Shown here piece by piece: positions 1-54,458 of a stretch of 54,458 nucleotides of DNA. Positions within the stretch are counted from its first letter, which is position 1. Each line of letters begins with the position of its first letter. Both the position numbers and the translations under genes were made by a program. The stretch covers positions 1-54,458 of the forward strand of contig VYFT01000049.1 of NCBI GenBank assembly GCA_009842245.1. The letters are read 5' to 3'. The DNA is from Gammaproteobacteria bacterium. Its GTDB lineage: Bacteria > Pseudomonadota > Gammaproteobacteria > Pseudomonadales > Azotimanducaceae. The notes under the pieces are model-generated. The model searched no databases. It was not told the DNA's origin and saw nothing but the letters and a program-made list of their open reading frames with translations.

Positions 1-82
1 ATGTATACGTACATATATTCCTCTAGAAAAAGTACGTATTCAACTGTTTGTTGCGCAAGCGTTCGCTCATTCGGTAGCTAGA

Positions 83-98
83 TGTTCCACGTGGAACA
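83..98. other. parS: parS centromere site (ParB binding)
   Basis: The sequence TGTTCCACGTGGAACA is a perfect 16-bp palindrome; one more base on each side also pairs. It matches the known bacterial parS consensus (TGTTNCACGTGNAACA class). ParB-CTP loads at such sites, spreads, and recruits SMC; chromosomal parS sites usually cluster around oriC. It sits directly after the phhB stop codon. No parA or parB gene lies in this window, so binding is inferred from sequence identity alone. It is the only perfect copy I found. Confidence 0.88.
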
Positions 99-99
99 T

Positions 100-450
100 T
101 TATACAGTATTATAAATTTCATCACACTTCGCCGCCATAATGAAATCATTCAAATGCAGTCCCCCAACCGAATGCGACCACCATTTCACCGTTAGATAGT
201 GATACTCGGTAATCATCTCAGGGTGATGTTGTACAGTCTCAGCGAGTTCTGCCACAGTATTGTGGAACGCTAGGACTGCAGAATACTCCGAACACTTAAA
301 CTTTCGTTCTAAGTAGTAGAACTTCCCTTCAACTGAATAGTTCACTTTCCATGAAGGAATTTCGTTCAACAGTTCTTTGATCTCATCGGTCGAGGGCGAC
401 TTCGATTCCTTGGTAAGTGGTTCAACAATCTTATCTGCTAAAGCTGTCAT
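100..450 (-). CDS. phhB: 4a-hydroxytetrahydrobiopterin dehydratase (PCD/DCoH)
   Basis: This 116-residue protein fits the pterin-4a-carbinolamine dehydratase family in length and motif. The family dehydrates 4a-hydroxytetrahydrobiopterin so that the cofactor of aromatic amino-acid hydroxylases can be recycled. The signature HHPE (about residues 75-78), followed by a Tyr/Trp-rich strand (YLTVKWWSH) and the closing GLHLNDF segment, holds the catalytic histidines. The start is ATG. No phenylalanine hydroxylase gene is adjacent, so the partner is unknown. The stop codon abuts the parS palindrome. It is a small stand-alone gene, with the msrQ stop about 50 bp upstream. Confidence 0.9.
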   Translation of the reverse strand: MTALADKIVEPLTKESKSPSTDEIKELLNEIPSWKVNYSVEGKFYYLERKFKCSEYSAVLAFHNTVAELAETVQHHPEMITEYHYLTVKWWSHSVGGLHLNDFIMAAKCDEIYNTV

Positions 451-500
451 AGTTTGTGAGTCCTATCGGAAGAGTGTCTGCAAGTAACAAAGTTTAATGA

Positions 501-1154
501 CTAACTCGGTGAGGGTATAACATTTTTCCGTGTTCTTCTTTGTCGCAAACTATGAACTATTCGTTCAATGAAAAGAAGAACGAGAATTGACCCGTAAATC
601 ACCGTATCAGTGTAAGTCGACCGTTCTTGCAACCAGAGATGTATTAATGCAAGAACGGCGATGACGTAAATCACACGATGCAGTCGTTTCCAATTCAGTT
701 TGAGTCGTTTTCGCCAGCCTCGGGTAGAAGTGATTGCCATCGGAATCAACAGTACCAATGCGATCATCCCAAAAATAATGTAAGGTCTTTTCGAAAAGTC
801 ACCTAATAACGTATTGAGATCAAAACCCAAAATCGCGGAGAGATAAGCTGTGAAATGCAACACCACGTAAGAGAATGCAAACAACCCGCAGGTTCGTCTG
901 TGCTGCACAAGAACTGGAACCTTGAGCAACCGAGCAAGCGATGACACTAACAACGTCAGATAGAGAAATCTGATAGACCATGTTCCGAGCCGGTCTACGA
1001 GAGCGTCACCCGGACTGGGACCCAAGCGAGTACCAGGATTTACAAGTTCGATTATTACATCTATGAGAAGCAGAAGTAACGGTATGGCGAGCAACAGTCC
1101 GACGATCCATTTCGCCGGTTTGGTAGTAAGAAAAGCTAGTCTTGGTTTTGCCAC
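501..1154 (-). CDS. msrQ: MsrQ, haem-binding membrane subunit of protein-methionine-sulfoxide reductase
   Basis: This 217-residue integral membrane protein has about six hydrophobic segments. It includes the ferric-reductase-like haem domain with histidines in RRTCGLFAFSYVVLHF and KRLHRVIYVIAVLALIHLW. MsrQ (formerly YedZ) passes electrons from the quinone pool or flavin reductase to periplasmic MsrP. It is read from a GTG start and lies 79 bp downstream of msrP on the same strand, the normal gene order for this pair. The basic C-terminal tail is cytoplasmic by the positive-inside rule. The assignment is firm because family features and the neighbour agree. Confidence 0.9.
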   Translation of the reverse strand: MAKPRLAFLTTKPAKWIVGLLLAIPLLLLLIDVIIELVNPGTRLGPSPGDALVDRLGTWSIRFLYLTLLVSSLARLLKVPVLVQHRRTCGLFAFSYVVLHFTAYLSAILGFDLNTLLGDFSKRPYIIFGMIALVLLIPMAITSTRGWRKRLKLNWKRLHRVIYVIAVLALIHLWLQERSTYTDTVIYGSILVLLFIERIVHSLRQRRTRKNVIPSPS

Positions 1155-1233
1155 CAGAGCTAGAATTCGAAAGCCAATTCGCTGAAATTGCGCACTAAAT
1201 CAAACAGTAAAGCGTGCTTCCGTCAGCCGTAAG

Positions 1234-2193
1234 TCAAAATTTCTTCTTTAAATCCATTCCTTCGTACAGACTTGCCACTTCGTCGTAGCCGTTAAACATC
1301 TTCGTCTTAATTCTCTTTGGCGCAAACAGACGTTCAGGCAGTCTTCTTTCATTAGCTTGAGACCAGCGTGGATGATCAACCTCAGGATTGACGTTAGCAT
1401 AAAAACCGTATTCATGTGGTGCAGACCGGTTCCATGTCGTGCGCGGTTGCCGCTTCGTAAGCTCAATCTTAACAATGGATTTAATGCTCTTAAAGCCGTA
1501 TTTCCAGGGCACTACGAGCCGAAACGGAGCTCCGTTCTGATTTGGCAGCACTTTCCCATACATGCCGATCGCAAAAATCGCAAGCGGATGGTGTGCTTCA
1601 GCAAGTCGAAGGCCTTCGACGTAAGGATACTCGATGGACGAAAGCAGGTTCTTGGTACCTGGCATCTCGTCTTTTCGAAGCAAGGTTGTGAATTTGACGT
1701 ATTTCGCGTCGCTAAGGGGTTTATATTTATCCAAGACCCTTTTAACTGGAAACCCAATCCATGGAATCACCATCGACCATGCTTCTACACAACGAAGTCG
1801 ATAGATTCGCTCCTCTAAATCGATATCTTTGAGAACATCCTCCAGAGACAACTTACCCGGTTTCTCCACTCGCCCTTTAATTTCAATGGACCAAGGCTCT
1901 ACAGTCATTTGGTGCGCGTGCGCAGCCGGGTCCTCTTTACGCGTTCCAAACTCGAAGAAGTTGTTGAAGCTCGTAGCATGCTTTTCAGGAGTGATGTCTT
2001 CTCCGATTTCCTCTCCTGGTTCATAGCCATGGTCTTCAATCCAGCTATCAGGTAAAGCCAAGCTTGAATGAGCTAGAGCTCCAGCTGCTACCACCGCGGA
2101 TGACTGACCGATGAACTTTCGACGGGACAGATAGACTGCTTCGGGAGTGATTTCCGAACTAGGAATTTCTTTTTTGGTCTTGATTAGTACCAT
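1234..2193 (-). CDS. msrP: MsrP, periplasmic molybdopterin methionine-sulfoxide reductase catalytic subunit
   Basis: This 319-residue oxidoreductase belongs to the sulfite-oxidase fold family (formerly YedY). It repairs oxidised methionine in periplasmic proteins. An N-terminal twin-arginine motif (SRRKF, residues 23-27) and a following hydrophobic stretch mark Tat export with the folded molybdenum cofactor. The Mo-ligating cysteine is in RLRCVEAW (Cys135). Later segments such as HPLAIFAIGMYGK and PNQNGAPFRLVVPWKYGFK are typical of the family. The ATG is preceded by AAGGAG, a strong ribosome-binding site. It is probably cotranscribed with msrQ, with the promoter in the 2194-2352 gap shared with the divergent GPP34 gene. 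Confidence 0.93.
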   Translation of the reverse strand: MVLIKTKKEIPSSEITPEAVYLSRRKFIGQSSAVVAAGALAHSSLALPDSWIEDHGYEPGEEIGEDITPEKHATSFNNFFEFGTRKEDPAAHAHQMTVEPWSIEIKGRVEKPGKLSLEDVLKDIDLEERIYRLRCVEAWSMVIPWIGFPVKRVLDKYKPLSDAKYVKFTTLLRKDEMPGTKNLLSSIEYPYVEGLRLAEAHHPLAIFAIGMYGKVLPNQNGAPFRLVVPWKYGFKSIKSIVKIELTKRQPRTTWNRSAPHEYGFYANVNPEVDHPRWSQANERRLPERLFAPKRIKTKMFNGYDEVASLYEGMDLKKKF

Positions 2194-2352
2194 CTATGCT
2201 CCTTGACAGTGTGAAATGAGGTTCAAATTTCTAACGTCATGCTCTTGTTATTGTACTACGAGGGCGAATCACACTTAAAATCAACTTCGATTTCCATGTA
2301 GGAATTGAAAACTCTTCGCAAACCCAATACGCTTCTCTGACATATATCGAAC

Positions 2353-3015
2353 ATGACGACCCCTACTCTTACTATCGCTGAAGAAGTTGTGCTTCTACAG
2401 TTGCACGATGAAGATGGAACTTTTATCCATATCACCGATTGGTCCAACAGATACGCGATGAGTGGGGCGGTACTCATGGAACTCGCCGAGGCAGGACGGA
2501 TTGACTCTGACCTCGAGGAACTCTACGCTACCAACACTCAACCTATTGGACAAGAAGTAGCGGATGAAGTCTTAGCGGAAATTGGGAATCTTTCCGATCG
2601 ACGGAGTATTCGCTACTGGGTTGAGTTCGTATCCGAACGTGTCGACGACATCCGTGATGAAGCAATTACCGGACTGATTCGCAAAGGCATAATCGAACAG
2701 CAGGATACGCGCTTTTTATGGGTTTTTCGTTCAAGAAGATATCCGGTAATTGATGGTCGTACAGAGAAGGAAGCGAAGCTCCGCATGTACGAATTGCTGT
2801 TTTCAGACAATATCCCCACACCCCGTGACGTTATTCTGCTTTGTTTGGTCCACGCCACGGGTATCCTTAATGCGCTTCTACCCGCAGATCAACTCGAAAC
2901 CGTCGCTGATCGGATTGAGCAGATCCGATCGTTAGACCTAATAGGACAAGATGTAGTATCAGCGATCAAAGACATCGAACTCTCTATCGCGATCGCTACC
3001 GCACCGCTTTTTTAG
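2353..3015 (+). CDS. GPP34 (GOLPH3/Vps74-like) family protein
   Basis: This 220-residue soluble protein begins with the typical GPP34 pattern: LTIAEEVVLLQLHDEDGTF, then YAMSGAVLMELAEAGRID, and later SRRYPVIDGRTE and PTPRDVILLCLVHATGIL. In eukaryotes this fold (GOLPH3/Vps74) binds phosphatidylinositol-4-phosphate and retains glycosyltransferases in the Golgi. Bacterial members, best known from actinobacteria, have no settled role. No signal peptide or membrane span is seen. The gene faces msrP divergently and ends one base before the ilvC stop, so it is a single-gene unit. No strong Shine-Dalgarno sequence is visible. The family call is fairly sure, the function unknown. Confidence 0.82.
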   Translation: MTTPTLTIAEEVVLLQLHDEDGTFIHITDWSNRYAMSGAVLMELAEAGRIDSDLEELYATNTQPIGQEVADEVLAEIGNLSDRRSIRYWVEFVSERVDDIRDEAITGLIRKGIIEQQDTRFLWVFRSRRYPVIDGRTEKEAKLRMYELLFSDNIPTPRDVILLCLVHATGILNALLPADQLETVADRIEQIRSLDLIGQDVVSAIKDIELSIAIATAPLF

Positions 3016-3016
3016 A

Positions 3017-4036
<1,020 letters not shown>

Positions 4037-4552
4037 TCAAACTCCTTTCGGACCCGCGCTGAGTGCCTTTGCACCTCGAGTTATCCCGCAAGTCCCAGAT
4101 CGCACGACCTCAAGAATATGAGCTCGTCCGATAGCCTCTAAAAAACCTAGTAATTTCGCTGTCGGTCCTATCAACTGTACTGTGTAAGTGTTCGTTGTTA
4201 CATCCACGATTTGTCCACGAAAAATATCACACGTCCGCTTGATTTCCTGACGTTCTTCACCTTCAGCACACACCTTAACCAACATGAGTTCTCGTTCGAC
4301 GTGATCAACATGCACTAGATCTACGACTTTGATAACACCAACCAAACGATTCAGTTGTTTAGTAATCTGCTCTATCGTCGGCGCGTCAGACATTGTGAGT
4401 AGCGTGAGTCGTGAAATAGTCGAGTCTTCCGTCGGTGCAACCGATAGCGATTCAATGTTCATATTTCGTTGAGCAAATAAACCAAGTACGCGCGCGAGAG
4501 CACCCGCTTCGTTCTCAAACAGAATAGCTAAGATGTGCTTCACGGGCATCAT
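4037..4552 (-). CDS. ilvH: Acetolactate synthase small (regulatory) subunit
   Basis: This 171-residue subunit has an N-terminal ACT domain (HILAILFENEAGALARVLGLF) that binds valine for feedback inhibition. The second half, beginning near CAEGEERQEI, contacts the large subunit. It activates and regulates the IlvI catalytic subunit. Two consecutive ATG codons begin the gene, immediately after the ilvI stop, implying translational coupling. Its length matches E. coli IlvH and plant or bacterial homologues. Nothing looks truncated. Confidence 0.95.
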   Translation of the reverse strand: MMPVKHILAILFENEAGALARVLGLFAQRNMNIESLSVAPTEDSTISRLTLLTMSDAPTIEQITKQLNRLVGVIKVVDLVHVDHVERELMLVKVCAEGEERQEIKRTCDIFRGQIVDVTTNTYTVQLIGPTAKLLGFLEAIGRAHILEVVRSGTCGITRGAKALSAGPKGV

Positions 4553-6292
4553 CTAGGCATCCACCATTGATTGGTCGTCCAAGTTATTTCCGCGACTCTT
4601 AGCTGAAGACAATATTGCGTCAGGGTCCAGCGTTACATCAACGAACACTGTCTCTTTCTTACATTCATTACTAAAGGCAACATCGACCGCTTGCTTCAAT
4701 TCGTCGAGCGTTGCAGCGCGTAGTGCTCGATGGCCGAAAGACTCTACTAGTTGCACAAAGTCGGGCATTGACTCAGGATATCCGCGCAATTCACATTCAC
4801 CTGCGTGAATCTGAGTCGATTGTTTGACCATACCCAGCGTACCATTGTTAAAACAAAAAACTTTAATCGGTAACTCATACTGTCGACACGTAGATAGTTC
4901 TTGGAGGTTTACCAAGAAACTACTTTCACCAGTGACACAGACTACCGTCGCCGACGGAAATGCAAATTGAACTCCTAAAGCCGCTGGAAGACCGAAGCCC
5001 ATAGTACCGAGTCCTCCAGGGGTCACCCAGCGTCGTGGCGTAGAAAATTTGAACCCCTGAGCGACAAACAATTGATGTTGCCCAACATCGGTAGTAGTGT
5101 AGGCATCTCCTTGCGTTGCTTCATACAGTACTTGAACCACATCTTCCGGACGGAGCATTGCAGAGTCATCCAACTTCGAATTTTGTTGCGTTCCTTGCGA
5201 CGTCTCTTCTCTCCACCGATCAAGCTGTTCCCACCAAGTCGCATACTGATCGTCGCCATTTGAACTGAGTTCTTCTTTCTCGCGGGCTAGTTGATTTAAG
5301 ATTGTTAGTACTTCTTTGCATGGTCCAACGATTGGTAAATCCGCTGTAATCACTTTGGAGATGGAAGACGGGTCAATGTCGACGTGGATGACTTTCGCCT
5401 GTGGGCAGAATTGTCTTGGGTCGTTAGTAACTCGATCATCAAAACGTGTGCCGATTGCTAGGATCAGGTCAGAGTGTGCGATCGCATCATTGGCGACACG
5501 AGTCCCGTGTATTCCTACCATACCGAGAAACAAATCGTTAGAACCCGGAACTGCTCCCAAACCCATCAACGAAGTTGTCACAGGCAACTTCAACCTCTCC
5601 GCGAAAGATAGTAGCTCCGATGCTGCATCTCCTTGTATCACACCGCCGCCTGCACATATCACCGGGCGAGTGCTACGGAGCAACGCTTCCAGTGCTTTCT
5701 TTATCTGGCCAGCGTGTCCACTCTCGGCGGGACGGTACCCACGTAGCGAAACCTTCGATGGCATCACATATTCGTGCTTAGTCCTATTCTCGTGAGCTGA
5801 TCTCAGAATGTCGATCACAACTGGTCCTGGACGACCACTTGTTGCAACAAAAACCGCCTCTTGAACAACTCGAGGTATGTCCGTCGAGGACTGTACTACA
5901 TAACTGTGTTTAACGACTGGACGAGATACTCCGATCATATCAGTCTCGTCGAACTGATCTGAATCCGTGTCACCGCGAGACTCGCGAGAACAAAACACAA
6001 TAATGGGGGCCGAGTCCATGTATGCGTTCGCGATCCCAGTGATTGAGTTAGATGCGCCTGACCCAGAAGTGAGCATAACAACGCCCGGACGTCCTGTTGT
6101 CCGCGCATATCCATCAGCCATGTGACAAGCTCCGAGCTCGTGCCGAACCAATACGAGGGTTATGTCCTCGCATTTGGCAAGCGCGTTGTAATACGGAAGC
6201 CTTGCACCGCCTGGATGCCAAAAGACATGCTCGATCCCTTGACTAACCAAAGCTCGAACAAGAATCTCATCTGTTGTGAATTTTGGGTTCAT
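4553..6292 (-). CDS. ilvI: Acetolactate synthase large (catalytic) subunit, divergent
   Basis: This is a 579-residue ThDP-dependent enzyme that condenses pyruvate with pyruvate or 2-ketobutyrate. The catalytic Glu52 is in VRHELG, and the central FAD domain and C-terminal ThDP domain are present (GGLGTMGFGLPAALG, residues 426-440). Two family motifs deviate. The usual GDG of the Mg-ThDP motif reads GES (455-457), with the paired NN at 482-483 correctly spaced. The SGPGATN loop reads SGSGASN (77-82). The gene order ilvI-ilvH-ilvC supports biosynthetic acetolactate synthase. It starts 49 bp after the rluD stop and may be read from rluD or from its own promoter there. No leucine-rich leader peptide was seen. 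Confidence 0.92.
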   Translation of the reverse strand: MNPKFTTDEILVRALVSQGIEHVFWHPGGARLPYYNALAKCEDITLVLVRHELGACHMADGYARTTGRPGVVMLTSGSGASNSITGIANAYMDSAPIIVFCSRESRGDTDSDQFDETDMIGVSRPVVKHSYVVQSSTDIPRVVQEAVFVATSGRPGPVVIDILRSAHENRTKHEYVMPSKVSLRGYRPAESGHAGQIKKALEALLRSTRPVICAGGGVIQGDAASELLSFAERLKLPVTTSLMGLGAVPGSNDLFLGMVGIHGTRVANDAIAHSDLILAIGTRFDDRVTNDPRQFCPQAKVIHVDIDPSSISKVITADLPIVGPCKEVLTILNQLAREKEELSSNGDDQYATWWEQLDRWREETSQGTQQNSKLDDSAMLRPEDVVQVLYEATQGDAYTTTDVGQHQLFVAQGFKFSTPRRWVTPGGLGTMGFGLPAALGVQFAFPSATVVCVTGESSFLVNLQELSTCRQYELPIKVFCFNNGTLGMVKQSTQIHAGECELRGYPESMPDFVQLVESFGHRALRAATLDELKQAVDVAFSNECKKETVFVDVTLDPDAILSSAKSRGNNLDDQSMVDA

Positions 6293-6341
6293 TCGCGGTA
6301 ACAGTGTTTCAGTTACAAGTAGGAAAGCTAAGGATCACCAA

Positions 6342-7313
6342 TCAATCGCACAAAAATTCTACACTGTCTCGCCGCAACACAGCGAGTAGTTCCTGCATAT
6401 CCTGTGGAATTTCAGCAGTAAAACGCTGTTTTAACTTCGTGATCGGATGCACAAACGCTAACGACTTTGCATGTAGGGCTTGCCTCGTGAATTCACGAAT
6501 CATTTCTGCCAAGTCTGGTAAGGGTGTACTTGGTAATCGTCCTTGGGCACCGTAATTTACATCCCCAACGAGTGGCAATGAAAGTGAGTTTGCGTGCACT
6601 CGAATTTGATGCGTTCTACCTGTGTCTAACAGAGCTTGAGCATAGGTGTGACTTCGAAATTGTTCGAGAGGACGAAATTCCGTCCGTGCTGGTTTGCCAT
6701 CCGGTCTAATCTGCTGTTTTGTACGGTCTTTGACATGCCGGCCGATTGCTGATTCGACTACCGTCGCCTGAGTCATGACTCCTTCGAGTACGCACACGTA
6801 ATGTCGTGATATCTCACGCCGAGCTATCATCTCCGTGAGCTGACTACATGACGCCGTCGATGCCGCAACCACCATGATGCCCGACGTGTCACGATCAAGC
6901 CGATGCACTATACCAGCTCGAGGTAATCGAACAAGCTCCGAGCGGTGGGAAATCAGACCATTCACCAGTGTATTAGTTTCGTGTCCCGGTCCAGGATGAG
7001 TTACCACACCCGCGGGTTTATTCACGACGAGTAAGTGCTCATCTTCAAACAGCAAGGTGAACGGAACTTCCTTTTGACTTTCCCAGTCTAAACCTACCGT
7101 CAACTCGGCATTTATGCGAACGTGTTCACTGCCGCGTACGCGATACGATGGTTTCGTTTGCGCGCCATTGACCTGCAAAGAATTGTCTAATATCCAGTCG
7201 TGAATTTTCGACCGCGAGAGGTCTGGCCATAACATAGCTAAAGCACGATCCAATCGTAGCCCAATACACTCCTCAGGAAGTGTAAGTTCGCGCTCTATGT
7301 ATTCAATCTCCAT
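6342..7313 (-). CDS. rluD: 23S rRNA pseudouridine synthase RluD
   Basis: RluD makes the pseudouridines in helix 69 of 23S rRNA (1911, 1915 and 1917 in E. coli numbering). An S4-like RNA-binding domain comes first (LRLDRALAMLWPDLSRSKIHDWI). The RluA-type catalytic domain follows, with the active-site aspartate in RLDRDTSG and the closing GRTHQIRVH box. The frame is open to a GTG at 7343, but I place the start at the ATG at 7313. The protein then begins about 22 residues before the S4 domain, as in E. coli RluD. It is divergent from bamD, as in many gammaproteobacteria, with both promoters in a very short shared interval. Confidence 0.94.
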   Translation of the reverse strand: MEIEYIERELTLPEECIGLRLDRALAMLWPDLSRSKIHDWILDNSLQVNGAQTKPSYRVRGSEHVRINAELTVGLDWESQKEVPFTLLFEDEHLLVVNKPAGVVTHPGPGHETNTLVNGLISHRSELVRLPRAGIVHRLDRDTSGIMVVAASTASCSQLTEMIARREISRHYVCVLEGVMTQATVVESAIGRHVKDRTKQQIRPDGKPARTEFRPLEQFRSHTYAQALLDTGRTHQIRVHANSLSLPLVGDVNYGAQGRLPSTPLPDLAEMIREFTRQALHAKSLAFVHPITKLKQRFTAEIPQDMQELLAVLRRDSVEFLCD

Positions 7314-7361
7314 AATAATCGAGTACCATATTACTTGAATCACTCTATATAGGAAAACTGC

Positions 7362-8303
7362 GTGAAACTTACAAAATTCGTTCCTCTCTTTACGGGATTA
7401 TTTCTTTTAGTATCCGGTTGCGCTTTTTTTGGGTCCGGAAACAAACAGAACGATGCGTCAGTCGCGGACGAAGTAGATAGTGGGGAACAAACACTTTACG
7501 CAGAAGCCCAGAGATACATCAACAACAGAGATTACAAGGCGGCGATAGCTCGTTTAGAACTATTAGAAGCTCACTACCCATTTGGACGCTGGGCAGAACA
7601 AGCACAGCTTGAATTGATTTATGCCAACTTCATGATGACCGACTATGACTCCGCTATCAACGCGGCGGATCGTTTTATTGGTCTTCACCCCCAACATCAA
7701 CATGTGGACTATGCTTACTACATGAAGGGACTGAGTAACTTTCAACGAGACCGAGGGTTTTTTGACAAGTTACTCGGAACACCCGAGCCACTGCGGGACG
7801 TATCTTCGGCGCGTACGGCGTTTACTCAATTTGAAGCATTGCTGACAAGTTTCCCCGACAGTATGTATGCCCGCGACGCCCAGCACCGTATGCATTACTT
7901 ACGAAACGTCTTAGCTGAAGCTGAACTGAACGTTGCATATTTTTACCTCCGTCGAGACGCTTGGGTCTCAGCAATCAATCGTGCCCGAGAGGTAATTGAG
8001 CACTATCCAAAGTCAGCGGTAGTAGATGACGCTCTGGTAGTATTGATAGAAGCCAATCATAAGTTAGGACTAAAAGATGCTGCTGACGACGCACTTGAAA
8101 TCCTGTCGCTGAATTTTCCAGAGTGGAAAGGCTTTAACGATGAAGGAGAACTGGTAATCCGAAGTGCAATTCGAAATAAAGATCGTAGCTTCATAAATAC
8201 CATAACATTAGGCTTACTTGATCGGCCTAGAACAACAGCAATCTTAAAGTTAGAAGTTCCCGACAGCGAAACACCACGACCGCCTAAGTCGGACGAATCC
8301 TAG
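7362..8303 (+). CDS. bamD: Outer-membrane assembly lipoprotein BamD
   Basis: BamD is the essential lipoprotein of the BAM complex, which folds beta-barrels into the outer membrane. The signal peptide ends in a lipobox (LVSGC) with the acylated Cys at residue 20. TPR-type repeats follow: YAEAQRYINNRDYKAAIARLE, YDSAINAADRFIGLHPQH and SAINRAREVIEHYPKS. At 313 residues it is longer than E. coli BamD (about 245) because of a C-terminal extension past the fifth repeat that ends in a Pro-rich, charged tail. The start codon is GTG, with AGGAAAA just upstream. It is transcribed away from rluD. Confidence 0.93.
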   Translation: MKLTKFVPLFTGLFLLVSGCAFFGSGNKQNDASVADEVDSGEQTLYAEAQRYINNRDYKAAIARLELLEAHYPFGRWAEQAQLELIYANFMMTDYDSAINAADRFIGLHPQHQHVDYAYYMKGLSNFQRDRGFFDKLLGTPEPLRDVSSARTAFTQFEALLTSFPDSMYARDAQHRMHYLRNVLAEAELNVAYFYLRRDAWVSAINRAREVIEHYPKSAVVDDALVVLIEANHKLGLKDAADDALEILSLNFPEWKGFNDEGELVIRSAIRNKDRSFINTITLGLLDRPRTTAILKLEVPDSETPRPPKSDES

Positions 8304-8819
8304 TCAACTAGCCTCAGAGTCTTCTGCTTCTGATTCTGTGGCAACTTTCTCTTTGTGCAGGACGTGCACTAACAACCAGGTTATCGCTCCTAGTGTGATA
8401 AAGGAATCCGCAAAGTTAAAAATCGGGTAGCTTAAATCACCAATGTAAAAGTGAAGAAAGTCGATTACGCATCCACGAAGAATCCTGTCAATCAAGTTCC
8501 CGATCGCGCCGGCGAGAATTCCAGTAAATGCGAGACCCAGCCAAAATCGGTGGTAGGGAACTCGATAAATCAAGATCGCGAACAAAATTGAAGCCACGAC
8601 ACTGAATAGCATTAAGAACTTAGGAAATCCCACCAGAAAACCGAAAGCTGCACCAGGATTACAGTAGCATTCAAACGAGAAGAATGGTAGCAACTTCACT
8701 GGTTCCTCTTCAAAGAAATGCAATGCTAGGAGTTTCGACACGTAGTCTACGACGACGAGTAACACGACCAGACTAAACCACCGTAGTCGAGATTTAACTT
8801 GGGGGCTGATACTTCTCAC
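8304..8819 (-). CDS. lspA: Prolipoprotein signal peptidase II
   Basis: LspA cleaves the signal peptide of diacylglyceryl-modified lipoproteins in the inner membrane. The 171-residue sequence has four hydrophobic helices. Both catalytic aspartates are visible in conserved boxes: NLIDRILRGCVIDF and NFADSFITLG. FECYCNPGAAFGF carries the usual periplasmic NxGAAFG signature. It begins with GTG three bases after the ribF stop, so the two are translationally coupled. In most gammaproteobacteria ileS sits between ribF and lspA; here it is missing. The gene is convergent with bamD and ends directly beside its stop. Confidence 0.95.
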   Translation of the reverse strand: MRSISPQVKSRLRWFSLVVLLVVVDYVSKLLALHFFEEEPVKLLPFFSFECYCNPGAAFGFLVGFPKFLMLFSVVASILFAILIYRVPYHRFWLGLAFTGILAGAIGNLIDRILRGCVIDFLHFYIGDLSYPIFNFADSFITLGAITWLLVHVLHKEKVATESEAEDSEAS

Positions 8820-8822
8820 TCC

Positions 8823-9755
8823 TTAAACCGAGGGTGCGTTCAACCAGTGTTGTATCGTAATAATGTCTCGTTCCATTTGAATTTTTAGCTCGTCGATCGA
8901 TGCAAACTTTTCGTCTGAACGAATTTTCTTCAGAAATGTAACTTTCAACCCAGCACCGTATATATCTCTGTCCAGATCAAAGATATGTACTTCTAGCAAT
9001 GGTTCGGTACCTCCAATGGTTGGACGTGTTCCAACATACGCTGCACCGTAATAGTCTCTCTCAAGACCTTCAACTCGAACTGCAAATATACCTTCAAGAG
9101 GAGATCGGTATCGTTGTAACCTTATGTTCGCTGTGGGAATACCGATGTTGCTCCCAAACCGGTGCCCGGATACTACAGGTCCCATCATGAAGTAGTGTCG
9201 GCCAAGCATCTGCTCGGCTCGCTCAAAGTTTCCGTCGTACAAAGCATCTCGAACACGAGTGCTTGATATCGTACGACCGTTGTACTGTAAGGGTTCGATT
9301 TGCGTGACGGTGAAAGAGTGCTCCACCGCTGCTTTACTGAGCGTGCGAACGTCGCCCTTAGCATCTTTACCGAATCTAAAGTCTTTACCAACTACTATTT
9401 GTTGGATGTCTAAGGTTGCTACGAGGTACGTTTCAATCAGTTCGTCCGCGGTTGTTGTTTGCAACTGTTCGTTGAACGGCAAACACAGGAGGAAAGAAAT
9501 TTCAAGCTGTCGAATTAGCTCGACCTTTTCTCGAAATCGAGTGAGTCTAGCCGGTACAAGCTTTCCACGAAAATATTCCCTCGGTTGTGGTTCAAACGTA
9601 ATCGCGAGTGATCCAACGTGTCTACGCGCTGCTTCACGCTGTACAACTCGAAGCAAATGCGTGTGTCCCGCATGCACGCCATCAAAGTTCCCAATGGAAC
9701 ATATTGATGCACGATGCCTAGCCCGAACGTTGTGTAATCCACGAATGACCTCCAC
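8823..9755 (-). CDS. ribF: Bifunctional riboflavin kinase / FAD synthetase
   Basis: RibF phosphorylates riboflavin to FMN and adenylates FMN to FAD. The N-terminal nucleotidyltransferase domain shows GNFDGVHAGHTHLL (about residues 22-35) and the GxDFRFG segment VVGKDFRFGKDAKGD. The C-terminal flavokinase domain shows VSGHRFGSNIGIPTANI and the catalytic region with EVHIFDLDRDIYG. The 310-residue length is normal. The start is GTG, 10 bp after the murJ stop. The murJ-ribF-lspA order is conserved in the class except for the missing ileS. Confidence 0.95.
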   Translation of the reverse strand: MEVIRGLHNVRARHRASICSIGNFDGVHAGHTHLLRVVQREAARRHVGSLAITFEPQPREYFRGKLVPARLTRFREKVELIRQLEISFLLCLPFNEQLQTTTADELIETYLVATLDIQQIVVGKDFRFGKDAKGDVRTLSKAAVEHSFTVTQIEPLQYNGRTISSTRVRDALYDGNFERAEQMLGRHYFMMGPVVSGHRFGSNIGIPTANIRLQRYRSPLEGIFAVRVEGLERDYYGAAYVGTRPTIGGTEPLLEVHIFDLDRDIYGAGLKVTFLKKIRSDEKFASIDELKIQMERDIITIQHWLNAPSV

Positions 9756-9765
9756 CGTCGAAATT

Positions 9766-11376
9766 CTAATTGGGTCCGGTCAGTTGTCTTGGGCGGAGAC
9801 CGACCGCCAATCCAACAACAAAATAGGTTACCATCCCTGCTCCAACAAGAACTAGGAGCCAAACGATTCGAGACCACATTGAGAAGTCCACCCAAAGACT
9901 GTCTAACGGTCTTAGGAAGTGCAAGACTATTACCATGCATGCACAGGCGATTGAAGTTTGAACGCAGACTTTGACAATGCTATGAGAAATTTTGAAATCT
10001 CCACGACGCATGAGACCAGACATCAATAGGGTCGCATGCACAATCGCTGCTACAGTAGTTGCAATCGCAATACCGACATGGTGAATAAATTTGAACAACA
10101 AAAGACTAACGACAATGTTCACAGCAACACTAATCGATGCGTAATAAAACGGAGTCTTTGTATCTTTCTTCGCGAAAAATCCAGGCGCGAAAATCTTGAC
10201 CAGCATTAAAGGTACCACGCCCACCGCAAAAGCACGTAGTGCAACCGCAACTTTTTCAACATCCTCCCAAATGAACTCCGTACCAAACGGAAATCCCGGT
10301 GGTCTGTGAAACAATGTAGCAGTTAGAGGTGTCGAAAGTACGAACAAACCAACTGCCGCAGGTAGACCAAGAATTATTCCGACTTGAGCACCCCAAGATA
10401 GGTGGCTTCGAAAACCTTCTTGATCACCACGATTGTGCAATTTGGAGATACTTGGCAGAATCACCGTTTGCAACGCGATTGCGATCATTCCGACGGGTAG
10501 TTCAATAAGTCGATCCGCGTAGTACAGCCAGGACACGCTACCAATTACTAGTGATGCAGCGATCTGCGTCCCGACCAGGATGTTGATCTGTCCCACCGAT
10601 GCTGCAAATACAGCAGGACCAAACAATTTCATCATCTGAGTAAAGCCCGGCAGTCGCCAATTGACCTTTGGCAATTTAAGCAATCGAAGACTTACAAGGG
10701 AAGGAAAGTGCCAAAGTAATTGAATGACCCCGGCTAAGATCACCGCCCATGCTAGCGCGTACGCCCGTTCCGCAAACCAAGTCGTGCCAAACAGCATCGC
10801 GCAAATCATGGCTACGTTGAGAATTACGGGTATGAAGGCAGGAACAAAAAAACGATTAAAACTGTTTAAAACCGAGCCGAGGAACGCCGTAAACGATATC
10901 AATCCCAGATACGGAAACATGACGACTAATAAGCCGCTCGCCAAGTCAAAGCGACCATCAGCAACCCAAGAAGACGTTGAGCCTACGGTGAATACTGTGA
11001 TTAACGCAGGCGCAAACACCGAACCGAGAACACAAACCACTAGCAGAACTACCCCGAAATTCCCGGCTACTACTCGAACAAATTCTTCAAGCTCTTCTCG
11101 CGTGCCCGTTTCTTGAAATTGTGCGAGTACAGGGATGAACGCCTGCGCGAACGCACCCTCGGCGGTCAATCTACGAAAGAAATTGGGTACTCGGAATGCA
11201 AGAAAAAATGCATCTGCGATCGGCTTTGCCCCGGCACCAAGGACGGCAGACTCAGCGACTGTTCGCAGTAATCCTAGAACCCGCGAACACCCTGTCAGAC
11301 TACCGACGACAAAGCCTCTGGATCCAATACCCTTTCTATCACCTGTCTCTATAGGTTGATTTGGATAGTCGTCCAC
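9766..11376 (-). CDS. murJ: Lipid II flippase MurJ (MviN)
   Basis: MurJ flips lipid II across the inner membrane for peptidoglycan synthesis. The 536-residue protein has about 14 hydrophobic segments of the MOP superfamily. Near the N-terminus are SRVLGLLRTVAESAVLGAG and ADAFFLAFRVPNFFRRL, followed by EGAFAQAFIPVL, the most conserved part of MurJ with its essential arginines. The start is GTG. It is divergent from rpsT, as in E. coli and its relatives, and is the first gene of murJ-ribF-lspA. Confidence 0.95.
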   Translation of the reverse strand: MDDYPNQPIETGDRKGIGSRGFVVGSLTGCSRVLGLLRTVAESAVLGAGAKPIADAFFLAFRVPNFFRRLTAEGAFAQAFIPVLAQFQETGTREELEEFVRVVAGNFGVVLLVVCVLGSVFAPALITVFTVGSTSSWVADGRFDLASGLLVVMFPYLGLISFTAFLGSVLNSFNRFFVPAFIPVILNVAMICAMLFGTTWFAERAYALAWAVILAGVIQLLWHFPSLVSLRLLKLPKVNWRLPGFTQMMKLFGPAVFAASVGQINILVGTQIAASLVIGSVSWLYYADRLIELPVGMIAIALQTVILPSISKLHNRGDQEGFRSHLSWGAQVGIILGLPAAVGLFVLSTPLTATLFHRPPGFPFGTEFIWEDVEKVAVALRAFAVGVVPLMLVKIFAPGFFAKKDTKTPFYYASISVAVNIVVSLLLFKFIHHVGIAIATTVAAIVHATLLMSGLMRRGDFKISHSIVKVCVQTSIACACMVIVLHFLRPLDSLWVDFSMWSRIVWLLVLVGAGMVTYFVVGLAVGLRPRQLTGPN

Positions 11377-11503
11377 GGATTTAATCTCGAACCATCAACG
11401 TGCCCAACGAGCGCGGTCGACTCTCACACGATACATATAATTCGCTCCCTTCACCATCCCAAATGGGATTCTCCATCTGTCGAAAATATAGGTATTCACG
11501 ACT

Positions 11504-11776
11504 TTGGCAAATAGTCCGCAAGCTCGAAAACGCGCCCGGCAAGCAGAAATGCACCGGCAACGCAATATGAGTCATCGATCTAAATATCGCACCTTCATCA
11601 AACAGGTTGACAATTATCTTGCACAAGGCGATCTTGAATCTGCTACTCAGGCGTATAAGGAAGCGGTACCCGTGATCGATTCGATGGTGAACCGAGGACT
11701 CATCCACAAAAACAAAGCCGCGCGACACAAGTCTCGGTTAAATAGCAAACTCAAAAATCTGAGTACTCAAAAGTAG
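11504..11776 (+). CDS. rpsT: 30S ribosomal protein S20
   Basis: S20 is a primary 16S rRNA-binding protein of the small subunit. The 90-residue basic protein starts MANSPQARKRARQAE and ends with the typical NKAARHKSRLNSKLK helix. The start codon is TTG at 11504. E. coli rpsT also starts with UUG, where the weak start is tied to autoregulation by S20. Only a weak AGG lies upstream, 11 nt from the start. The gene is divergent from murJ and convergent with obgE. The 5' region (11377-11503) must hold both promoters. Confidence 0.95.
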   Translation: MANSPQARKRARQAEMHRQRNMSHRSKYRTFIKQVDNYLAQGDLESATQAYKEAVPVIDSMVNRGLIHKNKAARHKSRLNSKLKNLSTQK

Positions 11777-11802
11777 TAGATTGCTCCGCTGAAAGCAACT
11801 AC
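11776..11802. terminator. Hairpin between convergent rpsT and obgE
   Basis: GTAGATTGCT at 11776-11785 pairs with AGCAACTAC at 11794-11802, with one bulged A and an 8-base loop. It begins at the last base of the rpsT stop codon and lies just past the obgE stop, where a bidirectional terminator is expected. On the minus strand a short T-run follows; on the plus strand the T-tract is poor, so termination for rpsT is less certain. Confidence 0.45.
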
Positions 11803-11805
11803 CAT

Positions 11806-12981
11806 CTAGTTCTCCGAATTTCTCACATATTCAACTTCGCAAACATCCGGCGACTCTGTCTGCGCTAGTGCCTGTTGCCGCCGCTCCCCTACCGATTGAT
11901 TTAGTACATCGGTTGCGAGTTGATCAGACTTTTCTTGCGTTGCAAGTCGTAAATCAGGGTCGTTTGCTGTAGACAGCCTTCGACGATGTATCTCCTGCGC
12001 AAGCGCATCGATGAGTTCGTTGACACCCCGCCCTGTGTGAGATGAAATCGCGAACAACTGACGATCGGACCTGAGTTTCTTGAATGCCTTAGAAATGCTA
12101 GCTAATTTTTCCTCGGTTATGCAATCAATCTTCGTCAAGACTGTGATTATCTTTGTTTCGGCTAATGTTTGACTATAGAGGGCGAGCTCTTTTTCGATGT
12201 CCGTTGCATTCGTGTAGGGGTCGGACCCGTCTAAAGGTCTTACCTCAACCAGATGTAGTAGGATCGACGTTCGGGTTAAGTGTCGCATAAAACGCGTGCC
12301 CAAACCGATGCCACTCGAGGCTCCTCGAATTAATCCTGGGACATCGGCAAGAACAAAACTCTGATCTGAATTTGCTCGAACAACTCCCAAGTGTGGCTTC
12401 AATGTAGTAAACGGAAATTCAGCAATCTGAGGTTTCGATGCAGAGACTACGGACAGGAAAGTCGACTTCCCTGCGTTTGGCATCCCCAGCAGTCCAACAT
12501 CTGCAAGTACGCGTAACTGTAAGCGCAAACGTCTTTGCTCACCCGATGTTCCTTGAGTAGTTTGTCTCGGAGAACGATTTGTGCTAGATTTGAACGAAGC
12601 ATTTCCTCTGCCCGGCTTTCCTCCGCGAGCGACGCATAGTCGCGTATCGGGAGTGGTGACATCACCGATGACTCTGAGTGTTTCGTCGTCTACGACGGTT
12701 GTCCCTAAGGGAACCGGTATCGAGCGAGAACTACCATCCGCACCTCGCTTCAATGAACTCCCGCCGGGAGAACCGTTATTTGCTTTTTGTATGGGTTTGT
12801 AGTGTAGATCGATTAAGGTTGTTAAAGACGCGTCTCCGACTAAATATACGGAACCTCCAGCACCACCATTGCCCCCGTTGGGGCCTCCTTTAGCGACGTT
12901 TGCGCGGCGTAAAAAACTTAGGCATCCATCACCTCCGCGCCCAGCGCTGACAGTGATGGTTACTTCATCCAGAAAATTCAA
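11806..12981 (-). CDS. obgE: GTPase Obg/CgtA
   Basis: ObgE is a ribosome-associated GTPase involved in 50S maturation and stress control. The N-terminal glycine-rich Obg fold is clear (SAGRGGDGCLSFLRRANVAKGGP). The G domain follows with the P-loop GMPNAGKST, the DVPGLIRGAS switch, and a TKID-type G4. At 391 residues it has the usual charged C-terminal tail. The start codon is TTG, supported by GAGGAGG 8 bases upstream. It is the third gene of the rplU-rpmA-obgE group, 43 bp after rpmA. Confidence 0.95.
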   Translation of the reverse strand: MNFLDEVTITVSAGRGGDGCLSFLRRANVAKGGPNGGNGGAGGSVYLVGDASLTTLIDLHYKPIQKANNGSPGGSSLKRGADGSSRSIPVPLGTTVVDDETLRVIGDVTTPDTRLCVARGGKPGRGNASFKSSTNRSPRQTTQGTSGEQRRLRLQLRVLADVGLLGMPNAGKSTFLSVVSASKPQIAEFPFTTLKPHLGVVRANSDQSFVLADVPGLIRGASSGIGLGTRFMRHLTRTSILLHLVEVRPLDGSDPYTNATDIEKELALYSQTLAETKIITVLTKIDCITEEKLASISKAFKKLRSDRQLFAISSHTGRGVNELIDALAQEIHRRRLSTANDPDLRLATQEKSDQLATDVLNQSVGERRQQALAQTESPDVCEVEYVRNSEN

Positions 12982-13024
12982 AAGTGCGTGCCTCCTCGAT
13001 TAGTTGGGCACGAAGCGCACGAGC

Positions 13025-13285
13025 CTAGCTCACTGCAATAACGTTTACGTACGTCCTTTGAAGTGGTCCGTGTTTATGAAATTCGACGGTACCGTCCGAA
13101 GTTGCGAACAGCGTATGATCTTTACCGCAACCGACATTTGATCCTGGATGAAATTTGGTCCCGCGTTGTCGAACGAGAATATTACCAGCACGCACGACTT
13201 CGCCACCGTACTTCTTGATTCCTAACCGTTTAGACTCTGAATCGCGACCGTTCTTGGTCTTACCACCTGCTTTTTTATGTGCCAT
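13025..13285 (-). CDS. rpmA: 50S ribosomal protein L27
   Basis: L27 has an N-terminal tail that reaches the peptidyl-transferase centre. The 86-residue sequence begins [19 protein letters not shown], with no N-terminal extension needing Prp cleavage as seen in Firmicutes. It contains the conserved [22 protein letters not shown] core. ATG start, 2 bp after the rplU stop, so translation is coupled. Confidence 0.97.
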
Positions 13286-13287
13286 TG

Positions 13288-13614
13288 TTATTTACCTTTA
13301 TGCTCAATCGACGTAATCTCGACCAAAGTTGTGTGTTGTTTGTGTCCTTTCCGTCGAAGGTAGTTCTTTCGTCGTTTAAATTTAATTACTTTAATTTTCG
13401 GTTGTCGGTCATGACTCACTATCCGCGCATTTACTTTGCAATTTGCTACATATGGAGTCCCAACTTTAACTTCATCCTTTTCTTGATCACTTACCATCAG
13501 CACGGAGTCAAACGAAATATCTGATCCTATGGGAGCATCAAGCCGTTCTAAGGAGAGTGTCTCTCCGGGTACAACTCGGTGTTGTTTACCACCGCTTTCA
13601 AACACAGCATACAT
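13288..13614 (-). CDS. rplU: 50S ribosomal protein L21
   Basis: L21 binds 23S rRNA. The 108-residue protein starts [14 protein letters not shown] and ends with the conserved [22 protein letters not shown] box. It is the first gene of the rplU-rpmA-obgE operon, divergent from ispB as in E. coli and Pseudomonas. The operon promoter must lie in the 13615-14004 gap. Confidence 0.97.
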
Positions 13615-14004
13615 CAGTGTTCTCTTCTCTTTCTCTTCGTCGATTTCTATTTAATTGGTGACTTACAGCCTGGTAAACCGCACTTTTGCTTCCACCAGCC
13701 GTTAAAAAATTCAAGCACGGAATTTTACACGAACAGAGTCCATTAGCCGAACGACTCGCAACACAGTAATCTGTGTGATTTAAGAAATTTTCCTTTAGGT
13801 CGCCCGTGATACTGAGCTATATGAACCGTGTGATTTGTACCGGATTGTTAATAAAGGTTGCTCCTTGGCTACAAATCTCCCTCAATGTGCTCTCGCAAAT
13901 TAAAATTTGTTTGCAAAATTTGTTTCGAATTCCATGTTGCTTAACTCTGGAGAAGGACTAGTCTCCCCAATATCAGCACCACGTTTTTTTGTGGTGACTA
14001 CCAT
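13615..14004. other. Divergent intergenic region between rplU and ispB
   Basis: These 390 bases hold no credible gene. They should contain the rplU operon promoter (minus strand) and the ispB promoter (plus strand). I see AT-rich stretches near 13905-13935 and two small inverted repeats close to ispB: GGAGA/TCTCC around 13950-13966 and CACCAC/GTGGTG at 13977-13996. No -35/-10 pair stands out enough to place. Confidence 0.6.
13977..13996 (+). promoter_or_regulatory. Hairpin overlapping the ispB translation start region
   Basis: CACCAC (13977-13982) and GTGGTG (13991-13996) form a perfect 6-bp stem around an 8-base loop rich in T. The right arm lies 8 bases before the ispB ATG, where the Shine-Dalgarno sequence belongs. 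In RNA the stem would cover the only GGTG available for ribosome binding. A regulatory role is inference from position. Confidence 0.35.
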
Positions 14005-15006
14005 ATGAACGCTCACGTAGCTAGCGTAGAATCGGTTCCGACCTTTGGTCAGATTCGTGCATTGGTGCAGCATGATTTCGACGAAGTCAATGGCCTCATT
14101 GACCGCCAGCTTCATTCCCAAGTACCTCTCGTTGTAGAAATTGGCCGCTACATCGTGGGTTCAGGCGGAAAGCGCTTACGGCCTCTCATAGTGCTGCTAG
14201 CTTCGAAGGCTTGCAGCTATATTGGAACAGCACAAGTCAAATTAGCAGTATTAGTCGAATTTCTTCATACTGCTACGTTGTTGCACGACGATGTCGTCGA
14301 TGCCTCGGGCAAACGTCGCGGAAAGCGAACCGTAAATGTGCTTTGGGGTAATGCTCCAAGCGTTCTCGTAGGTGATTTTCTCTATTCGCGGGCGTTTCAA
14401 CTCATGGTTGAAATCGATTCGATGCCGTTGCTGGAAATTATTAGCCGCGCGACAAACATTATCGCCGAGGGCGAGGTACTTCAACTTCAAAATAGTGGAA
14501 ATACCGAGATTACTGAAAGTGAATATCTTGAAGTGATTCGTTGTAAGACCGCGATGTTGTTTCAAGCGGCGGCTCACTCCAGTGCGACACTCGCGGGCGC
14601 GGATATTCGCGTACGCAACGCGCTACGCGACTTCGGATGTCACTTTGGCATCGCCTACCAACTGATCGATGATTGGCTAGATTTTGCGGGTGATAGTGAA
14701 GTTATGGGTAAGAATGTAGGGGACGACTTAGCTGGTGGAAAAGCGACGATTCCATTAATCTATACCATGCGTCACGGGAACGCGCGCGATGTGGCGTGCG
14801 TCCGTAATGCTATAACGAATCGCTCTCAGGAAGAACTCAGTACAGTGATCGCGGCCGTTCGTACTTCCGGAGCGCTAGACTACTGCAAAGCACTTGCAGA
14901 AAAGCACACGCAAGTGTGCATAGAATGCTTACAGGCGGTACCAAACAATACATTTCGTGAAGCGTTAATCGCACTTGCGCGTCTCGCAATGTACCGTGCT
15001 TACTGA
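14005..15006 (+). CDS. ispB: Octaprenyl (long-chain all-trans polyprenyl) diphosphate synthase
   Basis: IspB extends farnesyl diphosphate with isopentenyl diphosphate to make the ubiquinone side chain. The 333-residue protein has the first aspartate-rich motif in LLHDDVVDASGKRRG and the second in LIDDWLDFAGD, followed by GKNVGDDLAGGKATIPL. The product length (C40 or other) cannot be read by eye. It starts at ATG with a weak ribosome-binding site inside a small hairpin. It is divergent from rplU, as is standard in the class, and is followed by tRNA-Pro. Confidence 0.93.
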   Translation: MNAHVASVESVPTFGQIRALVQHDFDEVNGLIDRQLHSQVPLVVEIGRYIVGSGGKRLRPLIVLLASKACSYIGTAQVKLAVLVEFLHTATLLHDDVVDASGKRRGKRTVNVLWGNAPSVLVGDFLYSRAFQLMVEIDSMPLLEIISRATNIIAEGEVLQLQNSGNTEITESEYLEVIRCKTAMLFQAAAHSSATLAGADIRVRNALRDFGCHFGIAYQLIDDWLDFAGDSEVMGKNVGDDLAGGKATIPLIYTMRHGNARDVACVRNAITNRSQEELSTVIAAVRTSGALDYCKALAEKHTQVCIECLQAVPNNTFREALIALARLAMYRAY

Positions 15007-15042
15007 ACTCTGTACATACGACGCAGTTTGTCAGTATTGATT

Positions 15043-15119
15043 CGGAGTGTAGCTCAGCTTGGTAGAGCACTGTCTTCGGGAGGCAGGGGCCGCCGGTTCA
15101 AATCCGGCCACTCCGACCA
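15043..15119 (+). tRNA. tRNA-Pro(CGG)
   Basis: The acceptor arm CGGAGTG pairs with CACTCCG. The D-arm contains AGCTCAGCTTGGTAGAGC. The anticodon stem CTGTC/GGCAG closes the loop TTCGGGA, so the anticodon is CGG (15077-15079), which reads proline CCG. The T-arm is GCCGG-TTCAAAT-CCGGC. Discriminator A and an encoded CCA end complete a 77-nt gene. It lies just after ispB and may be read from the ispB promoter or its own. Confidence 0.96.
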
Positions 15120-15127
15120 CTACCTAG

Positions 15128-15157
15128 AGTCCTCAGAAACGAGTCTGAACGGAGACT
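15128..15157 (+). terminator. Weak hairpin downstream of tRNA-Pro
   Basis: TCAGA and TCTGA form a 5-bp stem around AACGAG, extended imperfectly by AGTC/GACT. It lies about 9 bases past the tRNA CCA end. There is no good T-tract, so it could be a processing or termination structure, or chance. Confidence 0.25.
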
Positions 15158-15166
15158 ATTAGGGGT

Positions 15167-15580
15167 TTATTGCGAACGAGATACTGCAAATATTCGGAAG
15201 CGCTCGCGCCATCGTCGAAATTGAACTTTGACTTTCACGACATCTTCGCGCCCCTTTAACCAGCAGCAGTATTCAGAGACTATGTACATCATAGCAGACC
15301 CGCCCACGAACACTGTTAACAATGCAATGTTGAACTGATTTGATTCTGCTACTCCCGATGTGGTTTCAACCTGAAAGAAGAAAATTGCGAATAGCGTCGC
15401 TGCCGATAGAGCTGAAGCAATGCAGCACGTATAAAGCCACCATGACACTCTGCTAGGACGAATAGCAACGAAAGCGAGTGCGCCACACAATAAGAGAAAC
15501 GCACCTATCCACGGGGTCTGCCAAAAAAGCAATGCAAGTACGACAAATACTACACCTATTAATCCCGATAGATAGTGCAA
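15167..15580 (-). CDS. Small four-helix membrane protein, unknown function
   Basis: This is a 137-residue protein with four hydrophobic segments: residues about 3-20, 24-40, 49-69 and 83-103. A strongly basic C-terminal tail follows (KVKVQFRRWRERFRIF), probably cytoplasmic. I do not recognise a family. The start is TTG, backed by AGAGGT 5 bases upstream on the coding strand. It stands alone, convergent with the tRNA and divergent from the ABC transporter genes. The good ribosome-binding site and clean membrane pattern argue that it is a real gene. Confidence 0.65.
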   Translation of the reverse strand: MHYLSGLIGVVFVVLALLFWQTPWIGAFLLLCGALAFVAIRPSRVSWWLYTCCIASALSAATLFAIFFFQVETTSGVAESNQFNIALLTVFVGGSAMMYIVSEYCCWLKGREDVVKVKVQFRRWRERFRIFAVSRSQ

Positions 15581-15843
15581 AGTTTACCTCTGTAATTTGA
15601 TTGGATGAGGTCGTCTAGTTGGTGTCCGGTACCGTTAATCTCCCACCTTTAACATGAATGTCGCGGGCAGTTGTACCATAACACCACACACCGATTTTAC
15701 ATGTGCCAATTCCTCGAATTGAAATCTCCGTCAAACGGTAGAGATCAAATATTGTTGAGATCGTCTCTCAGTGAACGTTCCACCACTTCGCGCACCTACG
15801 AAAATTTCATAAAACACGTCAGTTTGAGGATTGAAGCCCCGTC

Positions 15844-16761
15844 ATGAATGAAAATGCGGTTGTTGACGTTTTCAACTTGGAGAAGTCCTACAACGAAGTA
15901 CTAGCTCTAACCGAGCTCTCACTTCAAGTCTCTCGAGGATCACGGTGTGTAATTCTCGGACCGAACGGTGCTGGAAAAAGTACGTTTCTGAAACTCATAC
16001 TTGGTGTACTGAAACCGAATTCTGGTTCGATCTCAGTATTTGGAAAGACGCCGGGACACCTTGCCATTCGAAAACGTACCGGTGCTATGCTGCAAATCTC
16101 CGGTATCCCCACCACGCTGACTGTTCTCGAACATTTAAGACTGTTCCGAACCTACTATCATGACCCGCTACCCACAGAAGAGCTCCTAAAAATGGCTAGG
16201 CTAGATGGAATCGAACGCAGATCATTCGGATCCCTCAGCGGCGGTCAGCAACAACGACTAAATTTCGCATTGGCTTTATGCGGTAATCCGGATCTGCTGA
16301 TACTCGACGAACCATCATTTTCTCATGATGTTGAAGCTCGAATCGCGCTGTGGAATGAAGTTGACAATTTCGTTGGGACTGATCGCACGCTCATACTAGC
16401 AACTCACAATCTGGAAGAAGCGGAACGACTAGGAGATCGGATTCTCATATTTCACAATGGTCGTGTCATTGCTGACGCAAGCGCGAAAAAACTGAGATCT
16501 GTAATCGGTACCACCGAAATCTCTGCACAAACTTCGGCAAACGTTGATGAGTTTAGGAACGACCGCCAGATTAAGCGAATTGAACACAGGGATGGCCAGA
16601 TTCGTCTCTTTGTCTCAGAACCCGAGAGTACCGTGGCACAATTGTTGCGACTGGATCCACACCTGACGAACCTAGCTGTGAAACCAGCTTCTTTACAAGA
16701 CGCCTATCTACACTTGCTCTCACCACAGAGTACAAGTGAGATCCATTCTGCTAATGATTGA
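15844..16761 (+). CDS. ABC-2 type exporter, ATP-binding subunit
   Basis: This is a 305-residue ATPase of the DrrA/CcmA-like class. Walker A is GPNGAGKST (about 39-47), the signature is SLSGGQQQRLNFAL, Walker B is LLILDEPSFSHD, and the switch His is in LATHNLEEAERLGDR. The D-loop reads SFSHD where the family normally has TTGLD. A C-terminal extension of about 90 residues follows, as in DrrA-type ATPases. Its last bases overlap the permease gene, so the two form a transporter with an unknown substrate. Subunit coupling is clear from the overlap. Confidence 0.88.
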   Translation: MNENAVVDVFNLEKSYNEVLALTELSLQVSRGSRCVILGPNGAGKSTFLKLILGVLKPNSGSISVFGKTPGHLAIRKRTGAMLQISGIPTTLTVLEHLRLFRTYYHDPLPTEELLKMARLDGIERRSFGSLSGGQQQRLNFALALCGNPDLLILDEPSFSHDVEARIALWNEVDNFVGTDRTLILATHNLEEAERLGDRILIFHNGRVIADASAKKLRSVIGTTEISAQTSANVDEFRNDRQIKRIEHRDGQIRLFVSEPESTVAQLLRLDPHLTNLAVKPASLQDAYLHLLSPQSTSEIHSAND

Positions 16762-17527
16762 AAAATCTCTACACTTCTGTCGAGTGCTGTTCGCGGAATC
16801 GTACTCCGAATTTCTGAAGTGTATTCGAACCCCTGCGTTTGCGTCCGCGATTCTCGGTTTTCCAATCATCATCTATATCTTCTGCGGTCTCGTGATTGAC
16901 TGGGGCGATGCAATCGACAAATCAAACCAATTCTGGATCATAGCAGCTAGTTCAATCGGTGCGATTGGAACGGGAATGTTCGGGTTTGGTGTCTACGTAG
17001 CGAATGAACGAGGACAAGGTTGGTTATTACTCAAGCGCGTAAGCCCGATGCCGATTCTCGTTTACTTTTTCGCAAAGGCTCTGATGGCCGTCGCATTCTC
17101 GTTATTGATCAGTTGCATCATATTTCTCATCGGTGTAGTGTCCGTTTCAATCCAGTTGACTCTAACACAATGTGTTCTACTAATCGTTGCCATTTCGTTG
17201 TCAACGATTCCATACTGTATGATCGGTCTACTGTGCGGATTCATGACCAGTCCCAACACCGCACACGCTGTCGTAAACATACTCTATTTACCACTTCTAC
17301 TTCTCGGAGGCATAGTAATTCCCTTCGACATCCTACCCGGCTTTGTGCAACCTATCGCGGTTGTTTCACCCGTATTTCACTCCACGCAGCTCGCTTTCAA
17401 GCTAATCGATTCGTCGTTAGCGTACCCTACAATATTGCACCTACTAGTACTGACAGCCTATTCTGTTGCATGCGTTTTCTTGGCTAGTGTCTTTTATTCT
17501 CGGGAGAAAGCAAGAGCGTTTGGATGA
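16736..17527 (+). CDS. ABC-2 type exporter, permease subunit
   Basis: This is a 263-residue membrane protein with about six hydrophobic spans. It has the ABC2_membrane hallmark near the C-terminus (LLLLGGIVIPFDILPGFVQPIAVVSP). The GTG at 16736 overlaps the ATPase gene by 26 bp. An in-frame ATG at 16754 overlaps the ATPase stop and may be the true start. It forms the membrane channel for the preceding ATPase. Exported lipid, drug or polymer cannot be told from sequence; the next gene (FemAB/GNAT-like) hints at a cell-envelope link. Confidence 0.87.
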   Translation: MRSILLMIEKSLHFCRVLFAESYSEFLKCIRTPAFASAILGFPIIIYIFCGLVIDWGDAIDKSNQFWIIAASSIGAIGTGMFGFGVYVANERGQGWLLLKRVSPMPILVYFFAKALMAVAFSLLISCIIFLIGVVSVSIQLTLTQCVLLIVAISLSTIPYCMIGLLCGFMTSPNTAHAVVNILYLPLLLLGGIVIPFDILPGFVQPIAVVSPVFHSTQLAFKLIDSSLAYPTILHLLVLTAYSVACVFLASVFYSREKARAFG

Positions 17528-17548
17528 GTTCAATGATGCTCGCAACCG

Positions 17549-18814
17549 GTGGTTGAACAGACTGACTCCCACAAACAAACTCACCGAACCATTCCAGTAA
17601 ATTCAGTGCAGAGCAAGATTTACACTCACCATGCTATCGCATCTATCTCCGAGCACGACTGGAACTCATGCGCACTTACGCCGGATCGTTCGTATCAACC
17701 GTTTATTGATCACAGATTTCTAAACGCACTAGAGTTGAGTGGATGCGTATCTGAAGAAACTGGTTGGCGTCCTTTTCACCTAGAACTAAAACAAAACGAC
17801 GATACCGTGGGTTTAGTTCCAATGTATCTCAAAGGTCATTCTCGTGGTGAGTTTGTCTTTGACTATTCGTGGGCTGATGCTTATTACCGCGCTGGCGGGA
17901 AGTACTACCCGAAGTTCCAAATATGTATCCCATTTACTCCAGTCACGGGACTTCGCATACTGACGAAAGAGAACGAATCACAAGAAGACATCGAACGGCA
18001 ACTATATCAAAAAGTCATTGAACTCACGGATGAACTGAGTGTGAGTTCGGCTCACATTTCGTTCTTGACCGAACCGCAGTGGTATGAAGCTAAATCCGCA
18101 GGTTTCTTGCAGAGAATGGATTTTCAGTTTCATTGGAGGAACGAAGGATATCAGTCATTTGAAGAGTTCCTCTTACAACTTGACACTAAAAAACGCAAAA
18201 ACATTCGGCGCGAAAGACGGGATGTCTTGGAAAACAATCTGCACATCGAGTGGTTGTCCGGTTCAGATCTGCGAGAACACCATTGGGACGCGTTCTACGA
18301 TTTTTATTTAGAGACCAGCTCGAGAAAGTGGGGTAGTGCGTACCTCAACCGCGAGTTTTTTAGTCAGGTGAGCACTACAATGTCAGAGCAAATTCTCTTA
18401 ATCCTTTGTCGTCGAGGATCAAAATATATTGCTGGAGCATTAAATTTTATCGGGGATGAAACACTCTATGGTCGCAACTGGGGATGTAGCGAATACTACC
18501 CATTCTTACACTTTGAATTGTGTTACTACCAAGCGATGGAATACACAATCGAGCATCGATTACGGAGCATAGAAGCGGGCGCACAAGGTGGGCACAAATT
18601 TGCCCGCGGGTATCAAGCTCAACCAACCTATTCAGTGCACTACATTTCAAACAGTCAGTTTCGAACTTCGGTAGCCGAATTCTTGGCTGAAGAAATGCGA
18701 TACGTACGGAGAGACTTCGATTACCTTGACTCCAAATCTCCATTTAAAGAACGAACCGCATTGAAGCTTCCAGACGCGATGGCTAGGTCTGACATCAACG
18801 TCCAACAGGCTTAG
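17549..18814 (+). CDS. GNAT/FemAB-like protein (DUF482, COG3146 family)
   Basis: This 421-residue soluble protein resembles the peptidoglycan-biosynthesis/recognition family with a double GNAT fold. Recognisable segments are SYQPFIDHRFLNALELSGC, VGLVPMYLKGHSRGEFVFDYSWADAY, KKRKNIRRERRD, and EYYPFLHFELCYYQAMEYTIEHRL followed by EAGAQGGHKFARGYQ. FemAB relatives transfer aminoacyl groups from tRNA to lipid-linked peptides, but catalysis for this family is unproven. The start is GTG, 22 bp after the permease stop. The gene ends 6 bp before the RDD gene, so it may be cotranscribed with both sides. Confidence 0.85.
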   Translation: MVEQTDSHKQTHRTIPVNSVQSKIYTHHAIASISEHDWNSCALTPDRSYQPFIDHRFLNALELSGCVSEETGWRPFHLELKQNDDTVGLVPMYLKGHSRGEFVFDYSWADAYYRAGGKYYPKFQICIPFTPVTGLRILTKENESQEDIERQLYQKVIELTDELSVSSAHISFLTEPQWYEAKSAGFLQRMDFQFHWRNEGYQSFEEFLLQLDTKKRKNIRRERRDVLENNLHIEWLSGSDLREHHWDAFYDFYLETSSRKWGSAYLNREFFSQVSTTMSEQILLILCRRGSKYIAGALNFIGDETLYGRNWGCSEYYPFLHFELCYYQAMEYTIEHRLRSIEAGAQGGHKFARGYQAQPTYSVHYISNSQFRTSVAEFLAEEMRYVRRDFDYLDSKSPFKERTALKLPDAMARSDINVQQA

Positions 18815-18820
18815 GTCGTA

Positions 18821-19681
18821 ATGGCTAATAATCCGCTACCGCAACCGACCCACGAACAAACCGATTGGGCTTCGGGGGAAGGAGAACGCTTCACGCTTAA
18901 GGACGTGGAGAAGCTTCAGATTCTTGATACAAAATTAATTCTTGAATCACCTGAAGGAGCAGAACTAGAGATTCGGCCAGCGGGTCTTCTAGCGCGTGGA
19001 ATCACGTTAGTCGTTGATGAGATGCTCAGACTACTCCTCTTTCTCGTTATTCTCGGGACTGCGGCTTTAATTTTTCTATTGTTGTTGGGGGTAGGACTAG
19101 GAATGTTGTTATTCGTGGTTTTTGTCTCGTTCTTCATTCTCTCTTGGTTCTACGGAGTGATCTTTGAACAGTTAAATGATGGTAAGACACCCGGAAAAGT
19201 GGTTACCTCTACTAAAGTTTCTAGTTCAGATGGGACGCCCGTTGGAATCATGCAGTCGATCATCCGTAATTTGTTTCGACAAGTTGACAGTCTATTTCTC
19301 AGCATACCCGCGCTCATGTTCTTAGGCGTGTGGCCTATATGGGGGTGGTTATTTCCCCTTGGTCTATTTGGTCTGTTTTTTGTTCTATTTTCTAAAGATT
19401 TTCGTCGCCTTGGAGACCACCTAGCCGGCACAGTAGTGATTCACACCAGTGAACCAAAAGTCGTACCTTACAAGGGAAGCAAAACGCCGATCCAAGTGCC
19501 GGTGCCGATGGCTTTAGAAGATCAGAAATTAATACTCGCATTTCAGGACCGTAGTGAGGAGTTCTCCGAAGAGCGCAAAGTCGAATTAGCGGAAGTACTA
19601 AAACCGTTACACGGTGTGCAAGGGGAACAGGCTGTTGAGGTTTGTCTAGGGTATGCGAACGCAATTCGCGGTGCAACATGA
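18821..19681 (+). CDS. RDD-family membrane protein (first gene of the MoxR/DUF58 operon)
   Basis: This is a 286-residue protein with a soluble N-terminal strand-rich part (residues 25-50), three or four membrane helices, and a soluble C-terminal tail of about 85 residues. The RDD signature is visible as GLLARGITLVVDEMLR, then NDGKTPGKVVTSTKVSS and RRLGDHLAGTVVI. It starts the block RDD-SpoIIM-DUF4129-DUF4350-MoxR-DUF58 and overlaps the next gene by ATGA. This gene block is widespread in Proteobacteria, but its job is not established. The larger soluble tail separates it from the four small RDD proteins downstream. Confidence 0.9.
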   Translation: MANNPLPQPTHEQTDWASGEGERFTLKDVEKLQILDTKLILESPEGAELEIRPAGLLARGITLVVDEMLRLLLFLVILGTAALIFLLLLGVGLGMLLFVVFVSFFILSWFYGVIFEQLNDGKTPGKVVTSTKVSSSDGTPVGIMQSIIRNLFRQVDSLFLSIPALMFLGVWPIWGWLFPLGLFGLFFVLFSKDFRRLGDHLAGTVVIHTSEPKVVPYKGSKTPIQVPVPMALEDQKLILAFQDRSEEFSEERKVELAEVLKPLHGVQGEQAVEVCLGYANAIRGAT

Positions 19682-20664
19682 AAGAGAATCGATTTATTCA
19701 GACTCGAGAGGAGGCGTGGAACTCATATAAGACAGCACTCGAAGCGTTCGAGAGTTCAAGCGCGAGACAGACTGGTCAAAGTGTTGAGGAGTTTGTTAAT
19801 TTATACCGATCAGTTTCCCATGACTTGACGGTGGCACGTACGCGGCACTATGGCGCTAATTTAATTGAACGCCTTAACGAGTTGGTTGTCCGCGGGCACA
19901 ACGTAATCTATTTCTCCCGAGCTGGTTGGCTTGAAAAGATTTATCGCTTCTATGCGCACACGTTTCCACGCGAAGTTCGCAAACACAAGAAATGGGTGTT
20001 TACCTCGCTTGTCTTTTTTGTACTCCCATGGCTAGCCGTATCCTACTGTATAGCGAAGTCGGACTCGTTTATCTACTCTATTTTTCCCGAACAATCTGTG
20101 GAACAGTACGAAGACATGTATAACCCAGATTTGCGAAGTCCAAACCAACGTTTTGATGCTTCTCAGCAGTTTGCTATGTTCGGTATCTACATATTCAACA
20201 ACACCTCTATTGGGTTATTAGTCTTCGTTTCTGGTATTGGATTTGGTCTTCTCACGATTTTTGTTTTATTGTCCAATAGCGTATATATAGGGGCTATATT
20301 CGCACATTTAACCTTGATTGGTTACGGCTCTACTCTGTACCCATTTGTAATTGGACATGGCGCGTTCGAACTTACTGCGGTTGTCATTGCTGGAGCGGCT
20401 GGGTTGCGACTAGCAGTAGCCGTGTACTTTCCTGGCCAGTTAGGAAGACAAACCGCACTAAGGCAAGGAATTCGCGAAACTATGACTCTCGTCGCGGGCT
20501 TTTTCACAATGTTTCTCATCGCAGCGTTCATTGAAGCTTTTTGGTCTCCATGGCCTTTCCCACCATCCATTATTAAGTATCTTGTTGGCTGCGTTCTTTG
20601 GATACTTGTGTTGGCTTACTTCTTCTTCGCAGGTCGGAATGAAATTTCAAGATTCGCGAGTTAA
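19678..20664 (+). CDS. SpoIIM/DUF95-family membrane protein
   Basis: This is a 328-residue protein with a soluble helical N-terminal domain of about 110 residues, then five or six membrane spans. FIFNNTSIGLLVFVSGIGFGLLTIFVLLSN and IGHGAFELTAVVIAGAAGLRLA are hallmarks of the SpoIIM family, whose founding member works in engulfment during sporulation. This organism is not a sporulator, so the role here is different, perhaps membrane remodelling. The frame is open to 19642, but the ATG at 19678 overlaps the RDD stop codon and is the natural start. It overlaps the next gene by 26 bp. Confidence 0.9.
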   Translation: MKENRFIQTREEAWNSYKTALEAFESSSARQTGQSVEEFVNLYRSVSHDLTVARTRHYGANLIERLNELVVRGHNVIYFSRAGWLEKIYRFYAHTFPREVRKHKKWVFTSLVFFVLPWLAVSYCIAKSDSFIYSIFPEQSVEQYEDMYNPDLRSPNQRFDASQQFAMFGIYIFNNTSIGLLVFVSGIGFGLLTIFVLLSNSVYIGAIFAHLTLIGYGSTLYPFVIGHGAFELTAVVIAGAAGLRLAVAVYFPGQLGRQTALRQGIRETMTLVAGFFTMFLIAAFIEAFWSPWPFPPSIIKYLVGCVLWILVLAYFFFAGRNEISRFAS

Positions 20665-22081
20665 ACTTCGATTACGTACCCCGGACGAAGCAGTAGATGT
20701 GGGTGTGCTACTTGCACGCAAATATTGGTGGTCGGTGATCGGAAGCTGGGCTGTTTTTGCAATTCCCATATTTTGTGTTTCTTGTTTCATTCCCTATACG
20801 TTCTGGGCGATCGTGTTCTTCTGGTGGTTCAAACCGTTGTACGAACGGCTACCGTTACAAACCGTCAGCTCAGCGATATTTTTGCAGAAGCACAGCTTCA
20901 AGTCTGCGTTGAAAGGGGTATTTCAATACGATACGCTGTCCTGGTTGACAATCTATCGATTTTGCCCGGGCCGAAGTACTTTGACTCCGATCGCCGTGCT
21001 AGAGGGAATAGATAGTGGTTCCGGGAAGATTCGAAGAAGACGACGACTTGTCAAATCTCCTGTTATTAGTACCTATATGCTTCTTCACGCCGGGATGTTC
21101 CTGTGTGAGTTCATCATAGTAACTTTCGGACTCTTCCTTTACATGTACTATTTGAAACCAGTTCTCTCAGATGACTTAATGGCTTTTGAACTCCAGAGTG
21201 CGCAGTGGTCCTGGATTTGGCACTCACAAACCTCCAAAGTATTAATCCTCGGACTCGCACTTGCCGCGTCGGCATTAATGGCTCCGTTCTATGTTTGTGC
21301 GGGATTTGCACTATACATCAACAGGAGAATAAGTCTAGAAGGTTGGGATCTTTATCTTGGTTTCCACAAACTGATTTCTCGTGTAAGCGTTGCATGTCTT
21401 GCATTGTTAATTCTCGTCCCCTCTCTAAGTGTTATGGCACAAGAGTCGCCGCACAACGTTCCTACTACGCCAAATTCTAGGATAGAAGTGCGGGCAGAAG
21501 TTGAGGAGATTGTGCAAGAGCACATTGTTTATGAAAAGACGTTCCGAGACTTTCCCGACATCCAAACCACGAACGGTAATTTTCTCGCTGATTTCCTAAG
21601 TAGCCTCCTATATATGCTCGGTTGGATTATCGTACTGCTGCTAATCGTTGTAATCCTAGGTTTGATTATTTGGGTCTTAATCAAACTCCGCGTCTGGGAG
21701 TTCGTTAAACGACGAACTTATACGCAGAACGTTGCAAAACCCGATGTTTCAGTGATCGAAGATGGACAGAACGAAATTGAGTTGCCATCCAATGTAGTTG
21801 CGGAAGCGAATCGAGCTTGGCAAGAGGGTCGACCTCGAGATGCACTATCGCTTCTCTATCGCGGTGCATTACTCTACCTGATTGCAAAGTATGCATGTCC
21901 TATCCACATTTGCGATACGGAACGAACGTGTACCCGAGTCATTGCACGTCGTGTACCATCACTGAGTGCCGTATTTAACAAGCTAACTTTGCACTGGCAA
22001 CAAGTAGCGTATGGAAAAAAAACGTTAGCAGACCAAGAGTTTCGCCAACTTCTTGTGCTTTATGATGAATCGTTCGCGTAA
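20639..22081 (+). CDS. DUF4129-domain membrane protein
   Basis: This is a 480-residue protein. The first part has several membrane spans, and a hydrophobic helix near residues 355-380 is followed by a cytoplasmic C-terminal domain. That domain (residues about 400-480, EANRAWQEGRPRDALSLLYRGALLYLI... and LTLHWQQVAYGKKTLADQEF) matches the DUF4129 pattern. The frame runs open from 20531, but I place the start at the ATG at 20639, inside the end of the SpoIIM gene. It is the third gene of the operon and is translationally coupled on both sides. Confidence 0.85.
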   Translation: MKFQDSRVKLRLRTPDEAVDVGVLLARKYWWSVIGSWAVFAIPIFCVSCFIPYTFWAIVFFWWFKPLYERLPLQTVSSAIFLQKHSFKSALKGVFQYDTLSWLTIYRFCPGRSTLTPIAVLEGIDSGSGKIRRRRRLVKSPVISTYMLLHAGMFLCEFIIVTFGLFLYMYYLKPVLSDDLMAFELQSAQWSWIWHSQTSKVLILGLALAASALMAPFYVCAGFALYINRRISLEGWDLYLGFHKLISRVSVACLALLILVPSLSVMAQESPHNVPTTPNSRIEVRAEVEEIVQEHIVYEKTFRDFPDIQTTNGNFLADFLSSLLYMLGWIIVLLLIVVILGLIIWVLIKLRVWEFVKRRTYTQNVAKPDVSVIEDGQNEIELPSNVVAEANRAWQEGRPRDALSLLYRGALLYLIAKYACPIHICDTERTCTRVIARRVPSLSAVFNKLTLHWQQVAYGKKTLADQEFRQLLVLYDESFA

Positions 22082-23297
22082 GTCCTCTCTCTGGGTGTAC
22101 ATAGTCGTTGCTGTCCTTGGGGCGCTGGTTTTTACATTCATCTTTGTTCCTTGGCTATTGTGGCAGCTATTCTCGATTGAAAAAACCGAGGAGCGTCTAA
22201 CATCGGAAGCGTATAGAAATCAGTGGTTAGCGATTTCCAAGCTTAGCGAACACTATGACATATCGGTTAATGTCACAGCGGAACTTGTCGCCAAGGACTT
22301 GCCTGCGCTCTCGGATACTGTCATTCTCGAAGATGTACGCAGCGTGATAGAGGATGCAGAGGTCAGCACCGCGCTAGAAAACTGGGTCGTACAAGGAGGA
22401 ACATTGATCTATCGGGTACCCGCCATAAATTTTGACGAAGACCCGCGAAGCGTTCTTCAATCTCAGAATTTCCCAGCTAACTTATTGGTGTTCGAAAAGC
22501 GGGAGCAAACGGGACTATTTTTCCCTTTTGCGAATTTAAGACCGACAACAAAACCACCATGCGACGCTCCAACATTACCCATTTGGTTTGACGACAAAGA
22601 CAGCGCGACTATCGCACCGAGAACAAATCCGTACCTCGATACAAGTGACTCGCCCTATGAGGAAGACATAGTAACTCTCGCCCAAATGCATTTCCTGCGC
22701 TTGAACTGGGGTGAGGGTCTAGTGTATTTTGTAACGGATTTAGGACTTTGGTCAAACTTAAACGCGGATTGTTCCGATAATGCCTACGTGTTCTTAAGGC
22801 TGGTTCGAGGTTCCGTCAGCCTTATGCCTGGACTGGCTAGTGAACTAGCAGTTTGGATAGTAAAGCCCACGCGTCCAAAAACTCCTCACCTTCTCAATTT
22901 GGTATGGGACAACTACCACATCTCAATCATAGGTATCCTACTTACCTTTCTTGTCGTGATAGTCGCGCGCAACATTAGAAGTACTCCAGCGATCCATGCG
23001 ATACCCATCCCACGACGAGCGACAATCGACTACGTAACCAGTGCGTCACAGTTTGCTTGGCGAAAACATGATATCAAACGCTTTTTCAAAGCGTTCCTTT
23101 GGGTTACAGAAAATCCAAAAGGTGTCTTTGGTCCGAGAACCGCTACTGGTCCTGCGCACAAGCACGAACAAGCGGACTCGAAAGATCCAGATACTTTAAA
23201 CGATTCCCCAACGAGTGAGGTGGACTTAATAGAAAACGTGAGAAAGATGCAAGCCAAATTGCGACAAAACATGCAACCATCAATACGAAAGTCATAA
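22062..23297 (+). CDS. DUF4350-domain membrane protein
   Basis: This is a 411-residue protein. An N-terminal membrane helix (about residues 10-30) is followed by a periplasmic domain with the DUF4350 pattern: a Rossmann-like segment with LPALSDTVILEDVRSV and ALENWVVQGGTLIYRVP. A second membrane helix (about residues 285-305) is followed by a basic cytoplasmic tail with SAWRKHDIKRFFKAF-like helices. The start is the tandem ATG at 22062/22065, overlapping the DUF4129 gene. It links DUF4129 with MoxR in the operon. No catalytic residues are recognised. Confidence 0.85.
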   Translation: MMNRSRKSSLWVYIVVAVLGALVFTFIFVPWLLWQLFSIEKTEERLTSEAYRNQWLAISKLSEHYDISVNVTAELVAKDLPALSDTVILEDVRSVIEDAEVSTALENWVVQGGTLIYRVPAINFDEDPRSVLQSQNFPANLLVFEKREQTGLFFPFANLRPTTKPPCDAPTLPIWFDDKDSATIAPRTNPYLDTSDSPYEEDIVTLAQMHFLRLNWGEGLVYFVTDLGLWSNLNADCSDNAYVFLRLVRGSVSLMPGLASELAVWIVKPTRPKTPHLLNLVWDNYHISIIGILLTFLVVIVARNIRSTPAIHAIPIPRRATIDYVTSASQFAWRKHDIKRFFKAFLWVTENPKGVFGPRTATGPAHKHEQADSKDPDTLNDSPTSEVDLIENVRKMQAKLRQNMQPSIRKS

Positions 23298-23314
23298 CGG
23301 AGTAAAAAATACGT

Positions 23315-24337
23315 ATGAGCGAAATAGTGCAATCGGATTCCAGCCACAGGATTCACAAGGTTGATGCCGAAACAATCGAAGCGATTGGGAAGTGTTCACA
23401 TTGTTTTAGTGAAATTTCAGCGAACGTTGCGAGAGTTGTGCTTGGACAGGACGACGTCGTCGATCATGTTTTGCAATGTTTAATTGCCAACGGTCATGTG
23501 TTACTTGAAGGTGTTCCAGGACTTGGTAAAACTTTACTAGTTCGAGCTCTTGCAACGAGCATTCGAGTAGACACTGCCCGTATTCAATTCACACCGGACC
23601 TCATGCCTAGCGATGTGACTGGGCACGCTCAATACAGCCTCAAGCAGGAAGAGTTCATCATTCGAAAAGGACCTGTGTTCACAAATCTTTTATTAGCGGA
23701 TGAGATCAACCGAGCTCCCGCAAAAACACAATCCGCCCTTCTTGAGATAATGCAAGAACGCCGTGCGACGATTGAAGGCGAGAGTTTTCCAGTAGCGAAA
23801 CCGTACATGGTTCTGGCGACCCAGAATCCCATTGAGTTTGAGGGTACCTACCCACTTCCAGAAGCTCAGCTGGATCGATTTATGATTAACGCCTACATTG
23901 ACTATCCTGCTGTGGATGACGAGGTAGCCATAGTTGACCAGGTAACTACGGGTCGTGCTGTCGATCAACTTGATACTTCTGCGATCGAACCTGTTGCTAC
24001 CGTTGAGGATGTGTCAATGGCTCAAGAAATCGCATCGAAAATCCACATCGATGACGAAGTATTGAAATACGCAGTCGAGATTGTTCGAGCCACTCGCAAC
24101 TTCAACGGTGTAACTCAAGGCGCTAGTCCTCGCGCAGGAATTGCGTTAGCACGTATGGCGCGCGCCGCCGCATTAATGAGCAATAGATATTTTGTAATTC
24201 CCGACGACATCCACTCAACTGCGTTGCCAGCTTTACGACATCGAATATCTCTCAGTCCCGAATTTCAAATTGAAGGACTTTCTCCCGACAAAGTTTTGGA
24301 AGACATTATCTCGGAGATTCCCGCACCAAGGACATGA
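23315..24337 (+). CDS. MoxR-family AAA+ ATPase
   Basis: This is a 340-residue AAA+ ATPase. Walker A is in EGVPGLGKTLLVRAL, Walker B is in LLADEINRAPAKTQSALLEIMQE, sensor 1 is in VLATQNPIEFEGTYPLPEAQLDRF, and the lid domain has GASPRAGIALARMARAAAL. MoxR proteins act as chaperones that remodel or load VWA/DUF58-type partners. It is followed by DUF58 with a 4-bp overlap, the standard pairing. It is cytoplasmic, probably docking on the membrane proteins of the operon. Confidence 0.95.
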   Translation: MSEIVQSDSSHRIHKVDAETIEAIGKCSHCFSEISANVARVVLGQDDVVDHVLQCLIANGHVLLEGVPGLGKTLLVRALATSIRVDTARIQFTPDLMPSDVTGHAQYSLKQEEFIIRKGPVFTNLLLADEINRAPAKTQSALLEIMQERRATIEGESFPVAKPYMVLATQNPIEFEGTYPLPEAQLDRFMINAYIDYPAVDDEVAIVDQVTTGRAVDQLDTSAIEPVATVEDVSMAQEIASKIHIDDEVLKYAVEIVRATRNFNGVTQGASPRAGIALARMARAAALMSNRYFVIPDDIHSTALPALRHRISLSPEFQIEGLSPDKVLEDIISEIPAPRT

Positions 24338-25665
24338 GACCCTCCAATCTCTTTGTGGGTAGCCTAATAGGGTTAACGCTGTTAGCGATACTCTCGCCAA
24401 CATTAAGATTGCTTGAGTTCCCTTCGTTTGTCCATCAGTTTATCGACATTTCGTTGATCGTACTAGCGAACCTTTGGGTCGCGACAATCACAATCGATGT
24501 TGTGCATTTGCGCAATCGCCGTGAACTTGAAGCCCGCCGTGAAATGTCGAGCACCTTAGCGGTTGGTCACGATAGCCGCGTACAGCTGTCCGTCCGACAC
24601 AACTACGAACGCTCAGTCAAAATGGTTATTCAAGATCGTTGTCCACTGGAACTCAATCCCAAAGACTCAGTGATTTCCCAGTTGGTTCCTGCTCGTAGCA
24701 CTGTACAGTACGAGTATTTGGTCCATCCAATCGTCCGAGGCAACTTCGAACTCGATTACGTTGATATTACCTACGACTCAATTCTTGGATTTTGGCAACG
24801 TATCGTCCGTGTTCCAGTTAAAAACGCCGTACGAGTGTATCCCGACTTTGCACAGATTTCTAGGTACTTACAAATCTTGTTAGCACATCAAACTCTCTTA
24901 ATTGGTTTGCGAAAACAACATCGTCGTGGTACTGGTCTCGACTTTCATCAGTTACGCGAGTATCGACAGGGAGATCAACTCAACCACATCGACTGGAAGA
25001 CTACCTCAAAACGTCGAGCACTTATTTCCCGCGAATTTCAAGACGAACGATCACAACAGTTGTTGTTTCTCGTGGATACAGGAAAACGAATGCACAGTGG
25101 CGATGAGGTATCACCACTCTTCGACCAAGCACTTGATGCCATGCTACTACTTTCCTACATCGCGCTGCAACAAGGTGATGGAGTATCGGTCTATTGTTTC
25201 GGACACATGACTCGATGGATACCCGAATTGAAGGGACTTTCCTCGATCACACGAATGCTACATCGAACCTATGACTTGCAGACGGGTACCTATGCTTCTG
25301 ACTATATTGAAGCAGCGGAAAACGCGCTAGCGAGACACCGTAAGCGATCATTAGTAGTATTGCTGACTAGTTTTCGCGATGACGATAAGGATTTACCCGG
25401 AGCACTGAAACTGCTTTCGACTCGCCACCTCGTTATGCTTGCGAACTTGCATGAGAGTCTGATCGATCGCATGTATACGACGGATGTGGATACAACTGCT
25501 CGCGCATTGAGCGTGTTGGGCATCGCCAAATATATTCAAGAACGCGCTCGAGTAATCGCGCAATGTAAAGGCTCTTGTAGAGTCGTGTTAGAAAGTAAAC
25601 CCAAAGATCTACCCATCAACATGGTCAATGCATACTGGAGTCTCAAACGCTCGGGACAGTTTTGA
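24334..25665 (+). CDS. DUF58-domain protein (MoxR partner)
   Basis: This is a 443-residue protein. Two N-terminal hydrophobic segments (residues 8-25 and 30-52) anchor it. The DUF58 core is clear in GLDFHQLREYRQGDQLNHIDWKTT (residues about 205-228). A VWA-like region follows with LLFLVDTGKRMHSGDEVSPLFDQALD. It is the last gene of the six-gene operon and the presumed target of MoxR. Pieces of this gene recur downstream between the small RDD genes (see the pseudogene entries), showing that its 3' half was once duplicated together with an RDD gene. Confidence 0.93.
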   Translation: MRPSNLFVGSLIGLTLLAILSPTLRLLEFPSFVHQFIDISLIVLANLWVATITIDVVHLRNRRELEARREMSSTLAVGHDSRVQLSVRHNYERSVKMVIQDRCPLELNPKDSVISQLVPARSTVQYEYLVHPIVRGNFELDYVDITYDSILGFWQRIVRVPVKNAVRVYPDFAQISRYLQILLAHQTLLIGLRKQHRRGTGLDFHQLREYRQGDQLNHIDWKTTSKRRALISREFQDERSQQLLFLVDTGKRMHSGDEVSPLFDQALDAMLLLSYIALQQGDGVSVYCFGHMTRWIPELKGLSSITRMLHRTYDLQTGTYASDYIEAAENALARHRKRSLVVLLTSFRDDDKDLPGALKLLSTRHLVMLANLHESLIDRMYTTDVDTTARALSVLGIAKYIQERARVIAQCKGSCRVVLESKPKDLPINMVNAYWSLKRSGQF

Positions 25666-25687
25666 CTGGGCACGATCAAAAATCTAT

Positions 25688-25771
25688 ATGCCAATGACTG
25701 AAAGGACCAATCCCTACGACGTTAACTTAGGCACTTATGCAAGGTGTCTCTCAGTCAACCGTAGTCGCTGA
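25688..25771 (+). pseudogene. Possible remnant of an RDD-gene 5' end
   Basis: A 27-codon reading frame starts 22 bp after the DUF58 stop and encodes MPMTERTNPYDVNLG near its start, then runs into unrelated residues and stops. The MTE...NPYDV opening matches the N-termini of the small RDD proteins, most closely the fourth (MTELNPYVV). It could be a leftover start of another RDD copy or a tiny leader ORF. Too short to be sure. Confidence 0.4.
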
Positions 25772-25774
25772 ACA

Positions 25775-26371
25775 GTGTCGAAAGCTTATAACCCGTATCA
25801 AGCTCCGAAAGCAGGACTCACTGAGGTAAAACCTGATGTTCCTGTCGAACTTGCTTCGATTGTTCAACGGGTCCTAGCTCGAGTGATTGACAATCTTATT
25901 TTGTCATTTGTTGCATTTGTCATAATACTCTTTGTTGCGATGATCGCCCTGATATTGATGCTTGTCTTTGGTGGAATCGACGAAGACAGTTTTGCAGAGT
26001 TGGAAACGTGGTCAGGCTTAATTGAACAGTATCAAAATCCCTTTGACTTTAAATTTTTCAATCTGTTCATTTTGGGTTCAATCATCGTCAACCAAGGACT
26101 CTTCCTAGCAATACAAGGTGTCTTCTTGCACAGATATGGTCAAACAATTGGGAAGAGATTACTCAAAATCGCTATGGTCGATGCGGAAACTCATGAGAAA
26201 GTCCCATTACCACAGTTGTTTGTACTTCGTTATTTGATTTGGGATATTCCAGCGTTTGTTTACAGTCCAGTCAATTGGATCATTCGCGTTGTTGACCTCT
26301 GTTTTGCATTACGAAAGAACCGACGGACGCTTCACGACATGACGGCTAATACTATAGTGATCAAAGTTTAG
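25775..26371 (+). CDS. Small RDD-family membrane protein, copy 1
   Basis: This is a 198-residue protein. It opens with YNPYQAPKAGL, a short soluble motif shared by its paralogues. The RDD domain follows: QRVLARVIDNLILSFVAF (Arg and Asp in helix 1), a second span near residues 110-130, then HRYGQTIGKRLLKIAMVD, and a third span ending in RKNRRTLHDMTANTIVIKV. RDD proteins are of mostly unknown function; one Bacillus-type homologue was linked to Na+/H+ exchange. The start is GTG. It follows the DUF58 gene by 109 bp on the same strand. Confidence 0.9.
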   Translation: MSKAYNPYQAPKAGLTEVKPDVPVELASIVQRVLARVIDNLILSFVAFVIILFVAMIALILMLVFGGIDEDSFAELETWSGLIEQYQNPFDFKFFNLFILGSIIVNQGLFLAIQGVFLHRYGQTIGKRLLKIAMVDAETHEKVPLPQLFVLRYLIWDIPAFVYSPVNWIIRVVDLCFALRKNRRTLHDMTANTIVIKV

Positions 26372-26434
26372 CATTTCACAGATTAGAACCTACTTTCTTT
26401 GAACAGAGCTACTCGGAGTGTTTCAAATCGTTGC

Positions 26435-26616
26435 GATGACGTGTCTCCATTCTTCGACTATGTGCTCGATCTGGTATTTCCAATATCATGGTTTATACTG
26501 CAATCGGTAGATCGTGTATTGGGTTATTGGCTTGGATAACACCGTGGATCCCAGAGATTAACGAGTTCTCTGCGGATCTTCCATTCAACTTGGACTATCT
26601 TGAGTATGCCTCAAAA
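26435..26616 (+). pseudogene. Decayed DUF58 fragment between RDD copies 1 and 2
   Basis: Read from 26435, the plus strand encodes DDVSPFFDYVLDLV, matching DEVSPLFDQALDAM of the intact DUF58 gene at 25102 onward. After a stop and a frame change it gives WIPEINEFSADL against WIPELKGLSSIT, and the match continues to about 25300 of the parent. The whole 26372-26728 spacer has no other gene. It is a relic with stops and small deletions. Confidence 0.78.
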
Positions 26617-26728
26617 GTTCCTGGGTGTGTAGTCCGCCAAATCAGGTGATCACATTAACCCAATAGTAGCGTAGTAAACGCGATTTAACGAGCACTGAGC
26701 GAATCTCTCCACATCACGAAGTTGAACA

Positions 26729-27322
26729 ATGTCATCAACATTTAACCCCTACGAAGCCCCGAAGACGGACTTCACTGACGACCAATTCGTACCGGAAGAA
26801 GTTGAACTTGCTACTGTTGTTGATCGAATCTTAGCTCGAGTGATCGATTACGTTTTGTTTATGTTGGCTGTTGTTGTGTTAATAGCAATTGGCTTGTTGG
26901 TCGAACTGATCGCTTCTGGTGCGGAAAGCGCCATGGAAGCTCTAAATGAAATCATGGCTTCAGATACTGACCCGTTTTTCAAAGTCAATTTGTTAGATCC
27001 AATTGTTTGGACGGCCATCATCATCACACACGTGATATTCTTAGCACTACACGGATTTCTGTTACATCGTTACGGGCAAACAATTGGGAAAAGACTACTA
27101 AAAATCGCAATGGTCGATGCAGACACACACAAGAAAGTACCGTTACCAAGACTGTTTGTGCTTCGATACTTGGTATGGGATATTCCAACGCTGACCGTCA
27201 GACCGTTCTTTTGGATCATTCGCATCGTTGACCTCTTGTTTGGTTTGCGAAAAAACCGTCGGACGCTTCACGACTTGACGGCGAATACCAAAGTGATCAA
27301 AGTTTACAAACGATTAGATTGA
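26729..27322 (+). CDS. Small RDD-family membrane protein, copy 2
   Basis: This is a 197-residue paralogue of copy 1. It begins FNPYEAPKTDFTDD. The conserved blocks are VDRILARVIDYVLFML, HRYGQTIGKRLLKIAMVDADTHKKVPLPRLFVLRYLVWDIP and LRKNRRTLHDLTANTKVIKV. The region between helices 1 and 2 differs from the other copies, so the periplasmic or interhelix loop is the variable part. Its upstream spacer is a DUF58 relic, and a promoter of its own is not obvious; it may be read through from the MoxR operon. Confidence 0.9.
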   Translation: MSSTFNPYEAPKTDFTDDQFVPEEVELATVVDRILARVIDYVLFMLAVVVLIAIGLLVELIASGAESAMEALNEIMASDTDPFFKVNLLDPIVWTAIIITHVIFLALHGFLLHRYGQTIGKRLLKIAMVDADTHKKVPLPRLFVLRYLVWDIPTLTVRPFFWIIRIVDLLFGLRKNRRTLHDLTANTKVIKVYKRLD

Positions 27323-27369
27323 ACCGACTTTCTTCGAACTGAACAACAAGGAACAAATCAAGTCGTTGT

Positions 27370-27507
27370 GATGAGGTGCCGCATTTCTTTGATCATGCGC
27401 TCGATTGGTCGCGCAGCGAAATGGAGCATGTAGAATTTTGCTAGAGAGCAAACCTAAGGATCCGCCACCGAATATGGTCAACGCCACCTAAAGCCTCACA
27501 CACTCGG
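27370..27507 (+). pseudogene. Internally deleted DUF58 fragment between RDD copies 2 and 3
   Basis: The first 39 bases encode DEVPHFFDHALDW, matching the parent DUF58 at 25102-25140. The sequence then jumps to the parent 3' end: 27409-27507 aligns without gaps to 25556-25654, with 68 of 99 positions identical by hand count. The translated match is LESKPKDPPPNMVNAT-stop against LESKPKDLPINMVNAYW, where the stop TAA replaces the parental Trp codon. This shows a duplicated, decayed copy with about 415 bases lost inside. Confidence 0.85.
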
Positions 27508-27625
27508 TCGACTCTAGTTTCAAGCAAGGTACAACTCAAAATAGAATCACGACGGTACGCAAGACTCGCGTTGAGCGTGAAGGTGATCACACTTCGATAC
27601 ACTAACTCTTCAAAAACCCACAAGA

Positions 27626-28198
27626 ATGTCAACAACGTTTAACCCCTACAAAGCACCAAAGAGTGATTACACCGAAGCGCATTCAGAATTACATCAATAC
27701 GAGCTTGCTACGATTTGGCAACGAATTTTAGCTCGAGTAATTGATGAGTTATTATTACTATTCACATTTGTCGTTTTCTTGGTCTTTATCGGGATTGGCG
27801 CGTTCATCGTTGGAGCTTTTCCACTGTTCGATATTTGGCTTGACGACGAATTCACTCTTTTTACTTTCAATCTTTTCGATCTAGATATTTGGATTGATAT
27901 CATTGTTCTTAACGGTCTATTTCTAATGCTAAACGGGGTGCTGTTGCACCGATATGGTCAAACCATCGGAAAGATGCTCCTAAAAATTAAGATGGTAGAC
28001 GCGGACACTCACGCGTTAGTCCCATTACGTCGTATCTTCGTATTACGCTACTTAATCTGGTCCATTCCTTCGCTATTCATGACTGGGGTCAGCATAGCCA
28101 TCGGCGTTGTCGACCTCTTGTTTGGATTGCGAAAAAACCGTCGGACACTTCACGACTTGACTGCTAATACCATAGTGATCAAAGATTCAAATTATTAG
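27626..28198 (+). CDS. Small RDD-family membrane protein, copy 3
   Basis: This is a 190-residue paralogue. It opens with FNPYKAPKSDYTEA. The blocks WQRILARVIDELLLLF, HRYGQTIGKMLLKIKMVDADTHALVPL and LRKNRRTLHDLTANTIVIKD are clearly related to copies 1 and 2. The linker after helix 1 is rich in Asp and Phe and unlike the others. It ends 73 bp before the convergent ATPase gene. It is the last copy with the shared 3' flank. Confidence 0.9.
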   Translation: MSTTFNPYKAPKSDYTEAHSELHQYELATIWQRILARVIDELLLLFTFVVFLVFIGIGAFIVGAFPLFDIWLDDEFTLFTFNLFDLDIWIDIIVLNGLFLMLNGVLLHRYGQTIGKMLLKIKMVDADTHALVPLRRIFVLRYLIWSIPSLFMTGVSIAIGVVDLLFGLRKNRRTLHDLTANTIVIKDSNY

Positions 28199-28271
28199 AT
28201 TGAACCTACTGTTTTCGAACGTATAAACGAGTAATCGTTCAATTTGTAGCGCTTAGAATCCACACACACGG

Positions 28272-29426
28272 TCAAATTAGACTCCCCTCATTAAGGAGGG
28301 AAATGAACTCTGCATAGGGCATAATTTCAATAGAACCGATTCGTCTTCGGTCGTTTTCGGCACTAACGATTACAGCTGTTTCAGGTTTGAATTCCTCCAC
28401 AAAAGCGTTCATACCCCGCAAGTCTCGTGATCTAACTTGGCTCTTCACTTCAACCGCAATTTGACCATCGCCAAGGACAAAATCTACTTCCAGCCCAGAA
28501 CTGGTTCGCCAAAACGATATGTCAAAATCTTTCTCTAAGTAGCTTCTTGCAGCCCAAATCTCGGTGAGTATCAGGTGTTCAAACGACTTACCGAACTCGG
28601 TAGTGCTACGAGGACCTAGCGGTCGATCACAAATGAAATTCGCTAATCCAACATCAAACAAGTAGAACTTTGGCTTGCTTGATATCGTTTTACGCTTAGA
28701 AGGTCGGTTAAAAGGATGCACGAGATATCCGATAAGTGTGTCTTCAAGGATTTCAACATAGGTACGCACAGTATGATTACTAACACCGCAGTCGCGGGAA
28801 ATGCTACTGTAATTGAGTATTTCTCCGTGAAAAAATCTCATTGCCTTGAAAAAGCGAGAGAAAGACTGTGCATTGCGTACATAGGCTTCGTTGTAAATTT
28901 CTGTTTCTAAATAGGTATTTACATAAGCGTCTAGGCTACGACGATAGTGTTTTCGTCCATAAACAGTCGGGAGCATTCCGCAGTTCAATCCAGTAAGCAA
29001 GTCAAACCCGCCGATTTCAGCGATCGTTAAAGGATACATGTGGAATCGCCAAGCTCTACCTCCGAGTAGATTTACTCCTGGACGTTTCAACTTTCGAGCA
29101 CTCGAACCACATAGAACAAATGAGTAGCGTTTTGTTTCGATTAACCGGTGTACTTCATCCAGTAGGTTTGTGGCGTTTTGCACCTCGTCAATGACGATCG
29201 GTAATGCAACTTTCGTAGAGGGTTGTGATTCGAGCATCTCGCCCAACGCCGATGGTCTGACGCTAAGACGATCTCGTTGATCGAAGTCAAGAAGATCAAT
29301 ATAGATAGACTCTTGAAATTTAGTCCGTAAATAGGTGGTTTTTCCACATTGTCGAGGACCCCATAAAAACGCGGACTGGTTCAAGGGTAGTCCCAAATCC
29401 AGTTTTCGAGAATAAATATCTTGCAA
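28272..29426 (-). CDS. AAA ATPase with C-terminal DUF4143 domain
   Basis: This is a 384-residue ATPase. Walker A is GPRQCGKTT (residues 24-32), Walker B is in LPIVIDEVQN, and sensor-like FVLCGSSARKLKR follows. The C-terminal DUF4143 domain (SGLEVDFVLGDGQIAVEVKSQ) resembles a PD-(D/E)XK nuclease fold with D, E and K residues. Such genes are scattered, mobile and of unknown role. It interrupts the RDD array on the opposite strand, suggesting acquisition. The start is TTG with GGAAG 4 bases before it. A palindromic operator lies just upstream. The frame is intact and full length. Confidence 0.88.
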   Translation of the reverse strand: MQDIYSRKLDLGLPLNQSAFLWGPRQCGKTTYLRTKFQESIYIDLLDFDQRDRLSVRPSALGEMLESQPSTKVALPIVIDEVQNATNLLDEVHRLIETKRYSFVLCGSSARKLKRPGVNLLGGRAWRFHMYPLTIAEIGGFDLLTGLNCGMLPTVYGRKHYRRSLDAYVNTYLETEIYNEAYVRNAQSFSRFFKAMRFFHGEILNYSSISRDCGVSNHTVRTYVEILEDTLIGYLVHPFNRPSKRKTISSKPKFYLFDVGLANFICDRPLGPRSTTEFGKSFEHLILTEIWAARSYLEKDFDISFWRTSSGLEVDFVLGDGQIAVEVKSQVRSRDLRGMNAFVEEFKPETAVIVSAENDRRRIGSIEIMPYAEFISLLNEGSLI

Positions 29427-29446
29427 CTAACTTCCAATATCTATAG

Positions 29447-29472
29447 TTAATTGGAATTATACTTCCAATTAA
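29447..29472. promoter_or_regulatory. Perfect inverted repeat upstream of the AAA/DUF4143 gene (putative operator)
   Basis: TTAATTGGAA (29447-29456) and TTCCAATTAA (29463-29472) are exact inverted copies around a 6-base spacer. A further TTCCAAT lies at 29432-29438, overlapping the ribosome-binding site. This arrangement, 20 bp upstream of the start codon, looks like a regulator-binding site. No regulator gene is adjacent, so autoregulation by the ATPase or control by a distant repressor is inference. Confidence 0.6.
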
Positions 29473-29708
29473 TCTTTATTTAGTTCGTCGAAACGACCGC
29501 TAAGATAACTTGATACCGGGTGCCCCGAGCGAGTCCACAGTGAGCAATCGATCGCGTCTGTATTTTCCTGGTGTGATTTTGAACAAGTTTCACAACTCTG
29601 AGTCCTCGAGGATACCCACCATTCTTAAAATGACTTGGTGGCCGCTCAGCCTGATGCATAAAGCTAGCTGGTTACCGTTCCTCTTCAAATACAGACACTG
29701 CACATTGA

Positions 29709-30287
29709 ATGACTGAACTCAACCCATATGTCGTACCCAAGGCCGAACTAGATCACGACTTCGACACCGACGATATTGAACTTGCCGGACTTGGAGAACG
29801 GTTCTTTGCTCGACTAATAGATTGGGCGTTGCGAAACATCATATTCTTCATTCTCTTTCTGATTTGTTTGCCGATGCTTGGAGGGTGGTTAAGTACGGCT
29901 TGGGGACCCGATCCGGCGGCAACTTTCATGAACGATCCTTACGAGGTCATGTTGATGTTTTTCGTCAACTTTAATAACCCGATCATACTGTATTGCATCT
30001 TATTGACGCATTTAAGTTTTCTCATCCTACAAGGAATACCCTTAGCCTTGTGGGGTCAAACACTAGGTAAAAAATGGATGAACATTGCGATGGTGGACGA
30101 GACGACGCACGAAAGAGTCTCCTTTTTCAAACTACTTTTTTTACGCTACATGGCTTGCGACATACCAGCGCTGATATTCAGCCCTCTAAATTGGCTTGTA
30201 CGTCTGACTGATCTATTATTCGGTTTTCAAAATGACCGTAGAACCTTACATGACAAACTTGCAAGAACGATAGTGATTAAGGTGTAG
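29709..30287 (+). CDS. Small RDD-family membrane protein, copy 4
   Basis: This is a 192-residue member, more diverged than copies 1-3. It begins LNPYVVPKAELDHD. It has ELAGLGERFFARLIDWALR in helix 1, a Trp-rich loop, WGQTLGKKWMNIAMVDETTHERVSFFK, and FQNDRRTLHDKLARTIVIKV at the end. The ATG follows a spacer in which I found no DUF58 remains, so this copy may predate the tandem duplication. Next on the same strand is asnS, 129 bp away. Confidence 0.9.
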   Translation: MTELNPYVVPKAELDHDFDTDDIELAGLGERFFARLIDWALRNIIFFILFLICLPMLGGWLSTAWGPDPAATFMNDPYEVMLMFFVNFNNPIILYCILLTHLSFLILQGIPLALWGQTLGKKWMNIAMVDETTHERVSFFKLLFLRYMACDIPALIFSPLNWLVRLTDLLFGFQNDRRTLHDKLARTIVIKV

Positions 30288-30416
30288 TTTGGACGCTTGG
30301 CGTTAGCCACGAAAGAAGTGCAACACACTCTAAATGCTGTGTACTGTTCCACGAACTTACACAAATCGTTAATCTAACGTTTTGTCGGCAGTTATTCCGC
30401 TAAATTAATAAAAATT

Positions 30417-31811
30417 GTGAATGAAAGTAATGTAGCAAGCCCTCGCAGGGTCTCTGTCAAACAAGCACTTGTCGAGGATTATCGAGAAACCGAGATAGTC
30501 GCACTTCAAGGATGGGTACGCTCCATTCGTTCGTCAAAAGCTGGTTTATCTTTTATAAGCTTAAACGACGGTTCCTGCTTCGATTCCATACAGATCGTGG
30601 TGGAGGACAAAATTTCAAACTACCCCGATGTACTCTCTATTTCTACGGGTACCGCAATTTCAGTCTGTGGTCGACTAGTTACATCTCTCGGTAAGGGTCA
30701 AGACCGAGAACTCGCAGCAACGGAAATCTCCATCGTTGGTGCAGTTCAAGATCCCAACAGCTATCCAATAGCAAAAAAGCGTCATAGCTTCGAATATTTG
30801 CGAACTGTTGCACACCTGAGACCTCGTACAAATACGTTTGGCGCGATCGCTAGACTACGCCAAGCTCTTGCTTCGGCGATCCACACCTATTTTGAGACAC
30901 ATGGCTTTGTATGGGTCAATACTCCCATTATTACAGCGAGTGACTGTGAAGGTGCAGGTGACTTGTTCCGCGTTAGCACTCTCGAACTTACCAACGCTCA
31001 GGTTCACTACCAAGACGACTTCTTTGGAAAGGAAACTTTTTTGTCGGTGTCGGGACAGTTGAACGTGGAAGCATACTGTCTTGCACTATCCAAAGTCTAT
31101 ACCTTCGGTCCTACGTTTCGTGCGGAGAACTCCAATACCAGCCGTCATTTAGCTGAATTTTGGATGGTTGAGCCAGAAATTGCGTTTGCCGACTTGAATG
31201 ACAACGTAGATTTAGCTGAAGACTTTTTGAAATCTGTACTTGCTCAAGTTATGGAACAAGTTCCTGACGACATCGGATTCTTCAAAGAAAGAATTAACCG
31301 CGACGTTCCAACCCGTTTCGAGAGTATCGTGGAAAAACCGTTCGTCAGAATGAATTACCAAGAAGCCGTCGAAATACTCAAACGATCGAAGCAAGAGTTT
31401 GAATTTCCAGTCGAATGGGGCCGAGATCTTCAGTCTGAACACGAAAAGTACTTGACCGAACACACGGACTCAGTGGTTGTCGTAACCGACTACCCTGCGG
31501 ACATTAAAGCGTTCTATATGCGTCTCAATGAAGACGGTCAAACTGTCGCAGCTATGGATGTACTAGCGCCCGGAATTGGAGAAATCATCGGTGGAAGCCA
31601 GCGTGAAGAGAGATTAGCCGTGCTCGATTCTCGACTTAGCGATGAGATCAGAGAAGAACTTTGGTGGTATCGAGAATTACGCAAATACGGTACCGTCCCG
31701 CACGCTGGATTTGGACTGGGCTTTGAACGGCTGTTACTCTACTTGTCGGGAATGGAAAACATTCGCGACGTGATTCCGTTCCCACGCGTACCCAATAGCG
31801 CAACGTTTTAG
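30417..31811 (+). CDS. asnS: Asparaginyl-tRNA synthetase
   Basis: This is a class IIb synthetase of 464 residues that charges tRNA-Asn. It has an N-terminal OB anticodon-binding domain ([26 protein letters not shown]). Catalytic motif 2 is in [21 protein letters not shown] and motif 3 in [25 protein letters not shown]. The start is GTG. Its presence suggests direct Asn-tRNA charging rather than reliance on the transamidation route. The gene is separate from its neighbours by 129 bp upstream and 25 bp downstream. Confidence 0.96.
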
Positions 31812-31836
31812 TGGTCGGATGATGATCCACTAACGT

Positions 31837-33606
31837 ATGTTTCGCGACCTACTTCGCCTCTGGAAATACGTACGAAAATATAAAGGACGCCTAACCAGCG
31901 GTATCGTACTCTTTCTCTTTGCACGATGTTGTGAAGTGTCTATACCGATGTTTCTTGGCGTCGGTATAGATCGTCTCGCGACGGGTCAAGGAGACCTTTT
32001 ATATCCCATTTGCGGTATTTTTGCCGCGGCTGTCCTTCGGTTCTTCATTGTTACGTCTGCCCGAATCGCGGTTCGACGAGCGAGTTTCCTAGTGCAACGT
32101 GACCTGCGTAATGTCTTTTACCAGCACTTGCAACGCATGGGGCCACATTTCTTTGCCAAATTTGCCGTGGGTGACCTCATGACAAGAGCTATCGCCGACA
32201 TTCAGTTAGTACGTCGACTCATTGGAAACGGTACAACTATGGTCGTAATTTTTGTCTACGCGACTTTGTTCGGCTTTGGGTGTATGTTCTACTTGTCACC
32301 ACAATTGCTCTTGGTCGTCCTTCCGCCATTACCCGTAGTCTTGATCTACGCTTGGCGTACATCCTCTAGACTCGGCATCGCGTCTCGACGCGTACAAGAA
32401 AAACTTGCTGACCTCGGTTCACACGTCCAGGAAAACCTCACCGGTATTCGAACCATACAAGCAATGGCGCAAGAAGAGAACGAACAACGACGATTTGCGA
32501 AGCATAGTCAGGCCTATTCCGACAAATTTTTTGACCACGCTCGAATTCATTCACTAATGCAGGCAATCATGCCTTCTTTAGCGGCCGTGTCGATCGTTGG
32601 GATTCTTGGCTACGGTGGACACTTAGTTCTCACCGAGCAACTAACAGTCGGAGCTTTCGCGGTCTACTTTTTCTATGTCAACATGATCGTACAACCGTTT
32701 CGTGTCGCGGGCATGATCATTAGTTTGATCCAACGAGGGGCAGTAGCGAGTCAGCGTTTACACCAAGTTTTGGACTACGCGCCTGAAATCAAAGATAGTC
32801 CAATCGACGAAGTCCCCGAAATAATTCGCGGCGAAATAAAAATTCAAGATCTTACCTACGCCTATCCTCATTCTGCTCAACCTTCGTTGTTAGACATTAA
32901 CCTAACAATTGCTAGAGGTGAGTCAATCGCGATTATGGGACGAATTGGGTGTGGGAAGACTACTTTACTCAAGCAACTTGTACGGCTTCTTGATACTCCA
33001 GCAGGTGCTGTCTACTTTGACGGCTACGACGTGCGCGACTATCCCTTACAACAATTACGGACTCAGGTTGCCTTTGTCCCACAGGACACTTTCCTCTTTG
33101 CCGAGCCGATGCGTTCAAACATCACGTACGACCAACCGCGTCGAAGCATTGATCAAGTCTGGCAAGCTGCGGATGCAGCGAGCCTGTCGGAGACAGTGGA
33201 AGCGATGGAACGAAAAATGGAAACGATTGTTGGAGAACGGGGGGTAACTCTGTCCGGTGGTCAAAAACAACGTACTACAGTCGCGCGCGGGGTGATCCGT
33301 CACGCGCCGGTTCTGGTATTAGACGACTGTTTTGCTTCGGTCGATACTGAGACCGAGGATTACATTCTCCAATCTCTGAGAAAATTACGTGTAGATCAAA
33401 CAACGATTCTTGTATCCCATCGTGTATCTACGGCTAAACATGCAGACCGAATTTTGATTATGGATCAGGGTCGAATAGTCGAAGTCGGTACGCATGAAGA
33501 ACTGATCCGATTGAACGGAAGGTACGCCGATCTTGAGCGAATGCAGAGGGAAGGTGCCGATTTTGACTATCTCTCTTATCAACGTAGTGTGGGCACGTTC
33601 AAGTGA
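31837..33606 (+). CDS. Heterodimeric ABC exporter half, MdlA-like (degenerate catalytic site)
   Basis: This 589-residue half-transporter has six membrane helices followed by an ATPase domain. Walker A is GRIGCGKTT and the signature is LSGGQKQR. Walker B ends VLVLDDCFASVD, so the catalytic Glu of the usual DE pair is Asp. E. coli MdlA and related subunits of heterodimeric exporters carry the same change. Its stop codon overlaps the next gene, so the two are made together and very likely pair. The substrate is unknown; drug or peptide export is plausible. Confidence 0.9.
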   Translation: MFRDLLRLWKYVRKYKGRLTSGIVLFLFARCCEVSIPMFLGVGIDRLATGQGDLLYPICGIFAAAVLRFFIVTSARIAVRRASFLVQRDLRNVFYQHLQRMGPHFFAKFAVGDLMTRAIADIQLVRRLIGNGTTMVVIFVYATLFGFGCMFYLSPQLLLVVLPPLPVVLIYAWRTSSRLGIASRRVQEKLADLGSHVQENLTGIRTIQAMAQEENEQRRFAKHSQAYSDKFFDHARIHSLMQAIMPSLAAVSIVGILGYGGHLVLTEQLTVGAFAVYFFYVNMIVQPFRVAGMIISLIQRGAVASQRLHQVLDYAPEIKDSPIDEVPEIIRGEIKIQDLTYAYPHSAQPSLLDINLTIARGESIAIMGRIGCGKTTLLKQLVRLLDTPAGAVYFDGYDVRDYPLQQLRTQVAFVPQDTFLFAEPMRSNITYDQPRRSIDQVWQAADAASLSETVEAMERKMETIVGERGVTLSGGQKQRTTVARGVIRHAPVLVLDDCFASVDTETEDYILQSLRKLRVDQTTILVSHRVSTAKHADRILIMDQGRIVEVGTHEELIRLNGRYADLERMQREGADFDYLSYQRSVGTFK

Positions 33607-35483
33607 GTATTCAAACGAAATCTAATCGCGACTACAGTGCGTTTGAAGCCGACCTCTCAGGAGCGATTCTAAATACACGCCTATTGATTCGCTTGCTCAA
33701 GTGGATGAGACCTTACTGGTTCACGCTTACAGTTAGCTTCGTGCTTGTATGCGTTTCTTCGTTTTTTGCAATCGTATTACTACTGATTTCTTCAATATTG
33801 GTCATTGATCACATTCTGCAACGAGAGGTCAATGTGATTGTCCCAGACTTTGGCTTAATCAATCTTACAGAAGGACTAGCACACTCCACGGGATTTTCAC
33901 AGCTCTTCGTTGCGTGCGTTTTGTACGCTGTCGCACAATTAGTCTGGGCCGTGGCTGTCCACTACCACCGAGTAACTCTTACGCATGCCGTCGTTAATGG
34001 ACTACGAGACTTGCGACGAGATTTGTTCCAACACTTGGAGACGCGACCAGCGTCGTTTTACGACAACGTTGCAGTTGGCCGTGTGATGACCCGAGTTACA
34101 AACGACATCGAAGCGCTATACGAACTTTTACGTGGCTTGGGGTCGTTGATTGGTGAATTTCTGCCTTTCTGCTTTGCTCTAGTCGTGATGCTTCGAATAA
34201 ACCTAGAAATGTCCTTAGTCCTCCTTGTCTATCTGCCATTGCTCGCAGTCATTACGGTGATCTTCAGAAGATACACACGACGACTATTTCGGTTGGTGCG
34301 ACAATCGGTTTCGGCTCTCAATCAAAATTTACAGGAAAACCTTAATGGACTTCAGGTCGTTCAAATATCGGGACGGGAAGATTTCAACTATCGGCGCTAT
34401 CAACGAATCAACGCCAACAATCTCGGATTTGAGACACGTTCAATGCGACATGAAACGATTTATACATCGTTCAATGAAAACATCGCTTCAATGGCAATTG
34501 GTGTGATTTTGTGGTTTGCAGGTGGAAAAGTACTGCAAGAAGTAATCACGCTCGGTGGGTTAATCCTTTTCACCAGGTTCATCGATATGCTATTCCATCC
34601 GATTGTCGTACTGGGCGAACAAATAAACATTTTGTTTCGGGCGATGGCTAGTGGCGAAAGAATCTTTCAAGCTTTGGATTGGGATGAGTCGTTGCACGAA
34701 CCGGAGAATCCTGTTACGCTACCTGAACGTCTAAAAGGACAAATAGAGTTTAGGAATCTTGAGTTTGCGTATCGAGAGGAACCTGTACTCAAGGGTGTGT
34801 CGCTGACGATTCAACCCGGTGAAAATCTCGCGATCGTCGGTACCACAGGATCAGGGAAAAGTACCTTAATACGATTGTTGAATCGTTTCTATGATGTTCC
34901 AGATGGTTGTATCTTTCTTGATGGGATTGACATCAACGATATTCGGTCTAAAGATCTGCGTCAACGCATTGGAGTGGTCTTACAGGACTTCCACATTTTT
35001 TCTGGCTCGATACATGACAACATCACGCTCGGAGATTCTTCGTTGACTCGAGCAACTGTAATCGCCGCATCACAGTATGTGAACGCGGATCAGTTCATTG
35101 AAGCATTACCGGACGGATACGACACACAACTATCTGAACGTGGTCAAAATCTCTCACAGGGGCAACGGCAGTTACTAGCGTTTGCACGTGTGCTCGCGGC
35201 TAATCCAGAAATTCTTGTTCTGGACGAAGCTACGGCTAATATTGACACCGAATCCGAATTACTAATTCAAGATGCAATGGAGGTTTTGACGACGACCAGA
35301 ACATCAATTATCATCGCACACCGGTTGCAGACAATTCAGAACTCTGATCGCGTTCTAGTGCTTGACCACGGTCGCATCGCAGAATTGGGTACTCACGATG
35401 AACTTCTTCAGGCCAAAGGAATCTATCATACTCTGCACAATTTCCAGTTTCGACAAGATTCGATAGATAGTGATTCACGTTAG
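33603..35483 (+). CDS. Heterodimeric ABC exporter half, MdlB-like (catalytic)
   Basis: This is a 626-residue partner of the preceding gene. Six membrane helices precede an ATPase domain with Walker A GTTGSGKST, signature LSQGQRQ, the canonical LVLDEATANID, and a switch His in IIAHRLQTIQ. The GTG start overlaps the previous stop (GTGA). The canonical catalytic Glu here complements the Asp of the other half, as expected for an asymmetric exporter. The protein has an extended N-terminus of about 30 residues. Confidence 0.9.
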   Translation: MSIQTKSNRDYSAFEADLSGAILNTRLLIRLLKWMRPYWFTLTVSFVLVCVSSFFAIVLLLISSILVIDHILQREVNVIVPDFGLINLTEGLAHSTGFSQLFVACVLYAVAQLVWAVAVHYHRVTLTHAVVNGLRDLRRDLFQHLETRPASFYDNVAVGRVMTRVTNDIEALYELLRGLGSLIGEFLPFCFALVVMLRINLEMSLVLLVYLPLLAVITVIFRRYTRRLFRLVRQSVSALNQNLQENLNGLQVVQISGREDFNYRRYQRINANNLGFETRSMRHETIYTSFNENIASMAIGVILWFAGGKVLQEVITLGGLILFTRFIDMLFHPIVVLGEQINILFRAMASGERIFQALDWDESLHEPENPVTLPERLKGQIEFRNLEFAYREEPVLKGVSLTIQPGENLAIVGTTGSGKSTLIRLLNRFYDVPDGCIFLDGIDINDIRSKDLRQRIGVVLQDFHIFSGSIHDNITLGDSSLTRATVIAASQYVNADQFIEALPDGYDTQLSERGQNLSQGQRQLLAFARVLAANPEILVLDEATANIDTESELLIQDAMEVLTTTRTSIIIAHRLQTIQNSDRVLVLDHGRIAELGTHDELLQAKGIYHTLHNFQFRQDSIDSDSR

Positions 35484-35509
35484 TCTGTCTGTAGACTCCC
35501 AATCATAAT

Positions 35510-36499
35510 ATGCCAAGTACTTCCTCGACAAAAGCAAAGAGTGGCGAGAGATACACAACGCAACATGGATTCTCTGCAGTTCGCGATGGGCTGAGAACCA
35601 AACGTGCCGCAAGACTGTTGCCTAGCACTGATATTTCACCAAACGATCGCAAACCACCGTGGATTCGCGCGCGACTGCCAGCTGGAAGGAAGTATGAAGC
35701 AGTCAACTCCGCAGTCCACGATCACAATCTGCACACAGTTTGCGAAGAGTCCCACTGTCCTAACTTAGGAGAGTGCTGGAGCGCAGGAACCGCAACGCTG
35801 ATGCTGTTAGGTTCGGTATGTACGCGTGCTTGTAAGTTTTGTGCTGTAGATACGGGTAATCCAAAAGGGTGGGTCGATCCAGAGGAACCAGCAAAGAGCG
35901 CGAAAGCAGTTCAGCTCATGCGACTCAAATACGTGGTCCTCACTTCGGTGGATCGCGATGATCTCAATGACGGTGGTGCCTCTCATTACGCAGCCTGCGT
36001 TCACGCGATTCACGATTCGAACCCTACAACCGTGATTGAAGCGTTGACACCAGATTTTGGTGGAGATCTCCAAGCTGTAGAGACGGTTACGTCTTCACCG
36101 ATTGGCGTATTCGCACAAAATATAGAAACAGTCAAAAGGTTGACTTATCCCGTTCGAGACCCCCGAGCTGGTTACGAACAAACTCTTCGAGTTCTGGAAC
36201 ACGCCAAGACTAACAGTTCAGTTCAAACGAAGTCGAGCCTGATGTTGGGACTAGGCGAGACTGATGCGGAGATCGAGCAAACCATGCAAGATTTGCTCAA
36301 TCATGGCGTAGACTTCTTGACACTTGGTCAATATCTACGACCTACCAGAAATCATCTGCCAGTAGAACGGTGGGTCCATCCCGACGAGTTTGATTCGTAC
36401 CAAAAATTGGGTTGCGAGCTCGGATTTAAAGATGTCGCAGCAGGTCCGTTAGTTCGCTCCAGTTATCGTGCAGATCGGCTAATCAGCCATATCGATTGA
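35510..36499 (+). CDS. lipA: Lipoyl synthase
   Basis: LipA is a radical-SAM enzyme that inserts two sulfurs into protein-bound octanoyl groups. The auxiliary cluster motif is [12 protein letters not shown] and the radical-SAM CxxxCxxC is [13 protein letters not shown]. The conserved SSYRADR C-terminus is present. At 329 residues it is normal. No lipB gene is adjacent. It is read from ATG, 26 bp after the exporter stop, and may be cotranscribed. Confidence 0.96.
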
Positions 36500-36540
36500 G
36501 CTTGCGACTTCAATTTTTCATTTTAAATTAAGGATATTTA

Positions 36541-37911
36541 ATGTTAGTTTTTGAACAACCACCAGCCGGAACCATACCTATTGACTTGGTGTCAAGTAGT
36601 GAATTTGAACAGTGGCATCAAGAATGCTCTGATGCTACGAAGTCTTGGGTCAAACTCACGAACTTCCGCGGGAAAGCAAACCAGTTTTTTCACTTACCCG
36701 ACTCTAACGGTAATCCTAGGAGTGTTGTCGCCGGTATTGGTGATTCTCCGTCCAAAGCAAGTCTCGGGCTATTGTCTCAGAAGTTAGGTGAGGGAAATTT
36801 CTGCCTACGTAGAGCTCCGCAAGGCGATCTTTATACACTCGTCCTTGGATGGGGTATGGGAGCGTACACGTTTGATAAATACAAAACCAAAGCATCCAAA
36901 CCAGAAAAAAGGGCAACGCTATATGTCGATCCGCAAGTAGCTAGTGTTCAAGACGAAGTAGATGCCATCAATCTCGCCCGAAACTTGATAAACACTGGAG
37001 CCGGCGACATGCTTCCCGATGAATTGGAAGACGCAGTTACCGGAGTTTGCAAGCGCTTTGGCGTAGATCTGAGCGTCACGCGAGGCGACGACCTCTTGGA
37101 ACGGGGCTTTCGAACCATTCACACCGTTGGTCGTGCCAGTAAGTCTCCCCCTCGACTGATGGACTTTCGGTGGGGTGATGAGAACGCACCAAATATTACC
37201 ATCATGGGTAAAGGTGTTTGCTTTGATTCCGGCGGTCTAGATCTCAAGAACGCACAGGGAATGCGAGATATGAAAAAAGATATGGCTGGGTCCGCAATGG
37301 CCTTAGGGTTATCTCAATTCATCATGGCAAGAAAGCTGAACGTTAGGATGCGTCTTATGATCCCGGCAGTTGAAAATGCTGTGTCCAGCAATGCATACCG
37401 TCCGGGAGACGTCATCACAACTTACAAAGGCACGACCGTTGAAGTGGGCAACACCGACGCAGAGGGTCGCCTCATACTATGTGATGCGTTAGCTCTTGCT
37501 GCGGAAGAGAAACCGGAGTTCATCCTAGATTTCGCGACACTAACAGGTGCCGCGAGAGTGGCTCTTGGATTCAATCTGCCAGCTATGTTTTCAAATAACG
37601 ATAGCCTAGCTGAAGGACTTGTTGCTTCATCGAAAGCAACATCGGAACCAATTTGGAGAATGCCGCTGTTCGAAGATTACCGCGAGACTCTCAAGTCAAG
37701 TGTAGCTGACATTTGCAACATCAGTTCCATGGCAGCTGGTGGTGCAATCACTGCTGCCCTATTCCTTGAACACTTTGTCGATAAGGTGCCTTGGGCGCAC
37801 TTTGATTTAATGGGAAGTAATACCAAGACCCGTCCCGCACATCCTGCAGGCGGTGAGGGTTCAGTGATTCGCGCAGCTTTTCACTATATTGAGGATCGTT
37901 TTAACAACTGA
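36541..37911 (+). CDS. M17 leucyl aminopeptidase family protein
   Basis: This is a 456-residue metallo-aminopeptidase that removes N-terminal residues from peptides. The M17 signature NTDAEGRLILCDALALA is intact, and GKGVCFDSGGLDLK carries metal and active-site residues. MKKDMAGSAMAL and the HPAGGEGSVIRA end also fit the family. It is somewhat shorter than E. coli PepA (503) and closer in size to PepB. AAGGAT precedes the ATG. It is flanked by lipA and cysS on the same strand. Confidence 0.93.
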   Translation: MLVFEQPPAGTIPIDLVSSSEFEQWHQECSDATKSWVKLTNFRGKANQFFHLPDSNGNPRSVVAGIGDSPSKASLGLLSQKLGEGNFCLRRAPQGDLYTLVLGWGMGAYTFDKYKTKASKPEKRATLYVDPQVASVQDEVDAINLARNLINTGAGDMLPDELEDAVTGVCKRFGVDLSVTRGDDLLERGFRTIHTVGRASKSPPRLMDFRWGDENAPNITIMGKGVCFDSGGLDLKNAQGMRDMKKDMAGSAMALGLSQFIMARKLNVRMRLMIPAVENAVSSNAYRPGDVITTYKGTTVEVGNTDAEGRLILCDALALAAEEKPEFILDFATLTGAARVALGFNLPAMFSNNDSLAEGLVASSKATSEPIWRMPLFEDYRETLKSSVADICNISSMAAGGAITAALFLEHFVDKVPWAHFDLMGSNTKTRPAHPAGGEGSVIRAAFHYIEDRFNN

Positions 37912-37986
37912 CGACTATTCTCCTATGAGCAAGTCCATCGATAAGGTGATGTTCGGTCGCCATAATCAGAAGTAGTTCTCCAATTT

Positions 37987-39393
37987 ATGGACTTATACCT
38001 ATACGACACAAAGTCAAGAAAGAAACGGCTCTTTGTGCCAATTGATCCTGCGCACGTAACGATTTACGTGTGCGGACCTACGGTCTACGATCGAGTACAC
38101 ATTGGAAACGGATTGTCTGCAGTTGTCTTTGATGTATTAGTGCGACTACTACGCGCACTCTACCCACGAGTCACCTATGTGCGCAACATTACGGACATTG
38201 AGGACAAAATCATCGCCGCAGCTCAAGCCAACAATGAGCCTTGGCAGGAGCTTACGGAACGATTTACTGCGACGTTTCATGACGACATGCGTGCCTTATA
38301 TGTCCTAGAGCCTGATGTAGAACCAAAACCGACGCAGTTAGTAGATGAAATCGTACAGATGATCGATACGTTGATTACGCGTGGATTTGCCTATGAAGCC
38401 GATGGTCATGTGCTCTTTGCGGTGTCCGCAGACCCTAACTACGGAACACTGTCGCGACGAACGATAGAGGAAATGCTGGATGGGGCTCGCGTTGAGGTAG
38501 CTCCTTACAAACGAGACCCGAAAGACTTTGTACTGTGGAAACCTTCGTCGTCTGATCAACCCGGTTGGGAGTCACCTTGGGGTATCGGACGTCCAGGTTG
38601 GCACATAGAGTGTTCCACGATGATTCGAATCCATTTAGGATCAAACATTGATATACACGGAGCAGGTACCGACCTGATTTTTCCCCACAATGAAAACGAA
38701 CTCGCCCAAGGAACCGCCGTCGAGGATGGTGCAAAGTATGTGAACTACTGGTTGCACAACGGGATGTTGAATATGGGTGGTCAAAAGATGGCAAAGAGTG
38801 TAGGCAATATCGTGTCCATAGCGGACTTGCGCGAAAGATTTCCGGGTGAGGTGATTCGCTATGCACTATTGACAGGGCACTATCGACAGAGTCTACTTTG
38901 GAGCGATCAGTTGTTGCAACAAGCTAGTCAGAGCGTAGCATCGCTTTATCGCGCGCTTCGGCATGCGAGGGACATCAGCGGTGAAGAAGAGCTTACGGCT
39001 AAGAGTTTTCAGTCCGCGCCTTTGACTCAGTTCCCAGAGGAAGTACTCAACCCTCTCGTTAACGACTTACACACACCAAAAGCCCTAGCAGGACTACACT
39101 CTCTAGCTAAGAAAATTCAATCGACTTCAGCCAGTGAAGACATTATCAGACTAAGAGATCAATTTCTTGCTGGAGCTTGGCTGTTAGGATTATTCAACGT
39201 TCCCGTGAAGGATTACTTTCAGCGCGAGGACGAAGAAATTGAGTCAAGTACAATCGAAGATCTCATTCAGTCACGCAACGAAGCTCGACGGAACAAAGAC
39301 TTTACTCGTGCTGATGAAATTCGGGATTTTCTGGCTTCAAAAGGGATCGAACTTGAAGACACCCGAAACGGTACACGTTGGTCGCGAAGATAA
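37987..39393 (+). CDS. cysS: Cysteinyl-tRNA synthetase
   Basis: This is a class I synthetase of 468 residues. The N-terminal zinc/HIGH region reads CGPTVYDRVHIGN, zinc ligands continue in WHIECSTM and HNENELAQ, and the KMSKS loop reads KMAKS (GGQKMAKSVGN). The C-terminal helical anticodon domain is present. The length is normal for bacteria. Spacers are 75 bp upstream and about 60 bp downstream to the M20 gene. Confidence 0.96.
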   Translation: MDLYLYDTKSRKKRLFVPIDPAHVTIYVCGPTVYDRVHIGNGLSAVVFDVLVRLLRALYPRVTYVRNITDIEDKIIAAAQANNEPWQELTERFTATFHDDMRALYVLEPDVEPKPTQLVDEIVQMIDTLITRGFAYEADGHVLFAVSADPNYGTLSRRTIEEMLDGARVEVAPYKRDPKDFVLWKPSSSDQPGWESPWGIGRPGWHIECSTMIRIHLGSNIDIHGAGTDLIFPHNENELAQGTAVEDGAKYVNYWLHNGMLNMGGQKMAKSVGNIVSIADLRERFPGEVIRYALLTGHYRQSLLWSDQLLQQASQSVASLYRALRHARDISGEEELTAKSFQSAPLTQFPEEVLNPLVNDLHTPKALAGLHSLAKKIQSTSASEDIIRLRDQFLAGAWLLGLFNVPVKDYFQREDEEIESSTIEDLIQSRNEARRNKDFTRADEIRDFLASKGIELEDTRNGTRWSRR

Positions 39394-39452
39394 TATGTGC
39401 TTTACACGATTAATCGAACACCCTACTTAGGCTACATACAGGAGAAGTTCGT

Positions 39453-40883
39453 ATTAGTACACTTTCACCCAGCGACCTTACTCAATACATTGGTAGTTTG
39501 TGGCGTGCACCGATTCTTGGACTGCTCAAACACTACACAAAAATTCCGAACAAATCGCCTGTCTTTGATCCTGAATGGAAAGAAAACGGGCACATGGATG
39601 ACGCGGTTCGCTTGCTCACTGATTCGATCCGATCCTTTGACATCGTAGGTCTAAGGTACGACGTTCTTGAGGTTGATGGTCGAACGCCGCTAATCTTTAT
39701 CGAAGTCGAAGCGTATAAGTCAGGTACCGGAAATGTACTGTTGTATGGTCACTTTGACAAACAGCCGGAATTCACTGGCTGGCACGAGGGAAAAGGACCA
39801 TGGACTCCAGTACTAGAAGACGGAAGACTCTATGGTCGTGGAGCGGGCGACGATGGGTATGCAATATTTTCGTGCCTTTCTGCACTCGCAGGATTGCAGG
39901 AACAAGGTTGCGCTCATCCAAGGTGCACTATCGTAATAGAAGGTTGCGAGGAAAGCGGTAGTCCAGACCTGCCCTTCTATATGCAGGTTTTGAGCCCACG
40001 AATCCAAGTTCCGGACGTAGTATTCTGTTTGGATGCGGAGTGCGGCAACTACGATCAACTTTGGCTAACCACTTCGCTACGCGGGATGGTTAGCGGAACA
40101 TTGCGTGTGGAAGTCCTTAAAGAGGGGGTTCACTCTGGCGCCGCTGGAGGCATCGTTCCGTCAAGTTTTCGCGTATTGCGAGATGTGCTTGAACGAATTG
40201 AAAACAGCGGTGATGGCGACTTAGTAGACTCTTTGCACGTGTCGATTCCAGATTGGGTTGATACTCAATCTAACGAAGTCGCTGCAGTACTCGGCGATAC
40301 GATCGTCCAACGTTATCCCTGGGCGAGCCCGAAACACTACGACCATGCTGACTTAGCCAGTATGGTGACCGCGAATACATGGTATCCCTGCTTTGAAGTT
40401 GTTGGACTTGGAGGAGCTCCTGAGCCACAAGTCGCAGGTAACACGCTCCGTCCTAACACGGACGCTAAGTTAGTCTTTAGGTTACCGCCGGCAGCAAATC
40501 ACGCTCGAGTTCAATCATTCGTGAAAAAAGAACTTGAACGCGATCCACCCAATGGTACTAAGATTACGTTCGACTGCGATGTCGGAGAGTCTGGATGGTT
40601 CTCTAAACCCGTGCAATCATGGCTTGACACCGCTTTGAATGAAGCTTCAGAACTATATTTCGGCCAACCCTACAAACGCATGGGAACCGGAGGTACGATC
40701 CCCTTCATGAAGATGTTGGCGGACCAATTTCCAGCCTGCCAATTTGTCGTAACCGGTGTCATGGGACCACACTCTAACGCACACGGTCCAAACGAATTTT
40801 TAGATTTAGAAACGGCAGAAAGAGTGACTTGTTGCGTCGCTCACGTACTCCACAGCATGGGAAGTGGAGATCACATTAATTAG
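39453..40883 (+). CDS. M20-family metallopeptidase (dipeptidase), probable AUU start
   Basis: This is a peptidase of about 476 residues. Metal-binding boxes are LLYGHFDKQPE, GRGAGDDGYAI, EGCEESGSPDL and CLDAECGNY; the dimerisation domain and C-terminal GPHSNAHGPNEF are standard. Homologues begin about 15 residues before the LW...IPNKSP block. The only ATG/GTG/TTG start in frame is the TTG at 39498, which cuts that part off and has no good ribosome-binding site. An ATT at 39453 has GGAG 8 bases upstream and gives STLSPSDLTQYIGSLW, the expected length. I therefore extend the gene to 39453. It overlaps the HNH gene by 8 bp. Confidence 0.88.
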   Translation: MSTLSPSDLTQYIGSLWRAPILGLLKHYTKIPNKSPVFDPEWKENGHMDDAVRLLTDSIRSFDIVGLRYDVLEVDGRTPLIFIEVEAYKSGTGNVLLYGHFDKQPEFTGWHEGKGPWTPVLEDGRLYGRGAGDDGYAIFSCLSALAGLQEQGCAHPRCTIVIEGCEESGSPDLPFYMQVLSPRIQVPDVVFCLDAECGNYDQLWLTTSLRGMVSGTLRVEVLKEGVHSGAAGGIVPSSFRVLRDVLERIENSGDGDLVDSLHVSIPDWVDTQSNEVAAVLGDTIVQRYPWASPKHYDHADLASMVTANTWYPCFEVVGLGGAPEPQVAGNTLRPNTDAKLVFRLPPAANHARVQSFVKKELERDPPNGTKITFDCDVGESGWFSKPVQSWLDTALNEASELYFGQPYKRMGTGGTIPFMKMLADQFPACQFVVTGVMGPHSNAHGPNEFLDLETAERVTCCVAHVLHSMGSGDHIN

Positions 40884-41523
40884 GTAGGCGTGCCCACTGT
40901 TCTTTTATCGCGTCGCGCTTACGTCGCTCGTTTCCAAACTGAGTCTGTAAGAACGACATTTGGTCGCCCAGTATCCGACCTGAATTGATTAGCGCAAGGT
41001 ACTCCGCTAGGTTTGGCGTGTAAGGCAGCGCAAGCAATTCCCAGCCACAGTCTTCTACCAATCGATTGCCTTTGTGGTGACTACACCGCTTACACGCGGC
41101 GACAACGTTGGTCCAGTCATCAGTGCCACCCATTGATCTCGGCACGATGTGATCTCGCGTTAAATTGAAAACCGAATGTTGCTGTCCGCAATACATACAA
41201 GTGTTGTTATCTCGCACGAACAGCGCTTGATTCGTGAGTGGAGGAATTTGACCGCGGTCTCTTTGAAAGATGCGTCCATCACACGCAACAATGCTGTTTA
41301 CGTCGACGATGGTCCTATTACCATCTAATCGAGAATAACCTCCTCGAATGCGTAATACAGACTCGCCGAGGGTCCAGCGAACCAAGTCCCGAGTGTATAG
41401 ACTGACAGCAGTTTGCCACGTTATCCATCGAATAGGTTGACCGGACATGTCTAACCGTAGTACTCTGGGCACACGATGAAATTGGTCGAGTGTAGCTAAC
41501 ATTGATCCATTAGATTCGTGCAT
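40876..41523 (-). CDS. HNH endonuclease family protein
   Basis: This is a 215-residue protein. The C-terminal HNH domain holds paired zinc cysteines (CMYCG and CKRC) and the catalytic box LTRDHIVPRSMGGTDDWTNVV. The N-terminal 100 residues are a strand-rich region of unknown role (DMSGQPIRWITWQTAVSLYTRDLV), as in many small genomic HNH genes of gammaproteobacteria. It is not linked to any restriction or phage gene. It converges on the M20 gene with an 8-bp overlap. A later ATG (MLATLDQF) is an alternative start. Confidence 0.9.
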   Translation of the reverse strand: MHESNGSMLATLDQFHRVPRVLRLDMSGQPIRWITWQTAVSLYTRDLVRWTLGESVLRIRGGYSRLDGNRTIVDVNSIVACDGRIFQRDRGQIPPLTNQALFVRDNNTCMYCGQQHSVFNLTRDHIVPRSMGGTDDWTNVVAACKRCSHHKGNRLVEDCGWELLALPYTPNLAEYLALINSGRILGDQMSFLQTQFGNERRKRDAIKEQWARLPN

Positions 41524-42076
41524 GGTGAAAACAGCACGCCCAAAAACATGCGATTAGATAAATAATTTGTTATAAAGTTCAAATTCACAATAAACAAATA
41601 CATCCATTTCTTTCAATAACGATGTCACTTAAGCTGTTCCGGTGTACCCAATATCAGAGCAATCCGATAATTCGAACTGTTCACAGCTTCAGTTCGTACT
41701 CCAATCGTTTGAAGCAACGACACTTACACTTCTAGAGACAAATGTCAAGTTCGTCGGTTGGAACAACAAGCGTACGTTGAATACCAGTCCACGACCTCGA
41801 TAACCACGATCTCACCCGCTTCAACCGTAGGTTCAACACTACGATTGGTGCTGTTTTCACGCAATAACTCTTACTCGTGAAAAGTATTAAATCTCAAAAA
41901 CTGTAAGCTCTTAGTTGCATGATATGATAAAGAAGGTCGACGAAACTCTAAGCTTTTTACGCGCGTAAACGCCGTTGCCGCCAAAATAAAATGTACAATT
42001 AACGTGTGATTGGGTCGAAGTCTGCGACTTTATACCCATTCCCAATATCAAACAAGGATGTTTTGAGGATTAAGTT
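41524..42076. other. 553-bp intergenic region, AT-rich, no gene seen
   Basis: Neither strand shows a convincing reading frame. The right end should hold the promoter of the SPOR lipoprotein gene; a TATGAT-like -10 lies near 41926 and a TACAAT near 41995, neither with a clear -35. A small hairpin AAGTC/GACTT occurs near 42018-42030. The left end should carry the HNH promoter. No repeats or RNA gene recognised. Confidence 0.55.
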
Positions 42077-42799
42077 ATGAATTCTTGGCAATGGATTGCT
42101 ATCCCTCTTTTTGCACTAGCACTTACTGGCTGTGCTTCATTGTTTCAGTCCAACCCATCTAACGGAGCAGTTGCCGATGAGGAGTGGGACTGTACCGAAG
42201 TCGACGAAAACGGAGAATGGGACTGTGAAGAAGTCGAAGGTGGCGTCAGTACTGAAGAATTAGTCGCTGTAGTCACCGAAAATGACCAGTCTACTTCAAC
42301 TCTCGGTCTTGTAGGTCCCAGACCGGTTGCAGCAGCATCAAACCCGCGACCGCGATCAAGCTCCAAACCGATAGTTACCGCGTTAGCTCCCCCACCCTCA
42401 CAGGTAACAGAGTCGACTGACAACGAACAAACTGAGGAAGAAGAAGATCTTCCCGACTATCTGTGGTTGGCTTATGAACCCGAAGCTGAAACGCACATAC
42501 AAGACCTTCCCGATGACTTTTACGTGGTTCAACTAGCTGCATTTGCAACGAAAGAAAAAGCCATTGAATACGTGTCGGAGCAGAAAAACTTACGCGACTT
42601 AAGAGGTGTGCGTGTTCTGGCTAACGATAAGGCTTACTTCAACATTTTGCTAGGCATCTACGAGAACAAGCGTCGTGCTGAACGTGCTGTAAAGAGCGTA
42701 GAGAACGAAGTCGGGGACAAGACGCCCTGGATCAGATCTATGTCATCTATCAAGACTGCGATGAAAGCGGCTGACGAAAAATTCGGCGAAGAATACTAG
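42077..42799 (+). CDS. SPOR-domain lipoprotein
   Basis: This is a 240-residue protein with a lipoprotein signal peptide (lipobox LTGC, Cys19). An acidic, disordered linker runs to about residue 145, and a C-terminal SPOR-like domain follows (DDFYVVQLAAFATKEKAIEYV... YFNILLGIYENKRRAERAVKSV). SPOR domains bind denuded glycan strands at the division site. The linker has a short tandem repeat around EWDC (residues 35-56), bringing two cysteines into the periplasm. It has its own promoter region of over 500 bp. Related to Gammaproteobacterial SPOR lipoproteins in general; no gene name is justified. Confidence 0.85.
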   Translation: MNSWQWIAIPLFALALTGCASLFQSNPSNGAVADEEWDCTEVDENGEWDCEEVEGGVSTEELVAVVTENDQSTSTLGLVGPRPVAAASNPRPRSSSKPIVTALAPPPSQVTESTDNEQTEEEEDLPDYLWLAYEPEAETHIQDLPDDFYVVQLAAFATKEKAIEYVSEQKNLRDLRGVRVLANDKAYFNILLGIYENKRRAERAVKSVENEVGDKTPWIRSMSSIKTAMKAADEKFGEEY

Positions 42800-42819
42800 T
42801 CTCGAAAGAACAAAGTCCG

Positions 42820-43299
42820 TTATAGCGCGTTGAGAATACTCTCGGCGTTGCTCACTTCAAATTTGCCTGGACCTTCAACCGCGAGCTTGGTTACCGTGCC
42901 GTCTTCGACGATCATCGCGTAGCGCTCAGAGCGGTTCCCTAGTCCGAAAGACGAACCGTCGAGTACTAGACCTATGGCTTGTGTGAATTCACCATTGCCA
43001 TCACTTGCCATAATGATGTCTTCGGCATCTTGCTCGCGACCCCAAGCATCCATTACAAAAATGTCGTTGACGGCTACACAGACTATTTCGTCTACCCCTT
43101 TAGCTTTAATAGCATCTGCGTGACGAACGAAACCGGGTAAGTGCTGTTCGGAGCACGTTGGTGTGAATGCACCTGGTACTGCGAAAATTACGACTTTCTT
43201 ACCGAGTACCAGATCGTTAACGGGAATTTTTGCTGGCCGTCCTTCTTGCATGATTCGTAAAGTCGCATTGGGCAGGCGATCTCCTTCTTGAATTGACAT
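42820..43299 (-). CDS. Peroxiredoxin (Prx5/AhpE-like redoxin)
   Basis: This 159-residue thiol peroxidase reduces peroxides through the peroxidatic Cys in PGAFTPTCS (Cys49). GKKVVIFAVPG and FVMDAWGREQDAEDIIMASDGNGEFTQAIGL fit the Prx5 group. The frame is open to 43398, but the ATG at 43299 has a near-perfect GGAGGG ribosome-binding site 6 bases upstream and gives the usual N-terminus. It is divergent from the DMT permease gene. Confidence 0.93.
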   Translation of the reverse strand: MSIQEGDRLPNATLRIMQEGRPAKIPVNDLVLGKKVVIFAVPGAFTPTCSEQHLPGFVRHADAIKAKGVDEIVCVAVNDIFVMDAWGREQDAEDIIMASDGNGEFTQAIGLVLDGSSFGLGNRSERYAMIVEDGTVTKLAVEGPGKFEVSNAESILNAL

Positions 43300-43400
43300 A
43301 ATTTTCCCTCCGTACTCGTTCAATTTCTGAACTCGAAATTGTAGGGACACGACCGCGTTTTGTTCGTGATTAGAAGAAGTTTGAAATAACCCTAACATTC

Positions 43401-44291
43401 ATGTTTTCAAAGTTACCACGTAATGATTTGATCGCGATTTCTTTAGCCGTTGCAGTAGTACTCTGTTGGTCGACGGTAGCGACTGGTTTTAAATTGGGGC
43501 TGCAGTACATGTCTGTCCCTCAACTACTCTTCGCTAGTACTCTAATTTCTTTTATATTTCTTGCGGTGGTTGCATGCTTCACCGGAGTTAAGAAACTGAC
43601 ATGGAAGACTGTTGGTCTTGGTGCAGTACTCGGGCTTATCAATCCTTTTTTGTACTACTTGGTACTGTTCGCGGCCTATGATCGACTACCTGCACAGATC
43701 GCCCAACCATTAAATTACACACACGCTATTGTTACGGCTCTGATTGCGATACCACTTCTCAAACAACGACCTACCCCACGAATATGGTTGGGATTGATTG
43801 TCGGCTATTTAGGCGTTTTCGTTCTGGTAACTCAGGGATCGTTTACGAAGTTCTCATTTGACCATCTTGGTGTGGCCTTGGCATTAGGCAGTGCCCTAAT
43901 CTGGGGGGCATACTGGGTTATGACTGTGAGATACTCCGAAGATGCCGTGACCTTGTTACTGATAGCGTTTGCCACAGCTACGCCTTGTGCTGCGATTTTT
44001 TGTCTGATGTTTGACAGCTTCCCGGAATTCAATCTCGTTAATCTAGGTTTCGCTGTGTGGCTAGGCGTAGCTGAAATGGGTCTCGCCTTTTTGTTGTGGC
44101 AACGGGCTCTCAAAACTGCGACCCAAGTGAGTCTGGTCACACCCATTGCTTACTTTAGTCCAGCTCTATCTCTATTCTTCATCCGCTACGTTCTTGGTGA
44201 ACAGGTACCTCTCGTAACGGTCTTAGGTTTGGGAATACTGATGGTAGGCATTGTGATCATGTATCTGCGAAAAGAACAACGCACAACTTAG
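43401..44291 (+). CDS. DMT-superfamily (EamA) permease
   Basis: This is a 296-residue inner-membrane protein with ten hydrophobic spans in two EamA repeats. It has the typical ALGSALIWGAYWVMTVRY at the second repeat and ITPIAYFSPALSLFF-like TPIAYFSPALSLFFIRY near the end. These carriers export amino acids, metabolites or drugs; the substrate is not readable. It starts at ATG, 101 bp from the divergent peroxiredoxin start. Confidence 0.88.
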   Translation: MFSKLPRNDLIAISLAVAVVLCWSTVATGFKLGLQYMSVPQLLFASTLISFIFLAVVACFTGVKKLTWKTVGLGAVLGLINPFLYYLVLFAAYDRLPAQIAQPLNYTHAIVTALIAIPLLKQRPTPRIWLGLIVGYLGVFVLVTQGSFTKFSFDHLGVALALGSALIWGAYWVMTVRYSEDAVTLLLIAFATATPCAAIFCLMFDSFPEFNLVNLGFAVWLGVAEMGLAFLLWQRALKTATQVSLVTPIAYFSPALSLFFIRYVLGEQVPLVTVLGLGILMVGIVIMYLRKEQRTT

Positions 44292-44366
44292 CTGCTATTT
44301 GTTTATTTAGGGCGAGCGAAGTCTTGTTCGATTGTGTAGCAATCCCAATCTAAACTTGTCGTCAAT

Positions 44367-44672
44367 TCAAGTGAGGACTGCTTCGAACAGCTCTAACTGA
44401 GGACCCGATAAGTAGGTCCCTTGAGGTGCGCTACGTTGCGCATGCGCTTTTCGAAACGCTTCCGATTCGGTCCAGGCTTCAAAAGCATCTTTTGATTCCC
44501 AGATAGTATGCGACGCGTACAACACGTAGTCGTTAAAACAGGGTCCTTTGAGGAGAGCGAAGCTTTGAAAACCGGGTACTTCGTCTAAGTAAGACTCCCT
44601 CTGTCTCCAAGTCTCAACGAATTCTTCTTCCAGTGCTGGATTTATTCGAAAACGGTTCATTGCTATGAACAT
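44367..44672 (-). CDS. Antibiotic-biosynthesis monooxygenase (ABM/IsdG-like) domain protein
   Basis: This 101-residue dimeric alpha-beta-barrel protein has the pattern MFIAMNRFRINP, then ETWRQRESYLDEVPGFQSFALLKG and YASHTIWESKDAFEAWTESEAFRKAH. Members include IsdG-type haem-degrading enzymes and small quinol oxygenases. The haem-ligand His (KAH) is present, but function is not proven. It lies 152 bp downstream of the P450 start-to-stop unit on the same strand and might act with it. Confidence 0.85.
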   Translation of the reverse strand: MFIAMNRFRINPALEEEFVETWRQRESYLDEVPGFQSFALLKGPCFNDYVLYASHTIWESKDAFEAWTESEAFRKAHAQRSAPQGTYLSGPQLELFEAVLT

Positions 44673-44824
44673 GTATGTGTCCTCTTCGTGAGATGGTTGA
44701 ATGGAATGTTATATCAAAGGTAGGCGCGCTAGGTCATATTTGGACCAATTTGAACGACGCGTAGCGAACAAGAACGCTGAGTTGCGCTATTGCAACCAAA
44801 CCCTCGTGTCACGAGTAGACTGCT

Positions 44825-46168
44825 CTACTTGTGCTGCAAGCGTACTGGTAGCCTGGTAATGCCGTGGAGGAAACTTGACCACTGAAACTCCGGCGGTCCG
44901 ACTATTTCTACACGTTTGAAACGCTGCAAAATTTCTTCCCACAAGATCTGGAGTTGCATCTCAGCGAGCCGATAGCCAACACAACGATGAATACCGTAGC
45001 CGAAACCTAAGTGGGTTCGAATGTTGGGTCGGTCAATCTTAAACTGGTCAGGTTGTGGAAAAACCTCTTCATCTCGATTGGCTGATACGTACCACAAAGC
45101 GAGCCGATCTCCTTTCTTCATTTCTTTCCCCCGAAACTCTACGTCCTCGGTTGCGGTGCGAGCCATGTGCGCAATAGCAGATTGCATACGAATCATTTCT
45201 AAAACCGCTGAAGGAACTAAATCTGGATTACGAGTCAGGCGTTCATACTCATCCGGGTAGTCATTGAAAAACTTAACACCACCAGAAATAGAGTTGCGGG
45301 TAGTTTCGTTACCGCCGACTATAAGTAGTAACAAATTTCCTAATAGTTCGTTCGGCGGCATTTCTTTCGTCGACTCGCTCTGTGCTAACATGGAAATCAA
45401 GTCGTGCCCGGGTGTTGTACTAGCCTTACGTTCTTTAAAAATTTTGGAGAAGTACTCAAAGCACTGCCAGAGTTCCTTGAATGCTTCTTCCACGGAACTA
45501 AACATCTCTGGATTCGCGTTATTCGTAGCCGCGTCGGACCAACGTATCAAAAGCATTCGGTCTTCTTGTGGAACATCGAACAGTGTCGCCAACATCTGAC
45601 TAGTGAGTTCTATCGAAACCTCTGATACCCAATCAAACTCCTCATTAATTGGCAGCTGGGCAAGGATTGCTTGTGCGCGCTCTCGAATAGTCGGTTCAAG
45701 TGGTTTCAAGGAACGTTGTACAAACATGGGCTGTACTGTCTTTCGTTGAACGGTGTGCTTAGGCGGGTCCATCATGATGAACATTGGAAGATTGAATCGT
45801 GGATCTACGCCCTTCTCATCGTAAGGCTTACCAGCGAGTTGGATGCCACCGTATCGCTGTTCCGAGGAAAACACTTTAAAGTTCCTCTCAATGTCCATGA
45901 TGTCCTGATGCTTTGTTATAGACCAATACGGACCGAACATACTGTCTTCCGAACGATGAACTGGATCTTCCTTTCGTAATCGAGCAAAGTAACTAAACAT
46001 CGATTGGTGTTGGAACAAACTTGGATGTTCCGGAGACAGTTCAGCTAGTGGAATTTGATTGACATCGCGATGAGGGTCGACCGCATATTTCGCTTGCACC
46101 TCTTTATTTAAAAGCGCAAAGCGCTCTGCTGTTGTCAGTTCAGACACGTCAACTCTTTCCGTTTTCAT
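44825..46168 (-). CDS. Cytochrome P450, CYP153-like
   Basis: This is a 447-residue soluble haem monooxygenase. The oxygen-binding helix reads LIVGGNETTRNSISGG, the ExxR motif EMIRM, and the haem loop FGYGIHRCVGYRLAE, with the thiolate Cys. The segments MFIMMDPPKHTVQRKTVQPMF and GPYWSITKHQDIMDIERN are strongly reminiscent of CYP153, which hydroxylates alkane chain ends. The subfamily and substrate need comparison. No ferredoxin or reductase gene is adjacent, so redox partners must be elsewhere. It uses ATG. Confidence 0.88.
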   Translation of the reverse strand: MKTERVDVSELTTAERFALLNKEVQAKYAVDPHRDVNQIPLAELSPEHPSLFQHQSMFSYFARLRKEDPVHRSEDSMFGPYWSITKHQDIMDIERNFKVFSSEQRYGGIQLAGKPYDEKGVDPRFNLPMFIMMDPPKHTVQRKTVQPMFVQRSLKPLEPTIRERAQAILAQLPINEEFDWVSEVSIELTSQMLATLFDVPQEDRMLLIRWSDAATNNANPEMFSSVEEAFKELWQCFEYFSKIFKERKASTTPGHDLISMLAQSESTKEMPPNELLGNLLLLIVGGNETTRNSISGGVKFFNDYPDEYERLTRNPDLVPSAVLEMIRMQSAIAHMARTATEDVEFRGKEMKKGDRLALWYVSANRDEEVFPQPDQFKIDRPNIRTHLGFGYGIHRCVGYRLAEMQLQILWEEILQRFKRVEIVGPPEFQWSSFLHGITRLPVRLQHK

Positions 46169-46265
46169 AATGAATTACCTCAAAAGTGCAATTGGTATGA
46201 GTGAGCACACAAGTTGCCAGAGAAAATACAGACAGAATTCTATTTGTCGCCAAAGCCCTATGATG

Positions 46266-50307
<4,042 letters not shown>

Positions 50308-50372
50308 TTCTCACTCCATGTTGTTCTAAATCTCGAGAGACCGAGCCCCTCGACATCATTTGGTTGAACCCG

Positions 50373-53300
50373 TTATTCCAAGTCAACCGATACCACTCGA
50401 GATACTCCTGCTTCCTGCATCGTAATGCCAATCAGCGACTCGGCAAAGTTCATTGTACCGCGCGAGTGGGTAATAATCAAGAATTGTACGTCATTTGCCA
50501 TGGAATGGATTAACTTTCCGAATCGCGAAACGTTATGTGCATCAAGCGGCGCATCGACCTCGTCGAGGATGCAAATGGGGCTCGGGTTCAGTTCAAACAT
50601 CGCAAAAGTAAACGCTAACGCGGCTAACGCCTTCTCTCCAGCCGAGAGTTGGCTTAAATTTTTGATTTGCTTGCCAGGTGGTTGCAGACGCATCGAGACT
50701 CCGGCAGTCAATGGGTCATCATCGGTCATTACAAGCGTCGCTCGACCACCGCCAAATAGTCGGGTGAACACTTTTTGAAACTTTTCGTTCGTGTTCGTGA
50801 ATGCTTCATTGAAGAGAACCAATGTTTCTTTGTCGATTTTTTGCATCGCTTGTTTAAGTGTATCTTGCGATGTTTCAAGGTCATGGATTCGAGACTCGTA
50901 TGTTTCGTACTCGGCTTTGCGTGCATCTAGATCTTGCGCAGCAGCAAGATTTACCGCTCCCAATTTTTCTATGCGCCTTTCGGTTCTGTCAAGTACACGC
51001 GTCAATGATTCTTCGTTGTCGTCAGGATCCAATGATTCCTTAGCCTGCTCTAACTCTATATTCAGTGTTGACAATTCGCTCAACAAAAACTCGAGCTTTG
51101 ATGTAACCTGTATGTGTTCTTCTCTTAATTTTTGTGCCGCTTGTTGTCTTTGATCGACCAACAGTTGTTGTTGAGATTCCTCGACGTTTTTCTCGCGAAT
51201 CTGGTGCAATATCGAGTCACGTTCTGCTCGCACGGTTGCTAATTCTTGATCTACGGTCGCAGCTTGCTTAACCACGTCTGCTAGTTGCGTTTCGAGTTCG
51301 AGAATCGACTCGGCATCGACTTGAATCTGTTCATCTAAAAGTTGTACGCGCTGTTTGAGGTCGACTAGACTTTTCGTCAGGAGTTCGCTACTCAAGGTGA
51401 AGGATGTAATTCGAGCTTGTAAATTACTGCATTCCAAGTCTAGGCGATGGTGTTCCGCTTGCGCGGCTCGATCTTCCTGCAACGCTTGTGCGGAAGCAAC
51501 GCCGTTTTCTTTTTCTTTATCCTGAAGTTGTTTTCTCGTTTTGTCTAACTTCGCAGTTTCTGCATTTAGTTTGGAGATGTAGCTATCCTGACTGCTCAAA
51601 TCTTGTTCTAGCGTTAGCTTCCGTTCCTTAATTGATTCACGTTCTCGTTCCGCGTTGGCGGAGCGTACACTTGCTTGGTAATGTTCAAGCTTATGTTGGT
51701 CAATTCTTGCGTTGATTTCTGTCAGTTTTGAACTAGCTTCACTTTGTTGCTGACGAACAGCACGAAGTAGCTCGCGCAACTCCGTACGACGTTGGGACCG
51801 CGCCGCAATTTTTTGAAGTGTCGCCTCGTGTTCTCTCGCTTTCCCATCGTAACGTTTGTTTAGTCCTTGCAACTCTTTTCGGTTCTCTAAAAGTGTATTC
51901 TTGTCTCGCGTGCTACCATTAAACCGAATCCAATTCTTGCCTACCCATATACCTGTCTTTGTAACCGTACTCTCATGCGGCTTCAGTTGTTTTTGGCGTA
52001 CAAGTGCAGCTTCCAATGTTTCATCGACGAACACCTCTGCACACGGCACGGGAACATATTCTCGACCTTGGGTAATTACATGTGCTAGTCTAGAACCGGA
52101 TTCAGATTCGGACGAAGGAGTTACGAGAACGGCATCACTCTTTTGCAATACCTTTACAGAGCTGTCTTTAAATTCAAAGCTGCTCACGGTAATAGCCGGT
52201 AAAAAAGAACTCAGAACCACTTCTACAGCTTTCTCATAACCGGGTTTTACAGCGATAATTTCACCGACTTTTGGTTGCTTTTGAAGCTCGTGAGTCGGCG
52301 CTGACTGTTCTTGTTTTGTTGATTCTGTCTGTAAAGACTGTTCAATCAGGGCAGTGAGTGCGCTACGCCTCTCACGAATTTCACTTAAATCGAGTTCCAG
52401 TTCCTGACGAACTTTCTCATCTTCTACATCAAGCTGTTCTAAAGTCTCTAGCTCATCGTCGAGTTCCTTCGTACGTTGTAGTGCGTGTTGTAGCTCGCCT
52501 TCCAGATGGTTCTTTTGACGATCGAGAGTTTTATCGTCTTCTTCATCGGGCTCGTACGTCGCCAATATTTCATCGAGTTCTAAATCTCTGCGCTCGAAGT
52601 CTTCCAATTCCTTTTGCAGCCGAGTTCGTTGGTCAGTCTGTAACGACAACTCGTTGGACTTCTCGTTAAACTCCTTCAGAAAATTGACCCATTCTTGACG
52701 CCAGGTATCGACCGCATCTTGCTTTGCGGTGTATTCGTTCCGAGATTCAACACACTTTTCTGCAGCGATCGTTCGGTCTTGTGTTATCTGCGTAAGTTCC
52801 GCGCGCAGATCTGCTATTTGAGTCTGCTGTTCCGCGAGTTGCTTTTCTTGATCCGTTTGTGCGTGAATAGCTTCTTCTCGTGCGTGTTCTGCCTCTTTGC
52901 GACGCTGTTTACGTTGGCGGCTCTCTTCTTCAATGCGCGCAAGCGTGCCACGAGTCTCAAACGACTGCCCCTGAATGACATTAAACTGTTCAAGACAGTC
53001 GGACTCTCGAACTCGTAAGGTGTCTAGAACGGTTCGAATTGACTGCATAGCAGCTAATTCTCTGTCTACTTGGAGTGAACTATCCTGAATTCGTCCCTCT
53101 TGTTCTTCAATTTGAGTTTCAACGGTTTGTATGCGAAGTACGACAAGTTTCGCTTGGACACTACGTTGCTTTTCGCGTAAATCTGAATAGCGCGCTGCTT
53201 CTCGAGCTTGTCGCTCCAAGTATTTAATTTGGCGAGAGAGTTCAGTCGCATGATCTTTGACACGTTCAAGGTTTTCGGACGTAGCTTCAATCTTTCTTTC

Positions 53301-53840
53301 AGTCTCTCGGCGGCGTTCACGATACTTTGATACACCTGCAACTTCTTCTAAGTGATTTCTTAACTCCTCAGGTTTTGCAGTGACAATCCGACCAACGAAT
53401 CCTTGCTCGATTACCGAATAACTTCGCGCCCCAAAACCTGATCCCAAGAACAAATCACGAATGTCTCGTTTTCGACAACGACGTCCGTTTAAGTAGTACT
53501 TCGAGGGAGACTCTTGATCTATTTCGCGCCTTAGTGCGATTTCGCCATACTTGGCGTAGCTACCCCCAATCCTGTGGTCTTGGTTATCAAAGAGCAACTC
53601 AATAGTCGCTTGTCCCGAAGGAGCGCGCGTATCAGACCCTTCAAAAATGACATCCGCGAGTTCATCTCCTCGCAATTGACTCGCTTGGCTTTCCCCTATT
53701 CCAAGACGTATCGCATCGACGATATTTGATTTACCACAACCATTGGGGCCGACTACTACCGTTACGTTGTGCGGTAAGTCTATGACGGTAGGATCGACAT
53801 AGGACTTAAAACCAGCAAGCTTTAGAGACTTTAGACGCAT
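50373..53840 (-). CDS. smc: Chromosome partition protein Smc
   Basis: Smc compacts and resolves chromosomes as a ring-shaped dimer, often loaded at parS by ParB. The 1155-residue protein has an N-terminal Walker A (GPNGCGKSNIVDAI, residues 31-44), long coiled coils either side of a hinge (about residues 515-665), the signature LSQLSAGEKALAALA and Walker B ICILDEVDAPLD near the C-terminus. It is the first gene of smc-zipA-ligA. Possession of Smc rather than MukB agrees with the parS site at the left end. ATG start, weak ribosome-binding site. Confidence 0.96.
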   Translation of the reverse strand: MRLKSLKLAGFKSYVDPTVIDLPHNVTVVVGPNGCGKSNIVDAIRLGIGESQASQLRGDELADVIFEGSDTRAPSGQATIELLFDNQDHRIGGSYAKYGEIALRREIDQESPSKYYLNGRRCRKRDIRDLFLGSGFGARSYSVIEQGFVGRIVTAKPEELRNHLEEVAGVSKYRERRRETERKIEATSENLERVKDHATELSRQIKYLERQAREAARYSDLREKQRSVQAKLVVLRIQTVETQIEEQEGRIQDSSLQVDRELAAMQSIRTVLDTLRVRESDCLEQFNVIQGQSFETRGTLARIEEESRQRKQRRKEAEHAREEAIHAQTDQEKQLAEQQTQIADLRAELTQITQDRTIAAEKCVESRNEYTAKQDAVDTWRQEWVNFLKEFNEKSNELSLQTDQRTRLQKELEDFERRDLELDEILATYEPDEEDDKTLDRQKNHLEGELQHALQRTKELDDELETLEQLDVEDEKVRQELELDLSEIRERRSALTALIEQSLQTESTKQEQSAPTHELQKQPKVGEIIAVKPGYEKAVEVVLSSFLPAITVSSFEFKDSSVKVLQKSDAVLVTPSSESESGSRLAHVITQGREYVPVPCAEVFVDETLEAALVRQKQLKPHESTVTKTGIWVGKNWIRFNGSTRDKNTLLENRKELQGLNKRYDGKAREHEATLQKIAARSQRRTELRELLRAVRQQQSEASSKLTEINARIDQHKLEHYQASVRSANAERERESIKERKLTLEQDLSSQDSYISKLNAETAKLDKTRKQLQDKEKENGVASAQALQEDRAAQAEHHRLDLECSNLQARITSFTLSSELLTKSLVDLKQRVQLLDEQIQVDAESILELETQLADVVKQAATVDQELATVRAERDSILHQIREKNVEESQQQLLVDQRQQAAQKLREEHIQVTSKLEFLLSELSTLNIELEQAKESLDPDDNEESLTRVLDRTERRIEKLGAVNLAAAQDLDARKAEYETYESRIHDLETSQDTLKQAMQKIDKETLVLFNEAFTNTNEKFQKVFTRLFGGGRATLVMTDDDPLTAGVSMRLQPPGKQIKNLSQLSAGEKALAALAFTFAMFELNPSPICILDEVDAPLDAHNVSRFGKLIHSMANDVQFLIITHSRGTMNFAESLIGITMQEAGVSRVVSVDLE

Positions 53841-54138
53841 GTCAAATAAACCGAAGCGCGTGCAAGGAAAACGTAAACCTAATCGTTACGAAATGCACAA
53901 AAAACAAGTAGTACAAAGCAACATGTTAAGCACTTTGTAGTCGATACAAGCACTAGAATTAAAAAAAATTGTAATTCTCCAACAAATCGTACAAATTTTG
54001 ACGATTTTGCTTGTTACGACCTGCTAGAAAGTCGGTTGGGCGGCTTAGTTACTCTGACTGGCCAGACGTACTTAGCGAGGCAAAACAGGGAATTCAACCT
54101 GCTACCAATCCGGGGTGTCGTTCCCAGTTCTTACCAGA

Positions 54139-54182
54139 AGAGAAGAATCGTTCCGATTCAACTAGCGGAACGAATCTTCTCT
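54139..54182. repeat. Long stable hairpin (17-bp stem, 10-base loop)
   Basis: AGAGAAGAATCGTTCCG (54139-54155) pairs with CGGAACGAATCTTCTCT (54166-54182) with one mismatch. The loop is ATTCAACTAG. No T-tract follows on either strand, so it is not a standard terminator. It may be a domain of a structured RNA, or a repetitive palindromic element. Confidence 0.7.
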
Positions 54183-54218
54183 TACACGATACCTCTCATC
54201 TGCGGAAGTAGTAGTCTG

Positions 54219-54354
54219 TGTAATGTTTGCCGATTGACAAACTGATAGAAAATCGGCCGGGTTCGCGCCTTCCATGTCCGGAGACCTCCATGGCGATAAG
54301 TGTTGCTCTTCCGTGAGCACCCCCCGGTCGATCGGAATGGTTGGTTGCATTACA
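54219..54354. ncRNA. Candidate structured RNA (riboswitch-like or ncRNA), strand unknown
   Basis: Nested complementary segments can be paired: TGTAATG (54219-54225) with CATTACA (54348-54354); GTTTG (54225-54229) with CAAAC (54238-54242); ATCGGCCGGG (54252-54261) with CCCGGTCGAT (54323-54332, one G-T pair); CCATG (54272-54276) with CATGG (54289-54293); TGCTC (54304-54308) with GAGCA (54315-54319). GCCGATT (54229-54235) can instead pair with AATCGGC (54251-54257), which competes with the long helix. I do not recognise a known family. The call rests on complementarity read by eye. Confidence 0.4.
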
Positions 54355-54458
54355 AATTCCTGTTGTGAATTTTTTCGATGTATCGAACTCTGACACGCAA
54401 TACTTTCCGTTTTAAAGTGAATAATATACTGAAAATTCTCTTTTGTTCAACTTTTGTT

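What the first reader, a model, noticed from the sequence alone, without database searches (positions are those of the whole stretch)
25102..28222. Tandem duplication of a DUF58-RDD unit in which only RDD copies survived
The spacers between small RDD genes carry decayed pieces of the upstream DUF58 gene: a frameshifted middle (26435-26616) and an internally deleted copy whose 3' end aligns gap-free to the parent over 99 bases. The RDD copies stayed intact while the DUF58 copies decayed, so extra RDD dosage or diversity was selected.
Basis: seen in the sequence. Interest (0 to 1): 0.75.

Follow-up and report, generated by a model that had tools for sequence, protein, structure and literature searches.

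The report
Recombining tandem array of RDD genes
A small membrane-protein gene was copied in tandem together with a broken-off end of its neighbour, and in related bacteria the copies are gained, lost and spliced into each other, which is a clear but fairly ordinary example of how bacterial gene arrays evolve.

Summary
Both spacers between the small RDD genes carry DUF58 remnants: window 26430-26555 (DUF58 nt 764-893) and 27365-27507 (nt 769-800, then nt 1217-1319 without a gap). None of 200 shuffles reaches the score of any of these three pieces.

Tandem duplication is supported. Both spacers join the RDD 3' flank to DUF58 at the same internal point (codon ~255), so the DUF58 part was already cut off at its 5' end before the second duplication. 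The sp1 remnant fits neutral decay; the sp2 3' piece is better preserved than that, unresolved.

Five same-genus draft genomes show a mechanism. RDD copy number between DUF58 and an inverted AAA_14-DUF4143 gene is 1, 1, 1, 2 and at least 3, and 3 in the window. One relative carries a clean chimera of two neighbouring RDD genes, joined in the conserved 3' RRTLHD motif. In the window, R2 and R3 turn from divergent to near-identical about 30 nt before that motif. Intact, divergent copies favour diversity over dosage, but no positive selection was detected. A new member of a known kind.

The parts
24334..25665 (+). DUF58 (VWA-like) gene, intact parent of the remnants
   Evidence: Pfam DUF58 2.1e-23, VWA_2 2.9e-06; 83-85% aa identity in five relatives
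25666..25774 (+). leader of RDD1; matches no relative's DUF58-RDD leader
   Evidence: z 3.0 or less against all five
25775..26371 (+). RDD1 (198 aa)
   Evidence: Pfam RDD 2.3e-18
26372..26429 (+). 3' flank of RDD1, homologous to the flanks of RDD2 and RDD3
26430..26555 (+). DUF58 remnant, nt 764-893, 4-nt gap after codon ~290
   Evidence: 0 of 200 shuffles reach the score
26641..26728 (+). leader of RDD2, homologous to the DUF58-RDD leader of relatives (not to RDD1's own leader)
   Evidence: 0 of 200 shuffles; z 10.4-13.6 with G105/G101, 6.7-7.7 with G102, 4.2-5.6 with G104, about 0 with G103
26729..27322 (+). RDD2 (197 aa)
   Evidence: Pfam RDD 7.1e-18
27230..27345 (+). 3' end plus flank of RDD2 (approximate limits): 0.97, 0.90, 0.86, 0.72 identical to that of RDD3 in successive 30-nt windows; the two windows upstream 0.57 and 0.40
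   Evidence: MaxChi
27365..27402 (+). DUF58 remnant, nt 769-800, same left junction as spacer 1
   Evidence: 0 of 200 shuffles; shared junction
27403..27507 (+). DUF58 remnant, nt 1217-1319, gap-free, one in-frame stop
   Evidence: 0 of 200 shuffles; translation
27626..28198 (+). RDD3 (190 aa); body groups with G105 copy b, 3' end with RDD2
   Evidence: Pfam 3.8e-17; tree 95/86; MaxChi 0 of 3000
28199..28225 (+). 3' flank of RDD3, like those of RDD1/2 up to or shortly before their junction, then unlike them
28272..29426 (-). AAA_14-DUF4143 ATPase gene, inverted, bounds the array
   Evidence: Pfam 2.2e-32 and 5.2e-22; 78-83% identity at the same place in five relatives
29709..30287 (+). RDD4, older paralogue outside the variable array
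   Evidence: Pfam 6.5e-17; separate clade 100/99

Best explanation
The region is a recombining tandem array of RDD membrane-protein genes behind a MoxR-DUF58 gene cluster. An ancestral DUF58-RDD stretch was duplicated by joining the sequence just after RDD to a point inside DUF58 (codon ~255). The unit is therefore [3' part of DUF58 - leader - RDD - short flank]. A second duplication carried the same junction along and gave three RDD genes. The DUF58 pieces lack the first 254 codons; they were passengers and decayed, while each RDD copy stayed under purifying selection. The array changes by recombination between RDD copies, in the two cases seen in or just before the conserved 3' RRTLHD motif, which deletes units, makes chimeras and shares 3' ends while the bodies stay divergent. 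Shown: the remnants, the shared junction, copy-number differences among relatives, the chimera, and the identity step in RDD2/RDD3. Inferred: the order of events, RecA-type homologous or homeologous recombination as the agent, and that divergent RDD proteins are useful.
For: Remnants beyond chance. Shared junction: 83 columns common to both spacers, crossing it at 72% identity. RDD3's flank resembles the others only up to or shortly before the junction. RDD copies between DUF58 and the AAA_14 gene in 6 genomes: 1 (G102, G103, G104), 2 (G101), at least 3 (G105, array split over two contigs), 3 (window). G101's first RDD: 123 of 126 informative sites match G105 copy a left of the breakpoint, 5 of 180 right of it (the rest match copy b); MaxChi 273, 0 of 10000 permutations; crossover inside a 5-bp identical run in the RRTLHD motif. 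RDD3 matches G105 copy b at 103 of 141 informative sites and then at 3 of 24 (the rest match RDD2), 0 of 3000 permutations; the same breakpoint appears with RDD1 in place of RDD2 (1 of 3000) and in three tests of RDD2 (3, 6 and 8 of 3000). R2-R3 identity per 30 nt: 0.57, 0.40, then 0.97, 0.90, 0.86. Independent second case: G105 spacer 1 carries its own DUF58 last ~23 nt plus leader, 76% identical over the 62 columns nt 1310-1371 (score 32 against a shuffle maximum of 17). Purifying selection on the C-terminal part of all three copies.
Against: Alikeness of 3' ends within a genome is seen in the window (ends 0.82-0.86, bodies 0.61-0.72) but not in G105 (0.70-0.74 against 0.68-0.77), slightly in G097 (0.73 against 0.66) and not in G081 (0.49 against 0.53); flanks counted from each copy's own stop are 0.45-0.74 in the window; G007 and G106 gave no anchor. 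The sp2 3' piece is too well preserved for simple neutral decay, which a pure passenger model does not predict (it was picked as the best-preserved piece, so it is biased that way). RDD2's leader, not RDD1's, resembles the leaders of four of the five relatives, so the order of events is not settled. The relatives are draft assemblies, and the chimera is a single instance.
Confidence: 0.8

Rival explanations
1. One reading: complete DUF58-RDD units were duplicated, and functional extra DUF58 copies later died while RDD copies were kept. (Overlaps with the best explanation; it differs in the first step only.)
For: The 33-codon sp2 remnant rejects a neutral clock (LR 10.0, 0 of 60 simulations), as if it had been coding for part of its life; a two-phase model (coding, then dead) fits better than a neutral clock on codons 405-440 (lnL -376.9 against -381.8). 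The short 5' piece of sp2 leans the same way without significance (LR 1.64).
Against: Both spacers start DUF58 at the same internal point; no piece gave a match to nt 1-763 above chance. The sp1 remnant fits neutral decay (LR 0.00); codons 398-440 of sp2 as a whole give only LR 3.2. The sp2 piece was chosen for being well preserved.
Confidence: 0.2
2. The extra units came by recombination with DNA of a related species rather than by duplication within the lineage, so copies were divergent from the start.
For: Sp2's 3' remnant and RDD2's leader are closer to relatives than to the window's own DUF58 region (45 against 37; 22 against 6-11). RDD3's body groups with G105 copy b (95/86).
Against: None of RDD1-3 is more than 64% identical to any array copy of the five close relatives, so a recent import from close kin of theirs is unlikely. 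Sp1's remnant attaches nearer the window's own DUF58 (1.45) than the relatives' (3.69).
Confidence: 0.2
3. The array is kept for dosage (more of the same RDD protein).
For: Copy number varies and the array copies are open genes.
Against: Copies are 50-56% identical at protein level, and the TM1-to-TM2 segment is only 0.41-0.49 identical at DNA level.
Confidence: 0.1

Closest known systems
RDD family (PF06271), e.g. Halobacillus andaensis RDD (Na+/H+ antiporter, PMC5996927, abstract read) and Bacillus subtilis SppI (SppA inhibitor, PMC7568657, passages read)
   Same: Pfam RDD domain in all four array genes well above the cut-off; conserved R/D motifs ARxID, VDL, RRTLHD.
   Different: No function shown here; an N-terminal NPYxAP-like segment and three tandem divergent copies behind DUF58; no NCBIfam model matches RDD3 at E up to 0.01.
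MoxR-DUF58 gene clusters with DUF4129, SpoIIM and RDD genes (recalled kind; domains, where DUF4129 and DUF4350 are below their cut-offs)
   Same: DUF4129 - DUF4350-like - MoxR - DUF58 order also in the fetched stretches of the five close relatives and of G097, G081 and G109; the RDD - SpoIIM left end was within the stretch only in G105 (SpoIIM also in G100).
   Different: Additional RDD genes after DUF58, of variable number.
Tandem paralogue arrays that change by unequal crossing-over, with chimeric genes (general kind; copy-number change reviewed in PMC3857721, of which I saw the title and start of the abstract in a listing)
   Same: Copy-number differences, a chimera with its junction in a conserved motif, shared 3' ends in the window.
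   Different: The unit drags along a 5'-truncated piece of a neighbouring gene, which marks the duplication junction.

Membership tests
RDD family (PF06271) | Full-length match above the curated cut-off (24.1 bits) | tested here: met
   62.6-67.2 bits over nearly the whole model for the four genes
RDD family (PF06271) | Conserved arginine and two aspartates | tested here: met
   R33/R37, D40 and D163 invariant in 10 of 10 aligned sequences; which of them are the name-giving residues is recalled
RDD family (PF06271) | Na+/H+ antiport (H. andaensis RDD) or SppA inhibition (SppI) | not testable with these tools
   No assay; no solved structure matched by sequence profile (0 at E up to 1)
Tandem array changing by recombination between copies | Copy number differs between close relatives | tested here: met
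   1, 1, 1, 2, at least 3, 3 in 6 genomes
Tandem array changing by recombination between copies | Chimeric copy joining two neighbours | tested here: met
   G101 against G105, 0 of 10000 permutations
Tandem array changing by recombination between copies | Concerted evolution within a genome | tested here: inconclusive
   Seen at the 3' end in the window, not in G105, slight in G097, not in G081; G007 and G106 not anchored
Diversity-generating (antigenic-variation-like) locus | Positive selection in the variable, outward-facing part | tested here: inconclusive
   omega of the middle part 0.17-1.67 in 9 pairs, none significantly above 1, two of the window's three pairs below 1 (LR 5.8 and 3.9)

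The most novel reading that the evidence does not exclude
The RDD array is a diversification locus: a conserved cytoplasmic frame with a hypervariable membrane and outer-loop module, in which crossovers at the conserved 3' motif keep exchanging bodies among units, so that each lineage of these bacteria carries its own set of RDD variants, for example against phages or for changing partner proteins.
Probability: 0.12. Interest if true: 0.55.

Novelty: new member of a known kind. Interest (0 to 1): 0.3.

Why it matters
RDD proteins are widespread and little understood; a locus where several divergent copies are kept, lost and recombined shows which part is interchangeable and which is not. The truncated DUF58 pieces mark the duplication joint, and the G101/G105 pair catches what is most simply a contraction that formed a chimera, so the mechanism can be read directly from sequence. 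As an evolutionary process it is ordinary.

Tried and rejected
Overlapping regulatory constraint in the DUF58 3' end, as a reason why sp2's remnant is preserved: synonymous-codon identity of codons 398-443 is 0.43 against 0.46 elsewhere (window against relatives) and 0.70 against 0.64 among the relatives, a small difference; promoter-like hits in 25200-28300 are at chance (6 against 5.5 +/- 2.6). Not supported.

DUF58 remnants after RDD3, before RDD4 or after RDD4: scores within the range of shuffles (z 1.7 or less). DUF58 remnants in the spacers of G101, G102, G103, G104 and in the other G105 spacers: no score above its own shuffle maximum.

Recent import from a sampled close relative: none of RDD1-3 is more than 64% identical to their array copies.

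Pairwise omega with single-start optimisation ran into its bounds for many pairs; those values are not used, and (many starts, capped) replaces them. The script stopped with an error after the synonymous-site table; the missing part was run. Of the 12 crossover tests (not corrected for their number), six support a break in or just before the RRTLHD motif (reported above). No signal: G000_R1 with G104_Ra/G000_R2 (1056 of 3000), G102_Ra (1874 of 3000), G105_Rb with G000_R3/G105_Ra (135 of 3000). Breaks elsewhere: G000_R2 with G105_Ra/G000_R1 near the 5' end (7 of 3000), G104_Ra in the middle (24 of 3000), G103_Ra in the 3' tail (25 of 3000).

Literature: RDD family; 26 papers, 20 listed, two opened; DUF58, MoxR, RDD together: 2 papers, not opened; tandem paralogue arrays: 19 papers, 15 listed, none opened; tandem duplication with remnants: 2 papers, none opened; assembly names: 8 papers, by title none on these organisms. 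I make no claim that such arrays are unpublished. PDB profile search: none. The AlphaFold model of RDD3 is of medium confidence (pLDDT 70, 10 sequences) and was used only for helix positions.
Full report
WHAT IS THERE. The window is a whole 54,458-base contig (G000:C26) of a 2.58-Mb draft genome. Around the finding the order is RDD (18821) - SpoIIM - DUF4129 - DUF4350-like - MoxR - DUF58 (24334-25665) - RDD1 - RDD2 - RDD3 - AAA_14/DUF4143 ATPase gene on the other strand (28272-29426) - RDD4 - asparaginyl-tRNA synthetase (DUF4129 and DUF4350 are below their Pfam cut-offs; MoxR and the synthetase are named by recall from their sequences, not from a family search). RDD1-3 are full-length RDD proteins (63-67 bits against a cut-off of 24.1).

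THE REMNANTS ARE REAL. Whole spacers score 25 and 44 against DUF58 plus leader; 200 dinucleotide shuffles average 11.4 and 11.3 with maxima 18 and 16, and the reverse complements give 9 and 11. Cut into eight pieces and tested against DUF58 plus leader of six genomes, four pieces are reached by 0 of 200 shuffles: 26430-26555 (DUF58 nt 764-893), 26641-26728 (the leader that in relatives lies between DUF58 and RDD), 27365-27402 (nt 769-800) and 27403-27507 (nt 1217-1319). The other four, including 26556-26640, are at chance.

ONE JUNCTION, USED TWICE. The two spacers share 83 columns at 72% identity, which run from the RDD 3' flank (29 of 42 identical) straight into DUF58 from nt 764 (31 of 41). 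RDD3's flank resembles the other two (0.69-0.72 in the 30-nt window before) up to or shortly before that place and then drops to 0.53, as expected if it is the original downstream sequence. The unit is thus [DUF58 from codon ~255 - leader - RDD - flank], and the 5' truncation predates the second duplication. Whether a full DUF58 copy existed before that cannot be told: a later deletion would leave the same joint.

AGE AND CONSTRAINT OF THE REMNANTS. A codon model on the tree of six DUF58 genes puts the sp1 remnant (35 codons) nearer the window's own gene (1.45) than the relatives' (3.69), with a length that fits neutral evolution since the duplication (1.50, LR 0.00). The sp2 3' piece (33 codons) does not fit: its branch is 0.64 against 5.28 for the parent, LR 10.0, 0 of 60 simulated neutral-clock data sets as large. 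A larger 43-codon cut gives LR 3.2 and the short 5' piece of sp2 LR 1.64. The 33-codon piece was chosen because it is well preserved, which biases the test. RDD2's leader matches the leaders of four of five relatives (z 4-14; none with G103), while RDD1's own leader matches none above z 3.0. I take the duplication to be old, in or near the base of the window's lineage, and leave the sp2 excess unexplained.

RELATIVES. Of 18 same-genus genomes (the window's included), 15 have an RDD1-like match. I fetched the locus from all 14 others. Five (G101-G105) are close (DUF58 protein 83-85% identical to the window's; G101 and G105 98.8% to each other in DUF58 DNA). RDD genes between DUF58 and the AAA_14 gene: one in G102, G103 and G104; two in G101; at least three in G105, whose array is cut by a contig end; three in the window. 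Among the nine more distant genomes, five (G097, G081, G007, G106, G110) have two adjacent RDD genes after DUF58, three (G063, G109, G100) one, and G111 is cut by contig ends.

RECOMBINATION BETWEEN COPIES. G101's first RDD is G105's copy a up to the RRTLHD motif and G105's copy b, with b's downstream spacer, after it: 123 of 126 informative sites, then 5 of 180, 0 of 10000 permutations, crossover within a run of 5 identical bases. So G101 most likely lost one unit by recombination between neighbours (direction inferred). In the window, RDD3 follows G105 copy b (103 of 141 informative sites) up to about 30 nt before the same motif and RDD2 after it (3 of 24 still match b), 0 of 3000 permutations; four further tests place a break there too (1, 3, 6 and 8 of 3000). 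R2-R3 identity goes 0.57, 0.40, 0.97, 0.90, 0.86, 0.72, 0.53 per 30 nt, the stop codons lying near the end of the 0.86 window. Against generality: within-genome 3' ends are not more alike than bodies in G105 or G081, and only slightly in G097; G007 and G106 could not be anchored; of 12 crossover tests three gave nothing and three put a break elsewhere. G105 also has its own duplication carrying the last ~23 nt of its DUF58 plus leader (nt 1310-1417), closer to its own DUF58 region (32) than to other lineages' (13-22; near-identical G101 also 32), so such duplications happened at least twice.

WHAT THE COPIES DO. The three copies are 50-56% identical. The C-terminal part is under strong purifying selection (omega 0.12-0.15, LR 26-34); the middle is less restrained (omega 1.45, 0.29 and 0.33; the last two still below 1, LR 5.8 and 3.9; none significantly above 1), with synonymous sites near saturation. 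In a medium-confidence model of RDD3 (pLDDT 70) the variable middle is the far half of the first helix and the loop to the second. That this side faces outward is inferred from the positive-inside rule. One RDD protein is a Na+/H+ antiporter (PMC5996927, abstract read) and another inhibits the protease SppA (PMC7568657, passages read); neither function can be assigned here. Divergent, constrained copies argue against simple dosage; diversity is the better guess but unproven.

VERDICT. It is better described as a recombining RDD array whose units drag along a truncated DUF58 end: a clear instance of a known kind of process.

Noticed in passing
L053:8703-9722 and L054:1-87 (G105): Inside the second RDD spacer of G105 lies an insertion with a 24-bp terminal inverted repeat and an 8-bp target duplication (AAATTTTT), carrying a protein with N6_N4_Mtase and HNH domains; the empty site is in G101. 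The contig break of G105 falls inside it.
   Followed up: partly
L056 (G101), RDD4 near 2404-2443: RDD4 of G101 is split over two frames, unlike in the window and the other four close relatives; sequencing error or real decay is not known.
   Followed up: no
window 28272-29426 and relatives: The AAA_14-DUF4143 ATPase gene has several relatives in most genomes of this genus (up to 14 matches in one genome), and the table reports one TGA and one TAG for the G103 copy in this locus.
   Followed up: no
L053 6583-7278, L055, L057, L058 (first RDD of G105, G104, G102, G103): The first RDD of four relatives has a C-terminal tail (roughly APTLxRLxRxAQ) that the window's copies lack; in G101 the tail is replaced through the crossover.
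   Followed up: partly
window 26556-26640 and 27508-27625: Parts of the two spacers that match neither DUF58 nor any spacer of the close relatives above chance-like scores.
   Followed up: partly
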